From assembly GCA_003697135.1 (NCBI GenBank), contig RFGC01000025.1:1-64000 (forward strand): DNA of 64,000 bases. Direction: 5' to 3'. The notes beneath the pieces are model-generated. The model was not told where the DNA came from. It saw only the letters and a list, made by a program, of their open reading frames with translations, and did no database searches. Source of the DNA: Acidobacteriota bacterium (GTDB lineage Bacteria; Acidobacteriota; Blastocatellia; Pyrinomonadales; Pyrinomonadaceae). The position numbers and the translations under genes were made by a program. Positions 1-64,000 of the stretch are shown piece after piece; within the stretch, counting starts at the first letter, position 1, and every line of letters begins with the position of its first letter.

Positions 1-1
1 A

Positions 2-151
2 GAGGGTGTAGAGATGGTGATGCCTGGCGACAATGTTCAGATAGAGGTAGAGTTGATAGCGCCGATAGCGATGGAGAAGGGTTTGAGGTTTGCTATCAGG
101 GAAGGCGGCAGAACTGTCGGCGCCGGAACTGTATCCGAAATATTGGAGTAA
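2..151 (+). CDS. tuf: Elongation factor Tu, C-terminal fragment (gene enters from the left edge)
   Basis: Forty-nine codons open from the window edge to a TAA and read as the last beta-barrel domain of EF-Tu: MVMPGDN, then [20 protein letters not shown], then GRTVGAG and a final SEILE. EF-Tu delivers aminoacyl-tRNA to the ribosomal A site as a GTP complex in the cytoplasm. The GTPase domain lies outside the window. Its place directly before rpsJ is the usual str-S10 junction, so the str operon probably runs into the ribosomal cluster. Partial at the 5' end only because of the window boundary. Confidence 0.95.
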
Positions 152-156
152 TTTTT

Positions 157-189
157 AGGTAGGACTTTCTCAGTCTGAAAGTCCTACCT
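157..189 (+). other. Perfect 13-bp inverted repeat in the tuf-rpsJ gap
   Basis: AGGTAGGACTTTC (157-169) is followed by a 7-base loop and its exact reverse complement (177-189). It fills most of the 59-base gap between tuf and rpsJ. There is no T-run after the stem on the plus strand and none on the minus strand, so it is not a standard intrinsic terminator. It could be an RNA processing or stabilising hairpin, or an S10-operon leader element. The structure is seen in the sequence; its role is inference. Confidence 0.6.
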
Positions 190-210
190 TAGTTTGGACG
201 TGGAAAATCT

Positions 211-531
211 ATGCTGAACGAGAAAATTCGTATCAAATTGAAGGCTTACGATCACAGAGTACTTGATCAATCAACGCAGGAAATCGTTGACAAGGCTAAG
301 CGCACTGGAGCTAGAGTTGCAGGACCGATTCCGTTGCCAACTGTTAAGAACAGATGGACGGTTCTTCGGTCGCCGCACGTTGATAAAAAGTCGCGTGAGC
401 AGTTTGAGATAAGAATTCACAAGCGTTTGATAGATATTCTTAACCCGACTGCTGAGACTATTGATGCTTTGATGAAACTGGATTTGCCTGCTGGTGTTGA
501 TGTTGAAATAAAAGCTTTTGGTAAGGGCTAA
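211..531 (+). CDS. rpsJ: 30S ribosomal protein S10
   Basis: 106 residues, the normal length for S10, with the family signature around residues 28-60 ([13 protein letters not shown], then [15 protein letters not shown]). S10 sits in the 30S head and, as NusE, also takes part in NusB-dependent antitermination. It is the first gene of the S10 operon and lies 60 bases after tuf, behind a perfect hairpin. The start ATG at 211 gives the standard N-terminus; the upstream purines (ACGTGGAAAA) form only a weak ribosome binding site. Confidence 0.97.
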
Positions 532-533
532 TT

Positions 534-1193
534 ATGAATGTTACTGGGATTATAGGAAGGAAAATCGGAATGACTCAAATTTTTGCCGAAGATGGCACGG
601 TCACGCCGGTTACTGTTATCAAGGCTGGGCCTTGCGTTGTAGTGCAAAAGAAAAGCGCATCTGGCAAAGATGGTTATAATGCCGTTCAGCTAGGTCTTGT
701 TGAAGATAAACCTGCAAAGCCGAAAAACTTCACAAAGCCGATGCGCGGGCATTTTGAAAAGACTGGTGGCGGAGTTCCGCCAACCAGAGTTCTGAAAGAG
801 ATTCGCCTCGAAAGCGAGCCTGACGTCAATGTCGGTGATCAGATCAAGGTTGATCTTTTTACTGATGGCGAAAAAGTTGACGTCACTGGAAGATCGAAGG
901 GAAGAGGTTTTGCAGGCACAGTCAAGCGCCATGGCTTCAACAGAGGGCCGGAATCTCACGGTTCTATGAACGTTCGTGCTCCGGGTTCGATAGGTGCTTC
1001 GTCTTTCCCTTCGCATGTTTGGAAAGGGTTGAGAGCGGCAGGGCACATGGGGGACCGAAGAGTGACGGTGAAAGGTTTGACTGTGGCAAAAGTTGATGTC
1101 GAAAATAACTTGCTTTTAGTGCGTGGCGCAGTGCCGGGTGCAAATGGAAGCGTCGTGATTATCAAAAAATCAACCAAGAAGTCGAAAAAATAA
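534..1193 (+). CDS. rplC: 50S ribosomal protein L3
   Basis: 219 residues. Starts [17 protein letters not shown], typical of bacterial L3, and carries the central loop near residues 120-155 ([24 protein letters not shown]) that reaches toward the peptidyl-transferase centre. L3 is an early assembly protein of the 50S subunit. It begins 2 bases after the rpsJ stop, so translation is probably coupled. The lysine-rich end (KKSTKKSKK) is ordinary for this family. Confidence 0.97.
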
Positions 1194-1220
1194 TGCTTCC
1201 TTGATTTTTGGAGAAGATTT

Positions 1221-1889
1221 ATGCCTACTGTAAAAGTTCACAATTTGGAAAACAAAGAAGTTGGCGAAATAGAATTGCCTGATGAAGTCTTCGGTGTTGA
1301 ATTTAACGAGGCGTTGGTTCATGAAGCAGTTAGAAACTTTTTAGCTAACCATCGCCGTGGAACTGTAGCTACGAAAACGCGTGGAGATGTTTCGGGTTCA
1401 GGAAGAAAGCTCTGGAGACAAAAAGGAACGGGACGCGCACGCGTTGGTTCAATTCGATCGCCGCTTTGGAGAAAAGGTGGAACGGTTCATGGACCTCAAC
1501 CACGCGATTGGTCTTACAATCTGCCAAAGAAAATGAGGCAAGGTGCTCTTCGTTCGGCTCTTTCGGAGAGGCTTCGTGAAGGCAATTTGATTGTGGTTGA
1601 CGAGTTTTATTTGGGAAGCCCAAAGACAAAAGAATTTGCAAAAGTTTTAGGTAATTTTGGGCTTTTGTCTGAGAAGAAAAAGCCGATAAAAACTCTAGTT
1701 GTTGATTCAACTGAAAACAAAAACTTGGTGCTTTCGTCGAGGAATTTGCCAAAAGTCAAAATGGTTGACAGTTTGGGAGTAAACATATACGACGTTGTTT
1801 ACCATGAGAAGCTTTTGATTTCCAAAAATGCGATAGAAAAACTTGTTGAGCGGCTTAAGCCCAATCGGGAAAAGGGGGAATCTGAATGA
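1221..1889 (+). CDS. rplD: 50S ribosomal protein L4
   Basis: 222 residues with the long internal loop that lines the exit tunnel (residues about 54-90: [20 protein letters not shown], then [14 protein letters not shown]). In gamma-proteobacteria L4 also represses its own operon through the S10 leader; whether that holds here cannot be told from sequence. Its TGA overlaps the rplW start (ATGA at 1886-1889), which suggests coupled translation. Confidence 0.97.
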
Positions 1890-2206
1890 TGAAAAAACTA
1901 AGTGTTTGGGAAATTCTAAAAGCACCTGTGATAACAGAGAAAAGCACGCTCTTGAAGGAAGTTGAAGAAGGCGGCGAAGAAAATCAGGTTTTAACTTTTC
2001 GCGTTGATAAAAGGGCAACAAAAGAAGAAATCCGTAGAGCCGTCGAAGAAATTTTCAATGTGAAGGTCGAAAAAGTTCATACCATAAACTACCAAGGCAA
2101 ATTGAAGCGTCGTGGTAGATTGGAAGGCAGGCGACCTTCATGGAAAAAGGCTTACGTTACTTTGAAGAAAGGTGAACACGTAATTGATTATTCTGAAGTT
2201 ATCTAG
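1886..2206 (+). CDS. rplW: 50S ribosomal protein L23
   Basis: 106 residues. The pattern [13 protein letters not shown] at the N-terminus and the C-terminal half ([19 protein letters not shown]) identify L23, which sits at the exit of the nascent-chain tunnel and docks SRP and trigger factor. Two in-frame ATGs, at 1886 and 1889, overlap the rplD stop and either may be used. Slightly longer than the E. coli protein because of an acidic stretch ([10 protein letters not shown]) near residues 24-33. Confidence 0.96.
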
Positions 2207-2225
2207 CTTTTGAGGTTTCGAGAAA

Positions 2226-3056
2226 ATGGGAATAAAGAAAGTAAAACCGACAACGCCAGCGAGAAGGTTTCAGACTTATCTAACGAAAGATGAGTTGACG
2301 CCGGGGGCGAAACCTGAAAAATCGTTGTTGGTGCCGAAGAAGAGAATTTCGGCGCGGAATAACTACGGCCACATAACGGTTCGTCATCGTGGCGGTGGAC
2401 ACAAGAGAAAGTATAGAATAATAGATTTTAAGCGTGACAAAATTGGCATTCCTGGCAAAGTCACTCAGATAGAATACGATCCGAATCGTTCGGCAAACAT
2501 AGCTTTGATAACATACGCCGATGGTGAGAAGCGTTACATTCTCGCTCCTGTAGGTTTGAAAGTCGGGGCGACCGTAATGAGCGGAGAAGATGCTGATATT
2601 CTGCCGGGAAATGCTTTGCCGATTAGGAATATCCCGCTTGGAACTGCGGTTCACAACGTAGAACTTCGTCCCGGCAAAGGTGGACAGCTTGTAAGAGCGG
2701 CTGGCACATTCGCCCAAATAATTGCGAAAGAAGGAGACTATGCTCAGCTTAGAATGCCGTCGGGTGAGGTCAGAAAGGTTTTGATGGACTGCATGGCAAC
2801 CGTAGGGCAAGTTGGAAACGTGGATCATGAAAACGTGAGCATTGGCAAAGCAGGTCGCTCACGTTGGCTAGGACGTCGTCCTGCGGTTCGTGGGGTTGCC
2901 ATGAATCCAGTTGACCATCCGCACGGCGGAGGTGAAGGTAAAACCTCTGGTGGGCGGCATCCTGTAACTCCTTGGGGACAGCCCACACGCGGTTATAAGA
3001 CAAGAAACAATAAACGCACACAAAAATTCATTGTGCGCGATAGAAGAGCGAAATAA
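2226..3056 (+). CDS. rplB: 50S ribosomal protein L2
   Basis: 276 residues, standard length. The conserved C-terminal block [15 protein letters not shown] followed by [13 protein letters not shown] contains the histidine-rich loop near the peptidyl-transferase centre. The N-terminal OB-like region ([20 protein letters not shown]) binds 23S rRNA. Follows rplW after 19 bases in the canonical order. Confidence 0.98.
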
Positions 3057-3076
3057 AATTCTGGAGCGTTGAGACT

Positions 3077-3367
3077 ATGGCACGTTCGGTTAGAAAAGGG
3101 CCTTTCGTTGATCTGAGTATTTTGAGAGTTTTGAAGAGAATCAAGGAAACCGGTAAAAAACCACCGGCAATAAAAACTTGGTCGAGACGTTCGACGATTA
3201 TACCTGAGATGGTTGGTTTGACTTTCGGTGTTCATAACGGCAAACGGCATATACCGGTTTACATCACCGAGAATATGGTTGGGCATAAGCTTGGAGAGTT
3301 TGCACCGACGCGAACTTTCAAAGGGCATCCGGGAACTAAAGCCGAGAAAGCGGCAAAGAAAAAGTGA
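3077..3367 (+). CDS. rpsS: 30S ribosomal protein S19
   Basis: 96 residues beginning [12 protein letters not shown], the S19 signature, with the central motif [24 protein letters not shown] and the [16 protein letters not shown] end. S19 lies in the 30S head and contacts S13 and the A-site finger region. Standard position between rplB and rplV. Confidence 0.98.
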
Positions 3368-3379
3368 GAGATAAGGTGT

Positions 3380-4159
3380 ATGAAGGCGATTGCTAGAACA
3401 AGATATTTGAAGGGATCGCCGCGCAAGGCGCGGTTAGTGATTGACCTTATTCGCGGTAAAAGCGTGCCGCAGGCTCTTGCGATATTAGGCTTTACGAATA
3501 AGCGTGCGGCTGGACCTATTGAGAAAACTCTGCGTTCGGCTATAGCAAACGCAACTTACAAAGCTGAACAAGAGAATATCGCAATTGATCCAGCAGACCT
3601 TTACATTTCGACTTGCTACGTTGACATGGGGCCAACGAAGCATCGCTGGAGAATTCGTCCTGCTCCACAAGGTCGGGCTTATCGTGAGAGACGTCACTAC
3701 TGCCACATTACAATAGAAGTCTCAACCGAAAAGCCCAACACTGGAGATGGTAAGAAGGTTGCGGAAAAACAAGAAGAACAGATAATTTCAGCAAAGACTA
3801 AACAGGAAGAAAAGCAGGGCGAAGGGAAGGTTACCAAGACGAGGAAGAAAAAAGAAACTGAAACTCGCAAGTCATCTGCTCAAGCGTCAGGAGAGCAAAT
3901 TGCTACTGAGGTGAAGCCGGAAGCAGAGGTTGTAGCAAGCGAAGTTTCTGGAAAAGAGGTTTCCAGAACGTCTAAGAAGGAATCCAAGAAAAAGACTGAG
4001 AAAGCCGAATTCTCAGATGCTGAACAATTACAACAGCAAACTGCAAAAGATAGCTCAGTAGTTGTTGAGCAAAAGTTAGAACAAGAATCCGAACAGAAGA
4101 ATTCTGCATCGGAGGAGTTAAAAGTTTCAGAGGAAAAGGAGAAAGAGAAAGAGTCGTAG
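3380..4159 (+). CDS. rplV: 50S ribosomal protein L22 with a long charged C-terminal tail
   Basis: 259 residues, against about 110-120 for ordinary bacterial L22. Residues 1-113 are a normal L22: KARLVIDLIRGKSVPQAL near the start and the tunnel hairpin through GRAYRERRHYCHITIEV. From about residue 114 to the end the protein is low-complexity and rich in Lys, Glu, Ser, Thr and Gln (stretches such as KTRKKKETETRKSS and SEEKEKEKES), with no recognisable fold and a predicted disordered character. The tail is in frame with no stop and runs to 3 bases before rpsC, so it is part of the gene rather than a separate one. L22 lines the exit tunnel; the tail would probably lie on the 50S surface. Its function is unknown. 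Confidence 0.95.
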   Translation: MKAIARTRYLKGSPRKARLVIDLIRGKSVPQALAILGFTNKRAAGPIEKTLRSAIANATYKAEQENIAIDPADLYISTCYVDMGPTKHRWRIRPAPQGRAYRERRHYCHITIEVSTEKPNTGDGKKVAEKQEEQIISAKTKQEEKQGEGKVTKTRKKKETETRKSSAQASGEQIATEVKPEAEVVASEVSGKEVSRTSKKESKKKTEKAEFSDAEQLQQQTAKDSSVVVEQKLEQESEQKNSASEELKVSEEKEKEKES

Positions 4160-4162
4160 AAT

Positions 4163-4885
4163 ATGGGACAAAAAGTTCATCCATACGGGTTTCGTGTTGG
4201 CTACAACAAAGATTGGCATTCCCATTGGTTTGCCAAAAAGAATGAGTTTGCAAAATTCTTAGCCGAAGATTTGAAGCTGAAGAAGGAGTTAAAAGAGCGG
4301 TTTGCCGGCACGGGAATTTCGCATGTTGATATTGAGCGTGCGGCTAATCGCATGAAGATAATTATTTACACTTCGCGCCCTGGTATCATAATCGGACGAA
4401 AAGGGACGGAAATTGAAAAACTCAGAGACGAAATTGCCAAAAAGACTAAATACGATGTTGTGATTTCGATTCAGGAAATTCAAAAACCTGAATTGAATGC
4501 GCAACTTCAAGCCGAGAAGATAGCTCAGCAAATAGAAAAACGCGTCGCTTTTCGCCGAGCAATGAAGAAGATAATAGAGGAGTCTCTACGATTCGGTGCT
4601 TTGGGCGTGAAGGTGATGTGTTCGGGAAGATTAAACGGTGCGGAAATTGCTAGATCGGAATGGATTTTGGAAGGCAGACTTCCACTTCAAACTCTTCGTG
4701 CCGATATTGACTATGGATTTGCCGAAGCCTTTGCAACTTATGGTGTGATAGGGGTAAAAGTCTGGATTTATCGTGGGGATATTCTCGATCCAAAGGCTTC
4801 GATGGCTCGTGGAACGACTACCGATCCGATAAACGATGTGAAATCTCCAAAGATCAGAGGACTTCGTCGGCGCGAAAGATTTTAA
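4163..4885 (+). CDS. rpsC: 30S ribosomal protein S3
   Basis: 240 residues. Begins [13 protein letters not shown], has the type-II KH domain with the GRKG loop ([16 protein letters not shown], about residues 72-88), and a C-terminal domain with [16 protein letters not shown] and the [13 protein letters not shown] block. S3 helps form the mRNA entry channel. It starts 3 bases after the extended rplV and its typical C-terminus argues against any frameshift between the two. Confidence 0.98.
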
Positions 4886-4909
4886 TCTTTGTAAAGGAGT
4901 AATGTTTCT

Positions 4910-5338
4910 ATGTTGATGCCGAAGAAGGTTAAGTATCGAAGAGTTCAAAAAGGGAGAATAAAGGGAAAAGCGACGCGTGGAGATAAGGTGAGCTTCGGCG
5001 ATTATGGTCTTAAGGCTCTGGAAGCCGGGTGGATAACTGACCGTCAGATCGAGGCCGCACGTGTTGCCATGACGCGTCATATCAAGCGTGGTGGAAAAAT
5101 TTGGATAAGAATTTTTCCCGATAAGCCTATAACGAAAAAACCTGCTGAAACGCGTATGGGAAGCGGAAAAGGTGCGCCTGATCATTGGGTTGCAGTTGTC
5201 AAGCCTGGCAGGATTCTCTATGAAATCCAAGGCGTGAGCGAAGAGGTGGCAAGAGAAGCCATGAGATTAGCGGCTCAAAAGTTGCCAATAAAGGTTAAAT
5301 TTGTGACTCGCGCCGATATGGAAGGAGGAATTGTCTGA
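4910..5338 (+). CDS. rplP: 50S ribosomal protein L16
   Basis: 142 residues. [16 protein letters not shown] start, [20 protein letters not shown] block around residues 80-100, normal length. L16 is a late assembly protein that organises the A-site region of the 50S subunit. An AAAGGAG ribosome binding site precedes the ATG at 4910. The stop codon overlaps the rpmC start by one base (TGATG), a typical coupling arrangement. Confidence 0.97.
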
Positions 5339-5568
5339 TGAAACGCAAGGAACTCATGGAGCAACTCCGAAGTATGTCGCTGGAAGAGCTGAAACAGCAA
5401 GAAGAAAGCCTCAGAGAATCTCTTTTCCGCCTTCGTTTTAGAAAGTCTTTGGGTTTTAGGGAAACAATCAAAGACATAAGGCGAGAGAAAAAAATTTTGG
5501 CTAGAGTTTTGACTCTAATCAACCAACTCGAAAAAGAACAAGCTCAAAAAAACAAGCAAAATAACTAG
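5338..5568 (+). CDS. rpmC: 50S ribosomal protein L29
   Basis: 76 residues, two long helices. [20 protein letters not shown] and the conserved SLFRLRFRKSLG segment identify L29, which sits beside L23 at the tunnel exit. The end is Gln/Lys/Asn-rich (EKEQAQKNKQNN). Begins inside the stop codon of rplP. Confidence 0.95.
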   Translation: MKRKELMEQLRSMSLEELKQQEESLRESLFRLRFRKSLGFRETIKDIRREKKILARVLTLINQLEKEQAQKNKQNN

Positions 5569-5579
5569 AGGTTTGAAAG

Positions 5580-6011
5580 ATGGAAGAAGTGAAGGAAAAA
5601 AACGGTGAAGCTTTGGAGGAGAATCTAGAAGGCGCTGAGATTTCGCGACCAGTAGAAACTTCAGCCGAAGAGGTTCCTGCAATGCAGGAAGTAGCGGCTG
5701 ATGCGAAGCCAGAAGAAAATAAGCAGGATAGCACTTCTGGCTCGGAAGGTGCAAAGAAAATCAAAAGAAGGAGAACCGAAAAAATCGGTGTAGTCGTTTC
5801 GGATAAAATGACAAAAACCGTCGTGGTGATGGTTGAGAGGCTAGTTAAACATCCGAAATATCGTAAGTATGTGCGTCGCAGAAAGAAATTCATGGCTCAT
5901 GATGAGCTTGGAGCAAAGATTGGCGATAAGGTCAAGATTGTTGAGACTAGACCGCTTTCTGCACGCAAGCGATGGCGTGTTGTTGAGATTCTTCAAAGAG
6001 TAGAAGGATAA
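5580..6011 (+). CDS. rpsQ: 30S ribosomal protein S17 with an acidic N-terminal extension
   Basis: 143 residues, whereas S17 is normally 80-90. The S17 OB-fold is residues 61-143 ([19 protein letters not shown], then [14 protein letters not shown], then [16 protein letters not shown]). The first 60 residues are acidic and low-complexity ([19 protein letters not shown] and similar). No Met, Val or Leu start lies just before the S17 core with a good binding site, and the only internal Met in the extension is far upstream, so the extension is probably translated. The ATG at 5580 follows rpmC by 11 bases with a GAGG site. S17 binds 16S rRNA early in assembly; the role of the extension is unknown. 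Confidence 0.93.
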
Positions 6012-6033
6012 GAAAATAGAGAGGTGATGTGCT

Positions 6034-6402
6034 ATGATCCAGATGCATACTGCTTTGGTTGTGGCAGATAATTCGGGAGCTAAAAAGGTGAAAATGATAT
6101 TGCCTCTTGGCGGTTCTACAGGGAAAACTGCAACTGTTGGAGACAAAATAAAGGTGACAGTCAAAGAGGCCGCTCCCGATGGAATTGCCAAAAAGGGCAA
6201 AGTTTATAATGCTGTTATTGTTCGCACTCGTAAAGAGATAAGGCGCAAAGACGGAACTTATATTCGATTCGATGATAATGCGGCAGTTTTGATAAAAGAA
6301 GACGGAACACCTTTGGGAACGCGTGTCTTTGGGCCTGTCGCAAGAGAGCTTCGCGATAAGAATTTTATGAAGATAGTTTCACTTGCGCCGGAGGTTATTT
6401 GA
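6034..6402 (+). CDS. rplN: 50S ribosomal protein L14
   Basis: 122 residues, exact family length. [19 protein letters not shown] and the closing [24 protein letters not shown] are hallmark L14 segments. L14 forms an intersubunit bridge and is the docking site of silencing factor RsfS. AGAGAGGTGATG precedes the start. Confidence 0.98.
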
Positions 6403-6406
6403 GGAA

Positions 6407-6793
6407 ATGAAGCAGAAGAAAAAAGGTGTTTACAAAACAAAGATAAAGCGCGGTGACAAGGTTATTTTCATCGCAGGTCGTGAATATAACCGCTTCGATT
6501 CTGAAGGAAAGCGGCGACCTTATGTTGGAGAAGTAATAGCCGTTGATCCTAAACGTGGTAAAGTCAAGGTGGAAGGCGCGATGATGGTGAAGCGTCATCG
6601 AAAAGCCATACCACAGTTAAATATTGAGGGTGGCATCATCGAAGAGGAAGCATGGGTTGATATTTCTAATGTTGCTTTGGTTGACCCAAAAACCGGCAAA
6701 CCTACAAGAGTTAGAATTGAAGTTCGCGACGGACAGAAGGTAAGAGTTGCAGTCAGAAGTGGTGCGGTTATACCGGAACCGAAAAAGAGCTGA
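6407..6793 (+). CDS. rplX: 50S ribosomal protein L24
   Basis: 128 residues from the ATG at 6407. The KOW motif ([35 protein letters not shown]) is near the start and the family segment [33 protein letters not shown] follows in its usual place. A TTG at 6383 would add eight residues overlapping rplN; it is less likely because the ATG gives a conventional L24 N-terminus. A GGAGG lies 12 bases before the ATG and a GAGG only two, so the binding site is not ideal. L24 initiates 50S assembly. Confidence 0.95.
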
Positions 6794-6824
6794 GCCTTCA
6801 AATATCGGCTTAAAAAAGTTCACT

Positions 6825-6846
6825 GGTAACACGAGTTCGTGAGACC
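6825..6846 (+). other. Small hairpin ahead of rplE
   Basis: In the 77-base rplX-rplE gap, CACGA (6830-6834) and TCGTG (6837-6841) can pair, flanked by GGT and ACC with two-base internal loops. E. coli S8 represses its spc operon at a stem-loop by the rplE start, so a hairpin here is notable. I cannot see enough of the S8 recognition core to claim the same function. Confidence 0.25.
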
Positions 6847-6870
6847 CAGAGATTAAGGAAAGATAGAAAT

Positions 6871-7413
6871 ATGGCAAGACTAAAGGAAAAGTACAAAAAC
6901 GAGGTTGCTCCAGCACTTGCGAAGGAATTCGGGATAAAAAATCCGATGGCTATCCCGAAACTAGAGAAAATTGTTATAAATATGGGATTGGGAGAGGCTA
7001 TCAGCAATCCCAAAGTGCTTGATGTAGCTGTCGAAGAGTTGAAAGCAATCACGGGACAAAAACCCGTTATAACAAAAGCGAAAAAATCAATAGCATCTTT
7101 TAAGCTACGTCAAGGAATGAGAATAGGTGCTATGGTAACGCTGCGTGGGGATAGGATGTATGAGTTTTTAGATCGTTTGATTTCGATAGCGTTACCAAGA
7201 GTTAGGGATTTCAAAGGACTTTCTCCAAAGTCTTTCGATGGCAGAGGGAATTATACTCTTGGACTTCGGGAGCAGATAATTTTCCCCGAAGTTGATTTTA
7301 ATAAGGTTGATAAAATCCGTGGAATGAATATCTCGATAGTAACGACGGCGAAGACCGATGAGCTTGGTCTTGCCCTTTTGAAAGGTTTGGGAATGCCTTT
7401 CAGGAAAAATTAA
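6871..7413 (+). CDS. rplE: 50S ribosomal protein L5
   Basis: 180 residues, standard length. Family blocks [62 protein letters not shown] and [17 protein letters not shown] are all present. L5 holds 5S rRNA in the central protuberance together with L18. It is the only spc-operon gene here with a sizeable upstream gap (77 bases), which contains a small hairpin. Confidence 0.98.
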
Positions 7414-7433
7414 GTTTTTGGGATAGGTAGCTT

Positions 7434-7739
7434 ATGGCTAAGTTAAGCATGATTGTTAAAAACGAAAAGCGCAAAAAGATGGTTGAAAAATATGCTCAAA
7501 AGCGCGCAGAGTTAAAAAAGATAATTAAAAACCCAAATTCCACACCTGAACAGATAGAAGAGGCAATTTTGAAGTTGCAAAAGTTGCCGCGCGATGCAAG
7601 TCCTGTGAGGGTAAGAAATCGTTGCTCTCAAACAGGACGTCCGCGTGGTTATTTGCGCAGGTTCGGTGTTTCTAGAATTGCATTGCGCGAGCTTGCTTTA
7701 CGCGGACAAATACCAGGAATGATTAAAGCTAGTTGGTAA
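7434..7739 (+). CDS. rpsN: 30S ribosomal protein S14, zinc-free long form
   Basis: 101 residues with the S14 C-terminal signature [28 protein letters not shown]. The N-terminal half is the longer C-minus type and lacks the CxxC pairs of the 61-residue zinc form. S14 sits in the 30S head beside S3 and S10. Starts [15 protein letters not shown], as usual. Confidence 0.97.
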
Positions 7740-7760
7740 AAAGGAGTTGAGAGGAGAAGG

Positions 7761-8156
7761 ATGATTCAGGACCCGATAGCAGACATGCTGACACGGATTC
7801 GCAACGCAGTTGTAGCAGGGCATCCGCGCGTTGATGTCCCTGGCTCTAAGTTGAAGCTAGAGATAGCGCGTATTTTGAAGGAAGAAGGTTACATCAACAA
7901 CTACATGGTTAAAGGCGAGGGTGCGAAATATCAAATTCGCATCTTTCTTCGCTACGATGCTAAAGGGAAATCTCCGATTACTGATTTGAAGAGAGTTTCA
8001 AAGCCCAGTCGTAGGGTTTATGTAAAAGCATCGGAGATTCCAAAAGTGTTAGGAGGCTACGGCATTTGTATAGTTTCCACTCCGAAAGGTGTAATGACAG
8101 GGAAAAAAGCCCGTCAGGAAAACGTAGGTGGAGAGTTAATCGCCGAAATTTACTAG
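7761..8156 (+). CDS. rpsH: 30S ribosomal protein S8
   Basis: 131 residues beginning [15 protein letters not shown] after the start Met; ends with the conserved [32 protein letters not shown]8 organises the central 16S domain and is the autoregulator of the spc operon in E. coli. Preceded by AAAGGAG. Confidence 0.98.
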
Positions 8157-8166
8157 AGAGGTTGTT

Positions 8167-8727
8167 ATGTCGCGTATAGGGAAAAAACCGATTCAATTGC
8201 CTTCTGGTGTGAGTGTAACGATTCACGAAAAGGAATTGGAGATAAAAGGGCCGAAAGGCACTTTGAAAACCCCAATTCCGAATGGGATAAGATTCAAAAT
8301 CGAAGATGGCAAGTTGATTGCAGAAAGAGAAAGTGATGAATACAAAGCGCTTCATGGGTTGGCGCGTGCTTTGGCTAATAATGCCGTGATCGGCGTAACC
8401 CAGGGTTTCACCAGACAAATGGATATAGTCGGTGTTGGTTACAAAGCCGATATTCAAGGGAGAAAAATAATCTTTTCACTTGGGTATTCGCATCCTGTCG
8501 AGTATATTTTGCCGGAAGGTATTGAGGTTAAAGCAGAGAAAGATAACGCAAAAGGTTCAATAAATCAATATCAGCTCACTTTAACGTTAACAGGAATTGA
8601 TAAACAGAAGTTAGGTCAGGTTTGTGCTGAGTTAAATAGGTTGAGAAAACCTGATGCTTATAAAGGTAAGGGCATTCGGTATGCCGATAGAGTTTATAAG
8701 CTCAAGCCCGGAAAGGCTGGTAAGTAA
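8167..8727 (+). CDS. rplF: 50S ribosomal protein L6
   Basis: 186 residues. Starts [15 protein letters not shown], has the two tandem L6 domains, and the signature [26 protein letters not shown] at the end (shown in pieces: [11 protein letters not shown]). L6 binds near the sarcin-ricin loop. Eleven bases after rpsH. Confidence 0.98.
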
Positions 8728-8742
8728 GGGAGTTCAGCTTTT

Positions 8743-9138
8743 ATGAGCAGAAAAAGCAGAGCAGAAATCAGAAAGGCAATTCACCGCCGTATTCGCAAGA
8801 AGGTTCATGGAACAGCCGAAAGACCACGTCTTGCGGTCTTCCGTAGCCTGAAGCATATTTATGCACAGATAATTGACGATGAAAGCGGTAGGACTCTTGT
8901 TGCCGCTTCTACACTCGATAAGGATTTGCGCTCAGCTACGGGTGGCAACATAGAAGCGGCTAAAAGAGTTGGAAAAGCTATAGCCGAGAAGGCTTTGGCG
9001 GCTGGAATTACGAAAGTCGTTTTTGATCGCGGAGGTTATGTTTATCACGGGCGTGTAAAAGCTTTGATAGAAGCCGCCCGCGAAGCAGGATTGAACAAAG
9101 ACGAAGTTAAGGGAAAGGGTAAAGATGAAGAAAAGTAG
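8743..9138 (+). CDS. rplR: 50S ribosomal protein L18
   Basis: 131 residues. Motifs [61 protein letters not shown] are typical L18 segments that bind 5S rRNA. The C-terminus carries a short extra charged tail ([14 protein letters not shown]) that overlaps the first 14 bases of rpsE, consistent with tight coupling. Confidence 0.97.
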
Positions 9139-9637
9139 GCCAATAATTCCACCAGAGTCTTTGATACTAAAAGATCACCTGATCTCGGTGAATCGCGTTA
9201 CAAAAGTCGTCAAAGGTGGTAAGAATCTATCTTTTGCGGCTTTGGTTGTGGTTGGTGATGAAGCTGGTCATGTAGGGTTTGGCACAGGGAAAGCACGTGA
9301 GGTTCCCAGTGCTATCAAAAAGGCTATTGAGTCAGCAAAGAAGAATCTGATCAGAGTGCCTTTGATAAATGGGACTCTGCCACATCCAATATACGGTGAA
9401 CACGGAGCCGTGAAAGTCATGATAAAGCCAGCAGGCGAAGGAACTGGGGTTATTGCCGGTGGCCCAGTCAGAGCTATAATGCAAGCTCTAGGCGTTCGCA
9501 ATGTTCGCACAAAGATTCTAGGTTCAACAAATCCGCATAATGTGGTTCGAGCAACCTTTGACGGCTTGATGAAAATGAAAGACCCTGCAGAGGTTGCAAG
9601 ATTGCGTGGTAAAACTCTTGAAGAGATTTTGTATTGA
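9125..9637 (+). CDS. rpsE: 30S ribosomal protein S5
   Basis: 170 residues. N-terminal double-stranded RNA-binding domain (about residues 17-82: [41 protein letters not shown]) followed by the C-terminal domain with [23 protein letters not shown]5 contributes to mRNA unwinding and decoding fidelity. The start at 9125 lies inside the end of rplR. Confidence 0.97.
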
Positions 9638-9654
9638 TTCGGAGAGAGTGCACA

Positions 9655-9864
9655 ATGAGCAAGGAGAAAAACGAAAAGCAGGGAGAAAAGACCATAAAAA
9701 TTCATTATTATCGAAGTTCAATAGGTTATTCTCATAAGCAAAAGCAAATGGTGCGGAGCTTGGGCTTTACAAGGCTTAATCAAATTGTCGAACGGCCCGA
9801 TACGCCTGCAATTCGCGGCATTGTCAATAAAGTTCCGCATCTGTTGAGAATTGTAGAAGAATAA
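9655..9864 (+). CDS. rpmD: 50S ribosomal protein L30
   Basis: 69 residues from the ATG at 9655. [25 protein letters not shown] and [19 protein letters not shown] match L30. A TTG at 9634 overlapping the rpsE stop would add seven residues and is less likely, because a GGAGAGAG site precedes the ATG. The first 13 residues ([13 protein letters not shown]) are an extra charged lead compared with a minimal 58-60 residue L30. Confidence 0.93.
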
Positions 9865-9877
9865 AGGAGTTTGGAAG

Positions 9878-10345
9878 ATGACGCTATCATTGAACAGTCT
9901 TCATCCTAGCGAAGGAAGTAAACATAAAAAGAAAAGAGTTGGTAGAGGACCCGGTTCAGGTAAAGGCAAGACTGCCGGAAGAGGAACGAAAGGACACAAG
10001 TCCCGTTCGGGTTATAGAAGAAAAATAGGATTTGAAGGCGGTCAGATGCCTTTGCAAAGGCGTTTGCCTAAGCGCGGGTTCACAAACGCTTTTAAGAAGA
10101 AGTGGATTGAAATAAATCTTGCGAAGATCGATCAAAATTTCAAAGCAGGAGATGAGGTGACTCCGGAAATCCTGCACAAGAGAGGTTTGATAAAGAAAGC
10201 AAAATACGATGTTGTCGTTTTAGGGAACGGCGAATTGACGAAGCCCATAAAAATTTCGGCACATCGTTTCACGAAGTCAGCTCTTGAAAAGATCGAAAAA
10301 GTTGGTGGAACGGCTACGGTGATCACCAAGGAGAAAAGGGCCTAA
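9878..10345 (+). CDS. rplO: 50S ribosomal protein L15
   Basis: 155 residues. The Gly/Lys/Arg-rich N-terminal extension that threads into 23S rRNA ([38 protein letters not shown]) and the globular C-terminal part are both present. Last ribosomal gene before secY, as in most bacteria. AAAGGAG precedes the start. Confidence 0.98.
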
Positions 10346-10368
10346 AGCCTTAGGGAGGTTTAGTAAGG

Positions 10369-11787
10369 ATGGAGAAGTTTTTTGCCGCCGTTCAAAATAT
10401 GTTTAAGATTCCGGAGTTGAGGGGCAGAATACTCTTCACTCTCGGAATGATAGCAATCTACAGATTTGGAGCACACATAACAGCGCCCGGAATCAATAAA
10501 GCAAGGCTAGAACAAGTCTGGGGAGAGGTAAGCGGAACGCTTTTAGGTGTGCTTGATCTTTTTTCAGGCGGCAATTTCCGCACCATCTCGGTTTTTGCTT
10601 TAGGTGTGACACCATACATCACTGCGTCAATCATAATGCAGTTGATGACTGTGCTTTATCCTTCGATAAAAAAGGTTCAAGAAGAAGGTGAAGTTGGAAG
10701 GCAGAAGATAAATCAGTGGACGCGATATTTGACGGTTGGGCTTTGTGCTATTCAAGCATTTTTTGTTGCTACATGGCTTAGGAAAAACGGCATTATTGAC
10801 GAGGGTTGGTGGGCAACCTTCATGATTGTTGTTACTTTGACGACCGGGACTATTTTTGTAATGTGGCTCGGAGAGCAAATAACCGAGCGCGGTGTTGGCA
10901 ACGGTATTTCGCTACTGATTTTTGTTGGAATTGTGGTCAGCCTGCCAACAGGTGTCATGCAAGTAATGGAACGGGTAAGAACTGGTGAACCTTCGCAAAC
11001 TTTGGGAGTTATCTTTTTGGTAGCAGTTTTAGTTGCTTTGGTTGCGCTCATTGTTTACGTTGAATCAGCACGCAGGAATATACCGATTTCCTATGCGAAT
11101 CGCCGAATCGGTGGACAAATCTACAGAGGGACACAAACGTTTTTGCCATTGAAAATCAACATGGGCGGAGTGATCCCTGTAATTTTTGCTTCATCTGTTT
11201 TGGCACTACCGCAAACTCTGTTTTCAGCATTTCCGCCTGATCCGAATAATCCAGATTCGGTCTGGACTAAAATTTATGGCTTTTTCACGCAGTTTCATGG
11301 TGGCGATCCATACTATGAATTTCTTTTCCTTTCTCTAATTGTCGTTTTCACATTCTTTTATGTCACGGTTATTTTCAACACTGACGATGTAGCAGACAAT
11401 TTGCGCAAGCACGGTGGTTTCATACCCGGCATTCGTCCCGGAAAATCTACGGCTGAACATCTGAATTATGTTTTGACGCGCTTAACAACTGTTGGAGCGA
11501 TATATCTCGCTTTCGTGGCTTTTATTCCACAACTTCTCCTAAGCGGTTTCAAGGTTGGTAGATTACCGTTTATCGGTGTGGGACTTGAAAACTTTTTTGC
11601 TTCAACGCCTGGTTTGAGTTGGATACCAACAGGACTTGGTTATCAATTTTACTTCGGCGGAACTTCGCTTTTGATCTTGGTTGGCGTGGCAATGGATACA
11701 GTAGCGCAGATTGAAGCTCAGCTAGTCATGCGTAATTATGAAGGTTTCTTGGGAGCTGGTTCGCGTCTTCGTGGAAGAAGGCTGTAG
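10369..11787 (+). CDS. secY: Protein translocase subunit SecY
   Basis: 472 residues with ten hydrophobic helices. Forms the central channel of the Sec translocon in the inner membrane with SecE and SecG. Recognisable segments: the plug region after TM1 (LLGVLDLFSGGNFRTISVFALGV), GEQITERGVGNGISLLI, and the cytoplasmic loop with ARRNIPISYANR, which takes part in ribosome and SecA binding; also DVADNLRKHGGFIPGIRPG. The GTAAGG/GGAGG-type site upstream and the 23-base gap from rplO keep it in the spc operon. Confidence 0.97.
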   Translation: MEKFFAAVQNMFKIPELRGRILFTLGMIAIYRFGAHITAPGINKARLEQVWGEVSGTLLGVLDLFSGGNFRTISVFALGVTPYITASIIMQLMTVLYPSIKKVQEEGEVGRQKINQWTRYLTVGLCAIQAFFVATWLRKNGIIDEGWWATFMIVVTLTTGTIFVMWLGEQITERGVGNGISLLIFVGIVVSLPTGVMQVMERVRTGEPSQTLGVIFLVAVLVALVALIVYVESARRNIPISYANRRIGGQIYRGTQTFLPLKINMGGVIPVIFASSVLALPQTLFSAFPPDPNNPDSVWTKIYGFFTQFHGGDPYYEFLFLSLIVVFTFFYVTVIFNTDDVADNLRKHGGFIPGIRPGKSTAEHLNYVLTRLTTVGAIYLAFVAFIPQLLLSGFKVGRLPFIGVGLENFFASTPGLSWIPTGLGYQFYFGGTSLLILVGVAMDTVAQIEAQLVMRNYEGFLGAGSRLRGRRL

Positions 11788-11890
11788 GATTCATCGTTCT
11801 TCTAGAGATTTTGGAAAGGTGTCAATTTGCTTTATTTGAGGCAGGTTGAATCGCTGTCTTAACGGCGATTTATGGTTTCGTAGCTTTCTT

Positions 11891-12544
11891 ATGAGTAAGA
11901 TCATAGTTCTGATGGGTGCACCTGGGGCAGGCAAAGGAACTCAAGCTCGTCTCTTGCAGGAGCGCAAGGGAATCCCACAAATCTCTACGGGAGATATTTT
12001 CCGAGAGATGAAAAATTCTGATACTCCCTTAGCACGTGAGGTTCAGAAGATAATGGCCGATGGCCGACTCGTCCCAGATGATTTGACATTTAAGATTGTT
12101 AAAGAAAGAACTGGACGCGAGGATTGCAAAGGGAGTTATATTTTGGATGGCTACCCGCGAACAGAGGTGCAGGCTCAACAGCTTGAGGAATTAGCATCGG
12201 AACAAGGCAAGGAGATCGAGGCATTTTTGATAGATGTTGATAGAGAAGTTCTCGAAAAAAGAATGACAGGACGGCGCACTTGTGCTGTTTGTGGAGAAAT
12301 TTTTAATCTTTATTTCAAACCGCCGGTTAAATGCGAACGGCCTGAGTGCGATTTAGAGAAAAACTTGATTCACAGAGCTGACGACAACGAAGAAAGTGTC
12401 CGTCAAAGATTGATAACATACGAGGAAAAGACAAAGCCTTTGATTGATTACTACGAAAGAAAAGGCAAGCTTAGACGAATAGATGGTAACAGAGACCCTG
12501 AAGCTATCTACGCAGATTTAGAAAAGCTGATTGATGCGGTTTAG
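11891..12544 (+). CDS. adk: Adenylate kinase with a four-cysteine zinc lid
   Basis: 217 residues from the ATG at 11891 (an upstream in-frame start at 11846 would add a non-homologous 15-residue lead). P-loop GAPGAGKGTQ at residues 9-18; NMP-binding ISTGDIFREM; LID domain begins RMTGRRTCAVCGE and contains a second pair of cysteines (VKCERPEC), the structural zinc site of long-type kinases. Converts ATP plus AMP to two ADP. Sits between secY and map, its most common bacterial location. Confidence 0.97.
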   Translation: MSKIIVLMGAPGAGKGTQARLLQERKGIPQISTGDIFREMKNSDTPLAREVQKIMADGRLVPDDLTFKIVKERTGREDCKGSYILDGYPRTEVQAQQLEELASEQGKEIEAFLIDVDREVLEKRMTGRRTCAVCGEIFNLYFKPPVKCERPECDLEKNLIHRADDNEESVRQRLITYEEKTKPLIDYYERKGKLRRIDGNRDPEAIYADLEKLIDAV

Positions 12545-12569
12545 TTTATTTGGGTTACTGAAAAGCTTG

Positions 12570-13382
12570 ATGATAATAGCAAAATCTCAAAAAGATTTAG
12601 AGAGAATGCGAGAGGTAGGCGAGTTGATTGCCGAGGTTCGTGAAGAATTGCGTAAGATGATACAAGTCGGCATCACTTCGCTTGAGTTAAATAATGCCGC
12701 AGAAAAAATGATTCGTGAGCGTGGGGCAATCCCAACATTCATTGGCTATCACGGCTTTCCGTTCGCTATATGTGCATCTGTGAATGAGCAAGTTGTTCAC
12801 GGATTTTCAAATTCTGTTCCGCTAAAAGAGGGCGACATAATTTCGATTGATGTTGCGGCAACATACAACGGGTTCGTCGGAGATACTGCTTTTACGGCAC
12901 CTGTTGGCAAGGTTAGCGAAGATTTGGAAAGGTTAATTAGAGTTACTGAAGAATGTCTTTATCTAGCTATTGAGCAGTGCTATCCGGGGAAGCATGTAGG
13001 CGATATTGGATATGCGATTCAGTCCCATGCTGAAAAACATGGCTACAGCGTTGTGCGGGATTACGTGGGACATGGAATCGGAAGGAAAATGCATGAAGAC
13101 CCACAAGTGCCGAATTATGGACGTCCGGGAACAAGGGAAAAACTGCGTCCCGGATATTGTCTGGCAATAGAGCCTATGCTTAACATGGGAACCTATGAAG
13201 TTGAAGTTTTAGAGGACGGTTGGACTGTAGTTACAAAGGATAGGAAACCCTCAGCTCATTTTGAACATACAATAGCGATAACCGCGGAAGGCCCTGAAAT
13301 TCTAACACTGACAAAAGAGCAGAAAGAAAAACTTAAGAAAGATAGTCAAAAAAGTTTTCAAAGTCTCTTAACTGTTGCTTAG
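12570..13382 (+). CDS. map: Type I methionine aminopeptidase
   Basis: 270 residues from ATG 12570; an ATG at 12531 overlapping adk would add 13 residues without homology. Removes initiator Met from nascent proteins. Metal ligands are visible: the two aspartates in SIDVAATYNGFVGDTAF, the His in YVGHGIGRKMHEDP, the Glu in LAIEPMLNMG and the Glu in HFEHTIAITAEG. The C-terminal 20 residues (KEQKEKLKKDSQKS region) are an extra charged tail. Coding is continuous with adk. Confidence 0.96.
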   Translation: MIIAKSQKDLERMREVGELIAEVREELRKMIQVGITSLELNNAAEKMIRERGAIPTFIGYHGFPFAICASVNEQVVHGFSNSVPLKEGDIISIDVAATYNGFVGDTAFTAPVGKVSEDLERLIRVTEECLYLAIEQCYPGKHVGDIGYAIQSHAEKHGYSVVRDYVGHGIGRKMHEDPQVPNYGRPGTREKLRPGYCLAIEPMLNMGTYEVEVLEDGWTVVTKDRKPSAHFEHTIAITAEGPEILTLTKEQKEKLKKDSQKSFQSLLTVA

Positions 13383-13421
13383 TCTCGGAAACAGGGAAGA
13401 CATAAGACATTGCTTTGTCAA

Positions 13422-13451
13422 TTTGACTTGAGTCAAATAAGGGCTTATTAT
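13422..13451 (+). promoter_or_regulatory. Sigma-70-type promoter upstream of infA, -35 inside a palindrome
   Basis: TTGACT (13423-13428) and TATTAT (13446-13451) are separated by exactly 17 bases, in the 108-base map-infA gap. The -35 box lies within the 16-base inverted repeat TTTGACT-TG-AGTCAAA (13422-13437), a shape that could be an operator. Start of transcription would be near 13458. This would give infA and the alpha-operon genes a supply independent of the long S10-spc transcript. Confidence 0.55.
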
Positions 13452-13490
13452 TATTGTTTTGCCAAATTATCAGGTAGGCAAGCTTAAGAT

Positions 13491-13712
13491 ATGCCAAAAG
13501 AAGATGCGATAGAGGTAAATGCGACCGTAATAGAAACTCTACCGAACGCTATGTTTAGAGTAGAGATAGAAGGTAGTAAACATCAGGTTTTAGCGCATGT
13601 TTCGGGCAAAATGCGGAAGAATTTTATACGCATTTTGCCGGGCGATAAAGTAGTTGTTGAACTTTCGCCCTACGATCTGAGCAGAGGTCGTATTACTTAT
13701 CGCTACAAGTGA
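13491..13712 (+). CDS. infA: Translation initiation factor IF-1
   Basis: 73 residues, OB-fold. [20 protein letters not shown], then [19 protein letters not shown] and [18 protein letters not shown] are the IF-1 signature throughout. Blocks the ribosomal A site during initiation. Has its own likely promoter just upstream, and leads into rpmJ after 10 bases. Confidence 0.98.
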
Positions 13713-13722
13713 GGTGATCAAA

Positions 13723-13836
13723 ATGAAAGTTCGCGCTTCGGTAAAAAGAATTTGTAACAAATGCAAAATCGTTCATCGCAAACGAGTTGTTAGGGTTATT
13801 TGCGAGAATCCGAAACACAAACAGCGTCAAGGATAG
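13723..13836 (+). CDS. rpmJ: 50S ribosomal protein L36, zinc-binding form
   Basis: 37 residues: [19 protein letters not shown], then [16 protein letters not shown]. The CxxC pair, the third Cys and the His form the zinc ribbon of the common C-plus L36. Preceded by GAGGTGATC. Standard position between infA and rpsM. Confidence 0.97.
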
Positions 13837-13851
13837 TGGGGAAAGAGAAAG

Positions 13852-14235
13852 ATGACCAGAATAGCAGGTGTTGACATACCACCACACAAAAGAGCACAGA
13901 TTGGGTTGACTTACATTTACGGTATCGGCAAGTCAAGAGCAACAGCTATTTTGAACGAAGCACAAATTGATATAAACAAAAAAATCAAAGACTTGACCGA
14001 TGAAGAGTTAAATCGCATTCGCGCGATTATAGAAAGAGATGGTGACGTTGAAGGTGATCTTCGCAAGAAAGTCCAAATGGACATAAAACGTCTGATGGAC
14101 ATAGGTTGCTATCGTGGTTTGCGTCATCGTAAGAGTTTGCCTGTGCGTGGACAACGAACTCACACAAATGCAAGAACGCGCAAAGGCCCACGCAGGGCGG
14201 CAATTGCTAAAAAGAAAGCTCCGGGCAAAAAGTAA
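13852..14235 (+). CDS. rpsM: 30S ribosomal protein S13
   Basis: 127 residues. [63 protein letters not shown]: every S13 signature block is present. S13 contacts the P-site tRNA and bridges to the 50S subunit. GGGGAAAGAG precedes the start. Confidence 0.98.
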
Positions 14236-14299
14236 TTCTTTCAAAAAAATTCAGTGAGGGATTTTTTAAGTTTTTCTAGACAAAATTCAGAAGGTAGAT

Positions 14300-14692
14300 A
14301 TGGCAAAAGCTTCGGCAAAAAAGACAAAGAAAAAGGAAAAGAAAAACGTTCCGGTTGGAATAGCACATATTTCGACTTCTTTTAATAACACCATAGTTAC
14401 GTTTACCGATCTTGAAGGCAACGTAATAGCATCTTCTTCGGCGGGTGCTGTAGGATTCAAGGGTTCGAGAAAAGGAACACCTTTTGCAGCACAACAGGCC
14501 GCATTAGATGCTTCTCGTAAGGCTATGGAAGCCGGAATGAGAGAATGCGAAGTTCGAGTCAAGGGACCAGGAGCTGGAAGGGAATCGGCAATAAGAGCTA
14601 TTCATCAAGCTGGTATCAAAATAGTTGCGATTCGAGATACAACGCCGATCCCGCACAATGGTTGCCGTCCGCCGAAGAGAAGAAGAGTTTAG
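14300..14692 (+). CDS. rpsK: 30S ribosomal protein S11
   Basis: 130 residues. After a Lys-rich lead ([14 protein letters not shown]) come [42 protein letters not shown], and the closing [18 protein letters not shown], all classical S11. Forms the 30S platform near the mRNA exit. Sixty-four bases after rpsM with an AGAAGG site. Confidence 0.98.
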
Positions 14693-14720
14693 GTTTTAGC
14701 GATAAAAAGGATGAAGAACA

Positions 14721-14795
14721 AAGCTCTGATTTCAGAGCTTGTTTGTAAACTTTTCCATCAAGCTAAAATTCTATGGGCAAATTTAGAATTAGCCC
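14721..14795 (+). promoter_or_regulatory. Structured leader between rpsK and rpsD (possible S4 target)
   Basis: Two structures fill this 138-base gap. AAGCTCTGA (14721-14729) pairs perfectly with TCAGAGCTT (14732-14740). Downstream, GCT + AATTCTA (14762-14773) pairs with TAGAATT + AGC (14784-14793) around a loop that contains GGGC (14775-14778), and that GGGC can pair with GCCC at 14792-14795, giving a potential pseudoknot or a switch. S4 autoregulates through pseudoknotted leaders in E. coli and an rpsD leader in Bacillus. The pairings are visible; S4 binding is inference. Confidence 0.4.
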
Positions 14796-14830
14796 TTTAG
14801 AACGAAAAATCTTGATTGGAGGCATTTTTA

Positions 14831-15466
14831 ATGGCTAGATATAGAGGTGCGGTGTGCCGTTTGTGCCGTCGCGAAGGAATGAAATTATTTTTGAAAGGTG
14901 ATCGTTGTTTCAAACCTTCATGTGCAATTGAAAAGCGCGGAACTCAACCGCCAGGTCAACACGGAGCTTTGGCAAAGCGCAAGGTTCTCGCTGGATACGG
15001 TCAACAGCTCAGAGAAAAGCAAAAAGTAAAGCGGATTTATTTTGTTCTGGAAAGACAATTTAGGAATTATTTTGAGAAAGCGTCCAGGCAAAAGGGCATC
15101 ACAGGTGAGAACCTTTTGATATTGCTGGAAAGACGTCTTGATAACACAGTTTACCGAGCTGGGTTTACAACTTCCAGAAGGCAAGCACGTCAGCTTGTAA
15201 GCCATGGGCACGTTTTGGTCAACGGGCGTAAGGTTGATATTCCGTCTTTTCAAGTTAAGGTTGGTGATGTTATTTCCCTGAAAGAATCAATGGCTAAGAA
15301 TCCACACATTGTAGCAGCTTGGGAAACTGCCAATGGACGTGGGCGTCCTTCGTGGCTGACGGTGCAGAAGGACGAAATGAGTGTTACGGTTTCAGCTTTA
15401 CCAAAACGCGAAGACATAGACAGAAATATCAACGAACAGCTCATAGTTGAGCTTTACAGCAAATAA
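14831..15466 (+). CDS. rpsD: 30S ribosomal protein S4, zinc-type
   Basis: 211 residues from ATG 14831, preceded by TTGGAGG; an ATG at 14816 would add five residues and would place the binding site inside the gene. N-terminal zinc cluster of the C-plus form ([19 protein letters not shown], then KPSCAI), S4 RNA-binding domain with [20 protein letters not shown] and [18 protein letters not shown]4 is a primary 16S-binding protein and, in many bacteria, the autoregulator of its operon. Confidence 0.97.
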
Positions 15467-15472
15467 GATTTT

Positions 15473-15497
15473 GGTAAGCTCTTTTTGCGAGCTTGCC
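15473..15497 (+). other. Hairpin between rpsD and rpoA
   Basis: GGTAAGCTC (15473-15481), a 7-base loop TTTTTGC, and GAGCTTGCC (15489-15497) form a 9-bp stem with one G-T pair in the 71-base gap. The downstream GATTTTAG is a poor U-tract, so partial termination or RNA processing are both possible. Confidence 0.45.
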
Positions 15498-15537
15498 GAT
15501 TTTAGCTTGCAAATTTTGTTCGCAAAAGATAGAAATT

Positions 15538-16563
15538 ATGACAACGAACAACATGTGGACAAATTTCCAGATGCCGAGCCGTCTGGAAGTTGATAAAGAA
15601 ACTCTAAGTGATACATACGGAAAGTTTTACGCTCAGCCGTTTGAACGCGGTTTCGGCACGACGATAGGTAATTCTTTGCGCAGAGCCTTGCTTTCTTCAA
15701 TCGAAGGAGCGGCTATAACTGCCGTCAAGATTGAGGGCATAGAGCATGAATTCTCGCCCATAAAGGGTGTTGTCGAAGATGCGATTGATATAATCCTGAA
15801 TCTAAAGCAAATTCCCTTCAAATTACATGGTCAAGGCCCTAAAACTCTTTACATTAGCAAGAAGGGCGAAGGTGATGCTACTGAAGTTACGAGTGCTGAC
15901 ATTCAGCATGACTCTGATGTTGAGGTTCTAGATAAGACGATTCACATAGCCACGATCAGCGCTGGTGGCGAACTGAATATGGAGATGCGTCTCAAGCGCG
16001 GACGTGGTTATGTTGCGGCTGAATTCAACAATGATGAAGACCTTTCACTTGGCTACATTCCAATAGATTCGGTTCATTCGCCTATCAAGAAGGTTAATTA
16101 CACTGTAGAAGCGACGAGGCAAGGCTCGAATACTGAAATGGACAAGTTAACCATAGAGGTTTGGACAAATGGTTCTGTTAGACCTGAAGACGCAATCGGA
16201 ATGGCGGCGAAGTTGATAAAAGATCACATGAAGATTTTTATAAACTTTGAAGAGGAAGAAGAAAGGGAAGAAACTAGAGAGGAAATCACACGGCCGCCAC
16301 TGATGCGCCATGACATACTTGATCGTTCAATAGATGAATTAGAACTTTCGGTGCGTGCCTACAACTGTCTTAAGAACGCAGGTGTTCGCACTGTTAGAGA
16401 CCTGATAAGAAAAACTGAGCGCGAGATGCTTCAAACAAAGAATTTTGGCAAGAAATCTTTGAATGAACTTAAAGAAATTCTGCACGGCATGGGATTGGAT
16501 TTCGGTATGGAGTTTGATGAGCATGGAAATCCGATTCCAGGTTCGGGTGGAAGAAGATTTTAA
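15538..16563 (+). CDS. rpoA: DNA-directed RNA polymerase subunit alpha
   Basis: 341 residues from ATG 15538. The N-terminal dimerisation domain shows [34 protein letters not shown] and GEDA-type strands; the C-terminal domain (about residues 265-325) has the promoter- and activator-contact segment [22 protein letters not shown] and [14 protein letters not shown]. Earlier starts in the same frame (15493) give a non-homologous lead. Last but one gene of the alpha operon. Confidence 0.97.
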
Positions 16564-16580
16564 GGGTCGAGGAAAAACTT

Positions 16581-17093
16581 ATGAGACACCTAAAAGCGCA
16601 TCGTAAACTCGGAAGAAAAACTGAGCATAGAATTTCGATGCTTAGGAATTTAGCGACTTCCTTGGTGAATTCTGAGAAGGAATATATCATCACGACAGTT
16701 CCAAAGGCTAAAGAACTCCGCTCCTTCATTGAAAAGGCCATAACCTTGGCTCGCAAGGCTCAATTTCTGACAGGCGAGGATGCCAAAGCAAAAGAAGTTC
16801 ATCTTCGCAGATTAGCGGCAAAGTTCTTCCATTCAGGAAATAGAAATTACAAGAAACAGCTTAGTGTTTATGCAAAAGGCGGTCAAAAGCCTGAAAGAAC
16901 CGCAGGAGTTAGAGCTTTGCAGAGGCTATTTAGCGAGTTGGGGCCAAGATACAAGGACCGTAATGGTGGCTATACGCGGATAATACGCTTAGGTAAAAGA
17001 AGAAAAGGCGATGGTGCTGAGCTTGCAATAATTGAATTAGTTGACAATCCGCGTGAAATCCAATACAAGGAATCTGCAAAACAATCTAATTAA
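16581..17093 (+). CDS. rplQ: 50S ribosomal protein L17
   Basis: 170 residues. MRHLKAHRKLGRKTEHRISMLRNLATSLV and YTRIIRLGKRRKGDGAELAIIELV identify L17, which sits at the bottom of the exit tunnel. Longer than the 120-residue E. coli form because of a loop around residues 65-95 and a C-terminal tail, within the family's usual range. Terminal gene of the ribosomal supercluster. Confidence 0.97.
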   Translation: MRHLKAHRKLGRKTEHRISMLRNLATSLVNSEKEYIITTVPKAKELRSFIEKAITLARKAQFLTGEDAKAKEVHLRRLAAKFFHSGNRNYKKQLSVYAKGGQKPERTAGVRALQRLFSELGPRYKDRNGGYTRIIRLGKRRKGDGAELAIIELVDNPREIQYKESAKQSN

Positions 17094-17098
17094 GAGTG

Positions 17099-17157
17099 AA
17101 AGCAGTAAGCTGAAGCGCTCTCTCGTAGATTGCTTTTGGTTTACTGCTTTGTTGTTT
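17099..17157 (+). terminator. Probable terminator after rplQ
   Basis: AAAGCAGTAA (17099-17108) pairs exactly with TTACTGCTTT (17141-17150), followed by GTTGTTTG. An inner AAGC/GCTT pair shortens the loop. The U-tract is interrupted, so termination may be partial and read into accB. Confidence 0.45.
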
Positions 17158-17165
17158 GAGGGGAA

Positions 17166-17717
17166 ATGGCGATGGGACAAGAAACAGATAAAAGAAAGAA
17201 GAGAAGCACAAGCGTTTCGGGAAATGCTGAACCTTCTTTGAATCTGGATGAAATCAGGGAGATTGCTGAGTTGGTTGATCAATACGGGTTTACCGATTTT
17301 GAGTTTGAAAATGAAAAAATAAGGCTTCGCCTGAGCAAATCGGTTGCAGTTTCACAGATAGCGGTTCAGCCTGTAACAGCGACAGCCCCAATTCATGCTC
17401 AACCGAGCGTTGAAGCAAAGTCGCCAACGGAAAGCACGAAAGCTGTTCAAGAGGCAAAAACGGAGGTTGAAGAAGATAATCTGCACAAGATCACTTCGCC
17501 AATAGTCGGAACTTTTTACCGTGCTCCAGCTCCAGATAAACCGCCTTACGTTCAAGTAGGCGACAAGGTTCAGCCTGATACTGTGGTTTGCATTGTTGAG
17601 GCTATGAAATTGATGAATGAAATACAAGCTGGTGTTTCGGGCGAAGTTGTAAAGATTTATGTTGAGAACGGACAGCCTGTCGAATACGGTCAGCCGCTTT
17701 TTGGTATCAGGGTTTGA
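17166..17717 (+). CDS. accB: Biotin carboxyl carrier protein of acetyl-CoA carboxylase
   Basis: 183 residues. N-terminal helix region ([24 protein letters not shown], residues about 26-50) typical of BCCP, a proline/alanine-rich linker, and a C-terminal biotinyl domain with the biotin-accepting lysine in EAMKLMNEI (K148) and the thumb-containing segment [15 protein letters not shown]. Carries CO2 on biotin in the first step of fatty acid synthesis. GAGGGG precedes the ATG; a second ATG two codons on is equally possible. Overlap-free but only 2 bases before accC. Confidence 0.95.
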
Positions 17718-17719
17718 TA

Positions 17720-19090
17720 ATGGGCAGGAAGATTAGAAAAATTCTAATTGCAAACCGAGGCGAGATAGCCTGCAGAATAATCTGGACGTGCAAGGAAATG
17801 GGCATCAAGACGGTTGCCGTTCACTCGGAGGCCGATAAAGATGCTTTGCATGTTCGCTTTGCCGATGAAGCTGTTTGCATCGGGCCTGCTCCTTCAGCCC
17901 AGAGTTATTTGAACATACCTGCTATAATCAGCGCCGCAGAAATCACCAATGTTGACGCAATCCACCCGGGGTATGGTTTTTTAGCAGAGTCAGAGGTTTT
18001 TGCAAAAGTTTGTGAGGACTGCAACATAAAGTTCATAGGGCCGCGCCCAGAGGTGATAAAAATAATGGGCGATAAGGTTGAGGCTCGAAATACGATGAAA
18101 TCGGCAGGAGTCCCGATATTGCCGGGTTCATCAGACCCTGTGAAATCAATTGAGGAAGCGACGGAAATAGCAAGGAAGATCGGCTTTCCAATAATAATCA
18201 AAGCGGCAGCCGGTGGTGGCGGGCGTGGTATGCGAATAGTTCGCAAAGAGGAAGAGCTTAAGTCAAGTCTAGAGCTTGCACAGTCTGAAGCAAGAGCTGC
18301 ATTCAAAAACGATGCTGTTTACATAGAAAAATACATTGAACGCCCGCGTCACATTGAAATTCAAGTTTTAGCCGATGAACACGGCAACGTAGTGCATTTG
18401 GGCGAGCGTGAGTGCTCAATTCAGCGACGACATCAGAAACTTTTAGAAGAAGCGCCATCACCAGTGGTAACGCCCGAACTGAGAGAAGAAATGGGACGCG
18501 TTGCCGTTAAAGCTTGTAAAGAGATTGGTTACTCTAGTGCTGGGACTTTTGAGTTTCTGCTCGACGAAGACGGGTCGTTTTATTTTATGGAGATGAATAC
18601 CCGGATACAAGTTGAGCATCCTGTTACCGAGATGGTAACTTTGATTGACATTGTGAGAAACCAAATCAACATCGCAGAAGGCGAGAAGTTAGCTTTTGAG
18701 CAAAAAGATATACAGCTTTTTGGGCACTCAATTGAATGTCGCATAAATGCTGAGGACCCTGAAAACTTTACGCCTAGCCCAGGTAAAATTACGGGATTAA
18801 ACATTCCCGGCGGTCCGGGTGTTAGAGTTGATACGGCTATCTATTCGGGTTACGTTGTCCCGCCTTATTACGATTCAATGATTGCGAAGCTTATAGTTCA
18901 TGCTCGAAGTCGCGAACTTGCCATAGCTAGAATGCGTAGAGCATTGGAAGCAATGGTTGTTGAAGGAATAAAAACGACTATTCCTTTGCACCTAAAGATA
19001 ATGAACGATGAAAGATTCCAAAGCGGTAATTTTTCAACAAAGTTCATGGAGGAATTTAGTAACAACAAGGTTGCAGGCAAAAGTTTCTAA
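17720..19090 (+). CDS. accC: Biotin carboxylase subunit of acetyl-CoA carboxylase
   Basis: 456 residues from ATG 17720. N-terminal [19 protein letters not shown]-grasp glycine loop [43 protein letters not shown], and the active-site [19 protein letters not shown] are all present and intact. Uses ATP and bicarbonate to carboxylate the biotin of AccB. Co-transcribed with accB. Confidence 0.97.
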
Positions 19091-19093
19091 AAA

Positions 19094-19122
19094 TTGACAA
19101 TTGATTTTCATAGGACGAAAAT
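19094..19122 (+). promoter_or_regulatory. Probable sigma-70-type promoter for rpsO
   Basis: A consensus TTGACA (19094-19099) starts 4 bases after the accC stop and is followed, at 17-base spacing, by GAAAAT (19117-19122). Transcription would begin near 19129, just before the AGGAG (19131-19135) of rpsO. Confidence 0.5.
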
Positions 19123-19143
19123 TTTAGTTTAGGAGTAGTGAAT

Positions 19144-19413
19144 ATGGCAGTTACGAAGGAAGTCAAAGAAAAAATCATAAAAGAGTATCAGTTGCACCCA
19201 ACTGATACTGGTTCTTCGCAAGTGCAGATTGCGCTTTTAACTGAAAGAATAAAAGAGTTAACCAAGCATTTTGAGATTCACAGGAAGGATAATCATTCGA
19301 GAAGGGGACTTCTGAAGTTAGTCGCGAAACGTCGAAAGTTATTAGACTATCTGAAGCGAACTGATGTAGAGCAGTATAATCAAATTGTTGATCGCTTGGG
19401 GTTGAGAAAATAG
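19144..19413 (+). CDS. rpsO: 30S ribosomal protein S15
   Basis: 89 residues from ATG 19144, eight bases after AGGAG; a GTG at 19138 would add two residues. [45 protein letters not shown] identify S15, a primary 16S-binding protein in the 30S platform. Followed by a terminator and pnp, the conserved rpsO-pnp pair. Confidence 0.97.
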
Positions 19414-19448
19414 TTGGTGCTTTTGAGTATGAAACTCAGAGTTCTGAA

Positions 19449-19514
19449 GGTCTTGGTAGCCGTTGTCCCTCAACTTGAAGTTAGTGGAGTTATGGAAGGG
19501 AAAGTCCCAAGATC
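19449..19514 (+). other. Long-range stem in the rpsO-pnp gap
   Basis: GGTCTTGG near 19449-19456 can pair with CCAAGATC at 19507-19514 (one G-T pair), with the inner GGGA-AAG-TCCC hairpin next to the right arm. The 143 bases between the rpsO stop and the terminator hold no open frame. In enteric bacteria the rpsO-pnp gap is an RNase III and PNPase control site; here that is only an analogy. Confidence 0.3.
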
Positions 19515-19556
19515 AAGTTGATTGCTTGATTTGAATTTCTCAAAGGAGCAATTGAA

Positions 19557-19600
19557 AACGGCAGAGGCTTTCAGAACCTAACTTCTGCCGTTTTTTGTTT
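19557..19600 (+). terminator. Intrinsic terminator between rpsO and pnp
   Basis: AACGGCAGA (19557-19565) pairs exactly with TCTGCCGTT (19584-19592) and is followed by TTTTGTTT. Clear GC-containing stem with U-tract. It ends the rpsO transcript or attenuates read-through into pnp. Confidence 0.85.
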
Positions 19601-19652
19601 GATATTTGAAAACCGACTTTGAAAAAATTTGACGAACGGAGACAGAGTAAAA

Positions 19653-21776
19653 ATGCCGCAAAGAAAGTATTTGAAGGAATCAATCAAGGTTGGCGATAGG
19701 GATTTGACAGTTGAAACGGGCAAAGTTGCAAAGCAAGCCAATGGAGCTGTTGTAATTCGATATGGAGAAACTATGGTTTTGGTCACTGCTGTTAGCAGTG
19801 ATGTCGCACGTGAAGGAATTGATTTCTTTCCATTGACAGTTGAATACAGAGAGTCAACTTATGCTGCGGGAAGAATTCCGGGAAATTATTTCAGACGTGA
19901 AGGTCGTCCTAACGAAAAAGAAACTTTAACCAGTCGTTTAATAGACCGTCCTTGTCGCCCGCTTTTTCCTGAGGGCTACAAAAACGAAACGCAGATCATC
20001 GCAACAGTTATCTCAGCAGACGATGAAAACGATCCGGACGTGATAGCTGTTACGGGTGCTTCTTGTGCCTTGTATTTTTCCGACATACCTTTCTATCACC
20101 CGATTTCGTGCGTTCGAGTTGGTTTGATAGGCGATAAATATATTATCAACCCAACTTATGAACAGCGTAGAGAGTCGAAATTAGATTTGGTCGTCGCTGG
20201 CACGGAAGAGGCTATCGTAATGGTGGAGGCTGAAGCAAAAGAAGTAGCTGAGAAAATCATGGTCGAAGCCATGATGCTGGCTCACAAGGAGATTAAGAGA
20301 ATTTGTTTGTGGCAAAAAGAACTCTTCAAGGCTTTGAACATTGTTAAGCGAGAGGTTGTCCCACCGAAGCTTGATGAATTGATGGTAGCCGAAATCAGCG
20401 AAAGATATACAGAACGCCTGCGCGAGGCTCTGGATACTACGAAGAAAGATAAACTAACCTCATACGCAGCGGTTGATGCTTTGAAGCGGGAAATCATAGA
20501 AAGCTATCCAGAAGATGATTTAGAATCTCGCAACATGGCGCAGAAGGTTTTCAATTATCTGAAAGAAAAGATATTCCGCGAGGACATACTGGAGCATCGG
20601 CGACGTCCTGATGGGCGTAGGTTCAGCGAGATACGTCCGATTTCTTGCGAGGTTGGCTGGCTTCCACGCACTCACGGCTCGGCTCTTTTTACTAGAGGCG
20701 AGACACAAGCCATAGTTACAACGACCCTAGGCACCAAGGAAGATGAACAATTCATAGACGATTTAGAAAAGGGGGAAGTGAGAAAACGCTTTATGCTTCA
20801 CTACAATTTCCCGCCTTACTGTGTTGGTGAAGTTGGACGCATAGGAAGTTCCAGCCGTCGTGAAATCGGACACGGAAACCTTGCGCGTCGTGCTATAGAG
20901 GCTGTTTTGCCTGATGAAAGCGAGTTTCCCTATACAATTAGAGTCGTTTCTGAAATAACCGAATCAAACGGTTCTAGCTCAATGGCAACTGTTTGCGGAG
21001 CTTCTTTGAGTTTGATGGATGCGGGAGTGCCGATCAAAAGACCTGTTGCTGGCGTCGCTATGGGGCTTGTGATGGAAGGAAACCGATATGCGATTTTGTC
21101 GGATATAGCCGGAGCCGAAGATCACTACGGCGATATGGATTTCAAGGTTGCCGGAACGACTGAAGGCATTACGGCTCTGCAAATGGATATTAAAATCAGC
21201 GGGATTAACGCAACAATACTCCAAGAAGCCTTAGAGCAAGCCAGAAAAGGAAGATTATACATTTTGAACATAATGTCACAAACGATTGACAAGCCGCGTC
21301 CTGAAATTTCAAAGTATGCTCCAAGAATTCTTACGATTCGCATCAATCCTGAGAAAATCAGAGAAGTAATTGGGCCTGGTGGCAAGGTAATTCGTTCGAT
21401 AATTGATGAAACAGGAGCGAAGATTGATATAGCCGATGATGGAGTTGTTACAATTGCTACTTCTGACAAAGAAGCCGCAAGAAGAGCAATAGAGAAAATA
21501 AGAGCTGTAACAGCAGAGGCAGAAATCGGTGAGGTTTATCTTGGAAAAGTCCTTAAGATAGTTGACTTTGGAGCTTTTGTTGAGCTTTTCCCTGGTGTTG
21601 CAGGGCTTCTTCATATCTCGGAAATTTCTGATAAAAGAATCAGAAACATACGTGAAGAGCTTAAAGAAGGGCAGTTGATAATGGTCAAGTGTATCGCCAA
21701 AGAAGGTAATAAGCTAAAACTTTCCCGTAAAGCTGTGCTAAAAGAAGAAGCGGCCAAAATGGGAAATAACTCGTAA
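19653..21776 (+). CDS. pnp: Polyribonucleotide nucleotidyltransferase (PNPase)
   Basis: 707 residues from ATG 19653 (an in-frame TTG at 19629 adds a non-homologous lead). Two RNase PH-like domains, with phosphate-site FTRGETQAIVTTTLGT and catalytic GDMDFKVAGTTEGITALQMDIK in the second; a KH domain (IREVIGPGGKVIRSIIDETGAKIDI) and a C-terminal S1 domain (VYLGKVLKIVDFGAFVELF). Phosphorolytic 3'-5' RNA decay, often in a degradosome. The order rpsO-pnp is widely conserved. Confidence 0.97.
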   Translation: MPQRKYLKESIKVGDRDLTVETGKVAKQANGAVVIRYGETMVLVTAVSSDVAREGIDFFPLTVEYRESTYAAGRIPGNYFRREGRPNEKETLTSRLIDRPCRPLFPEGYKNETQIIATVISADDENDPDVIAVTGASCALYFSDIPFYHPISCVRVGLIGDKYIINPTYEQRRESKLDLVVAGTEEAIVMVEAEAKEVAEKIMVEAMMLAHKEIKRICLWQKELFKALNIVKREVVPPKLDELMVAEISERYTERLREALDTTKKDKLTSYAAVDALKREIIESYPEDDLESRNMAQKVFNYLKEKIFREDILEHRRRPDGRRFSEIRPISCEVGWLPRTHGSALFTRGETQAIVTTTLGTKEDEQFIDDLEKGEVRKRFMLHYNFPPYCVGEVGRIGSSSRREIGHGNLARRAIEAVLPDESEFPYTIRVVSEITESNGSSSMATVCGASLSLMDAGVPIKRPVAGVAMGLVMEGNRYAILSDIAGAEDHYGDMDFKVAGTTEGITALQMDIKISGINATILQEALEQARKGRLYILNIMSQTIDKPRPEISKYAPRILTIRINPEKIREVIGPGGKVIRSIIDETGAKIDIADDGVVTIATSDKEAARRAIEKIRAVTAEAEIGEVYLGKVLKIVDFGAFVELFPGVAGLLHISEISDKRIRNIREELKEGQLIMVKCIAKEGNKLKLSRKAVLKEEAAKMGNNS

Positions 21777-21783
21777 GGTTGAG

Positions 21784-21857
21784 GAGCCAGCAAACTCGAC
21801 GACATAAACTTCGATGCTTTGCTGGCTCAAGTCGGCGAAGCTTTTGGTTTCTTTTTT
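21784..21857 (+). terminator. Hairpin and distal T-run after pnp
   Basis: GAGCCAGCAAA (21784-21794) pairs exactly with TTTGCTGGCTC (21818-21828), 11 bp, with a 23-base loop. The T-run TTTCTTTTTT comes only at 21848-21857, about 20 bases after the stem, so this is not a canonical intrinsic terminator; it may stop transcription inefficiently or protect the pnp 3' end. Confidence 0.4.
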
Positions 21858-21972
21858 GCTGGAAGTTGAAACTTGAAAGATTCTGAGAAAAGCTTCAAAG
21901 GTCTTTACTAGTCAAGACTTACAGAAAATAAACTTGACCTAACAGCAAGCTAGAGGTAAAGTTGAATTAGAG

Positions 21973-22398
21973 ATGAATCAGCTAAGCATAGAAGCTGTCG
22001 AAAAAATGGCACGTGAGCGCGGATTAAAAATGACTCCGCAACGCCGCGCTATAATTAGATTTTTGCAGACGGCTAAGAACCATCCGACTCCAGAGGAAGT
22101 CTTAAGAGCCGTCAACAAGGAATTTCCGATGGCTTCCCGCGCAACCGTTTACAATACAATAAATTGGCTGAAAAAGAACAAAATGCTCAAAGAGATTTTC
22201 GAGGCTGGGCAAGTTAGGCTTGACCCAAATTGTAAAGATCATCATCACTTTATCTGCAAAAAATGCGGCAAAGTCGAAGACGTTGATTTCGATTTGATTC
22301 CCAGCCTTAATCTCTGCAATCTTCCCAATTCAAACCGAGTTGAAAGCTTCGAGTTGATAATGCGCGGATTGTGTAAAGAGTGTAAAAATTTGGCTTGA
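21973..22398 (+). CDS. Fur/PerR-family metal-dependent repressor
   Basis: 141 residues. Winged-helix domain with MTPQRRAIIRFLQ and the recognition helix region ASRATVYNTINWLKK, then a dimerisation domain with CKKCGK and CKEC, the structural zinc cysteines. All five regulatory-metal ligand positions of Bacillus PerR can be aligned: the His in NHPTPEEV, the Asp and two His in RLDPNCKDHHH, and the Asp in CGKVEDV. That arrangement is also close to Fur and Zur, so the sensed signal (peroxide, iron or zinc) is unresolved. It stands alone, after pnp and convergent with sppA. A possible TTGACC-N17-TAAAGT promoter (21934-21962) would make the mRNA almost leaderless. Confidence 0.88.
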   Translation: MNQLSIEAVEKMARERGLKMTPQRRAIIRFLQTAKNHPTPEEVLRAVNKEFPMASRATVYNTINWLKKNKMLKEIFEAGQVRLDPNCKDHHHFICKKCGKVEDVDFDLIPSLNLCNLPNSNRVESFELIMRGLCKECKNLA

Positions 22399-22577
22399 GT
22401 TCACTTGCTTTTCCACAGCTTTTGGAAATTTCACCCAAAATTTCTGTAGCTACAATTTCGCGAGCATTGAGAACAAGCTCTAGAAAAGTTTTGTCGAACA
22501 CAAGGCAAAAAGACGTATTACATAGAGCTTTAGCAACTACGAGGATTGAGTTTATAGTTAAAATTTCAAGCACTAAC

Positions 22578-24356
22578 TCACCTAAAGTTTAGCTCAAACG
22601 GCATTAGCATCATTGCTTCACCTTTGCTCATTTTATCGAAAAGAGTTGAGTATTTGATTGCTTTTCTTAAGTTTGGTGGTAGGGCTTCAATTGCTTCGTT
22701 CTTTTTGTATAGAGTGAAGAAACTTTCTTCCTCAGGCCCGCCAAGAAGGCTTTCTATGAAACTTCTTGTTCTAGGATACACAACTCTTTGAACTTCCTGA
22801 TCAGCGGGAATGCCAGCTAGTTCTTTCGCAATCTCTATTGCTCTTTCTAATCCGCCGATTTCATCAACTAGTCCTTTTTCCTTAGCTTGCAAGCCTGTCC
22901 AAACGCGTCCTTGTCCTATTGAATCAACTTCTTCGATAGTCTTATTTCTGCCTTTTGCTACTTTGGGCACGAAGTCAGTGTAATAGATTTTGTTTGCTAT
23001 TTCTCGCATTTTGGCTTCTTCCGATGGTGTCCATCGCTCGGTTTCACGGAAGATACCAGCATTTTTGCCGCGCATCACGTATTCGTTGCTTATTCCAAGC
23101 CAATCGTAAAACCCACGCAATACGGGTTTCCCAAGAAATACGCCGATAGAGCCTGTTATGGTTGAGCTTTCGGCAACTATTTTGTTTGCTCCGCAAGAAA
23201 TGTAGTATCCGCCCGATGCCGCTACGTCTGACATTGAAACGACAACAGGCTTTTTAGCTTTTGCATTTTCAACAGCGCGCCAAATCAAATCAGAAGCCAA
23301 AGCCGAACCACCGGGTGAGTCAACTCGCAAAACTATAGCTTTTATCGAATCATCAGATGCCGCATCGTTTATAGCTTTCACCATTAAATCTGAGCCAAGA
23401 GTTTCCCCTCTGAAAGCGTCACCACCGCCTGTGTTTATCGTTCCAGTAGCGAAAATTACTGCAACTCTTTGGCCTCTGTTGAGTCCGAGTGAATCTGAGC
23501 GCACTTCTCGATATTTTTCACCGCTTACAATGCGAAGTTTCTCATCTTCCTTGTAGCCAAGCGCTTTTTTCATTTCATTGTAGACTTGATCAATGTAGAG
23601 CGCACCATCAATCAAGCCTAAATCCTTCGCTTGCAAAGCGTTGTATGGTGCTTCATCAATCAAGGCTTTTACTTCTTCTGGTGATTTGTTACGAGATTCG
23701 GAAATAGCCGAAATCAGGCGATTGAAGTAGTCATCGAGAATCGCATTTATAACTTCCTTGTGTTCGGGAGACATCTGTTTTCGAGTGAATTGATCAGGAG
23801 CATTTTTGTATTTGCCTATTTGAATGACTTGAGGTTCTATACCGAGTTTATCGAGAGAGCCTCTAAAAAACATTACTTCTGCGATAAGCCCGTTAATGTA
23901 AATATCACCGCTCGGTGGCACAAAGATTTTATCTGCCGCAGTTGCTATGTAGTATTCCATGTTCGTCCCTATGTTCATGTAGGCATAGACTGGTTTTCCT
24001 GAAGTGCGAAAGTCTTTTATCGCACGGCGTAGCTCATCAGCTTTACCCCAACCAATTGACGGAAATTCTATATTCAAAATCACACCACCGATTCTCGGAT
24101 CAACTTTTGCTTTGCGAAGTTGCGTAAGAACGCTCGAAAATGATTGTTTAGGAATCAATCCGAATGTTTCAGCTAGAGAGTCTTCAGGAATGAATTCAGG
24201 TAGGTCGCCTGATATGTTCAAAACCAAAGCGCTATTGGTCGGGACTAATCTCCGTTCTCTAATCTCAAGCAGAATCAACAAACCAACTATAAAAACGAGT
24301 AACAAAACAAAGAGTCCACCAATAACCAATAGAAAAATCTTCGTGCCTTTTGACAT
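22578..24356 (-). CDS. sppA: Signal peptide peptidase SppA, long (67K-type) form
   Basis: 592 residues, tandem-repeat SppA. A single N-terminal transmembrane helix (IFLLVIGGLFVLLLVFIVGLLIL) anchors it in the inner membrane, facing the periplasm. The catalytic lysine is in IGKYKNAPDQF of the first repeat and the serine in MSDVAASGGYYIS of the second, matching the Ser-Lys dyad split of the E. coli enzyme. Degrades cleaved signal peptides. A GAGAGG site precedes the ATG. Divergent from the response-regulator gene. Confidence 0.95.
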   Translation of the reverse strand: MSKGTKIFLLVIGGLFVLLLVFIVGLLILLEIRERRLVPTNSALVLNISGDLPEFIPEDSLAETFGLIPKQSFSSVLTQLRKAKVDPRIGGVILNIEFPSIGWGKADELRRAIKDFRTSGKPVYAYMNIGTNMEYYIATAADKIFVPPSGDIYINGLIAEVMFFRGSLDKLGIEPQVIQIGKYKNAPDQFTRKQMSPEHKEVINAILDDYFNRLISAISESRNKSPEEVKALIDEAPYNALQAKDLGLIDGALYIDQVYNEMKKALGYKEDEKLRIVSGEKYREVRSDSLGLNRGQRVAVIFATGTINTGGGDAFRGETLGSDLMVKAINDAASDDSIKAIVLRVDSPGGSALASDLIWRAVENAKAKKPVVVSMSDVAASGGYYISCGANKIVAESSTITGSIGVFLGKPVLRGFYDWLGISNEYVMRGKNAGIFRETERWTPSEEAKMREIANKIYYTDFVPKVAKGRNKTIEEVDSIGQGRVWTGLQAKEKGLVDEIGGLERAIEIAKELAGIPADQEVQRVVYPRTRSFIESLLGGPEEESFFTLYKKNEAIEALPPNLRKAIKYSTLFDKMSKGEAMMLMPFELNFR

Positions 24357-24481
24357 AAATTTACCTCTCGCTTTGAGCTTAACTCATTTTACGACATTTT
24401 GGCAAAGAGAGTTTCTAGCTATTCATGGCTTTCTACGGGAAACTTTGCCCAATCAGCTCAGCTTTTGGTATTTTCAAGTTT

Positions 24482-25213
24482 ATGAGGATTTTAATCGTTG
24501 AAGATGAAAAACACCTTGCAGAAGGATTGAAATTTAATCTAGAGATGGATGGTTATGAGGTTGTGGTTGCGGACGACGGTGAGAAGGCTCTTGAAATCCT
24601 GCAAAAAGAAAATTTCGACGCAATTGTTCTAGATGTTATGCTTCCGAAGATTGACGGATTCGAGGCTGCTTCTAGGTTAAGAGAAGCCGAAAACTTCACT
24701 CCGATTCTGATGCTAACAGCTCTCGGCAAGTCTGAACACATCTTAAAAGGCTTTGCGTGTGGTGCAGATGACTATTTACCGAAACCTTTTGACTTACAAG
24801 TTTTCTTAGCTCGTCTCAAAGGATTGCTGAGGCGCCGCGAATGGTTTAAGCGCGAATCTTCCAAAATCTCTAGGACTTTCTCAATCAACGGAAGAGAAAT
24901 TGACTTTGACAATCTCGAAATAAAAACCAAAGAGCAAACGATTAAACTTACGTTAATGGAGGCGAAACTTTTGCATTATCTAATTGAAAACGCAGGTAGA
25001 GCAGTTTCTCGCAAAATGATTTTGGAAGATGTTTGGGAGCTTCATGAAGATACGGACACAAGAGCGATTGATAACTTCATAGTTCGCTTGAGAAGGTATC
25101 TTGAAGATAAACCTAGTGATCCTAAAATATTGCAAACCGTGCGCGGCATCGGTTACCGTCTCGTTCTCGAAAAGAAAAGTGAAAGCAGAGAAATCGAATC
25201 TGAAGTTAGTTAA
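24482..25213 (+). CDS. OmpR/PhoB-family response regulator, orphan
   Basis: 243 residues from ATG 24482. Receiver domain with acidic pair ED near residue 7-8, phosphoacceptor D51 in IVLDVMLP, the Thr in MLTALGK and Lys in DYLPKPF; then a winged-helix DNA-binding domain (LTLMEAKLLHYLIENAGRAVSR, DNFIVRLRRYLE, VRGIGYRL). No histidine kinase lies on either side, so the partner is elsewhere. An upstream in-frame ATG (24425) lacks homology. Confidence 0.92.
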   Translation: MRILIVEDEKHLAEGLKFNLEMDGYEVVVADDGEKALEILQKENFDAIVLDVMLPKIDGFEAASRLREAENFTPILMLTALGKSEHILKGFACGADDYLPKPFDLQVFLARLKGLLRRREWFKRESSKISRTFSINGREIDFDNLEIKTKEQTIKLTLMEAKLLHYLIENAGRAVSRKMILEDVWELHEDTDTRAIDNFIVRLRRYLEDKPSDPKILQTVRGIGYRLVLEKKSESREIESEVS

Positions 25214-25283
25214 CGCTCGAATGCACCGAAGGATTTTGACTGAATTTTCGCCTTAATTTCGTTGCTGGTAAAATCTAATTTGT

Positions 25284-25730
25284 ATGAGAGGATTTTTGCT
25301 ACTTGCTTTTTTGCTTTTGCTTATTAGCGTTACGAATGCTCAAAGTTTAAGTGGACAGATAGGCAGCGTAAAACGTGGCGGTCAAACGCGTGGCGTTATA
25401 ATTTTGGACATACCCGAAGGTCTGCATGTAAATTCAAATCGCCCAAATAATGAATACGCAATTCCAACTACTGTTAAACTCTACTCTAAAGACGCTGTTG
25501 TAAGCAATGTTTCCTATCCGAAAGGAAAAACCAAGAAATTTGGCTTCAGCGAAAAACCGATAAGCGTTTACGAAGGGAAAACAAAATTTACGTTCAGAGT
25601 TAGAGTTCCCGCAAAGTTTAAAGGCAATTCTATTCGAGTGCATGCTGTGGTTAGATACCAAGCTTGCAACAACGAAGTCTGTTTCCCACCAACCGAGAAA
25701 GAAATCACGTTAAATGCAAAGGTTATATGA
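25284..25730 (+). CDS. Small secreted protein with a DsbD-alpha-like domain
   Basis: 148 residues. Sec signal peptide (FLLLAFLLLLISVTNA). The mature part ends with VVRYQACNNEVCFPPTEKEI, the paired-cysteine signature of the N-terminal (alpha) domain of the thiol transporter DsbD. Here that domain stands alone, with no membrane segment or thioredoxin domain, so it may receive electrons from a separate CcdA/DsbD-like protein in the periplasm; that is inference. A TAAAAT element (25269-25274) lies 9 bases before the ATG and there is no good ribosome binding site. Confidence 0.75.
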   Translation: MRGFLLLAFLLLLISVTNAQSLSGQIGSVKRGGQTRGVIILDIPEGLHVNSNRPNNEYAIPTTVKLYSKDAVVSNVSYPKGKTKKFGFSEKPISVYEGKTKFTFRVRVPAKFKGNSIRVHAVVRYQACNNEVCFPPTEKEITLNAKVI

Positions 25731-25764
25731 GTTAAAATCGGTCAAGGACTCTTTTCGATTGTGA

Positions 25765-25807
25765 ATTCAATCAATAAAATTTTGTGGATTCAATCAATAA
25801 ACTTTTG
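25765..25807. repeat. Tandem 20-base repeat at the asnB 3' end
   Basis: ATTCAATCAATAAAATTTTG (25765-25784) and ATTCAATCAATAAACTTTTG (25788-25807) differ at one base and are offset by 23 bases. The right-hand copy encodes the last residues of asnB and its stop on the minus strand; the left copy is a duplicate just downstream of the gene. Confidence 0.75.
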
Positions 25808-27673
25808 AAACCAGAGTTCAAGCATCAGTAATGTCCAAAGCTTGAAGGTATGATCTTTTCTGCCCTCTACATGCTCGATAACGTATCGCTTCACAACTTC
25901 AGGTTTTACGATATTTCGCTTGGCCGCCTTTTCCGAAAGCAAGTTTTCTTGAACAAAGCCTTTTAACTCTTTGCGGAACCAGTTGCCGATTGGAACACCA
26001 AAACCCATCTTTTTTCGGTAGATTGCTTCTTTTGGAACAAGCCTTGATGCAACAGCTTTTAGAAGCGACTTTGTCCCGAAGCCATTCATCTTCAGATTTT
26101 CTGGCAAACTAGCGGCGAATTCTATCAGCTTGTAGTCGAGAAAAGGCGAGCGAGCTTCAAGGCTTACTGCCATCGAAGCAATATCAACCTTCACCAAGAG
26201 ATCATTGGGAAGATAAGTCATCTGATCTATGAACAAGAACGTATCCACGATTCCGAGACCTTCGGCGGCGTCAAACCATTTTTCCAAAAAGTAGAACGCA
26301 TCATGATGAGAAATTAACTGGGCAAAATCTTCTGTATAAATCTCGGTTTTGGCTTGACGGTCAAAACTTGAAACCCAGCGAAAATATCTTTCCTTCTTGT
26401 CGAGACTAGCGGCTTGTAAGAACCTTTTCAAATCGCGAATTCTAGAGCGTCGTGTTTCAGATATGGGCAGAAGATCGAAAGGCTTTTCGATTAGCAAGGA
26501 CCTAATCTTTTGAGGGAAGCGGTGATAAATTTCGGCGAGTTTCATCGCAACGTAGCGTTCATAACCAGCAAAGCTTTCGTCGCCGCCATCGCCATTGAGC
26601 GCTACTGTAACAAACTTGCGTGTCTCACGCGAAACATAATAAGTCGGGATTGCGCTGGAATCTGCATAAGGTTCGCCATAATGCTCAACCAGAGTGGGAA
26701 GGACTTCCAGCGCTTCCGGCTTTACGATGAATTCATAATGTTCTGAACCGACATGGCGAGCAACAATCCGTGCATATTTCAGTTCGCTGTAATCTTGTTC
26801 TTCAAAACCTATGGAAAAAGTTTTAATAGGTTTATCGCTTTCCTGAGCCATCAAGGCTACGACCGTAGAAGAATCAACTCCGCCCGAAAGAAAAGCTCCC
26901 AACGGCACTTCTGCAATTAGCCTGAGTTTTGTTGCTTCGCGCAAAATCCTTATCGTCTCACGAATCGCTTCTTCGCGATCAATTTTTATTTTTTTCGAGA
27001 AGTCGGGAAGCCAATATCTTTCGGTTCTTATCTTGCCATCTTTCCACAAAAGCCAATGACCGGGTTCGAGTTTGCGGATTTGTTTGAAAGCGGTTTGAGG
27101 TGCGGGAACACAAAGATACGAAAAATAAGAATCTATGGCTTCATAGTCAATTTCACGGGAGACTTCAGGATGCTTTAGAAGAGCAGAAAACTCCGAGCCG
27201 AAGATGAGATTGCCGTTTTGCTGATGTGAGTAGAGAAGTGGTTTTTTGCCGACTCTGTCTCGTGCTAAGAACAAAGATTTTTCCAAATCGTCCCATATTG
27301 CAAAAGCAAACATGCCTCTTAGATACTGCAAACATTCGATTCCATAAAGCTGGTAAAGATTAACGATAACCTCTGTGTCGGATTTCGTGTAAAGCTCGAA
27401 TCCTTTTTTAATGAGAAAATCCCTGAGTTCTTGATAATTGTAGATTTCACCATTGAAGACTATCCATTTGGTTTTGTCTTGGCTGTGGATTGGTTGTTTA
27501 CCGCCTGCAAGATCAATAATTGCGAGTCGGCGCATTGCTAAACCGACATTCTCTTTGATGAAAAAGCCATCATCGTCGGGACCACGATGAATTATAGCTT
27601 CATTCATCTTTTCGAGGATTGACCTTTTGATAGGTGCTTTGTTTGCATTGACGAAACCGACTATTCCACACAT
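25790..27673 (-). CDS. asnB: Asparagine synthase (glutamine-hydrolysing)
   Basis: 627 residues. Starts MCGIVGFV, so the N-terminal nucleophile Cys2 of the class-II glutaminase domain is intact (also HRGPDDDGFF, AMRRLAIIDLAGGKQP, FNGEIYNY). The synthetase domain has the PP-loop LSGGVDSS near residue 265. Makes Asn from Asp, Gln and ATP. Acidobacteria and others often use such paralogues for polysaccharide or peptide modification too, but nothing here points to that. Lies 2 bases downstream of rph. Confidence 0.93.
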   Translation of the reverse strand: MCGIVGFVNANKAPIKRSILEKMNEAIIHRGPDDDGFFIKENVGLAMRRLAIIDLAGGKQPIHSQDKTKWIVFNGEIYNYQELRDFLIKKGFELYTKSDTEVIVNLYQLYGIECLQYLRGMFAFAIWDDLEKSLFLARDRVGKKPLLYSHQQNGNLIFGSEFSALLKHPEVSREIDYEAIDSYFSYLCVPAPQTAFKQIRKLEPGHWLLWKDGKIRTERYWLPDFSKKIKIDREEAIRETIRILREATKLRLIAEVPLGAFLSGGVDSSTVVALMAQESDKPIKTFSIGFEEQDYSELKYARIVARHVGSEHYEFIVKPEALEVLPTLVEHYGEPYADSSAIPTYYVSRETRKFVTVALNGDGGDESFAGYERYVAMKLAEIYHRFPQKIRSLLIEKPFDLLPISETRRSRIRDLKRFLQAASLDKKERYFRWVSSFDRQAKTEIYTEDFAQLISHHDAFYFLEKWFDAAEGLGIVDTFLFIDQMTYLPNDLLVKVDIASMAVSLEARSPFLDYKLIEFAASLPENLKMNGFGTKSLLKAVASRLVPKEAIYRKKMGFGVPIGNWFRKELKGFVQENLLSEKAAKRNIVKPEVVKRYVIEHVEGRKDHTFKLWTLLMLELWFQKFID

Positions 27674-27675
27674 TT

Positions 27676-28398
27676 TTACACTCTTGCAAGCACGTTTTTC
27701 TGTATTTCGATAAGTTCTCTGATTCCTTTTTGTGCTAGTTCTATCATTTGTTTCATCTGGTCGAAATTAAAAGCTCCTTGTTCGGCAGTTCCCTGAATCT
27801 CGACGAATTGCCCTGATGCTGTGCCGACGACGTTCATATCAACATCGGCGGCAAAGTCTTCTTCATAGCAAAGGTCTAGAATGATCGAATCTTGAATTAT
27901 GCCGACGCTCACGGCGGCAACTTCTGAGATAATTGGATTTTCTTTGAGAACGCCGCTGCTGACGAGTTTTTTGCAGGCAATAGCCAAAGCTACGAATCCG
28001 CCAGTTATCGAAGCGCATCTTGTTCCGCCATCTGCCATGATGACGTCGCAATCAATGGTTATCTGTCTTTCGCCTAGCTTCACCAAATCAACCGCTGCTC
28101 TAAGGCTTCTTCCAATCAAACGCTGTATTTCTTGCGTTCTTCCTGAAAGCCTTTGGATTTCCCTTTGAGTGCGTGTTTGCGTTGAGCGGGGAAGCATTGC
28201 ATACTCTGCTGTTACCCAACCTGCACCTTTGCCGCGAAGAAACGATGGAACTTTGTCTTCGACCGTTGCGGTGCAGATAACTTTTGTATTTCCCATCTCA
28301 ATCAAAGCCGAACCTTCAGCGAAGGGCAGAACGTTCGGTGTTATTTTCGATTTTCTTATTTCGTCAAAAGCTCTGCTATCGTTTCTCTTGTAACTCAT
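27676..28398 (-). CDS. rph: Ribonuclease PH
   Basis: 240 residues from the ATG at 28398; an upstream start (28434) lacks homology. [41 protein letters not shown] (seen in pieces), [12 protein letters not shown], and [22 protein letters not shown] are RNase PH signatures. Trims tRNA 3' ends phosphorolytically. It overlaps the end of murI by 23 bases. Confidence 0.95.
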
Positions 28399-29314
28399 GT
28401 TTCGCTTCGAGTTTGTCGGTCCCGAAAATTTCAACTTCTTCCAATTTGATCGGCGGTGCGCCTAAAAATCTTTCAGCGACCTTTGCAAATCTTTTTGCGG
28501 CGTCTGTTACGTAAAAGTGGTCTAAATCATCGCAAATCCGACGCTTTTTCTTGATTGAATTCGGATTGGTTAGGTTTCTCCTGATCAAAATTTCCTTAAC
28601 CTCTTCAGCGCAAGCTTCGCCAGAATCAATAAGTTTAACAGATTCACCAACGATTTTTTGAATTACATTTTTCAAAATTGGGTAATGAGTGCATCCGAGA
28701 ATAAGGGCATCAGGTTTGAAGGCGACAATTTCTTTCAGGTATTTTCTTGCAATCATGAAGGTTTCTTCTTCTTCAGCCCAGCCTTCTTCTGCCAACGGAA
28801 CAAAGAGCGGGCATGCCGCTTGGATAACTTCAGCTTTTTCCGATACCCGTTTGATCGCATCAAGATACGCATTGCTTTGAACAGTCGCTTCGGTAGCAAT
28901 TACTGCAATACGTGGATTTTCTTTGTTCGCAGTTACTCTCAATGCTTTTCTTGCGCCGGGACCTATGACGCCGATAGTTTCAAGCCCGACTCTTTCACGA
29001 ATTTTCGGAAGTGCTAGAGCTGAAGCCGTATTGCAAGCGACAACAAGAAGTTTTATTCCGTGAGAGGCTAAAAACAGTGCATTTTCGATTGCATATCTTT
29101 CAACAGTCGAAAGCGATTTCGTGCCATAGGGAACTCTCGCAGTGTCACCCAAATAAACAAAATGCTCATTCGGCAAATGTTCATGCAGAGCTTTATAGAC
29201 GGTTAAGCCACCAACTCCGCTATCGAAAATTCCTATAGGAAGATTTCTGATTTGGGAAGGAGAATCTGTTGAAAGAGATTTGCTTTGGTTGAGGGATTCT
29301 GAACTTACAGGCAT
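28376..29314 (-). CDS. murI: Glutamate racemase
   Basis: 312 residues from ATG 29314. Opens, after a Ser-rich lead of about 24 residues, with [17 protein letters not shown]; catalytic cysteines lie in [12 protein letters not shown] and [11 protein letters not shown]. Supplies D-Glu for peptidoglycan. The reading frame stays open upstream through the tmRNA gene, but that part has no homology and the ATG at 29314 is the sensible start. The C-terminal 40 residues are variable. Confidence 0.93.
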
Positions 29315-29332
29315 TTTCAATTTTCCGCAATT

Positions 29333-29702
29333 TGGTGGAGGCGGTGGGAATCGAACCCACATCCAAGAGTTTAGACCAGAGGAATCTACACGCTTAGTCA
29401 GTTTTTCGACGCTTCGCCTTGTGCTTGATGGAAAACTGACAAACCGAATGCACAAGGCTAGTCTGATTATTTCTCGCTTTTTGGATTTCAGACGGCAACC
29501 CAAAAAGCCAGCTTGGTTCGTGTCATGCCTCCAGCTCAAGCCCCAAGCAAGCTCAAGCAGAGACAGCCGCTTGTCTCAATTAAGCGGCGAGTGCCAATTC
29601 TTGGTTGGCATTTATTTTCCTTTCGGTTTTTTACGGGTCACCGAAAGCAAACCCGACGTGCATCCTACTCGCCTATAACTCCTGTCGAAGCCTTTCGCCC
29701 CC
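29333..29702 (-). ncRNA. ssrA: Transfer-messenger RNA
   Basis: On the minus strand the RNA begins GGGGGCGAAAGGCTTCGACAG at 29702 and ends with the T-arm and acceptor GTGGGTTCGATTCCCACCGCC then TCCACCA at 29333, with the CCA encoded. The acceptor stem GGGGGCG pairs with CGCCTCC (one G-U). The length of 370 bases is normal for one-piece tmRNA. Rescues stalled ribosomes with SmpB. The tag frame is at 29580-29609. Confidence 0.95.
29580..29609 (-). other. tmRNA tag reading frame, ANQELALAA
   Basis: Within the tmRNA, GCC at 29609 starts the frame A-N-Q-E-L-A-L-A-A followed by TAA, preceded by AAAATAAAT. The hydrophobic LALAA end is the canonical degron read by ClpXP and other proteases. With the alanine from the charged tRNA-like end, the added tag would be ten residues. 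Confidence 0.85.
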
Positions 29703-29714
29703 GATTACACTCTT

Positions 29715-29743
29715 ATTTTACATCAGTTAACATAGATTTCCAA
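29715..29743 (-). promoter_or_regulatory. Probable ssrA promoter
   Basis: On the minus strand TTGGAA (29743-29738) and TAAAAT (29720-29715) are 17 bases apart, and the -10 lies 12 bases before the mature tmRNA 5' end, which RNase P would create. Confidence 0.55.
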
Positions 29744-29877
29744 AGTTTTTTCAAATCAGATGAGACCCAACGCTGTAACCCAAAATCCTAATTTTCCGTC
29801 TATCTTTTCGTTGTGAACTTTAAGCCTTTAATATCCGTATAAGCTTTGTCTTAATACTTAAAAAGCGAGGTGATTTT

Positions 29878-31998
29878 ATGAAACTTGCAGGTCGAGTTTT
29901 GGCGTTTATTGTGTTTGTAACTTTTGGTGTTTTTGCTCAAAAGTTACAATATCCGCAAGCAAAGAAAGTTGAACAGATAGACGATTATCATGGCGTCAAG
30001 GTGGCTGATCCGTATCGCTGGCTTGAAAATCCAGATTCTCCCGATACAAGGGCATGGATTGAGGCTCAAAACAAATTGACTAGAGATTATCTTGACAAAA
30101 TCCCAGAGCGCGAAAAGATAAAGCAACGTCTTACTGAACTGTGGAACTACGAGAGGTTTTCCATACCTGTTAAGAGAGGCAACAAATACTTTTACTTGAG
30201 AAATGATGGGCTTCAGAATCAGTCGGTTCTTTACGTTACTGATTCACTCAAAAGCCCAGGGCGTGTGCTTCTCGATCCAAATCAACTCTCGAAAGATGGA
30301 ACGGTTGCTTTGATGAGTTTCTCGATTTCTGATGACGGGAAATTTTTGGCTTATGGACTTTCTTCAGGCGGTTCGGACTGGCAAGAGTGGCGCATTCGTA
30401 ATGTTGAAACAGGAGAGGACCTTCCCGACCTGATAAAATGGGTAAAATTTTCAGGTGCCTCATGGACTGCAGATGGCAAGGGCTTCTTTTATTCACGCTA
30501 CCCTGAACCTAATGAAAAAACTAAGCTAGAAGAGGCAAATTTCAATCACAAAGTTTACTATCATCGCATCGGAACAAGCCAAGCTGAAGACATTTTGATA
30601 TACGAGCGCCCAGACCAGAAAAAATGGCTTTTCAACGCAAACGTGACCGAAGACGGTAAATACTTGATAATAACTGTTTCCCAAGGAACAGACCCGAGAA
30701 ATCTTATCTTCTACAAAGACTTAACCCAGCCGAATTCAAAAGTAGTCGAGCTTATAAGCGAGTTTGAGAGCGACTACACTTTTTTGGGAAATGAGGGAAC
30801 CACTTTTTATTTTCAGACAGACAACAACGCTCCACGGCGTCGGATTATCTCGATTGATATTCAAAAGCCGGAAAAATCGAATTGGCGTGAAATTGTCTCC
30901 CAAGCTGAAGAAACAATTGCGGGAGCGAGCATTGTTGGAGATTATCTGATTGTGTCGTATCTAAAAGACGCATACACGCAAACAAAAGTTTATGACTTGA
31001 GCGGTAAATTTATACGTGAAGTTAAATATCCCGGCATCGGCACTGCCAGCGGTTTTGGTGGACGCCGAACCGATAAAGAAACCTTTTACACCTTCACGAG
31101 TTTTGCCGTTCCACCGACTATCTACCGTTACGATCTCAAAACAGGTGGGTCGGAAGTTTTCCGTCAAGCTAAAGTGAAGTTCAATCCTGATGAGATAGAA
31201 GTGAAGCAAATTTTCTACAACTCGAAAGACGGAACCCGCGTTCCGATGTTCATTGTTCACAAAAAAGGCATCAAGCTAGACGGCAATAATCCAACGCTTC
31301 TTTATGGTTACGGTGGCTTCAACATCTCTTTGACACCTTCATTCTCCGTGTCCAGAATTGTATGGCTGGAAATGGGCGGAGTTTTTGCGATGCCTAATTT
31401 GCGCGGTGGCGGCGAATATGGCGAGCAGTGGCATAAAGCTGGAATGAAACTCAAGAAGCAAAATGTTTTCGATGATTTCATCGCCGCGGCAGAATGGTTG
31501 ATTCGCAACGGATACACTTCACCTAAGAAACTTGCGATTTCAGGTGGTTCAAACGGCGGTTTGCTGGTCGGAGCAGTGTTGAATCAAAGACCTGATCTAT
31601 TCGGTGCGGCACTGCCTGCTGTTGGTGTTATGGACATGCTCAGATTCCACAAATTCACCATCGGTTGGGCGTGGATTTCCGAGTATGGCTCGCCAGAAAA
31701 TCCTGAAGAATTCAAAGCCTTGTATGCTTACTCACCGCTTCACAACATCAAGAAAGGGACTAATTATCCGGCTGTTTTGGTAACCACGGCAGATCATGAT
31801 GATCGAGTTGTCCCGGCGCATAGTTTCAAGTATGCCGCAACTTTGCAAGAGGCTCAGGCGGGAGATGCACCGATATTGATTCGCATCGAGACCCGTGCAG
31901 GCCACGGTGCAGGCAAGCCAACTTCAAAAGCTATCGAAGAACAAGCCGATGTTTATGCGTTTTTGGTAAAAAATCTCAACATTACGCTCAGTTGGTGA
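29878..31998 (+). CDS. Prolyl oligopeptidase, S9A family, secreted
   Basis: 706 residues. Signal peptide (AGRVLAFIVFVTFGVFAQ), seven-bladed beta-propeller (about residues 80-430), then the alpha/beta-hydrolase domain. Catalytic Ser558 in SGGSNGGLL, the acid in TTADHDDRVVPAHS (about residue 641-642), and His in RAGHGAG. Also the family motif YGYGGFNISLTP. Cleaves after proline in short peptides, here probably in the periplasm. GCGAGGTG precedes the start. Confidence 0.94.
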   Translation: MKLAGRVLAFIVFVTFGVFAQKLQYPQAKKVEQIDDYHGVKVADPYRWLENPDSPDTRAWIEAQNKLTRDYLDKIPEREKIKQRLTELWNYERFSIPVKRGNKYFYLRNDGLQNQSVLYVTDSLKSPGRVLLDPNQLSKDGTVALMSFSISDDGKFLAYGLSSGGSDWQEWRIRNVETGEDLPDLIKWVKFSGASWTADGKGFFYSRYPEPNEKTKLEEANFNHKVYYHRIGTSQAEDILIYERPDQKKWLFNANVTEDGKYLIITVSQGTDPRNLIFYKDLTQPNSKVVELISEFESDYTFLGNEGTTFYFQTDNNAPRRRIISIDIQKPEKSNWREIVSQAEETIAGASIVGDYLIVSYLKDAYTQTKVYDLSGKFIREVKYPGIGTASGFGGRRTDKETFYTFTSFAVPPTIYRYDLKTGGSEVFRQAKVKFNPDEIEVKQIFYNSKDGTRVPMFIVHKKGIKLDGNNPTLLYGYGGFNISLTPSFSVSRIVWLEMGGVFAMPNLRGGGEYGEQWHKAGMKLKKQNVFDDFIAAAEWLIRNGYTSPKKLAISGGSNGGLLVGAVLNQRPDLFGAALPAVGVMDMLRFHKFTIGWAWISEYGSPENPEEFKALYAYSPLHNIKKGTNYPAVLVTTADHDDRVVPAHSFKYAATLQEAQAGDAPILIRIETRAGHGAGKPTSKAIEEQADVYAFLVKNLNITLSW

Positions 31999-32040
31999 GG
32001 TTTCAAATTGGTAGAGCTTAAAATTTATAGAAAAGAGAAT

Positions 32041-32088
32041 CCCAAAGTTGAAAAAAAGCACGCCTTTTGCCTTGAGTGTTTCTTTGGG
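32041..32088 (+). other. Hairpin after the prolyl oligopeptidase gene
   Basis: CCCAAAG (32041-32047) pairs with CTTTGGG (32082-32088), with a second inner helix AAGCAC/GTGTTT. Followed by TTTATCC, a weak U-tract. A possible terminator in the 123-base gap before the inositol phosphate synthase gene. Confidence 0.35.
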
Positions 32089-32121
32089 TTTATCCTATTG
32101 TTTTTCGGGAGAGAAAGGTAG

Positions 32122-33441
32122 ATGGTGAAAAGCGGTGTTGAAATCAAAGCGCCCGAAGGAAAGCTGGGTGTTCTTTTAGTGGGGCTTGGAGCTGTAAGCA
32201 CGACTTTTGTTGCTGGTGTCGAAGCAGTGCGTAAAAAGAAAGCTTTGCCGATAGGTTCTTTGACACAGATGGGAACTATTCGGCTCGGAAAGAGAACCGA
32301 AAAGCGCATCCCAAAAATCAAGGATTTCGTCCCATTGGCAGAGCTTGACGATTTGGTATTTGGCGCATGGGATATTTTCCCAGACTCGGCTTATGAAGCG
32401 GCACTCAAGGCAGGCGTGCTTGAAAAAAATCTGGTTGAGGAACTGCGCGAGCATCTAGAATCCCTAAAACCAATGCCTGCTGTTTTCTCGCAAGAATACG
32501 TTAAAAAACTTAATGGGCCTCACATCAAGCAAGGCAAAAACAAAATGGAGCTTGCCGAAAAACTGATGGAAGATATTGCACGATTCAAAAGCGAAAATAA
32601 CTGCAATCGTTTAGTGATGATCTGGGCGGCTTCAACAGAAAGCTATCTTGAGCCTTCGGAAATTCATCAATCAATCGAATCATTTGAAAAGGGTTTGCAT
32701 GAGAATGATCCTCGAATTGCGCCTTCGATGATTTATGCTTATGCGGCAATAAAATCAGGCGTTCCATTTGCCAACGGTGCTCCGAATTTAACGGTTGATA
32801 TACCTGCATTGACGTATCTTGCGGAAAGAAACCGAGTCCCTATCTGTGGTAAGGACTTCAAAACCGGGCAGACTTTAATGAAAACCATAATCGCACCGGG
32901 ATTAAAAGCTAGAATGCTTGGACTCGAAGGATGGTATTCTACGAACATTTTGGGAAACCGTGACGGAGAAGTTCTAGACGATCCAGAAAGTTTCAAAACA
33001 AAAGAAGAATCGAAACTTTCCGTTTTGGAAACAATCTTGCAACCTGAGCTTTATCCCGAACTTTATGGGAATTTTTACCATGTGGTCCGCATCAACTATT
33101 ATCCGCCGCGTGGTGATAACAAAGAAGGATGGGACAACATTGATATTTTCGGCTGGCTCGGCTACAAAATGCAGATTAAGATTGATTTTCTTTGTAGGGA
33201 TTCGATTTTGGCGGCTCCGCTTGTTTTAGACCTTGCGCTTTTTCTTGATTTGGCACAAAGAGCAGGCATGAAGGGAGTTCAAGAATGGCTTTCGTTCTAT
33301 TTCAAATCGCCGCAAACCGCTCCAGGACTTTATCCAGAACACGATCTCTTCATTCAATTGAAGAAGTTGAAAAACACCTTAAGATACCTGCGCGGCGAAG
33401 AACTAATAACCCATCTCGGACTCGAATACTACGACGATTGA
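32122..33441 (+). CDS. Myo-inositol-1-phosphate synthase
   Basis: 439 residues, similar to the INO1/MIPS family. N-terminal NAD-binding loop VGLGAVSTTFVAG; then DLVFGAWDIFPDSAYEAA, NRLVMIWAASTE, GVPFANGAPN, the conserved ICGKDFKTGQTLMKT active-site block with its lysines, and STNILGNRDGEVL. Converts glucose-6-phosphate to inositol-1-phosphate, the committed step to phosphatidylinositol lipids or compatible solutes such as di-inositol phosphate. No gene for either later pathway is adjacent. GAGAGAAAGG precedes the start. Confidence 0.9.
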   Translation: MVKSGVEIKAPEGKLGVLLVGLGAVSTTFVAGVEAVRKKKALPIGSLTQMGTIRLGKRTEKRIPKIKDFVPLAELDDLVFGAWDIFPDSAYEAALKAGVLEKNLVEELREHLESLKPMPAVFSQEYVKKLNGPHIKQGKNKMELAEKLMEDIARFKSENNCNRLVMIWAASTESYLEPSEIHQSIESFEKGLHENDPRIAPSMIYAYAAIKSGVPFANGAPNLTVDIPALTYLAERNRVPICGKDFKTGQTLMKTIIAPGLKARMLGLEGWYSTNILGNRDGEVLDDPESFKTKEESKLSVLETILQPELYPELYGNFYHVVRINYYPPRGDNKEGWDNIDIFGWLGYKMQIKIDFLCRDSILAAPLVLDLALFLDLAQRAGMKGVQEWLSFYFKSPQTAPGLYPEHDLFIQLKKLKNTLRYLRGEELITHLGLEYYDD

Positions 33442-33526
33442 ATCTGTAGATTTCAGGGTCTCAACCTTGCGAAATGCTTTTAGTTGTCTTTGAGCGGTTG
33501 ATTGTTGTTTAAGAACGAGCGAAATC

Positions 33527-34357
33527 TTATTTTTTCCAACCAACTGCACACCAAAAGGGTGGTTCGTCGCTAAACTTAATGTTTTCAAAACCCGCTTTAA
33601 GCATCATTTCTTCAATTTGTTTGCGAGTAAAGCGTTTTTCAAGGCGCGTTCCGAAACGGTCGAGCGCATCGGTTCGCATCGTGTAAAAACTCTTGTCTCG
33701 ATAAATCGAAAGAGGAAACTTGGAAACATTGAAACCCATTTTTTCGAGTAGGCGAGCCATTCGTGCTAATGGAAAATAAATTGTTACTGCGATAATTTCT
33801 GCTAACAAATGCTTCAAGCCAGTTGGTAGTCTTGAAATCACTTGACGCATTAAGTCTGAGACCTTCCAGAGAATGCGAAACCAAGCGGGGCGATTGTCAA
33901 ATGCATAGTAAAGATAAACCAATAGAGGAGCGCCACTTTTCAATTTCTCTGCGCACTTTTTAAGCCCTTCAAAAGTATCAGGAATATGATGCAAAACACC
34001 TATGCTGTAACCGAAATCCATTGAACTATCGGCAATCGGCATTGCTTCAACCGATGCGTTGTAAAACTCGCAATTACTAAAGGACTGCAAATTTTTCTTT
34101 GCCACTCCAAGTGCTTCTGCACTTGCATCAATGCAGATAAGCCGCCCGACGCGCGGCGCAACGGATTTTGCCCAGCGTCCACTTCCGCAACCTAAATCAA
34201 ATCCAACCGCATTTTCGGGCAAATCGTTCCACGGGAAAATACGAAAATAACTTTCAAAGATTTGTAAACGTTCTTGTTCATCAAGTTTCGATTGATCAAA
34301 CTTGCTCCACTCTTTGCCGAAGTCTTTAACGGTTTTTTCATCGTAGTTAGTTCTCAT
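33527..34357 (-). CDS. Class I SAM-dependent methyltransferase
   Basis: 276 residues. Motif I VGFDLGCGSGRWAKSVAPRV, motif II region ICIDASAEALGVAKKNL, and a FGYSIGVLHHIPD segment show the Rossmann-fold methyltransferase core. C-terminal 100 residues include a hydrophobic or amphipathic stretch (ITVYFPLARMARLLEKMGF-like). Resembles ubiquinone/menaquinone-type or small-molecule methyltransferases, but the substrate cannot be told. Convergent with the inositol phosphate synthase gene. Confidence 0.85.
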   Translation of the reverse strand: MRTNYDEKTVKDFGKEWSKFDQSKLDEQERLQIFESYFRIFPWNDLPENAVGFDLGCGSGRWAKSVAPRVGRLICIDASAEALGVAKKNLQSFSNCEFYNASVEAMPIADSSMDFGYSIGVLHHIPDTFEGLKKCAEKLKSGAPLLVYLYYAFDNRPAWFRILWKVSDLMRQVISRLPTGLKHLLAEIIAVTIYFPLARMARLLEKMGFNVSKFPLSIYRDKSFYTMRTDALDRFGTRLEKRFTRKQIEEMMLKAGFENIKFSDEPPFWCAVGWKK

Positions 34358-34435
34358 ATTTTTACTTTAACAAACTTATCAATTCTAGCGGTTTTACCCA
34401 AGTCTTCAACTAGCATTTCGGCATAAAGTGCCTAT

Positions 34436-34546
34436 CGAAGCTAATTGCTTCGTTTATGTGCAGACTAATCTTAAAGGAAACACAAGTAGTCTTGATAACA
34501 TCAGAATTATTAAGTGATCGGGAATGTTTTGTTGTTAATTCCCGAT
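34436..34546. other. Structured intergenic region before the Clp-type ATPase gene
   Basis: The 271-base divergent gap 34358-34628 contains CGAAGC-TAATT-GCTTCG (34436-34452) and a perfect 9-bp inverted repeat ATCGGGAAT/ATTCCCGAT (34517-34525 and 34538-34546, 12-base loop). Neither resembles the CIRCE heat-shock element. They may be operators or a structured 5' leader; nothing else is evident in the gap. Confidence 0.4.
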
Positions 34547-34628
34547 AAAACTTATTTGATAGTTTGTTCGTAGCAACTAATGGGGATAAGATTTTCTTAG
34601 AAGCTGTGTGAAGTTAGGAGAGAAAATT

Positions 34629-35840
34629 ATGAGTGGCGAAACTAAAAAGACAAAACTGGTTGACAAAATCTTGCTTGATCCGGACCTAAAGAGTCCGAGA
34701 GCAAGGGATTTTGAAGAAAAGCTTTTTGCAAAAATTGTCGGGCAAGAACGCGCAGTTCGTCGTTTGACAGGGCTTTTCCAGATTTATTTGGCAGGCTTGA
34801 ATAATCCCACTCGTCCGATTGGGACACTTCTATTTCTCGGCCCGACTGGTTCTGGAAAAACCAGAGTAGTTGAAGCGGCGGCTGAAATTTTGTTTGGTGA
34901 TCCTCATGCAGTAGTGAAGATAGACTGCGCTGAGTTTCAACACTCACACGAGATCGCAAAGCTAATAGGCTCACCGCCGGGTTATTTGGGACACAGAGAA
35001 ACTTCGCCAATGCTTACCCAAGAAAATTTGGACAAATGCCATACGGAAGACCTGAAACTAACGTTTGTTCTTTTCGATGAAATAGAAAAAGCTTCTGACG
35101 CTCTTTGGCAGTTGCTTTTGGGAATACTCGATAAAGCCACGCTGACACTCGGCGACAATCGCAGAGTTGATTTTTCAAAAACCATAGTCATAATGACTTC
35201 AAATCTCGGTGCAAGGGAAATGTCGGAGCTAATCTCAGGCGGTATTGGTTTTGCTCCAAGCAAAGCAGCGAAAAATCCTGAAGATACCGAGATAGACACG
35301 AAAATTTATCGAACAGCCTTGGAGGCGGCTAAGAGAAAATTCTCTCCTGAATTCATGAACCGCATTGACAAAGTTGTTGTGTTCAGAAGTCTGAAAGAGC
35401 ATCACTTGCGCCAGATTTTGGATATAGAGCTACAGCAGGTCCAGAATCGGATTACTGAATCTGCTGGAACGAAATTTGTTTTTGAATGCACGCAATCTGC
35501 AAAAGAATTTCTACTGCGTGAGGGAACCGATTTGAAATATGGAGCGCGCCATCTGAAAAGAGCAATTGAGAGATTTCTTGTTTATCCGCTTTCAAACCTT
35601 GTGGCAACCGACCAAGTTGAAACTGGCGATCTCGTCACAATAGATTTCGACGAAGAAAAAGGTAAGCTGATTTTCATGAAGCAAGCAGGCAAGATGATTG
35701 TAAGCGAGGCCGAAGGTAACATGCCAGAAGAAGAGTTGTCAAGCCGTTCCGATGCCGTCGGACTACCACTACCACAAGCACAAGCAGCAGCTACAAGTAA
35801 AGGAAATCGTAAATCAAACGGCGAAAATCAGGAAGGTTAA
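34629..35840 (+). CDS. Single-ring Clp/Hsp100-type AAA+ ATPase with an IGF loop
   Basis: 403 residues from ATG 34629, 8 bases after AGGAG. It equals one D2-type Clp module: Walker A GPTGSGKT (71-78), pore loop GYLG (118-121), Walker B VLFDEIEKA (147-155), sensor-1 IVIMTSNLGA (187-196), arginine finger region FMNRIDKVVVF, and the small C-terminal domain ending KYGARHLKRAIERFLVYPLSN. There is no D1 ring, no N-domain and no ClpX zinc finger. IGF (206-208, in SGGIGFAP) sits where ClpA, ClpC and ClpX carry the loop that docks ClpP. The last 50 residues are Ser/Gln/Ala-rich and probably disordered. An unfoldase, possibly feeding ClpP; substrate unknown. Confidence 0.85.
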   Translation: MSGETKKTKLVDKILLDPDLKSPRARDFEEKLFAKIVGQERAVRRLTGLFQIYLAGLNNPTRPIGTLLFLGPTGSGKTRVVEAAAEILFGDPHAVVKIDCAEFQHSHEIAKLIGSPPGYLGHRETSPMLTQENLDKCHTEDLKLTFVLFDEIEKASDALWQLLLGILDKATLTLGDNRRVDFSKTIVIMTSNLGAREMSELISGGIGFAPSKAAKNPEDTEIDTKIYRTALEAAKRKFSPEFMNRIDKVVVFRSLKEHHLRQILDIELQQVQNRITESAGTKFVFECTQSAKEFLLREGTDLKYGARHLKRAIERFLVYPLSNLVATDQVETGDLVTIDFDEEKGKLIFMKQAGKMIVSEAEGNMPEEELSSRSDAVGLPLPQAQAAATSKGNRKSNGENQEG

Positions 35841-35880
35841 TTTCAGGAGGAAATCAACTCAAAAAATAATCCTGAATCCA

Positions 35881-35910
35881 AAAAAGCCGTCCCTAAGTGG
35901 ACGGTTTTTT
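35881..35910 (+). terminator. Intrinsic terminator after the Clp-type ATPase gene
   Basis: CCGTCC (35887-35892) pairs with GGACGG (35899-35904), flanked by an A-run before and TTTTTT after. The A/T symmetry makes it effective from both directions, matching the convergent trmB gene. Confidence 0.85.
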
Positions 35911-35945
35911 GGTTGTGAATGCTTATTTTTCGTAAGGTTTTGAGA

Positions 35946-36569
35946 CTAAATCTTTTCAAACATGAAACGGTAAATAGGCTTACCTTTGGCTTCTACGGCT
36001 TTTTCTCGCTCCGTTTTTACGGGAAAAGGGCTTTCGGTGATGCTTATTTCTTTCAGGTTTTTTATCTCCCGAAATTTTCCGGCTATTTCTTCTGCTAAAA
36101 ATTCCACATCTGTCTGCAGAAAGATTCTTCCGCCTTTTGCAAGATGAAAAGCGAGTATTGACGCATTTTCGTCCGTTATCATTCGGCGTTTGGCATGTCT
36201 TTTTTTGAACCAAGGATCGGGAAAGTGAATTGTAATAGTTTTCAAAATGTTTTCTGGGAAGTCTTGCAAAAGACTTTTCAAAGACACCAAAACGTTGGTG
36301 AACTCGTAGTGAAGATTAGTTAAGTTTCTTTCTCTCGCTATTCGGTTAGCTTCGTCAACGAGCACACGGCGGATTTCAAGCCCGATGAAGTTAGTTTCCT
36401 TGTCGAGTTCAGCCATGGAAAGTAAAAATCTTCCACGTGCCGATCCGATGTCAAGGTGAACTGGCAAATCAGGATTTGCAAAGATTTCTTTGAGATTCAA
36501 GGGCGGAGAAATGAAAAGATAATGCCGCGCCAGCGGATTAACATGCTGATGAACACGGATTCTCGACAT
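35946..36569 (-). CDS. trmB: tRNA (guanine-N7)-methyltransferase
   Basis: 207 residues from the ATG at 36569, which gives the common start MSRIRVHQHVNPLA; an ATG at 36650, five bases after the upstream stop, would add 27 residues and cannot be excluded. SAM site LDIGSARGRFLLSMA; signature FPDPWFKKRHAKRRM; C-terminal TEREKAVEAKGKPIYRF. Methylates G46 of tRNA. Last gene of a four-gene minus-strand operon. Confidence 0.92.
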   Translation of the reverse strand: MSRIRVHQHVNPLARHYLFISPPLNLKEIFANPDLPVHLDIGSARGRFLLSMAELDKETNFIGLEIRRVLVDEANRIARERNLTNLHYEFTNVLVSLKSLLQDFPENILKTITIHFPDPWFKKRHAKRRMITDENASILAFHLAKGGRIFLQTDVEFLAEEIAGKFREIKNLKEISITESPFPVKTEREKAVEAKGKPIYRFMFEKI

Positions 36570-36655
36570 ATTCGCTCTAAAGTTTGTTTTATACCACTTT
36601 CTCTGATGCAGAAAAAGCTGTGGTCTGAAGATTTTAACAGGCTTTTTCATCGGAC

Positions 36656-37000
36656 TTATTTTTTCAAGAAAGCAATAGTGGCGCCTGCTCCGCCGCCGAA
36701 TTCATCTGCCGTTTTGAACGATTCGACAAAATCAGTTTCTTTTAAGATTTTTCTTACAATCTCTCTTTGAACACCAATTCCTTTGCCGTGAATTATTCTC
36801 ACAATTTTGAATCCTCTGGCGTGAGCTTCCTGCAAATAAGTCTTAACAACTGATTTTATGTCTTTCGGGGCGAAGCCATGCAAATCTATAGTATCGGTTA
36901 TTTCTATCTCAACAGGTTCAGAAAAAGGATTGTCCGATTCTTCCAAAAAAGATTTCGGTTGGTTTTTCTCGCAAAGATTTTTCTTATTATTTTCTATCAT
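36656..37000 (-). CDS. Smr-domain protein
   Basis: 114 residues. A charged N-terminal 30 residues, then a stand-alone Smr domain with TIDLHGFAPKDI (DLHG motif) and VRIIHGKGIGVQREIV (HGKG motif), the two conserved blocks of Smr nucleases found at the C-terminus of MutS2. Probably binds or nicks nucleic acid. Its start overlaps the upstream gene's stop by 4 bases. Confidence 0.88.
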   Translation of the reverse strand: MIENNKKNLCEKNQPKSFLEESDNPFSEPVEIEITDTIDLHGFAPKDIKSVVKTYLQEAHARGFKIVRIIHGKGIGVQREIVRKILKETDFVESFKTADEFGGGAGATIAFLKK

Positions 37001-38121
37001 CTCTTTCTTTGGAGTTTCGGGATTCCTTCAGGTGGAGTTACTTGCAAGTGATCTCTCACGTTTTTGAAAATTACAAAAGTTTTTTCCTCAAGATTTCCTT
37101 CTGGATTGCGGACTAAAATGGTGAAAAGCTTATCTCTTCCTTTATCAGCCACTTTGAACGGCAATTTGCCCCAGAAGTCGCCACTTCGATAAACGGTTGT
37201 ATGTTCTCCGCTGTATTTATCGTAGTAAAAGACGGCAATGCTATCGAAATCTGGTTCTTCTTCGGGAGTATTTGCTTTTGCAAGATTGCTTCTAGACAAA
37301 ACTACCCAGTTTCCGGGGCGTTCTTGTTTACTTGCCTTTTCATCTACAGGATCGAGCCTATACCACGCAACAAATCTCTTTCCTTCAAACTGATAATATC
37401 GAATATCCTGTGGAATCAATAGCTCTACCTGTCTTCCGAATATCCAGCCAGCGGGTGCAGGAGAAACCTCGGGACTCAAGCGCACCTTATACCAAATGTC
37501 ATATTTTTCTTCCAGAGTTTCAGTCTTTTTTTCTTGTTTCAATGCTTCGATTTCTTCGTTTTTGCTTGTTTGCTGATTCGGTGCTTCGGAGTCGTCTTGC
37601 GTTTGTATTTTAGGAACTAGTTTCCAAGAAATTATATCGAAAGCTGTTTGATTTTCACCTTTTCTTTCGAGCGTTAGCAAAATGTTATCGTCACGGATTT
37701 CAGGCGAGAAGCGCAATTTTGCAGGTGCGCGCAATTGCCCTTTTGCTTGTGGTTGTTTATCTTTGTCTTCTTCAGCCAGTTCATTGGATTTTCTCAAAAG
37801 ACTTCCTACAATTACGTCCTTTGCTTCAATCCAACCTTCGGTGCCATCTTCGTCGTGCGCGCGGACGCGATACCATTTGGTTTTTTCGTGGATTGTTTCA
37901 TCGAGAATATCCAAAACATCGCCGCGCTTTACTTCCAGCAAATCTGCGGCTACAACTGCGTAAGAACTGCGAATGTATGTTCTGGCAGCTATGACCGTTG
38001 CAGTGTCTTCAACGGCTATTGTCTTATAAAAGCTCTTAAACGGAGCTATGAACCAACTGCAAGAAACTTGTGTTAAAAGTGCTATAAAGATCGCAAATAA
38101 AACTCTTTTCTTCACAATCAT
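36997..38121 (-). CDS. SH3-domain exported protein, possible lipoprotein
   Basis: 374 residues. N-terminus KKRVLFAIFIALLTQVSC looks like a signal peptide with a cysteine at the expected lipobox place, although the -3 residue (Gln) is unusual. Residues about 40-105 form an SH3b-like domain (ARTYIRSSYAVVAADLLEVKRGD, WYRVRAHDEDGTEGWIEAKDV); a second SH3-like unit near residues 205-235 (DIWYKVRLSPE, GWIFGRQVELL) is likely. Such domains bind cell-wall or other periplasmic targets. No catalytic motif seen. Overlaps both neighbours by 4 bases (ATGA). Confidence 0.75.
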   Translation of the reverse strand: MIVKKRVLFAIFIALLTQVSCSWFIAPFKSFYKTIAVEDTATVIAARTYIRSSYAVVAADLLEVKRGDVLDILDETIHEKTKWYRVRAHDEDGTEGWIEAKDVIVGSLLRKSNELAEEDKDKQPQAKGQLRAPAKLRFSPEIRDDNILLTLERKGENQTAFDIISWKLVPKIQTQDDSEAPNQQTSKNEEIEALKQEKKTETLEEKYDIWYKVRLSPEVSPAPAGWIFGRQVELLIPQDIRYYQFEGKRFVAWYRLDPVDEKASKQERPGNWVVLSRSNLAKANTPEEEPDFDSIAVFYYDKYSGEHTTVYRSGDFWGKLPFKVADKGRDKLFTILVRNPEGNLEEKTFVIFKNVRDHLQVTPPEGIPKLQRKR

Positions 38122-39656
38122 TGTTTGATCTTAACCGAAATTCTACGCCATTGATTATAACCTAGTTTTTCCAACAAATCTTTCTGCCTACTAGAGAGAT
38201 TTTCAGCGACTTCGAGTTTTGTTCTACCGGAAACTTTTTTGACTTGAATTCCAAAATCAGCAAGCTGGCTTGGTAAATTTATTTGTGCCATGTTTTCGAT
38301 GTATCGGCTCACAAAATCCGCGTCATATCTTCGCAAAACAGCTAAGATAGCTTTATTTGCATCTTCGCTTTTACCTGTAAATTTGCGCAAAAGTTCGCGG
38401 AAAATGATTTCAATTCCGTGCTTACGGTTTCTTAAAAGCTTTATGTCAAGCAAAAATGCAGTCAGTAAACTCCTTGCATAAAGAATTTTTCTTTCAGCTA
38501 TCGGCAATTGCCAACGATTGTTTGAAAGTTCGAGCAATGAAACTTCTTGCAATGAAGTTTGAATTGAATCAAAGGCACTGGCGATGTGGGATAAAAAGTT
38601 ATCGAATCGGATTTCGCCCATGAGAACGCCGCTTTTCAATGACTGATAAATCACAAAGCCTTCAAAAAACCAGTCATAATTTCCCTTGAGCGAAAGCGAG
38701 TTCGGAATCCAAAGATGAAGGATTTCATGGCGCAGTTGTTCACTTAAAAGATTCAAAGCATTTGATTTGAAAGCAGGCGGAGCGGAAACTATTGTGACAG
38801 TTGCACCTTTAGTTTCGGCTTGCCAGTGGTTAAAGCGTGTTTTCTCTGGAAAAGGAATCAAAAAAATCTGAACTTTTGGAAAAGAAAGCTCACCGATTTT
38901 GCCTGTATATTCAGCAAATATCCTTTCGGCAAGCTTAACCGCTTCTTCAATGAATTCCCACTCTCCAACAAATGCAAACTTGATCTTTGTTTTCCCAGCG
39001 GAAAAACTCTTCTCTCGGAACTCTTTGCAAACTAAAAAAACCGCTTTTTCTACTTTTTCAACGGCAAAATAGCTTCTCCCTGATTGCTCCGTTATTTCGC
39101 TTTCATTCGACAAAATTTTCCATTCAGCAGGAAGCCTGAAGTTTACTTTGGCGGAATTTGCTTCAAAGTTTCTCGGAATCAAATCAGCTAAAACCAAAAG
39201 ACCTTGGGATTGGTCTATCCATGAAACATGAGCAATCCCTGCGAAATTTTCGGCTAATGCGGTTTTAACATCATAGCGGATATGCTTTACTGGCTTATCA
39301 ACCACAAATTTTCCTTCACCAATTCTTGCATAGGAAATTTCTAAGCCATTTTCATCAAAGAACTTCAGGTTTTCGATTCTTTTTTCTAGATTTGTAACGT
39401 TTGCGTACGACGTTAAGAATTCCCAAAAAGCATCAGCTTTTTCCGATTCGATTTCTACGGATATTGTTTGGTTTGTGGAAAGGCTCAAGGTAACTTCTAC
39501 AGAAGGTTTCGGCATCGTTTGGAAAGCCGAAATTGCAGTGGTTTGAAGTAAGAAAAAAAGCGTCAGCGTTTTCAAAATATTGAGCCGGACGTTTACAAGA
39601 AGTTTAAGAGAAGTCATTTGAAACGTTTTGATAAAATCAGCTTTTTGGTCTTGCAC
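38118..39656 (-). CDS. M61-like gluzincin metalloprotease, exported
   Basis: 512 residues from 39656; an ATG at 39617 gives 499 residues and a cleaner signal peptide (LNILKTLTLFFLLQTTAISAFQ). The N-terminal 220 residues are beta-rich. Zinc site HEILHLW (H310, E311, H314) and third ligand E332 in WFFEGFVIY, as in M61 glycyl aminopeptidases (HExxHxW and WFxEG). No PDZ domain is visible, unlike many M61 proteins. Probably periplasmic. First gene of an operon with the SH3 protein, Smr protein and trmB. Confidence 0.72.
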   Translation of the reverse strand: MQDQKADFIKTFQMTSLKLLVNVRLNILKTLTLFFLLQTTAISAFQTMPKPSVEVTLSLSTNQTISVEIESEKADAFWEFLTSYANVTNLEKRIENLKFFDENGLEISYARIGEGKFVVDKPVKHIRYDVKTALAENFAGIAHVSWIDQSQGLLVLADLIPRNFEANSAKVNFRLPAEWKILSNESEITEQSGRSYFAVEKVEKAVFLVCKEFREKSFSAGKTKIKFAFVGEWEFIEEAVKLAERIFAEYTGKIGELSFPKVQIFLIPFPEKTRFNHWQAETKGATVTIVSAPPAFKSNALNLLSEQLRHEILHLWIPNSLSLKGNYDWFFEGFVIYQSLKSGVLMGEIRFDNFLSHIASAFDSIQTSLQEVSLLELSNNRWQLPIAERKILYARSLLTAFLLDIKLLRNRKHGIEIIFRELLRKFTGKSEDANKAILAVLRRYDADFVSRYIENMAQINLPSQLADFGIQVKKVSGRTKLEVAENLSSRQKDLLEKLGYNQWRRISVKIKQ

Positions 39657-39711
39657 GCTGAAAACTCCTTGAAATAGAATAATCTTCTACTGTCTGCCTT
39701 GGCAAAATCTT

Positions 39712-39795
39712 ATGAGTTTGATCAAAGCCATAATCTATGTGATTGCGCTTTTGATAAGTCTTCTCCTACTTGGAAGATTTTTTGTTTTAGAGTAA
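39712..39795 (+). CDS. Possible 27-residue membrane peptide in the purH leader
   Basis: MSLIKAIIYVIALLIS followed by LLLLGRFFVLE: one predicted transmembrane helix flanked by short ends, then TAA. There is no clear ribosome binding site; a weak promoter TTGCAC-N18-TAGAAT (39651-39680) lies upstream. It could be a real small protein or chance. Rest of the 261-base divergent gap: AGCC/GGCT hairpin near 39797 and a weak TACTC-TTT-GAGTA hairpin followed by a T7 run near 39857. Confidence 0.35.
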   Translation: MSLIKAIIYVIALLISLLLLGRFFVLE

Positions 39796-39917
39796 GCCTT
39801 TTGTTCTAGGCTGGAGAGAGCGCTGCTGGAGAAATACTCTTTGAGTAAGCAATCTTTTTTTGTAAAAAGGCGCGTTGTAAAGGGCGAATCGGGAAATCAA
39901 AATTTGTAGAAAAGTTT

Positions 39918-41699
39918 ATGATCAAGGTAAAAAGAGCGCTAATCAGCGTATCAGACAAAACAGGAATAGTTGATTTTGCCTCGGATTTAGCTTGGCTTGG
40001 AATTGAGATTATCTCAACAGGTGGAACGGCTGATAGACTTAGAGAAGCAGGGATAAGGGTGACAGAAATCTCGGAAATAACAGGTTTTCCTGAACTTCTC
40101 GATGGACGCGTGAAAACGTTGCATCCGAAGATTCATGCTGCGATTTTAGCCGACCGCGATAATCCACAACATTTAGAACAGCTAAAGACTTATGAAATAG
40201 AGCCGATTGATATGGTCGTGGTGAATCTTTATCCATTTGACCAAGTTATCAGAAAGCCCAATTCAACGCTTGATGAAGCAATAGAAAACATAGACATTGG
40301 CGGACATACTTTAATGCGTGCAGCGGCAAAAAATTGGAAGCATGTTACGATTGTGCCTCATCCGAATTTCTATGAGGTTGTCATAAAGGAACTAAAACGA
40401 AATAACTGCTCAATTCCTTTCACCACAAGGTATTTGCTGGCAGTTTCAGCATTTATCACGACGTATCTTTACGAAGGACAGATTTTTGACTTTTTCTGGA
40501 GCGACGTTCAAAAAAACATTCTCGGTGGCTCTATACCGCCAGATGTGATCGAAGCCATGAAGCAAACCGTCACTTTGCAGAAAGAATCTCAGGCTCGCTT
40601 CAAAGAAGACATAAGCCCCGAAAGCGCATCGTCTCATGAAGAGTCTTCGGCACAAAGATTGTTGGTTAAGGAAGAGCTTAAAGATTTGGAGAAAAGCGAG
40701 ATGAATAAGCGAGAAGAAAGCTGGCATGAGGAAGGCGAGATGCTTTTCCCGAAAGAAGAAATTATCTACCTTGAAAAGATAAAGGACTTGAGATACGGCG
40801 AAAATCCGCATCAATCGGCGGCTGTTTACGGCTTTTTGGATAAGAAGGGCGGTATAGCGAATGCCGATTTGCTTCAAGGAAAAGAGATGTCCTACAACAA
40901 TTACCTCGACGCAGATGCAGCATGGAATCTTGTTTGTGAATTCACCGATAAACCTGCTTGTGCGATCATAAAACATACAAATCCTTGCGGTGTAGGACTT
41001 GGTGAGAGATTGATTCAGGCTTACGAGCGCGCTTTGGCAACCGATCCTGTTTCTGCTTTTGGTGGGATCGTGGCTTTTAACAAAATTCTCGATGCCGAAA
41101 CCGCCGAAAAACTTACGGAAATCTTTTTGGAAGTAATAGTAGCGCCCGGTTTCACAGTGGAAGCGCTCGATATTCTCAGGAAAAAGAAAAACTTAAGACT
41201 TTTAGCCGTAGGTGAAGCGAAAAAAGACAGTGTGCGGTTTGAGTATCGCCGAATATCCGGTGGTGTTTTGATTCAAACCATAGATGATAAGGAAATCTCA
41301 GAAAAGGATTTGCAGGTTGTAACGAAGAAAGCGCCTAGCCAAGCTGAAATCAATGCAATGCTTTTCGCATGGAAAGTTTGCAAGCATGTCAAATCAAACG
41401 CTATCGTGATTGCGAATGAATTTCAAACGCTTGGAATCGGAGCTGGACAGATGAATCGTCTTGACTCTATAAAACTAGCGGCAATGCGTGCAGAAAGATT
41501 CAATCTCCCACTCAAAGGCGCAGTACTTGCTTCAGATGCTTTCTTTCCATTCAGAGATAATGTTGACGAAGCAGCAAAACATGGGATTTCGGCAATAATC
41601 CAACCCGGCGGTTCTGTTAGGGATCAAGAATCTATTGAGGCGGCAGATGAATACGAAATTTCGATGGTTTTCACCGGCGTAAGGCATTTTAAGCATTAA
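39918..41699 (+). CDS. purH: Bifunctional AICAR transformylase / IMP cyclohydrolase with an inserted linker
   Basis: 593 residues; PurH is usually 510-530. N-terminal IMP cyclohydrolase (MGS-like) domain: ALISVSDKTG, IISTGGTADRL, GRVKTLHPKIHAAIL, VNLYPF, DIGGHTLMRAAAKN. C-terminal transformylase domain: DLRYGENPHQSAA, YNNYLDADAAWNLV, IIKHTNPCGVG with the Lys-His pair, DPVSAFGGIVAFN, GAGQMNRLDSIKLA, ending GSVRDQESIEAADEYEISMVFTGVRHFKH (in pieces). Between them residues about 222-285 are an acidic insertion (EESSAQRLLVKEELKDLEKS). The helix normally reading KAFxHTAxYD is SAFITTYLYE here. Catalytic residues appear intact. Confidence 0.93.
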   Translation: MIKVKRALISVSDKTGIVDFASDLAWLGIEIISTGGTADRLREAGIRVTEISEITGFPELLDGRVKTLHPKIHAAILADRDNPQHLEQLKTYEIEPIDMVVVNLYPFDQVIRKPNSTLDEAIENIDIGGHTLMRAAAKNWKHVTIVPHPNFYEVVIKELKRNNCSIPFTTRYLLAVSAFITTYLYEGQIFDFFWSDVQKNILGGSIPPDVIEAMKQTVTLQKESQARFKEDISPESASSHEESSAQRLLVKEELKDLEKSEMNKREESWHEEGEMLFPKEEIIYLEKIKDLRYGENPHQSAAVYGFLDKKGGIANADLLQGKEMSYNNYLDADAAWNLVCEFTDKPACAIIKHTNPCGVGLGERLIQAYERALATDPVSAFGGIVAFNKILDAETAEKLTEIFLEVIVAPGFTVEALDILRKKKNLRLLAVGEAKKDSVRFEYRRISGGVLIQTIDDKEISEKDLQVVTKKAPSQAEINAMLFAWKVCKHVKSNAIVIANEFQTLGIGAGQMNRLDSIKLAAMRAERFNLPLKGAVLASDAFFPFRDNVDEAAKHGISAIIQPGGSVRDQESIEAADEYEISMVFTGVRHFKH

Positions 41700-41778
41700 A
41701 AGGTTGAGAAATTCTGCTGGAAAACTTTGGTCTGCTTAGACGTTTTTTGACCTGCGAGAATCCGTTTACTATTTTGTT

Positions 41779-41979
41779 ATGCTAGTGAAATGTCCAACAT
41801 GCGGTATGAAAACCGAATATTTCGGGAATGAGTTTCGCCCTTTTTGCTCTGAAAGATGCAAGTTAATAGATTTGGGAGCTTGGGCTGATGAGCAATACAG
41901 AATCCCCGGTGAAAAAGTCTCTGAGGAGAAGGTTTTGGAAGAACTTTCAGAACAAATCGAGGATTTGAAAGAAGAATAG
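41779..41979 (+). CDS. yacG: DNA gyrase inhibitor YacG (zinc protein)
   Basis: 66 residues. Four-cysteine zinc site: KCPTCGM and [25 protein letters not shown], the full YacG signature. In E. coli it binds GyrB and inhibits gyrase. Acidic helical tail follows. The start has no ribosome binding site; TACTAT lies 6 bases before the ATG (41767-41772), so the message may be leaderless. Confidence 0.9.
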
Positions 41980-42018
41980 AACGGTGTCAGAGTTTTTCGT
42001 GAGAGCTTCAAAGGTTAT

Positions 42019-42240
42019 ATGCCGATGACTTCAATACTTTTCTTTTTATTCTTTGCAGGCATAGCATTTCTTCTCTTCTTCATTTTGCGCAAGACGTTAA
42101 AGATTGTGTTTAGATTGATTGTTTTAGGATTGGTTTTGCTAATTGGCATTGTAGGGAGTATGGTTATTTGGTTTAATCTTGACAAACCCAAATCAAAAAA
42201 TCCTCCAGTTAAGAAAAGCAATGTAAAAAGCGTCAGATGA
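42019..42240 (+). CDS. Small membrane protein of unknown function
   Basis: 73 residues, not recognised. Two hydrophobic segments (ILFFLFFAGIAFLLFFIL and IVLGLVLLIGIVGSMVIWF) separated by RKTLKIVFR, and a basic Pro/Lys-rich tail. Two-helix membrane topology with both ends probably on the same side. Forty bases after yacG and same strand, so possibly co-transcribed. A minus-strand frame covers the same bases but has no convincing protein character. Confidence 0.55.
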   Translation: MPMTSILFFLFFAGIAFLLFFILRKTLKIVFRLIVLGLVLLIGIVGSMVIWFNLDKPKSKNPPVKKSNVKSVR

Positions 42241-42306
42241 TCTGGATTTCCTTGCCGTGTATTGTTCAAGTTTTTTGAGAAGGTTTTGCTTTTTGGACTT
42301 GTGCGA

Positions 42307-43731
42307 TCACCACATTTCAAAGCTTTTCTTTTTTGGTATTTTGTAAGTTTGTATTTTGGAATTCAAAGTTGTTGTATTCAAGCCGAGTAGCCGAGCGGCA
42401 TGAGATTGGTTGCCACCAGTTTTTTCGAGCGCTTGAGTGATTAAGCTTATCTCAAAATTTTTGACCTCTTCGTAAAAGTTTATCTGTCCAGAAGAGCTGA
42501 AATAATAAACGATGTTGTTTTTGTCGGTTTTGAAGTTTTTATTTTGGTCTGGCGAAAGTAAGTCTACAGGCAAACAATCAAGCGTGATTTCGTCGGTTTG
42601 TGCTATGACTACGGCTCGCTCGATTATATTTTCAAGCTCGCGAACATTTCCCGGATAGTCGTAGGCTTCCAAAGCATCAAGCACTTCTGGCGCAAGATGC
42701 TCGCTGATGTTACGGTTGTTTTCTTTGTTGTATTTCCTGATGAAATGCTGAGCCAGAGGCAAGATGTCTTCTTTCCTTTCTCGAAGTGGCGGTAATTCTA
42801 TCGGGACGACGGCGAGTCTGTAATAAAGGTCTTCACGGAAGTTGCCGTTGCGAATTAGCTCTTTCAAATCGGTGTTTGTCGCGGCAATGACTCTTACATC
42901 AACCTTTACAGGCCTTGTGTCACCTAGAGGCGTAAACTCTCGTTCCTGAAGAAATCTGAGAAGTCGCACTTGGGTTTCAGGCTTGAGATCACCTATTTCG
43001 TCGAGAAAAACAGTTCCGCCATCGGCAACTTCAAAAAGACCTTTTTTGGCAGAAACTGCACCTGTGAAGGCTCCTTTCGTGTGTCCGAAAAGCTCGCTTT
43101 CGAGAAGTTCAGAAGGGATGTTGGAGCAGTTTACTGCAACAAAAGGTTTATCAGCTCTGGGACTGCTTTCATGAATCGCTCTCGCAATGAGTTCTTTCCC
43201 TGTGCCTGATTCTCCCGTAATCAAAACAGTTGATTTAGCTTGAGCGACTCTTTCGACAAGTTGAAGGATATTTTCCATTACGGCTGAACGGTAGATGATT
43301 CGGTTTCGATTTACAAAACGGCTCATTGCTTGGCGCAAAGTTCTTCTTTCTTCTTCATAACGACGCTTTTTGATGCCGCGAGAAACAATGTTCAAAATTT
43401 GTTCATTTTGAAAAGGTTTGCGAATTACTCCCGTCGCTCCTTTTTCCCATGCGGCGATTGCAGTATCGAAAGTTGCATAAGCTGTGATCATCAGCACAAC
43501 AGCTTCTTCGTCTAGTTTTAGAATTTCCTCAAGAGCGGCTAAACCGCCCATGCCGGGCATTGAGACGTCCATTAGAACAACGTCATAAGGTTTTTTTTCA
43601 TAGGCTTTGATTGCTTCTTCGCCTGTTTTTGCTAAGTCAACCTTGTAGCCCGCGCCCGAGAGAATCGTCTCCAAAACGTCACGCATTATTTCTTCGTCAT
43701 CTACGACTAATATCGAACCTTTTCTCGACAT
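42307..43731 (-). CDS. NtrC-family sigma-54-dependent response regulator, orphan
   Basis: 474 residues. Receiver domain with D55 in VVLMDVSMPG; AAA+ domain with Walker A GESGTGKE (173-180), the sigma-54 contact loop GAFTGA (220-225) and Walker B GGTVFLDEIGDL; C-terminal Fis-type helix-turn-helix (ALEKTGGNQSHAARLLGL). Activates sigma-54 promoters by remodelling the closed complex. No sensor kinase is next to it. A sigma-54 promoter is found in this window at 49178. The promoter of this gene may use TATATTAT on the minus strand near 43750. Confidence 0.94.
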   Translation of the reverse strand: MSRKGSILVVDDEEIMRDVLETILSGAGYKVDLAKTGEEAIKAYEKKPYDVVLMDVSMPGMGGLAALEEILKLDEEAVVLMITAYATFDTAIAAWEKGATGVIRKPFQNEQILNIVSRGIKKRRYEEERRTLRQAMSRFVNRNRIIYRSAVMENILQLVERVAQAKSTVLITGESGTGKELIARAIHESSPRADKPFVAVNCSNIPSELLESELFGHTKGAFTGAVSAKKGLFEVADGGTVFLDEIGDLKPETQVRLLRFLQEREFTPLGDTRPVKVDVRVIAATNTDLKELIRNGNFREDLYYRLAVVPIELPPLRERKEDILPLAQHFIRKYNKENNRNISEHLAPEVLDALEAYDYPGNVRELENIIERAVVIAQTDEITLDCLPVDLLSPDQNKNFKTDKNNIVYYFSSSGQINFYEEVKNFEISLITQALEKTGGNQSHAARLLGLNTTTLNSKIQTYKIPKKKSFEMW

Positions 43732-43819
43732 ACCACCAAAATCTCATGATAATATAAACTTTTCCTTAATCCGAACGTATTGCTAAAGTTCGCTTGTTTT
43801 TTGTCGGGGAAGGCTTTCT

Positions 43820-45109
43820 ATGTTTTTAAGAATACTTTGTTTAATGTTCATTTTCGGATTGTTTTCTTTTATGAACGCTCAAACATTGCCATCGCCGTTA
43901 GAAAAGCGTGCTTCAGACGTAGCAAAGCTTTTTCGTGAAAACCCCGGTGGTTATGATGCATTGTTCACGGCCGAGTTTTTGTCAAAAGTTCCTTCAGTTC
44001 AACTAACGGCTATTTTCAGTGAATACTATGCGAAATTAGGACGTTGCGTTGAAATAAAGCCTGTAGAAATAAGGAACAGTCAAGAAGGGCGTTTCACATT
44101 TTATTTTGAGCGTAGTTTCAGCGTCTCTGTTGATATTGCAATAACAGCGAGCGAACCTTACTTGATTGCAGGGCTTTTAATCGGCGTTCCCGTGCGTCTT
44201 TCGCAAACTCTAGATGAAGTCATCGAAGAAATCAAGAAACTCCCGGGCACAACTGCTTTTTTGGTTGCAAGGTTAGAAAAGGAAAGAATAACGCCGATAG
44301 CTTCATATAATTCAGACCGTCAGATGGCTATCGGCTCGACTTTCAAGCTCTACGTTTTGGCTGAGCTTATTCGTGAGGTTAACGCACGTGAAAGAAGTTG
44401 GAACGATGTTGTGATGCTTGAAGATAAATCAATATCGCTTCCTTCAGGCATTTTGCAAGATTGGCCAGTTGGCTCGCCAGTTACGCTTCATTCTTTAGCA
44501 GCGCTGATGATTTCGCGTAGCGACAACACGGCAACCGATCAACTTCTACGAACTCTTGGGCGTGAGAAAATCGAAAAAATGATGTTTTTGGCAAATCATA
44601 GCTCTCCCGAAAGAAACATGCCTTTTCTTTCGACTCTTGAAATGTTCAAGTTGAAAGGCGATGGAACGGGCAAACTTGCCGAAAAGTTTATCGCTGCCGA
44701 TGCAAAGAGAAGAAGAGAACTACTTGAAACTGAAATCGCACAGTTTGATAAAAAGAAAATCAACTTTTCAGGAGTCGGAAAGCCACGAATGATAGAAAAG
44801 CTAGAGTGGTTCGCTTCGGCAATTGATCTGGCAAAAGTTTTGAATTGGATACGCCAAAACGCCGAAAAGGATACGAAGGGACGTGAAATTTTAGCGATAA
44901 ATCCGGGGCTTGACATCGAGCGTGCGAAATGGCGTTATATCGGCTATAAAGGCGGTTCAGAGCCAGGTGTTTTGAATTTGAGCTATCTTCTGGAATCAAA
45001 CGAAGGTGTTTGGTATGCGGTTATTGCTACGTGGAATAACGAGCAGGAACCGCTCGAAGAAAGCAAGCTTTTTAGTTTGGTTATGCGCACAACGCAGATT
45101 TTGAAATAA
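43820..45109 (+). CDS. Beta-lactamase-fold serine hydrolase, exported
   Basis: 429 residues. Signal peptide (ILCLMFIFGLFSFMNA). Residues 25-125 form a separate small domain resembling the accessory domain of ORF12-like proteins; residues about 130-429 are a class-A-like penicillin-recognising fold with S173-T-F-K176 (SxxK), S234-D-N (SDN) and K377-G-G (KTG-like). A canonical ExxLN omega loop, which carries the deacylating Glu of class A enzymes, is not visible, and the stretch between SDN and KGG is longer than usual. So an esterase or PBP-like role is more likely than antibiotic resistance. GGGGAAGG precedes the start. Confidence 0.8.
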   Translation: MFLRILCLMFIFGLFSFMNAQTLPSPLEKRASDVAKLFRENPGGYDALFTAEFLSKVPSVQLTAIFSEYYAKLGRCVEIKPVEIRNSQEGRFTFYFERSFSVSVDIAITASEPYLIAGLLIGVPVRLSQTLDEVIEEIKKLPGTTAFLVARLEKERITPIASYNSDRQMAIGSTFKLYVLAELIREVNARERSWNDVVMLEDKSISLPSGILQDWPVGSPVTLHSLAALMISRSDNTATDQLLRTLGREKIEKMMFLANHSSPERNMPFLSTLEMFKLKGDGTGKLAEKFIAADAKRRRELLETEIAQFDKKKINFSGVGKPRMIEKLEWFASAIDLAKVLNWIRQNAEKDTKGREILAINPGLDIERAKWRYIGYKGGSEPGVLNLSYLLESNEGVWYAVIATWNNEQEPLEESKLFSLVMRTTQILK

Positions 45110-45180
45110 TATCGCTTTCTTGCTTTGCAAGGCTGAAGTTTGCAATCCATAAAATTCAGAGTCTGAAAAGTTTGGGGAGG

Positions 45181-46554
45181 ATGAATGTAAAAATCAAGCC
45201 AGCTAAGCGTTTGAAAGGCACTGTTTACTTGCCCGGTGACAAATCAATCTCTCATCGAGCGGCTATTTTGTCTGCGATTGCGGAAGGCACATCGAGAATC
45301 GAAAACTTTTCTACAAGTGCTGATTGCAATTCGACTTTGAAATGTCTTGAATCTCTTGGCATTAGCATCGTTCGTAATGGAAAGACTGTTTTGGTTAAAG
45401 GAGTTGGCAAAGATGGATTCATAAGGTCTTCCCGAGAGCTTGACTGCGGTAACTCGGGAACAACGGCGCGGCTTTTGGCTGGTGTTTTGGCAGGACAGAG
45501 TTTTGAATCCATTCTGATCGGTGATGAAAGCTTATCAAAACGCCCGATGAAGAGAATCATCGAGCCACTTGAAATGATGGGAGCTAAAATCGAATCCAAA
45601 GAAAACTGTCTTCCGCTAAAAATTCGGGGCAAGAGACCGCTAAAGGCAATTTCTTATCAGATGCCTGTTGCATCAGCACAGGTTAAGTCGTGCATTTTAC
45701 TTGCAGGTTTATTTGCCGATGGGAAAACCACTGTGTCTGAAGCAGTTATTGATGGTGAAACAGTAATTACACGCGATCACACCGAGCGAATGCTTCGCTA
45801 TTTTGGGGTTGATGTTGAAATTTTTGACGGCAAAATCTCCGTTTCAGGTAATGCAAAGCTAGGCGCAAGGAATTTTACTGTGCCATGCGATATTTCATCT
45901 GCCGCTTTCTTCTTGGTTGCGGCTTCGTGCTTGAAGGATTCGGAAGTTTTCATTCCCAATGTAAGCATAAATCCGACCAGAACGGCGATTCTCAAAGTTT
46001 TGATGGAAATTGGAGCAAAAATCGAAATAAGACAACCCGCTTTTTGCATTGCAAAAGATTCTGAAAAAGATGGTGCTATCAATGATGAAAGAGCTTTTTC
46101 TGATGAAAACGCGGGTGAGCCTGTGGCAGATTTAGTTGTTTACGGAGTAGGACAGTTTCAAACTGATACTTTGAGAATACAAGGTGCACAGACGGCTAGC
46201 TTGATTGATGAAATTCCGATACTTGCCGTTTTGGGAACTCAACTCGAAGGCGGGCTTGAGGTTCGAGATGCCAAAGAACTTCGTGTGAAAGAGTCCGATA
46301 GAATCTCAGCAATAGTCGAAAACTTAAGGCGCATGGGAGTAGAGGTTGAAGAGTTTTCTGATGGTTTTTGCGTGAAAAGATCAAGGCTGAAAGCTACAAA
46401 AATAGATTCCAAAGCCGATCACAGAATTGCAATGGCATTTGCAGTAGCGGCTTTACTTGCAGAAGAAGGAGAAACCGAGATTGACCAGGCAGAATGCGTT
46501 TCTGTTTCCTTTCCAGATTTTTTTCAAACACTCTTTCAGATGACGAATTTTTAG
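45181..46554 (+). CDS. aroA: 3-phosphoshikimate 1-carboxyvinyltransferase (EPSP synthase)
   Basis: 457 residues from ATG 45181. LPGDKSISHRAAILSAIAEG, LDCGNSGTTARLLAG, GDESLSKRPMKRIIEPL, VASAQVKSCILLAGL and LRVKESDRISAIVENLRRMG identify the enzyme of the shikimate pathway, which makes EPSP from PEP and shikimate-3-phosphate. A charged insertion lies near residues 290-310. The GGGGAGG directly touches the start codon, an unusual spacing; no alternative start fits homology better. Converges with the lytic transglycosylase gene, 13 bases apart. Confidence 0.95.
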   Translation: MNVKIKPAKRLKGTVYLPGDKSISHRAAILSAIAEGTSRIENFSTSADCNSTLKCLESLGISIVRNGKTVLVKGVGKDGFIRSSRELDCGNSGTTARLLAGVLAGQSFESILIGDESLSKRPMKRIIEPLEMMGAKIESKENCLPLKIRGKRPLKAISYQMPVASAQVKSCILLAGLFADGKTTVSEAVIDGETVITRDHTERMLRYFGVDVEIFDGKISVSGNAKLGARNFTVPCDISSAAFFLVAASCLKDSEVFIPNVSINPTRTAILKVLMEIGAKIEIRQPAFCIAKDSEKDGAINDERAFSDENAGEPVADLVVYGVGQFQTDTLRIQGAQTASLIDEIPILAVLGTQLEGGLEVRDAKELRVKESDRISAIVENLRRMGVEVEEFSDGFCVKRSRLKATKIDSKADHRIAMAFAVAALLAEEGETEIDQAECVSVSFPDFFQTLFQMTNF

Positions 46555-46567
46555 GCGGAAAAATCTT

Positions 46568-49015
46568 TCAATTGCCGATTGGTTCTAGATTTTCGTTGTA
46601 AATTGCTTTGTAAATCCGATAGTTTGCCATAACCTTTTGGACGTAGTCTTTTGATTGAGCGAATAGAATTTCAGGCACGTAGCGATCTGGATCGTTTGAT
46701 TTTGCTCGCAAAAACCAGCGCATCATGTTTTTTTCACCTGCATTATAAGCGGCTGCCACAGCCTGTGGTTGATTCGGGAAAACTATAAAAAGCTTCGATA
46801 GGTAAGCGTTTCCCAATAGAATGGCGATCTTTGGATCGTAGAGATCGTCGGTAGAAGATCTTTCAAGCTTAAGTTCGTTTGCAACTTGATTTGCTGTGGA
46901 AGGAATAAATTGCATCAATCCGCGTGCTGCTGAAACTGATTTGGCATAAGGATAAAACCTTGATTCTTGTTTCATTATTGCCAAAACAAAACGCGGGTCA
47001 ATTTTGCTTTTTTCCTTGTTTGCCAAAAGCAAGTCTTTGTAGGGAGCAGGATAAAGGAGTTTCAGGTGTTGTTGCGAAATAGCCTCGATTGGGTAATCTT
47101 CTGGGATATTTTTCCAAAGAGGCTCGAGATAAATCAATGCACGGTAAGGCGTATCTGCATTGACATAATACTCGGCGAGCGTGAAGGCAATTTTAGGATT
47201 GATGGTTGTTTCGGCGTTAAGATAAGAAATGCCTGTATTTTTTGAAGACAATCTTTCCTTGTGCAGGGCTAGCTCAAGTTCAGGCGTTCCTTCATCGTAG
47301 AGATTCAATGACAAGAGAGCGGATGCCAGTTTTTTGTGGTGTGAAGGTTTTACTAAGGCGAGAATCTCTTTAAGTTCAAGTGCCTTTTCAGGCAGGATTT
47401 TTCGATAAGATGGCAAAAGTCTATAGCTTTCCTTGATGATTTCGAGTAGCTTTTTTCGCTTCTCGGCGTCATTTGTGAGCCTTAGGGCTTTTTGAGCAGA
47501 TTGCCGAATCTGATCAGCATTCGATGTGGTCAGCTTTTGTTCAGCTTGTTCGGAATAATGATTGAACTTCTGCGAAATAATTGATTTTGAAGTTTCATTT
47601 TCGGCAAGTAAACTTAATCGCTCGGTTGCACGCCATCCGTAGTAACTATTTCGTCCGTCAGGAATAGAAAGATAAACTTCAATGGCTTCGTCATATTCCT
47701 TGAGTTGCTCCAGACAATATCCTTTAAGGAATCGAATTTCCGTTAGATTCGTCCCACCTGAATCATCAATGGTCTCATTCGGTTTGACTATTTTTTCTAA
47801 TTCTTCGATTTCTTTTAGCGCGTTAGTCCAATCATTTCGCGCTATCTTCATGCGAATTTTTGTAAAGAGTGCAATAGCTTCCGAAGACTTTCCTTTGAAC
47901 TCATTTATGGTCTTTTCGATCCAAGAAACTGCATCTGATTCTTCGCTCGTGTCACGCAAAATGTCAACTATGTTAAGGTATGCACGACTAGCCTTTTCAT
48001 CGTCGCTGTATTTTTCTATGAATCTTTTGTAGCGCGATATGGCTTCTTTCGGTTTATTGACGCGCGAATATGCCGATGCGGCTTGGCTTAATGCCTCTTT
48101 TGCAAATTCGGTATCAGGAAACTCTGCCATCAATCTTTCAAACCACTTTATCGCTTCGTTGTAATTGTCTTCCAAAAAATAACTTCTTCCGATCAGGTAT
48201 AGGCACTCGGCAATATCCGTAAATTGCGGAAACTTCTCAAGTATTATCGAAAAGTGAAGTCTTGCTTTATTGAATTCACGATTGAAATAATAAACTTTTC
48301 CTCGCTGGAAATGCTCTTGACTAGAAAGCTTGAATTCGTCTTTGTTATTTATACCGTCAATTTCATCTAATTTCTGCACGGCGACTAAATCTAAATCGTC
48401 GGGCCGAGTGGGATTTGGTGACTTTTCCAAAACCTTTGCGAAGATTTTGCGAGCCTCATCGGTTTTTCCCGTTTGCAAAAGGGTTAGTCCAGAAAGAATC
48501 AGAGTTTCTCTATCGTAAGTTTCGTTGTCATCGGTTTGAGAAAAATCAGAAAGCAATATCCTTTCAACTTCGTTAAAATCTTGGGTTTCATAAAAGTTAC
48601 GCTCTAATCTTTTCTTTGAAATTTTTTGTGGAAAACTTTTTGGAGACTCAAGCAGGATTTCATAAAGAAAAACTCGTTCAAGCAGTAAGTTTTGGCTGAA
48701 GCGACTCAGCTTTGATAAGTGCAACATTGCATAGCTTTTCAAGATTGAGTTTCGGTTTATCACAGATTGATAATAAGCCGCCGCCGAAGCAAAATCGCCT
48801 TCCCTTTCAAAAAGCCTTGCTAAAAAATAGTCGTAGTTATTCGCCTCAAAAAATTTTCGGTCTACCCTTTCAAGCTTTTCGAGTTCGTTTATTGCGAGCG
48901 AATATTCTCTGCCAACAACATATTCGTGTATTTTCTTCAAATTGTTTTCTTTCGTGAAGGCCGCAGAATAAAAACAGAATGCCACCAAAAAGCACACGAA
49001 GCCTAGTTTTCTCAT
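46568..49015 (-). CDS. Lytic murein transglycosylase with TPR superhelix
   Basis: 815 residues. Signal peptide (LGFVCFLVAFCFYSAAF). Residues about 30-640 are helical and rich in TPR-like repeats (for example GKVYYFNREFNKARLHF and ECLYLIGRSYFLEDNYNEAIKWF). The C-terminal SLT domain has catalytic E684 in IMKQESRFYPYAKS, then ARGLMQFIPSTA and AVAAAYNAGEKNM. Cleaves peptidoglycan to anhydromuropeptides in the periplasm, as soluble Slt70 does. Confidence 0.92.
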   Translation of the reverse strand: MRKLGFVCFLVAFCFYSAAFTKENNLKKIHEYVVGREYSLAINELEKLERVDRKFFEANNYDYFLARLFEREGDFASAAAYYQSVINRNSILKSYAMLHLSKLSRFSQNLLLERVFLYEILLESPKSFPQKISKKRLERNFYETQDFNEVERILLSDFSQTDDNETYDRETLILSGLTLLQTGKTDEARKIFAKVLEKSPNPTRPDDLDLVAVQKLDEIDGINNKDEFKLSSQEHFQRGKVYYFNREFNKARLHFSIILEKFPQFTDIAECLYLIGRSYFLEDNYNEAIKWFERLMAEFPDTEFAKEALSQAASAYSRVNKPKEAISRYKRFIEKYSDDEKASRAYLNIVDILRDTSEESDAVSWIEKTINEFKGKSSEAIALFTKIRMKIARNDWTNALKEIEELEKIVKPNETIDDSGGTNLTEIRFLKGYCLEQLKEYDEAIEVYLSIPDGRNSYYGWRATERLSLLAENETSKSIISQKFNHYSEQAEQKLTTSNADQIRQSAQKALRLTNDAEKRKKLLEIIKESYRLLPSYRKILPEKALELKEILALVKPSHHKKLASALLSLNLYDEGTPELELALHKERLSSKNTGISYLNAETTINPKIAFTLAEYYVNADTPYRALIYLEPLWKNIPEDYPIEAISQQHLKLLYPAPYKDLLLANKEKSKIDPRFVLAIMKQESRFYPYAKSVSAARGLMQFIPSTANQVANELKLERSSTDDLYDPKIAILLGNAYLSKLFIVFPNQPQAVAAAYNAGEKNMMRWFLRAKSNDPDRYVPEILFAQSKDYVQKVMANYRIYKAIYNENLEPIGN

Positions 49016-49076
49016 GTAACTAATTCTAGCTTAGATGTTTTTGAAATACCGACTTTCGGGTTTTACAAATCTCAAT

Positions 49077-49144
49077 TTCCAGAATTTTGGAAGTTTTTCA
49101 GGCCGTTTTTCCATTTTTTTGGAAATTTTTTAATGTTTCCAAAA
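49077..49144 (+). promoter_or_regulatory. Tandem inverted repeats TTCCA-N6-TGGAA (enhancer-like)
   Basis: Site 1 is TTCCA-N6-TGGAA at 49077-49092; site 2 is TTTCCA-N6-TGGAAA at 49108-49125. Their centres are 32 bases apart, three helical turns, so they lie on one face of the DNA. A third half-site TTTCCA (49136-49141) makes a perfect 9-bp repeat with the right arm of site 2. They sit about 80-127 bases before the predicted start of the sigma-54 promoter, the normal place for activator binding. Confidence 0.6.
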
Positions 49145-49177
49145 TGTTAAGTTTAATTATTTCAATAAATCATATTT

Positions 49178-49193
49178 TGGCATGAAATGTGCT
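49178..49193 (+). promoter_or_regulatory. Sigma-54 promoter for the TonB-dependent receptor gene
   Basis: TGGCATGAAATGTGCT matches the -24/-12 consensus TGGCACG-N4-TTGCA/T closely, with the essential GG and GC exactly 10 bases apart. Transcription should start near 49204, 43 bases before the ATG at 49247. Confidence 0.75.
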
Positions 49194-49246
49194 TTGAAAG
49201 GTGCGGAACCGATTGGTTCTAAAAATCTCAAAAGAAGCGAGGAAAT

Positions 49247-52200
49247 ATGAGAAGACTGATTAGTTTGATAAGTTTGTTTTTTGTCTTGTCAGTTCTTGTT
49301 TTCGGACAAAGAACATCTGGGAATCTTGAGGGAACTGTTACAGACCCTCAAGGTGCGGTTGTTCCCGGAGCAAGCGTGACAATTCAAAGCACTGGAACAA
49401 CGGCTGGTTACAAAGCTACTGCAGTTACTGATGCTGAAGGTAAGTTCTTTTTCACACAGATTCCTGTTGGAACTTATGTAATTACGGTTTCAAAGGAAGG
49501 TTTTAGAAATGCAGTAGCAGGTGCTACGGTGGTTCTTGACAGAATTGCTGTTGCCAACATCCAGTTAGAAGTTGGCGAAGTTGGCGGAGAGGTTACTGTT
49601 ACTACTGACAGCACTGTCACAGTTGATCCGGGCAATACGAAGATTGATATAAGCATAACCAAAAAGGTTATTGATGAATTGCCCAAGGGGCTTCAGTTCG
49701 GCAGTCTCTTAAAGATTGCTCCCAACGTTAGACCTGAAGCACTAAATGCTGGTTTTCAGATTGATGGTGCTAGCGGTGCTGAAAATGTCTTTACAGTTGA
49801 TGGACAAGAAGTCACAAACTTCCGCACTGGACAGTTGAACGCTAACTTCAACCTCCCGTTCGATCTACTTCAAGAAGTGCAGATTAAATCAACTGGTTAC
49901 GAGGCTGAATATGGAGGTGCAACTGGAGGAGTTATTCAGGCTATAACCCCAGGTGGTAACGATCAGTACCATGGAACATTTGGAATTTCTTTTACTCCGG
50001 CGAAATTGCAAGGTAGTCCTAGAAATGTTTTGAACCGTTATGGTGTTGGGCCGGGACAATACGAATACTTCAAACCGCCGAAGGATGGTGGAGTTGGTTC
50101 ATATCCTGTAGCTCAGTTTACAGGTCCCATTTTCAAGGGAAGACTTTGGTTTTCTGCCACTTACGCACCTTTGATTACTGAAACTACCAGAACTATTGAT
50201 TACTTCACCACAGGAAGCAATCCCAACGGAAGAGCGGTTTCAGAAACCATAAGATACAATCAAACTCTAAAGCAAGAATTTGCTTTGGCTCGTTTGGATG
50301 CTCAGCCTACAGACAAGATAAGAACTTATGTGACATTTTTGTGGAACCCGATTTCTCAAAGAGGCGCTTTACCTTCATCAACTGAAGGGCTTACTGGAGC
50401 ACCTCAATCAGCTAATTTTGGGCCTCCGATCGGTGTTTTGAGAGGAGCAGAATTTCTTGGACAGCAAGGCGGAAGACAAAATGCTAACTCGATTAACGGA
50501 CAAATAACTTGGACTGCTACTAACAGGTTTGTAGTTAGTGCTCGTGCTGGACGAACGTTCTTGAACGAGAAGCTTGGATCTTATGGGCTCCCGAGAATTA
50601 CCAGGTTTATTTGCAATGCGTCAGGAACCCCACAAAATGTCCCGGGATCTGGATGCACACCTGGTTTCCAGAATATAGCCAGCAATTTCCAGATAAACTA
50701 TGATGTTTCTACAAGAACGACTTTTGATGTAGATGCTAGCGTGGTTGGAGTTAACTTCCTAGGAAGCCATAACATCAAGTTCGGTTATCAGTATAATCGG
50801 CTTTTCAATACTGTAAGTGAAGGCTACAAGGATTTGGGAATAGTAGTGCTTTACTACAATATCCCGATCACTGCTCTGGGTATCCCTGTGACTCCTACAC
50901 CAGGCAACCTTGGTTCCGGATTCTTGCAGAGGTTTGGAACTATTGGTAAGGCAAGCAGTGATAATCAAGCACTTTTCGTGCAGGATCAGTGGAGGGTGAG
51001 TAGGTTTGTCTTCAACCTCGGTATCAGGATAGAAAGAGAGGTTGTCCCTACATTTACTGAACAAGGGCTTTCTATAAAGTTCGGTTGGGGCGACAAAATA
51101 TCTCCGCGACTTGGAGTCTCATTTGATTTGTTCGGCAATGGCAAGACTAAGCTATTTGCCAATTATGGTCGTTTCTACGACAGGTTCAAATATGAACTTC
51201 CACGCGGTTCATTTGGTGGAGATTTCTTCAGACGTGACTACTTTGAGATACTACCATCACGCGGTGCCTTTTATGGGAATTACACCTTGCAGAACATAAT
51301 TGGCAACAACCCCGATCCAATTGGTGGTCAATGCCCAATTACCAACAGTACAGGTTGGTCTGTTTGCCAGTTCGATTTCCGCATACCGACGAATCTGCCT
51401 AATGCAGATGTTTTTGAAACAGGGGCAATTGATCCTGATCTGAAAGCGGCAAGGCAGAGTGAATGGACTTTCGGTGTTGAGCATCAGTTGGCAAGGAATT
51501 TCTTGTTGAGTGCCAGATACACCCATAAGCAAGTAGATCGCGCTATAGAGGATATTGGTATCTTCACAGCTCAGGGAAGTGAGGCTTATGTAATTGGTAA
51601 TCCTGGCTTTGGATTACATTGCAAGATTGCATCCCAAAATAATTTCCCATGTGCAAAAGCTCAAAGAGATTATGATGCTCTTGAGATAAGAGCAGAAAGA
51701 CGTTCTGCAGTGTTTAGCTTCGGCGCTAGCTACACTTTAAGCCGTTTATTCGGTAATTACTCAGGCTTGGCAAGCTCTGATGAATTCGGACGCTCAAGCC
51801 CGAATGTGAACCGCTTCTTTGACTTGCCACCTGTCGGATTTAATGCTAACGGACAGCCAGACAATGGTCGTTTGGCAACTGATAGGCCCCATGTTTTCAA
51901 AGCCTACGGTGCTTATAACTTCAACTGGTTTGGTAGCAAGGTCCATACAACAACCATTTCAGGATTTACTACCGTCCAATCGGGTACACCTTTGACTACG
52001 GTCTATAACATGTATAGCTTGTTTCCGTTGATTCTCTTCAGAAGGGGCGATCTAGGAAGAACCGAAACATTCACGGAAAGCGATCTTGGTATTACTCACA
52101 GCTACAAGTTCGGCAGGGACAACAGTTATACAATCCAAGGATTTGTTTACATCCGCAACTTGTTCGATGAGAAGAATGTGCTAGGACTTCAAACTCAAAT

Positions 52201-52432
52201 AAGTCCAACCAACTTTGCCGCCCCCACACTGACGCAAGGCGGATGCACAACTTGCACTAGCGAAGGTGAGGTTTTCCAAACCCTCTTCAATCGTGGCGGA
52301 CTTCAGACCTACATTTTGAATTTCATAAACTCTAGAGGTATCTCATCAACAGGACAGTTCAATACTTACAAGTTGCCGAACAGCTTCCAAGGTCCGCGTG
52401 ATGTCAGGTTCGGTATTCGCTTCTTGTTCTAA
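49247..52432 (+). CDS. TonB-dependent receptor, Oar-like, with N-terminal CarboxypepD_reg-like domain
   Basis: 1061 residues. Signal peptide (LISLISLFFVLSVLVFGQ), then an Ig-like carboxypeptidase-regulatory domain (about residues 24-105: GNLEGTVTDPQGAVVPGASV, GKFFFTQIPVGTYVITVSKEGF), a plug domain (FTVDGQEVTNFRTGQ, GYEAEYGGATGGVIQAITPGG), and a long beta-barrel ending in PRDVRFGIRFLF with the terminal Phe for BAM recognition. Outer-membrane uptake of a large or scarce substrate; such proteins are expanded in Acidobacteria. No partner lipoprotein is adjacent. Behind a sigma-54 promoter. GCGAGGAAAT precedes the ATG. Confidence 0.93.
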   Translation: MRRLISLISLFFVLSVLVFGQRTSGNLEGTVTDPQGAVVPGASVTIQSTGTTAGYKATAVTDAEGKFFFTQIPVGTYVITVSKEGFRNAVAGATVVLDRIAVANIQLEVGEVGGEVTVTTDSTVTVDPGNTKIDISITKKVIDELPKGLQFGSLLKIAPNVRPEALNAGFQIDGASGAENVFTVDGQEVTNFRTGQLNANFNLPFDLLQEVQIKSTGYEAEYGGATGGVIQAITPGGNDQYHGTFGISFTPAKLQGSPRNVLNRYGVGPGQYEYFKPPKDGGVGSYPVAQFTGPIFKGRLWFSATYAPLITETTRTIDYFTTGSNPNGRAVSETIRYNQTLKQEFALARLDAQPTDKIRTYVTFLWNPISQRGALPSSTEGLTGAPQSANFGPPIGVLRGAEFLGQQGGRQNANSINGQITWTATNRFVVSARAGRTFLNEKLGSYGLPRITRFICNASGTPQNVPGSGCTPGFQNIASNFQINYDVSTRTTFDVDASVVGVNFLGSHNIKFGYQYNRLFNTVSEGYKDLGIVVLYYNIPITALGIPVTPTPGNLGSGFLQRFGTIGKASSDNQALFVQDQWRVSRFVFNLGIRIEREVVPTFTEQGLSIKFGWGDKISPRLGVSFDLFGNGKTKLFANYGRFYDRFKYELPRGSFGGDFFRRDYFEILPSRGAFYGNYTLQNIIGNNPDPIGGQCPITNSTGWSVCQFDFRIPTNLPNADVFETGAIDPDLKAARQSEWTFGVEHQLARNFLLSARYTHKQVDRAIEDIGIFTAQGSEAYVIGNPGFGLHCKIASQNNFPCAKAQRDYDALEIRAERRSAVFSFGASYTLSRLFGNYSGLASSDEFGRSSPNVNRFFDLPPVGFNANGQPDNGRLATDRPHVFKAYGAYNFNWFGSKVHTTTISGFTTVQSGTPLTTVYNMYSLFPLILFRRGDLGRTETFTESDLGITHSYKFGRDNSYTIQGFVYIRNLFDEKNVLGLQTQISPTNFAAPTLTQGGCTTCTSEGEVFQTLFNRGGLQTYILNFINSRGISSTGQFNTYKLPNSFQGPRDVRFGIRFLF

Positions 52433-52462
52433 TACAGCTTGAAAATCAAGCGCTGGCAATCT

Positions 52463-52497
52463 AAAAGGGCTGTTCTCTTCGGAGGACAGCCTTTTTT
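52463..52497 (+). terminator. Intrinsic terminator with UUCG tetraloop
   Basis: GGCTGTTCTC (52468-52477), loop TTCG, GAGGACAGCC (52482-52491) with one G-T pair, then TTTTTT. The C(UUCG)G loop is exceptionally stable. Ends the TonB receptor transcript. Confidence 0.93.
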
Positions 52498-52521
52498 AGT
52501 TAAAATTTATTTTGAAGACAA

Positions 52522-52550
52522 TTTACATCGGATTTGCAGGAGTTTAATAT
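52522..52550 (+). promoter_or_regulatory. Possible promoter for the HNH gene
   Basis: TTTACA (52522-52527) and TAATAT (52545-52550) have 17-base spacing, directly after the terminator. Confidence 0.4.
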
Positions 52551-52603
52551 TTGCGCAACATAGAACGAATATATTATTTTGCAATTAAGGAGGTATTTTT
52601 GAT

Positions 52604-53170
52604 TTGCTATCGGGAAGGGTTTTGTTGTTGAACTTTAGTTATGAGCCGCTCGGAACGGTAGGCGTTGCGAAGGCTATCTGCATGTGGTTCAACGGGAAGG
52701 TTACGATTGAAGAATACGATGGCGATAATGTTCTTCGATCACCTTCCACTCAAATCAGAGTGCCTTCCGTCATACGGCTGCGAAGATATGTTCATGTTCA
52801 TCGGCGTCGTCAAGAGACTACGATGAAAAGAGCTAGAATTTACATAAGAGATAACTACAGATGCCAGTATTGCGGTGAGCAGAAGTCAGCTAAAGACTTG
52901 ACTCTCGATCACATTGTCCCGCGTTCACAAGGCGGAGAGAGTATCCCACAGAATCTCGTCACCGCTTGTATCAAGTGCAATCAACGCAAAGGCAACCGAA
53001 CGCCTGAACAGGCAAGAATGCCATTGCTAACCCCGCAGAGAATACTCAATCTGGGATTGGATCGAGTTCTGCTGTGTAATTATGCAGAATCTCGCCCAGA
53101 ATGGAAAAAATATCTATTCCTTGAAGACGCTTCAGCCGAAAAAGCAGAAAAAACTGCAAAGAGAATCTAA
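52604..53170 (+). CDS. HNH endonuclease-family protein
   Basis: 188 residues from a TTG start at 52604, 9 bases after a strong AAGGAGGT. N-terminal 75 residues (VLLLNFSYEPLGTVGVAKAI) are typical of the common bacterial HNH family; the nuclease core has zinc cysteines C87-x2-C90 and C122-x2-C125 and the catalytic LDHIVPRSQGG (D102, H103) with N117. Often found near housekeeping genes; biological target not established. No ATG fits the homologous N-terminus, so the TTG start is well supported. Confidence 0.9.
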   Translation: MLSGRVLLLNFSYEPLGTVGVAKAICMWFNGKVTIEEYDGDNVLRSPSTQIRVPSVIRLRRYVHVHRRRQETTMKRARIYIRDNYRCQYCGEQKSAKDLTLDHIVPRSQGGESIPQNLVTACIKCNQRKGNRTPEQARMPLLTPQRILNLGLDRVLLCNYAESRPEWKKYLFLEDASAEKAEKTAKRI

Positions 53171-53173
53171 AGG

Positions 53174-54085
53174 CTAATAAAGGTTTGGTTCGCCTTTTGG
53201 GCGAGTATTCCAGCGTTTGTGAATCCAAAGCCATTGATCTGGATACTTGCGAACATATTCTTCAATTTTAGCTGTAATCTCTTGAGTTATTTGGCGTATA
53301 TTTTCTTCACTTTCAACTGCGTCGTAAACTACTTCTGGTTCGATGTAAACAACATACTTTCTGCCTTCCCAGACCACAAAGGCTGGAAGAATAGATGCCT
53401 TAGTTTTCAGAGCTATTTTGGCAATGCTTGTAGTAGTCGAGGCAGGTATGCCGAAAAAATCCACGAAAACACTTCCTCTTTCCTGAACGTTGAGATCAGC
53501 CAAAATTCCCAAACAACCGCCGCTTTCTAGAATCTGAAAAAGCTGTTTGTTGATTTTTCTCTTGTCAATCGTTACAGTGCCGAATCTAGTGCGTATTTTG
53601 TCAACGTAGTTTTCGATTAAGGGATTGTCAATGCGTCTGACGAGTATGTTGAGTTGAAGACCTACTGTCGAAGGCAAAATGTTAAAAATTTCCCAACTTC
53701 CAAAATGCCCAGTGAAAAACAAAATTCCACAGCCTTTATTTCGACTCTTTTCGAGATTTTCTAATCCCTTAAGCTCAACCATCTTAGAAAATTCTTCCAA
53801 ACTGATTTTCCCGAAATGCGATACAAATCCAAGGTGTCGGCCTAATGAACGAAAGACGCCTTCGACTATTTTCTCATGTTCTTGCCGAGAAAGTTTTGGC
53901 AAAGCGAGTTCAAGGTTGCGAAATGCTGTTTTTCTGAGTCTTGGAAAAGCCTTCATGCATATTTTCCCAAATGATTCGCCTATTTTCATCGAGATTTTGA
54001 GAGGGAATAATCCTATAAAGCCAATAACAATTCGGAAAACAATATATTCGAGCCAGTTTCTTAGCTTGCTTCTAGGTTTGGGCAT
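53174..54085 (-). CDS. LpxL/HtrB-type lipid A acyltransferase family protein
   Basis: 303 residues. N-terminal membrane helix (VFRIVIGFIGLFPLKISM), catalytic H127-x4-E132 in FTGHFGSWEIFN, and conserved GILADLNVQERGSVFVDFFG and IAKIALKTKASILPAFV. Late acyl transfer to lipid A or a similar glycolipid at the inner membrane. Supports a diderm cell. Convergent with the HNH gene, 3 bases apart, and downstream of mqnE by 27 bases. Confidence 0.88.
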   Translation of the reverse strand: MPKPRSKLRNWLEYIVFRIVIGFIGLFPLKISMKIGESFGKICMKAFPRLRKTAFRNLELALPKLSRQEHEKIVEGVFRSLGRHLGFVSHFGKISLEEFSKMVELKGLENLEKSRNKGCGILFFTGHFGSWEIFNILPSTVGLQLNILVRRIDNPLIENYVDKIRTRFGTVTIDKRKINKQLFQILESGGCLGILADLNVQERGSVFVDFFGIPASTTTSIAKIALKTKASILPAFVVWEGRKYVVYIEPEVVYDAVESEENIRQITQEITAKIEEYVRKYPDQWLWIHKRWNTRPKGEPNLY

Positions 54086-54112
54086 TATCTTTCAGTTTGA
54101 AAGCGTTGGATT

Positions 54113-55222
54113 CTAGGTTCTTGAGACAGTGTTCTGAACGCGTCTGTAGAGAGTGTCACGTTCTACGGCTTCAAAGCCTGCATTTTCGATGAGTCTGATG
54201 ATTTCTTGCTTTGTCATGCTGACTTTCCCATTTTCCACTGAATAACTTTCAGTGAGTTCGCTACCTTCGGTTATAGTGCCGTCAAGATCATTTGCGCCAA
54301 AGTGCAGAGCTGTTTGCGCTAGATGCTTTCCAAGCATTACCCAATAAGCCTTGATGTGATCGAAGTTATCCAAAAGTAGCCGTGAAACGGCAATTGTTTT
54401 TAGGCTGTCAACTCCATCAGGACCGGGTAGATGCGATAAAGCCGTGCCTTTTGGATAAAAGGCAAGTGGAATGAAGCATTGAAATCCGCCTGTCTCATCT
54501 TGCTGTTGACGCAGTTTAAGCAGATGATCGACTCGATCTTCGATTGTCTCGATGTGCCCATAAAGCATCGTTGCATTTGTTTTGAGGCCGGCTTTATGGC
54601 ATTTTCCGGCTAACTCAAGCCAGCGCTCTCCGCTACATTTATGACTGCAGATTCTCGAACGCGTCGGCTCAGCAAATATCTCAGCTCCACCGCCAGGGCA
54701 GGAATCAACGCCTGCTTGCTTGAGTTTCTCGATCAATTCTTCGTCTGAAAGCTTGTAGAATCGAGCCATAAAGTCAAGCTCAACCATAGTAAGGGCTTTT
54801 AGATGAAGTTGCGGAAAACGACGCTTTAGCGATGAAAATAAGTCAATGTAGTATGAAAACGGTAATTTCGTGTTTAGCCCGCCGACTATGTGAAGTTCAG
54901 TTGCTCCTTCCGTAACGGCTCGCTCTGCTATTTCCAATGCTTCTTCAATGGTGTGGGTGTATGCATCAGGTTGTCTTGAGCGCCTGTAGAATCCGCAGAA
55001 TTTGCAATCGGCAATGCAAATGTTTGTGTAATTGAAGTGCCGATTAACATTGAAATAGGTTGCTCGTCCGTGTTTTTGTCGGCGCACAAAGTCTGCCAAC
55101 TTCCCAAGCGCGTTAAGATCGTCTGTTTTGAAAAGCTTTATCCCGTCTTCAAAATCCAAACGCTCGCCGTTTTCAATCTTTTGGGCAATTTTGTTTAGGT
55201 TTTCGTCAAAAGAGAATCTCAT
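54113..55222 (-). CDS. mqnE: Aminofutalosine synthase (radical SAM)
   Basis: 369 residues from ATG 55222, behind a GGAG; an earlier ATG (55252) lacks a site. Radical-SAM cluster C69-x3-C73-x2-C76 ([12 protein letters not shown]), [18 protein letters not shown], and [12 protein letters not shown] are typical of MqnE rather than MqnC. First dedicated steps of the futalosine menaquinone pathway. Follows the UbiA-type gene by 16 bases, so the two are likely one operon. Confidence 0.92.
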
Positions 55223-55238
55223 AAAATCTCCATGAAAA

Positions 55239-56111
55239 CTAAATTTTACCAACGAAAACTGCGCCGCCGAAAGTTACAAGCAAAATAACGCTAACAAAGG
55301 CGTTTGTTGTAAAAAAGGCGGTATTCATGCGGCTTAAATCATTTGGTTTAACCAGCGTATGTTGATAAATCAGCAAAGCGGCTACGACTATCACTCCGAG
55401 AAGAGCTAATTTTCCTAGATCGGTTACCAAGTAAAGAAGCAAAAGCGCCACGAATGCCTGAAAATGAAAAAGCCTCGCAATCCAAAGCGCGTTTTTGATA
55501 CCGAAGCTTGCAGGTATTGAATGCAAGCCTTTTTTGCGGTCGAACTCAAAATCCTGGCAGGCATACATGACATCAAAGCCAGCAGTCCACATCATTACAA
55601 GCAAAGACAAAAGCAGCGGAACTTCCGAATCAATTGTCCCACGCACAGCTATCCATGCCGCTGTCGGACTAATGGCTAAAGCCCAACCAAGCAGAAGATG
55701 TGAAAGGCTCGTGAATCTTTTGGCATAAGAATATCCGAGAATGCTGACAAGTGCTACAGGTGAAAGTATGAAAGTAAGCTCGTTTAGAGCGTAAGAAGCG
55801 ATTTCAAATAAAATCACGGAAGAAAACAAAAACGCCCATGCAAACCTTAAACTTAACTTTCCGCTTGGAAGTTCACGGTTAGCGGTGCGTGGATTTTCAG
55901 CATCGAATTTAAGATCAACGATTCTGTTGAAGGTCATAGCGGCTGATCTAGCTCCGATCATTGCTACGGTTATCCAGAAAAATTGCCACAAGGTTGGTAG
56001 TCCATTTGCCGCTAAGATTGCACCTAGGAACGCAAACGGAAGCGCAAAAAGCGTATGCTCAAACTTTATCATTCTCAACGTAATTATGAGCTTCTCAAGA
56101 AACTTTTGCAT
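55239..56111 (-). CDS. mqnP: UbiA-family prenyltransferase, probable MqnP
   Basis: 290 residues from ATG 56111; the GGAGT is only one base away, so a start further in (56072, [13 protein letters not shown]) is also possible. Eight or nine hydrophobic helices. Two aspartate-rich motifs: [15 protein letters not shown] and [18 protein letters not shown]. Transfers the isoprenoid tail to the naphthoate intermediate; the adjacent mqnE supports MqnP over UbiA proper. Confidence 0.87.
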
Positions 56112-56322
56112 ACTCCTCAAACGATCTAAAAGCAATCAAGATACCAAAGAGACAAAAAGATTTTATCGGTATTTTACGTCACTGAAAACTTGCAAACTGC
56201 CAAAAGACAGTTGAAGTAGCTTGCAATTTGCGTTTCATTTTTGAATCAGGAGAAACTCAGAATTTTCGCTCTATCGGCAATTCTGGTTCGACGAACAACC
56301 TTAGCGAAAACTTTTGATATTT

Positions 56323-57411
56323 CTATTTTTCCTTCGGTTTAGGAAAATAGCCTTGCTTATAGGTTAGCTTGATTTTTTGCTTGACAAGTTCCGGGTTTAC
56401 GATTTTGATTTCTATTCTACGAAAAGAATTGTCGGCTTTTTGGTTTTTGGGCTGGTAGGCAATCAGATATTGTGAGCGCATTTCTTCCTGAATATCGGCA
56501 AAAGCTCGTCTCAGTTCGTTTTCATTTTTTGGAAAGTAAGCCTTACCGCCTGTGCTTTCCGAGATTTCTCGGAGTGCGGATTTGTTGACTCCGCCGTAGA
56601 AATCATCGCCTATTCCGATTGTGTAAATCGTAACTTCGTGGCGAAGAGCCATCTGAATTGCATCTTGCATCTTTTTTCTGCTTGAAGTGTCGTAGCCATC
56701 TGTGAGAAGAATAATCGTGCGCCTTACTTTTTCAGGGCTTCTTTTCAGGATTTCATCTGTGGTAACCCATACTGCATCCCAAAGAGCAGTTGAGCCAGCA
56801 AGGCGTTGATTCCGTCCTGAAATAGGTGGTGTTCCCGGAATCATGATTCCGTTCAAAGTTCCTGAAGGTGGCACAAACTCGATTCTGTCAATAGCTCTTC
56901 TGATTCTAGCTACGCTGCCTGTTAAATCTTGCTCCAAAGTAGTTTCTCCTGTGAAAGAAAGAATCGCAACTTCGTCCTTTTCTGGTCTTACAACTGCTTC
57001 TACAAAAGATTTAGCCGCTTCCTTTTCGGCAGGCAATGTTCTGCTCTGCGAAAGACTTGTGTCTATAACAATCGCAATCGAAAGCGGTAAGTCGGTTTGA
57101 CGGCTGAATGTGAAAATCTCCTGCTCTATGCCATCCTCGAAAATCTTTATGTCTTCTTGTCTCAGATTTGTTAGCAAGCGTCGTTTTTCATCTTGAGCTG
57201 TAAAAAAGACGCTCACAAGCTCCACATCAATTCTTATTGGCTCTTCTTCATCTGCAGGCGGAGTCGGTGTTTGCTTCGGTCCAAAAGCTGAAGGACTAGA
57301 GACCGCTTCTGAGCGAGATTTGTAGATTCCATCTAAAGCGCCAAAAAGCGATACCATCGCCAAAATGGCAATCAGAAGAATTTTAGTTCTAAAGCTTGAT
57401 ACTTTTAGCAT
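56323..57411 (-). CDS. VWFA-domain secreted protein (acidobacterial type), copy 2
   Basis: 362 residues. N-terminal membrane or signal segment (ILLIAILAMVSLFGALDGIY), a Pro-rich linker, a beta-strand domain (VSVFFTAQDEKRRLLTNL, FEDGIEQEIFTFSRQ) then a von Willebrand A domain with the metal site DTSLSQS and TDGYDTSSRKK. Ends QYLIAYQPKNQ and a beta-strand tail. These families are abundant in Acidobacteria; function unknown, adhesion or protein complexes assumed. Paralogue of the next gene upstream. Confidence 0.85.
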   Translation of the reverse strand: MLKVSSFRTKILLIAILAMVSLFGALDGIYKSRSEAVSSPSAFGPKQTPTPPADEEEPIRIDVELVSVFFTAQDEKRRLLTNLRQEDIKIFEDGIEQEIFTFSRQTDLPLSIAIVIDTSLSQSRTLPAEKEAAKSFVEAVVRPEKDEVAILSFTGETTLEQDLTGSVARIRRAIDRIEFVPPSGTLNGIMIPGTPPISGRNQRLAGSTALWDAVWVTTDEILKRSPEKVRRTIILLTDGYDTSSRKKMQDAIQMALRHEVTIYTIGIGDDFYGGVNKSALREISESTGGKAYFPKNENELRRAFADIQEEMRSQYLIAYQPKNQKADNSFRRIEIKIVNPELVKQKIKLTYKQGYFPKPKEK

Positions 57412-57471
57412 CTTTAGCTTCTCTCGTTGTCAAATTTTGAATTGTTCGGAGCCTGAATCAATTTTCAGGTT

Positions 57472-58470
57472 TTAGTTATTCAGCTTCAGATCGTCACTAA
57501 TCGCTCTGTATTCTGTTTTAGTTCGGATTTTGTATTTGTCCGCCTTTTCTTTATCGGCGAGGCGGACTTCGATTTTACGTTTCCTACCGTCAAGCTCTTG
57601 ATTACGTGGGCGGTAGGTGATTATGTATTGGGAGCGAAGTTCTTCGGAAATTCTTTTGAAAGCTCTTTCCAGAGCGAGCATGTCGCCGATGTAAAGGGCT
57701 TCACCGCCAGTTTCGCGGCATAGCCTATCGAGAATTTTATCGCCTTCATCTTTGACTGTGCCTGCTTCAACTCCCGGAACAGTGCCTAGAATTCCAGCTT
57801 TTGTTGATATTGCGAAGATAGTGGTTTCGGTTCGTTGTGCTATGTCAATTACGTCTTCAAGTTCGGCGCGGCTAAATGTATCGTCGCCATCAGTTATAAC
57901 TACAATCACTCTTCTACCGGGAACGGTTCTGAGTTTCTCGTCACAGAAAAACCATATTGCATCGTAGAGCGCTGTTTGAGTGCCGGTTTTTTTCACGCTA
58001 TCAACAGCTCTGTCCAAAAGATCGAGTTTGTCGGTGAAATCTTGTATCAGGTTCAGTTCGTGATCGAAGGTCATGAAAGCGGCTTTGTCTTTACGTAGCC
58101 TTGTAACCGTGTATATGAAATTTTTTGCCGCTTCTTTTGAAAATTTCAGTTTCCCGGCAGTTGAAGGCGATGTGTCCATCAAAACCCCAACATAAACCGG
58201 CGGATTTGTCTTTTCGTCTGAGAAAAACGTTATCTCCTGTTGAACGCCATCTTCAAAAACCAAAAAATCATCCTTTGTTAAGCCTGAAACCAGATTTTTC
58301 TTTTTGTCTCTAACGGTTACCGGGAGTTTGACCTCGAAAACCTTGATTTGACCAACGTCCCTTTCTTGTTGTGGCGGAGTAGGTCTCGGATTTTGTGCTG
58401 AAATTGCCACAACACAACAGAAAACAGAGATTAACAGTCTCAAGGCTGTTTTTGCAGAGATATATTTCAT
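57472..58470 (-). CDS. VWFA-domain secreted protein (acidobacterial type), copy 1
   Basis: 332 residues from ATG 58470, giving a clean signal peptide (TALRLLISVFCCVVAISAQ); ATG 58506 adds 12 residues. Same layout as its neighbour: FEDGVQQEITFFSDEK, VWFA with DTSPSTAGK and TDGDDTFSRAE, end SQYIITYRPRNQELDG. Sixty bases upstream of copy 2 and probably co-transcribed. Divergent from ileS. Confidence 0.85.
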   Translation of the reverse strand: MKYISAKTALRLLISVFCCVVAISAQNPRPTPPQQERDVGQIKVFEVKLPVTVRDKKKNLVSGLTKDDFLVFEDGVQQEITFFSDEKTNPPVYVGVLMDTSPSTAGKLKFSKEAAKNFIYTVTRLRKDKAAFMTFDHELNLIQDFTDKLDLLDRAVDSVKKTGTQTALYDAIWFFCDEKLRTVPGRRVIVVITDGDDTFSRAELEDVIDIAQRTETTIFAISTKAGILGTVPGVEAGTVKDEGDKILDRLCRETGGEALYIGDMLALERAFKRISEELRSQYIITYRPRNQELDGRKRKIEVRLADKEKADKYKIRTKTEYRAISDDLKLNN

Positions 58471-58616
58471 GAAAGATTCAATCTTTTCAAATTTGCTCAA
58501 AAACATAGTTGGCTTTGCCGATGAATCATGAACTTCTGATGTTTGTTACTTGATGGTTGTTGTCCAAGCCAAATTATATCAAAGAGAAAAAGATGCGCTG
58601 AAAGAGGCAAAATGTT

Positions 58617-58646
58617 TTGCTATTGTGATGGTTTTTAAGTTATTAT
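58617..58646 (+). promoter_or_regulatory. Probable promoter of the ileS leader
   Basis: TTGCTA (58617-58622) and TATTAT (58641-58646) are 18 bases apart. The predicted start of transcription falls on or beside the leader-peptide ATG (58652). A second candidate TTGATG-N18-TTATAT lies at 58550-58579. Confidence 0.45.
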
Positions 58647-58651
58647 GAATC

Positions 58652-58702
58652 ATGATGCTTTCGGCATCTGCAATAATTATTATTTTGCTCAAAAGTCGGT
58701 AG
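58652..58702 (+). CDS. Isoleucine-rich leader peptide of ileS
   Basis: Sixteen codons and a stop: MMLSASAIIIILLKSR. Residues 8-11 are four consecutive isoleucines (ATA ATT ATT ATT, 58673-58684), followed by two leucines. The peptide stops inside the left arm of the first leader hairpin, and an intrinsic terminator follows. This is the layout of a translation-sensing attenuator. There is no Shine-Dalgarno sequence; the -10 box ends 5 bases before the first ATG, so a leaderless start is plausible. A second ATG is adjacent. Function inferred. Confidence 0.65.
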   Translation: MMLSASAIIIILLKSR

Positions 58703-58764
58703 AATGGCTCTTAGGAAGCCTTCTGCCGATGAAGTCCTAAATCCGATTGATTTAGGACTTTTTT
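58696..58764 (+). terminator. ileS transcription attenuator: competing hairpins and terminator
   Basis: Arm 1 TCGGTAGAA+GGCT (58696-58709) pairs with arm 2 AGCC+TTCTGCCGA (58717-58729). The terminator is a perfect 12-bp stem AAGTCCTAAATC (58732-58743) with GATTTAGGACTT (58749-58760), then T-rich sequence to 58764. TTAGGA (58711-58716) plus CTT (58720-58722) can pair with AAGTCCTAA of the left terminator arm, giving an antiterminator that excludes the terminator. All lie between the promoter and the ileS start, with the gene upstream pointing away, so the terminator can only act on ileS. Confidence 0.7.
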
Positions 58765-58789
58765 ATTTAGACTGAATCAAGGAGTGAGT

Positions 58790-61645
58790 ATGGAACAAAA
58801 GCTGGACTTGAAAAAGACGGTCAACCTTCCGAAAACAAATTTCCCACAGAAAGCGAATCTTACGCAATCGGAGCCGCAAAGGCTGGAAAAATGGAAACAG
58901 ATGAAGCTATATGAAAAAATTTTGTATGAACGCAAAGATGCTCCGAAGTTCATATTGCACGATGGCCCGCCTTACGCAAATGCCGATATTCATATTGGCA
59001 CGGCTTTGAACAAGATTTTGAAAGATTTTGTAGTGAAGTCACGCACGATGATGGGATTTCAAGCTCCGTTCGTGCCGGGTTACGACTGCCATGGATTACC
59101 GATTGAAAACTATGTTGAAAGAAAACTCAAACAGCAAGGAAAGGATAGATCGGAAATTCCCGTTAACGAGTTTAGACGGATCTGCCGTGAACATGCTTCA
59201 ACGGCGATGAATAACCAAACGCGTGACTTTCAGCGGCTTGGAGTTTTCGGTGAGTGGGAAAATCCTTACCTAACAATGTCGGCTGAATACGAAGCCGAAA
59301 CAGCGCGCCTTTTCGGAAAATTTGTCGAGAAAGGATATGTTTATCGTGGTTTAAGGCCAGTTTATTGGGATGTTTACGATCAAACGGCTTTGGCGGAAGC
59401 TGAAGTAGAATATCGGGAAATCGTAAGTCCTTCGGTTTACGTTAAGTTTCCGCTGAAATCAAATCCTGAACTGATTGATGAACGCCTGAAAGGCAAGAGG
59501 GTTTTTCTGGTAATCTGGACAACAACACCTTGGACCTTGCCCGGAAATCTTGGAATTTCAGTCAATCCTGCTTTTGATTATTCTGCGGTCGAGGTTGATG
59601 ACGAAGTTTATGTTATTGCTACCGAACTTGTTCAACAGGTTGCAGAAAAATGCGGATTTGCTGAGAAGATGAAAGAAATTGCGCGTTTTAAGGGCGAGAA
59701 GCTCGAAAACTTAAAATGTAAACACGCATGGCTCGAAAGAGAATCACTCGTAATGTGCGGTGAGCATGTGACTTTAGGAGAAAGTGATGAAGAAGGAGCA
59801 GTTAAAACTGATGGGAAGGCTGGAACAGGGCTTGTTCACACTGCGCCCGGTCATGGAACGGAAGATTTTTACATAGCCCAGCGTTACGGATTGCCGATTT
59901 ATTGTCCTGTTGATAATGCAGGTCGGTTTACTTCTGATGTTGAGCATTTTGCAGGCGAGTTTGTTTTCAAGGCGAATCCGAAAATAATCGAATTCATGCG
60001 CGAAAGAGGCGTTTTGCTTCATGCTGAAGAGTATCTTCATCGCTACCCGCACGGATGGCGTTCACATAAACCTGTGATATTCCGTGCAACTCCACAGTGG
60101 TTTATTTCGATGGATGCTGGCAATGAAGAATCGCTGCGCTCGCAGGCATTGAGAGAAATCCAGAAAGTCAAATGGCATCCGTCTTGGGGCGAAGGACGAA
60201 TGTTGAATGTAGTTAAACAGCGTCCTGATTGGTGCATTTCAAGGCAAAGAGTTTGGGGAGTGCCGATTATTGCTTTCCACTGTCAAAATTGCTCTTATAT
60301 CGTGCTTGATCCCAAAATCATCTATCATGTTGCCGACATTTTTGCCAAAGAAACTGCTGACGCCTGGTATAATTGGGAAGCCAAGAAACTTCTTCCTGAA
60401 GGTTTCAAATGTCCGAATTGCGGCGGTGAGAATTTCGCAAAGGAAATGGATATTTTAGATGTGTGGTTCGATTCAGGTTCAAGCTGTGTAGCAGTGTTAG
60501 AAACCAGAGGTGAGACGTTGCATTTTCCTGCTGATGTTTACCTTGAAGGAGGCGATCAATACAGAGGTTGGTTCAACTCTAGCTTGATGTGCGGAATTGC
60601 GGCTAAAAATTCTGCTCCATATAGACAAATCATAACGCATGGTTGGGTTGTTGACGGTGAAGGAAGGAAAATGTCAAAATCGCTTGGAAACGTCGTAAGC
60701 CCAAACGAAGTCGTCAAGCAATCAGGAGCAGAGATATTGCGTCTTTGGGTTTCGGCTGTTGATTACACCGAAGACGTAAGATGTTCAAAGGAAATTCTCG
60801 ATCGCGTCGTTGATACCTACAGAAAATTGAGAAATACGCTTCGGTATGCTTTAGGGAATCTCGATGGTTTCGATCCGCAAAAAGATGCAGTTGACGATTT
60901 GCTTGAGCTTGACCGATGGGCATTGGCGAAGCTTTCCGAAGTCACAAAGAAAGTTTTGAAGGCATACGAGGACTACGATTTTCAGGCAGTTTATCAAACT
61001 CTATACAACTACTGCACTGTGACGCTTTCGGCACAGTATTTTGATATTCTCAAAGACAGGCTTTACACTTCTGCTCCTAAATCTCATGCTCGCAGGTCTG
61101 CTCAAACTGCTCTCTACAAGATCGCAAAAGACCTTTGTTTGCTTCTCGCTCCGATACTGGCGTTTACTGCCGATGAGGCTTGGGAAAATCTTCCAGGCGA
61201 AAAGGCAGAATCTGTTCACATAGCAAGATTTCCTGAAGTTGCCTTCTCAAAAGAAGATGAAGAGTTACTTGAGAGATGGGAGAAGATTTTTGAAATCCGC
61301 AATCTTGTGCTGAAGACTTTGGAAGAAGCCAGAGTCGAAAAACTGATCGGTTCGAGTCTTGAGGCAAAGGTCATTTTATCAGTTAGCAAGGAACTTCATG
61401 AATTCCTGAAGCCTTATTCAGATGACCTAAGATACATTTTTATCGTCTCACAAGTTGAGGTGATAGAATCAGACCATCTCGACAATGCAGAAGTTTCTGT
61501 CGAAGTCAAAAGGGCTGAAGGGCAGAAGTGTGAACGTTGCTGGAATTATTCGGTCAGAGTCGGTGAGTTTGAAAGTTATCCGACGGTATGCGAACGGTGT
61601 TTTGAGGTCTTGAAACAGATGGAAAAGGAAATAGCCGTTGCTTGA
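58790..61645 (+). CDS. ileS: Isoleucyl-tRNA synthetase
   Basis: 951 residues from ATG 58790 with AAGGAG five bases before it. Class-I synthetase: HIGT (HIGH variant, in HIHIGTALNKILKDF-like context, about residue 65), KMSKS in GRKMSKSLGNVVSP, and the editing domain (TTTPWTLPGNLGISV, GTGLVHTAPGHGTEDF). C-terminal zinc finger CERCWNYS and CERCF. Charges tRNA-Ile with isoleucine. Probably controlled by the Ile-codon attenuator upstream. Confidence 0.96.
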   Translation: MEQKLDLKKTVNLPKTNFPQKANLTQSEPQRLEKWKQMKLYEKILYERKDAPKFILHDGPPYANADIHIGTALNKILKDFVVKSRTMMGFQAPFVPGYDCHGLPIENYVERKLKQQGKDRSEIPVNEFRRICREHASTAMNNQTRDFQRLGVFGEWENPYLTMSAEYEAETARLFGKFVEKGYVYRGLRPVYWDVYDQTALAEAEVEYREIVSPSVYVKFPLKSNPELIDERLKGKRVFLVIWTTTPWTLPGNLGISVNPAFDYSAVEVDDEVYVIATELVQQVAEKCGFAEKMKEIARFKGEKLENLKCKHAWLERESLVMCGEHVTLGESDEEGAVKTDGKAGTGLVHTAPGHGTEDFYIAQRYGLPIYCPVDNAGRFTSDVEHFAGEFVFKANPKIIEFMRERGVLLHAEEYLHRYPHGWRSHKPVIFRATPQWFISMDAGNEESLRSQALREIQKVKWHPSWGEGRMLNVVKQRPDWCISRQRVWGVPIIAFHCQNCSYIVLDPKIIYHVADIFAKETADAWYNWEAKKLLPEGFKCPNCGGENFAKEMDILDVWFDSGSSCVAVLETRGETLHFPADVYLEGGDQYRGWFNSSLMCGIAAKNSAPYRQIITHGWVVDGEGRKMSKSLGNVVSPNEVVKQSGAEILRLWVSAVDYTEDVRCSKEILDRVVDTYRKLRNTLRYALGNLDGFDPQKDAVDDLLELDRWALAKLSEVTKKVLKAYEDYDFQAVYQTLYNYCTVTLSAQYFDILKDRLYTSAPKSHARRSAQTALYKIAKDLCLLLAPILAFTADEAWENLPGEKAESVHIARFPEVAFSKEDEELLERWEKIFEIRNLVLKTLEEARVEKLIGSSLEAKVILSVSKELHEFLKPYSDDLRYIFIVSQVEVIESDHLDNAEVSVEVKRAEGQKCERCWNYSVRVGEFESYPTVCERCFEVLKQMEKEIAVA

Positions 61646-61679
61646 AACCTTGTAAAGTCCGACGAGAAAACACTAAGAA

Positions 61680-61717
61680 AACTCGCCTTGCTTGTTTACT
61701 GGCAAGGCGAGTTGTTT
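61680..61717. terminator. Bidirectional terminator between ileS and the E2 gene
   Basis: AACTCGCCTTGC (61680-61691) pairs exactly with GCAAGGCGAGTT (61702-61713), with GTTTTAT after on the plus strand. Serves the convergent ileS; the minus-strand gene's tail falls on its other side. Confidence 0.9.
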
Positions 61718-63612
61718 TATAAGCTAAATTTGGTCGTTTCGAGATACTGTTTGACGAAAGACAAGAATTTTTCGGCATCAGCGCCATCAATGATTCTGTG
61801 ATCGTAAGTCAATGCGAAATAAGCCATGTGACGGATTGCTATAACGTCGTCGCCATCTGGCGTTGTGATGACTTTCGGGCGTTTTTCTATGACGCCGACG
61901 CAAAGAATAGCAACTTGAGGCTGATTGATTATAGGAGTTCCAAATAGACCGCCGAAAACTCCCGGATTCGTTATAGTGAAGGTCCCACCTTGCACTTCGT
62001 CAGGCGAAAGTTTTTTAGCCCTTGCGCGGTCAGCCAAGTCGTTGGCGGCTAGTGCTAATCCTGCGAGCGAAAGCGTATCGGCTCTTTTTATGACCGGAAC
62101 TATCAAGCCCCAATCGAGCGCAACTGCCATGCCTAAATTTATCTCGCCTTTGTAGATTATCTGATCGCCAGAAACTTGCGCATTGAAAATCGGATATTTC
62201 CTGAGAGCTTGAATAACAGCTTGAAAGATGAAAGGCATGTAAGTTAGTTTCGTTCCATATCTTGCTTGAAACTCGGCTTTGTGTTGCTCGCGGAATTTGA
62301 CGACGTTTGTCATGTCAATTTCGTAAACAGTGGTAACATGCGCCGATGTTCGTTTCGAGAAAACCATGTGTTCAGCGATTTTCTTGCGCATTACAGACAT
62401 CGGCTCCACTCTGTCTTCCGCTGAGGGTTTTATGGTGGGTGGCACGTATGCCGCTTTTTCTAGAGCAGGCTGAATTGATGGTTGCTCTGCAACTGCTGGA
62501 ACAGGCACCTTCTGTGCTGGGACTTCTTGCTGTGCTGAGACTTCTTGCTGTACCTTAGTCATCAATTCTTGAGGTTTGAAAGCCGCTCCGGATTCAATGT
62601 AAGCCAGTATGTCTTTCTTCGTCACTCTTCCGCTGATTCCAGTGCCTTGTATTTTTGAAATGTCAATTCCATGTTTTTTAGCAATGTTGCGGACAAGCGG
62701 AGAGGATTTCTTTCGCCTCAGTTCTTCAACCGTTATGCTTCTACCATTGCCTTGTTTTTGTTCAGTGGTTAATGTCCCTGCTGGAGCACTTGCTGCTGAT
62801 TTTTCTTGCGTTTGAGTTGCTTCTAGAGTGCTTTGTGGAGATTGTAAAATAGTGGTTGATTGAGATGCTTGCGGTTGCGGTGTAACTATTGCTTGTTGAG
62901 TTTGAGGAGACTGAGTTTGCGATTCTGCAGAACCTGCAGTTTGTTCTTTTCCGATGAGAGCCACAATCGTTCCAACAGGCACAGTTTGGCCTTCTTGAAC
63001 GCTTATTTTCAAAAGAACGCCAGAGGCTGGTGCAGGAACTTCAGCATCAACCTTGTCTGTTGAAATCTCAAGCAGTGGTTCGTCCTTTTCTACAATGTCG
63101 CCGATTTTTTTTAGCCATTTAGTGACGGTTCCTTCAGCGATTGATTCGCCCATTTGCGGCATTACTACTTCTACACCGTCAAGAGATTTGCCAGTTTCAG
63201 CTTTTTGAGCTTGTTCAGGTGGTAGCTGGCTTTCTTTCTCCTGCTGAATCTGTGTTGGCGTTTGTGCTACTACTGCTTGTTGGGTTTGAACTTCTTGGAT
63301 TGTTTCGTTGACTTTCCCAACTGCAGAGCTTTCTGCAACCGGTGCTTGTTGAGATAATGGCTTTTCAGCTTCTGATGCTTCGCCTATAACTGCGATAGTC
63401 GTTCCAACAGGCACAGTTTGGCCTTCTTGAACGTTGATTTTCAAGAGAACACCAGAGGCTGGTGCAGGAACTTCAGCATCAACCTTGTCTGTTGAAATCT
63501 CAAGTAGTGGTTCATCTTTTTCTATGGTGTCACCAACTTTTTTCAACCACTTTGTGACGGTTCCTTCGGCAATTGATTCGCCCATCTGTGGCATTACTAC
63601 TTCTACGCTCAT
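61717..63612 (-). CDS. 2-oxo acid dehydrogenase E2 acyltransferase with two lipoyl domains
   Basis: 631 residues. Lipoyl domain 1 (1-78, lipoyl K43 in EISTDKVDAE), Gln/Pro-rich linker, lipoyl domain 2 (147-224, K187), linker, peripheral-subunit-binding domain (304-340: SSPLVRNIAKKHGIDISKI), and the acyltransferase domain with H605-RIID-G (DHRIIDG). The pattern fits a SucB/2-oxoglutarate or branched-chain E2; the neighbours do not settle which. The two lipoyl domains are nearly identical in DNA over about 110 bases. GAAAGG lies upstream of the ATG at 63612. Confidence 0.93.
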   Translation of the reverse strand: MSVEVVMPQMGESIAEGTVTKWLKKVGDTIEKDEPLLEISTDKVDAEVPAPASGVLLKINVQEGQTVPVGTTIAVIGEASEAEKPLSQQAPVAESSAVGKVNETIQEVQTQQAVVAQTPTQIQQEKESQLPPEQAQKAETGKSLDGVEVVMPQMGESIAEGTVTKWLKKIGDIVEKDEPLLEISTDKVDAEVPAPASGVLLKISVQEGQTVPVGTIVALIGKEQTAGSAESQTQSPQTQQAIVTPQPQASQSTTILQSPQSTLEATQTQEKSAASAPAGTLTTEQKQGNGRSITVEELRRKKSSPLVRNIAKKHGIDISKIQGTGISGRVTKKDILAYIESGAAFKPQELMTKVQQEVSAQQEVPAQKVPVPAVAEQPSIQPALEKAAYVPPTIKPSAEDRVEPMSVMRKKIAEHMVFSKRTSAHVTTVYEIDMTNVVKFREQHKAEFQARYGTKLTYMPFIFQAVIQALRKYPIFNAQVSGDQIIYKGEINLGMAVALDWGLIVPVIKRADTLSLAGLALAANDLADRARAKKLSPDEVQGGTFTITNPGVFGGLFGTPIINQPQVAILCVGVIEKRPKVITTPDGDDVIAIRHMAYFALTYDHRIIDGADAEKFLSFVKQYLETTKFSL

Positions 63613-63829
63613 CTTCTACAACCTTTCGAGAGACTTTTTGACGGAAAAATCATCAACGAAAATTATATGATTTTTTCGCCTTGTTTGAAAATTCGGCTTT
63701 TGAGTTGTAGTTTTCCAATTTTGGATCGGCAGACTTGCGTTTACATCGTTTTGCAATGGGCTTTCTCATGGTTTAACCTTGAAAGAAACGGTAAAATTGC
63801 AAAACTTTCAAAATTCGGGGAGGCAAGAG
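63613..63829. other. Divergent intergenic region
   Basis: 217 bases between the E2 gene and the start of the S9 peptidase gene. TAAAAT near 63792 with a weak TGGTTT 17 bases upstream could be the promoter of the peptidase gene. No hairpin or open frame of note. Confidence 0.3.
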
Positions 63830-64000
63830 ATGAAAAGAATTTGCTTGATTTTATTTTGCGTAGTTTTCGCAGTGGCTCAGGAAAAATACGAGCCAAAGGT
63901 TTTGACTGCAGAAGATTATAAAAGAGCGGAGAGATGGTTGAACTACAACGTTGCTCCGCTTGTTGATAGAACAAATGTGCGTCCGAACTGGCTTCCCGAT
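63830..64000 (+). CDS. S9 dipeptidyl peptidase-like protein, N-terminal fragment
   Basis: Fifty-seven codons to the window edge. Signal peptide (ICLILFCVVFAVAQ), then LTAEDYKRAERWLNYN and VRPNWLPD, the characteristic start of the beta-propeller of DPP-IV-like enzymes in Acidobacteria and Bacteroidetes. GGGGAGG lies 6 bases before the ATG. The catalytic domain is outside the window. Confidence 0.75.
   Translation, partial: MKRICLILFCVVFAVAQEKYEPKVLTAEDYKRAERWLNYNVAPLVDRTNVRPNWLPD

Follow-up and report, generated by a model that had tools for sequence, protein, structure and literature searches.

Control of ileS is best known from T-boxes, which govern the gene in Firmicutes and Actinobacteria (PMC1262725; PMC2494555), and leader-peptide control of synthetases is known for few genes, in proteobacteria and Streptomyces. 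Predictions of classical attenuators exist for Streptomyces trpS and leuS, with pheST as the enterobacterial case (PMC1262725). The attenuators of gammaproteobacterial pheST and of Streptomyces trpS and leuS share with the element described here a leader ORF carrying cognate codons, a terminator before the synthetase gene and a competing antiterminator, but the target here is ileS, with Ile codons, and the predicted antiterminator strand lies within the leader ORF, closes a three-way junction and is accompanied by no consistent protector hairpin. The ileS T-box (RF00230) also senses the charging of tRNA(Ile) on behalf of ileS, although by direct tRNA binding, whereas here a codon-reading ribosome would take that part, and no T-box match was obtained. 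A precedent, as far as its description goes, is the translated small CDS CCNA_03934 of Caulobacter crescentus, called ileS leader in a ribosome-profiling study whose only mention of it, in the part considered here, is as a negative control in the legend of a figure (PMC4117421); the likeness, to a member of a distant phylum, lies in that name as a translated ileS leader. A literature search that left most subscription papers outside its reach found nothing on attenuators in Pyrinomonadaceae or on acidobacterial ileS leaders.

The window, i.e., the whole 64,000-nucleotide stretch of DNA analysed, belongs to a 2.79-Mb, 97% complete genome of the Pyrinomonadaceae (Acidobacteriota), with one close relative in the same genus (L007). 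The original prediction described a 16-codon ORF with four consecutive Ile codons, a hairpin and an intrinsic terminator ahead of ileS, and all of these are present in the window, in the following arrangement:

57472-58506, minus strand: acidobacterial VWFA gene, the upstream neighbour of ileS
58507-58789: intergenic stretch between the minus-strand VWFA gene and ileS
58617-58646, plus strand: promoter-like site TTGCTA-18-TATTAT, a consensus match only
58652-58702, plus strand: leader ORF of 16 codons, MMLSASAIIIILLKSR followed by a stop; an Ile-rich ORF occupies the same place in 51 loci of the family
58655, plus strand: second ATG of the leader ORF, aligning with relatives
58673-58684, plus strand: control codons ATA ATT ATT ATT (four Ile), read from the sequence
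58687-58689 with 58733-58735 (terminator 5' arm), plus strand: candidate weak antiterminator extension of 3 pairs, found in the minimum free energy (MFE) fold only
58695-58730, plus strand: 14-bp hairpin (arms 58695-58709 and 58717-58730), termed 1:2 in the original prediction
58700-58702, plus strand: leader stop codon TAG, inside the left arm of the 14-bp hairpin
58711-58716, plus strand: UUAGGA, complementary to UCCUAA at 58735-58740 (2:3 of the original prediction)
58731-58761, plus strand: intrinsic terminator hairpin, conserved and covarying in relatives, with a U-run at 58760-58765
58779-58784, plus strand: Shine-Dalgarno sequence AAGGAG of ileS, read from the sequence
58790-61645, plus strand: ileS, isoleucine--tRNA ligase of 951 aa with its ATG at 58790 (TIGR00392)

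ileS is identified by its TIGR00392 score of 933 bits (cut-off 621). The 14-bp hairpin folds with -20.1 kcal/mol (z -5.6), and the terminator, which had been described as a perfect 12-bp helix, consists of 12 perfect pairs (58732-58743 with 58749-58760) plus the closing G-U, reaching -15.6 kcal/mol (z -6.6) with the U-run directly after the hairpin. The gene upstream of ileS does point away, as had been stated, and because it lies on the minus strand the terminator serves no upstream gene; it is one of two tandem acidobacterial VWFA-domain genes (TIGR03436; 56323-57411 and 57472-58506, both on the minus strand). Of 20,000 dinucleotide shuffles, 5 produced an ATG ORF with four successive Ile codons that ended close to the terminator. 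Promoter-like matches in the upstream region of the window are no commoner than in shuffles; relatives have promoter-like sites at the same place (TTGACT-N16/17-TTGGCATAAA, and TTGCCA-N17-TAAAAT in L007), and since these directly precede the leader ORF, the leader is probably part of the transcript. In the window, transcription may start near 58653, and the mRNA on which the leader is read may be nearly leaderless; from this predicted start to the terminator the transcript would measure about 110 nt. There is a competing frame from the ATG at 58645, but this ATG falls inside the predicted -10 region and would precede the transcription start. In the leaders of the genera g1, g9, g27 and others, only some 8-11 nt separate the end of the predicted -10 box from the leader ATG, and many such leaders may also sit on leaderless or nearly leaderless mRNAs.

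An alignment of ileS upstream regions from related genomes, the check put forward with the original prediction, found the Ile codons conserved and the helices covarying. The comparison comprised 109 distinct ileS upstream regions from 119 Pyrinomonadaceae genomes, and in 51 of these loci, from 9 of 29 genera, a terminator was preceded by an ATG ORF containing an Ile run, related species not being independent samples in such counts; a 52nd match (L186) was discarded because it proved to be the end of an upstream gene. The leader peptides, e.g., MRNKALAIIIINERDSIY, MRFDFNIISIIINRDFAR, MKVFTIIISIIISEDNG and MRRPSPIIGDIIGTAFNLS, vary freely between genera outside the Ile run, and their Ile codons are ATT (109), ATA (45) and ATC (33). 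When loci were picked blind to isoleucine, solely by a GTCCY-type terminator sequence (n = 53), 43 of them had three or more Ile within five codons, against a mean of 0.67 and a maximum of 5 in shuffles, and no residue besides Ile was enriched at these 53 loci. By these sequence counts, the combination of Ile run and terminator is beyond chance, and its retention across 9 genera strongly supports the proposal of Ile-leader attenuation of ileS. Nothing comparable was found in about 75 ileS upstream regions from outside the family, which gave a single spurious ORF.

The leader is not universal within the family: 56 loci have a leaderless ileS, that of Pyrinomonas methylaliphatogenes (L041) among them, and some lie within the leader-bearing clade. 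A tree of IleS N-terminal sequences, rough because it has few columns, shows leader presence to be clustered (8 changes versus 38 when shuffled), all leaders falling in one group of 67 rows, 14 of them leaderless. In G033 (L012) and G082 (L152) the GTCCC terminator is kept and the Ile leader lost, making them candidate stages of attenuator loss. The PSPII group, with 24 leaders chiefly from genus g9, has an almost constant 23-nt segment at the start of the leader ORF (ATGCGGAGGCCATCGCCCATTAT), even at third codon positions, while the rest diverges; no pairing partner that would account for this segment was found in those leaders.

The competing structure emerged when the RNA was folded from a point past the bases that a ribosome halted at the first Ile codon would cover, up to the terminator loop. 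In nearly all leader-bearing relatives, the predicted folds pair a GGGAC within the leader ORF (P1) with GUCCC of the terminator 5' arm, and this pairing usually closes two hairpins (P2 and P3) to give a three-way junction, one hairpin of which contains the leader stop codon. Across 47 aligned sequences, 86% of the cells were paired, 16 of 18 pairs had changed on both sides, and the covariation score was 0.342, compared with 0.157 for shuffled and at most 0.102 for slid versions; all five summary measures exceeded all 500 shuffles and all slid versions, in a structural alignment that was fitted to the structure and thus inflates covariation. By helix, 98% of the cells were paired in P1, 86% in P2 (with double changes in 8 of 8 pairs) and 75% in P3, and the terminator helix was paired in 99% of its cells in relatives. 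P1 is mostly invariant, with matched changes in GGGAU:AUCCC (L199) and AGGAC:GUCCU (L008 and L192). In a plain MAFFT alignment of the 24 PSPII-group sequences, all 500 shuffles were again exceeded by the covariation score and by the numbers of paired and of double-change cells, the pair count and pair-type count being less clear (20 and 45 of 500 shuffles); register shifts of GGGAC left part of the P1 cells misaligned there. RNAalifold on the first seed alignment, in which MAFFT had misaligned P2 and P3, gave P1 alone. Relatives thus have a covarying antiterminator that takes up the 5' arm of the terminator and excludes the terminator helix.

The placement of this strand is compatible with control by a translating ribosome, whose footprint reaches about 12 nt past the first base of the A-site codon. 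In 47 of 48 sequences, P1 starts 17-25 nt downstream of the position at which the first Ile codon begins, the single exception (31 nt) being a case in which counting started at an isolated Ile, and the leader stop lies 6-23 nt after the start of P1. With the generally assumed footprint, P1 stays accessible while a ribosome occupies the first Ile codons and is covered by one at the stop. GGGAC occurs in all three reading frames (23, 15 and 10 cases), being read as RD, GT or GL, and because of this, and of the variable peptide outside the Ile run, selection acts on the RNA and the Ile codons, not on a protein.

We therefore regard a ribosome-mediated transcription attenuator of ileS with an Ile leader peptide as very likely, and from the ORF, the terminator, the covarying junction, the spacing and the specificity for ileS, all read in the sequence, we infer the promoter, the stalling and the direction of control as follows. 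RNA polymerase would start just upstream of the short ORF with its consecutive Ile codons. When Ile-tRNA(Ile) is scarce, a ribosome would stall on these codons and leave the next stretch of the ORF free, so that GGGAC could pair with GUCCC of the terminator 5' arm and close the three-way junction; the terminator would not form and ileS would be transcribed. With Ile-tRNA plentiful, the ribosome would reach the stop and cover the GGGAC strand and the first hairpin, allowing the terminator to form. Very probably, then, more IleS is made when charged isoleucine tRNA runs short. No consistent protector hairpin for the untranslated RNA, as in trp, was found in relatives (24 sequences of the PSPII group), and such a hairpin is not universal among leader-peptide attenuators. 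A candidate protector pairing of the invariant 5' segment of PSPII-type leaders with the region past the stop was rejected as a general feature, since it beat shuffles in few of 24. Lacking a protector hairpin, untranslated RNA would read through by default, the reverse of trp. On balance we lean toward considering the whole an undescribed ileS-specific RNA element of the Pyrinomonadaceae, in which the deciding strand forms part of the leader ORF, closely follows the Ile codons in whichever frame, and closes the antiterminator as a three-way junction, with that reversed default.

In the window and its congener L007, whose IleS proteins are 81% identical, the element takes a reduced form, which has lost the second hairpin (P3) and retains the first as a helix of 10-14 bp directly next to the terminator. 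The 14-bp hairpin of the window corresponds to part of the antiterminator of relatives and shows compensatory changes with respect to L007 (GUCGGUAGGC:GCCUGCCGAC). What remains of P1 in the window is the 3 weak pairs of the MFE fold, at a place where L007 has a different pairing, adding 5 pairs (CCUUU:AAAGG) that invade the terminator base. In these folds the strand invading the terminator is weak or has no clear candidate in this genus, and the window copy may switch less well than the full form. The element could even be degenerate here, P1 and P3 having been lost in a reduced genome and the terminator setting a fixed fraction of read-through. The loss of P3 and the near loss of P1 agree with such constitutive behaviour, as do the small genomes of the genus (2.5-2.8 Mb, versus mostly 3-7 Mb in the family) and the position of the window on the IleS tree, nested among nearest relatives that carry the full switch. 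Nevertheless, both species have kept the terminator, the compensated hairpin and a set of Ile codons in direct or nearly direct succession despite the divergence of their IleS proteins, and we consider degeneration unlikely, if a serious possibility.

The regulatory scheme first proposed for the locus fares worse. In that four-region model, hairpin 1:2 acts as a protector, a ribosome stalled for Ile-tRNA covers region 1 (58695-58709) and frees region 2, and UUAGGA of region 2 is the antiterminator strand. Protector-type 1:2 hairpins do occur in classical trp-like leaders, and UUAGGA matches UCCUAA exactly over 6 bp; the complementarity thus stands, but region 2 is not free, as UUAGGA sits in the 7-nt loop of the stable hairpin. 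A ribosome with Ile1 to Ile4 in its A site reaches only about 58685-58694, and since it does not cover region 1, 1:2 would form and lock UUAGGA in the loop, the opposite of what the model needs; pairing of the loop with 1:2 intact would require a linker of 4-5 nt to span a 14-bp helix. Moreover, the 6-bp match is absent in L007, and in relatives the equivalent helix, with the stop codon, belongs to the antiterminator, the switch strand being the leader-ORF segment just past the Ile codons. The model is accordingly improbable. That the ORF, with its hydrophobic residues, is simply a gene for a small protein is very hard to reconcile with a peptide that changes freely between genera outside the Ile run, with GGGAC being read in three frames and with the terminator that follows, and we give it little credence. 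A T-box or another leader that binds tRNA or a metabolite, as the control of ileS in Firmicutes and Actinobacteria might suggest, is the least credible reading, given a predicted transcript of about 110 nt, Rfam scans in which the window region matched no family and gave no T-box up to E 10, in keeping with the original preference for attenuation, and no Rfam family at gathering score in 12 relatives.

The preferred attenuator reading also gains from the restriction of the element to ileS. A covariance model trained on a single genus recovers the element in the other genera, and whole-genome searches of the 119 family genomes located the element in 47, always at ileS, the sole other match being an antisense overlap at one of those ileS sites; these matches are largely the model's own training sequences, and the informative part is the absence elsewhere. 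Among 162 genomes of the class searched whole, the element was likewise found at ileS only, and in Pyrinomonadaceae only. The window copy was not matched by the first covariance model, and a model trained on other genera only gave 58655-58766 as its best match in the 64 kb (20.6 bits, E 0.03). It was absent from the weak genome-wide matches of the second model, in a search whose first pass scores only part of the candidates; the best weak match elsewhere in the genome of the window was rejected, lying inside an apparent coding sequence. No leaders were found at valS and leuS of this genome, nor upstream of any of 29 pheS genes.

The genome of the window (G000, 97% complete) yielded no ilvB candidate, no ilvD and no ilvC above cut-off, the ilvC search returning only a 29-bit fragment at C19:107186, and on these searches the organism is a probable Ile/Val/Leu auxotroph; ilvB was also not found at E <= 1e-80 in G001, G006, G014 and G018. 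Because the genome appears unable to make isoleucine, it may respond to isoleucine supply mainly by sensing, at ileS, the charging of tRNA(Ile). Dozens of Acidobacteriota species, at least 50 of them besides this one, share the leader, whose single mini-ORF accommodates the control codons, the switch strand and the stop codon, and the occurrence of full, reduced and lost forms within one family makes attenuator evolution directly testable. Ile-rich leader ORFs with terminators also precede ilvB in several Blastocatellia (L271, L278, L285, L286 and L296), and for that reason ileS is probably not the only gene of the class under leader-peptide attenuation. Viewed by eye, the end of these ORFs with the stop codon is similar to the terminator 3' arm, as it is in the ileS element, although these leaders precede acetolactate synthase and have a weak match, or none, to the ileS model.
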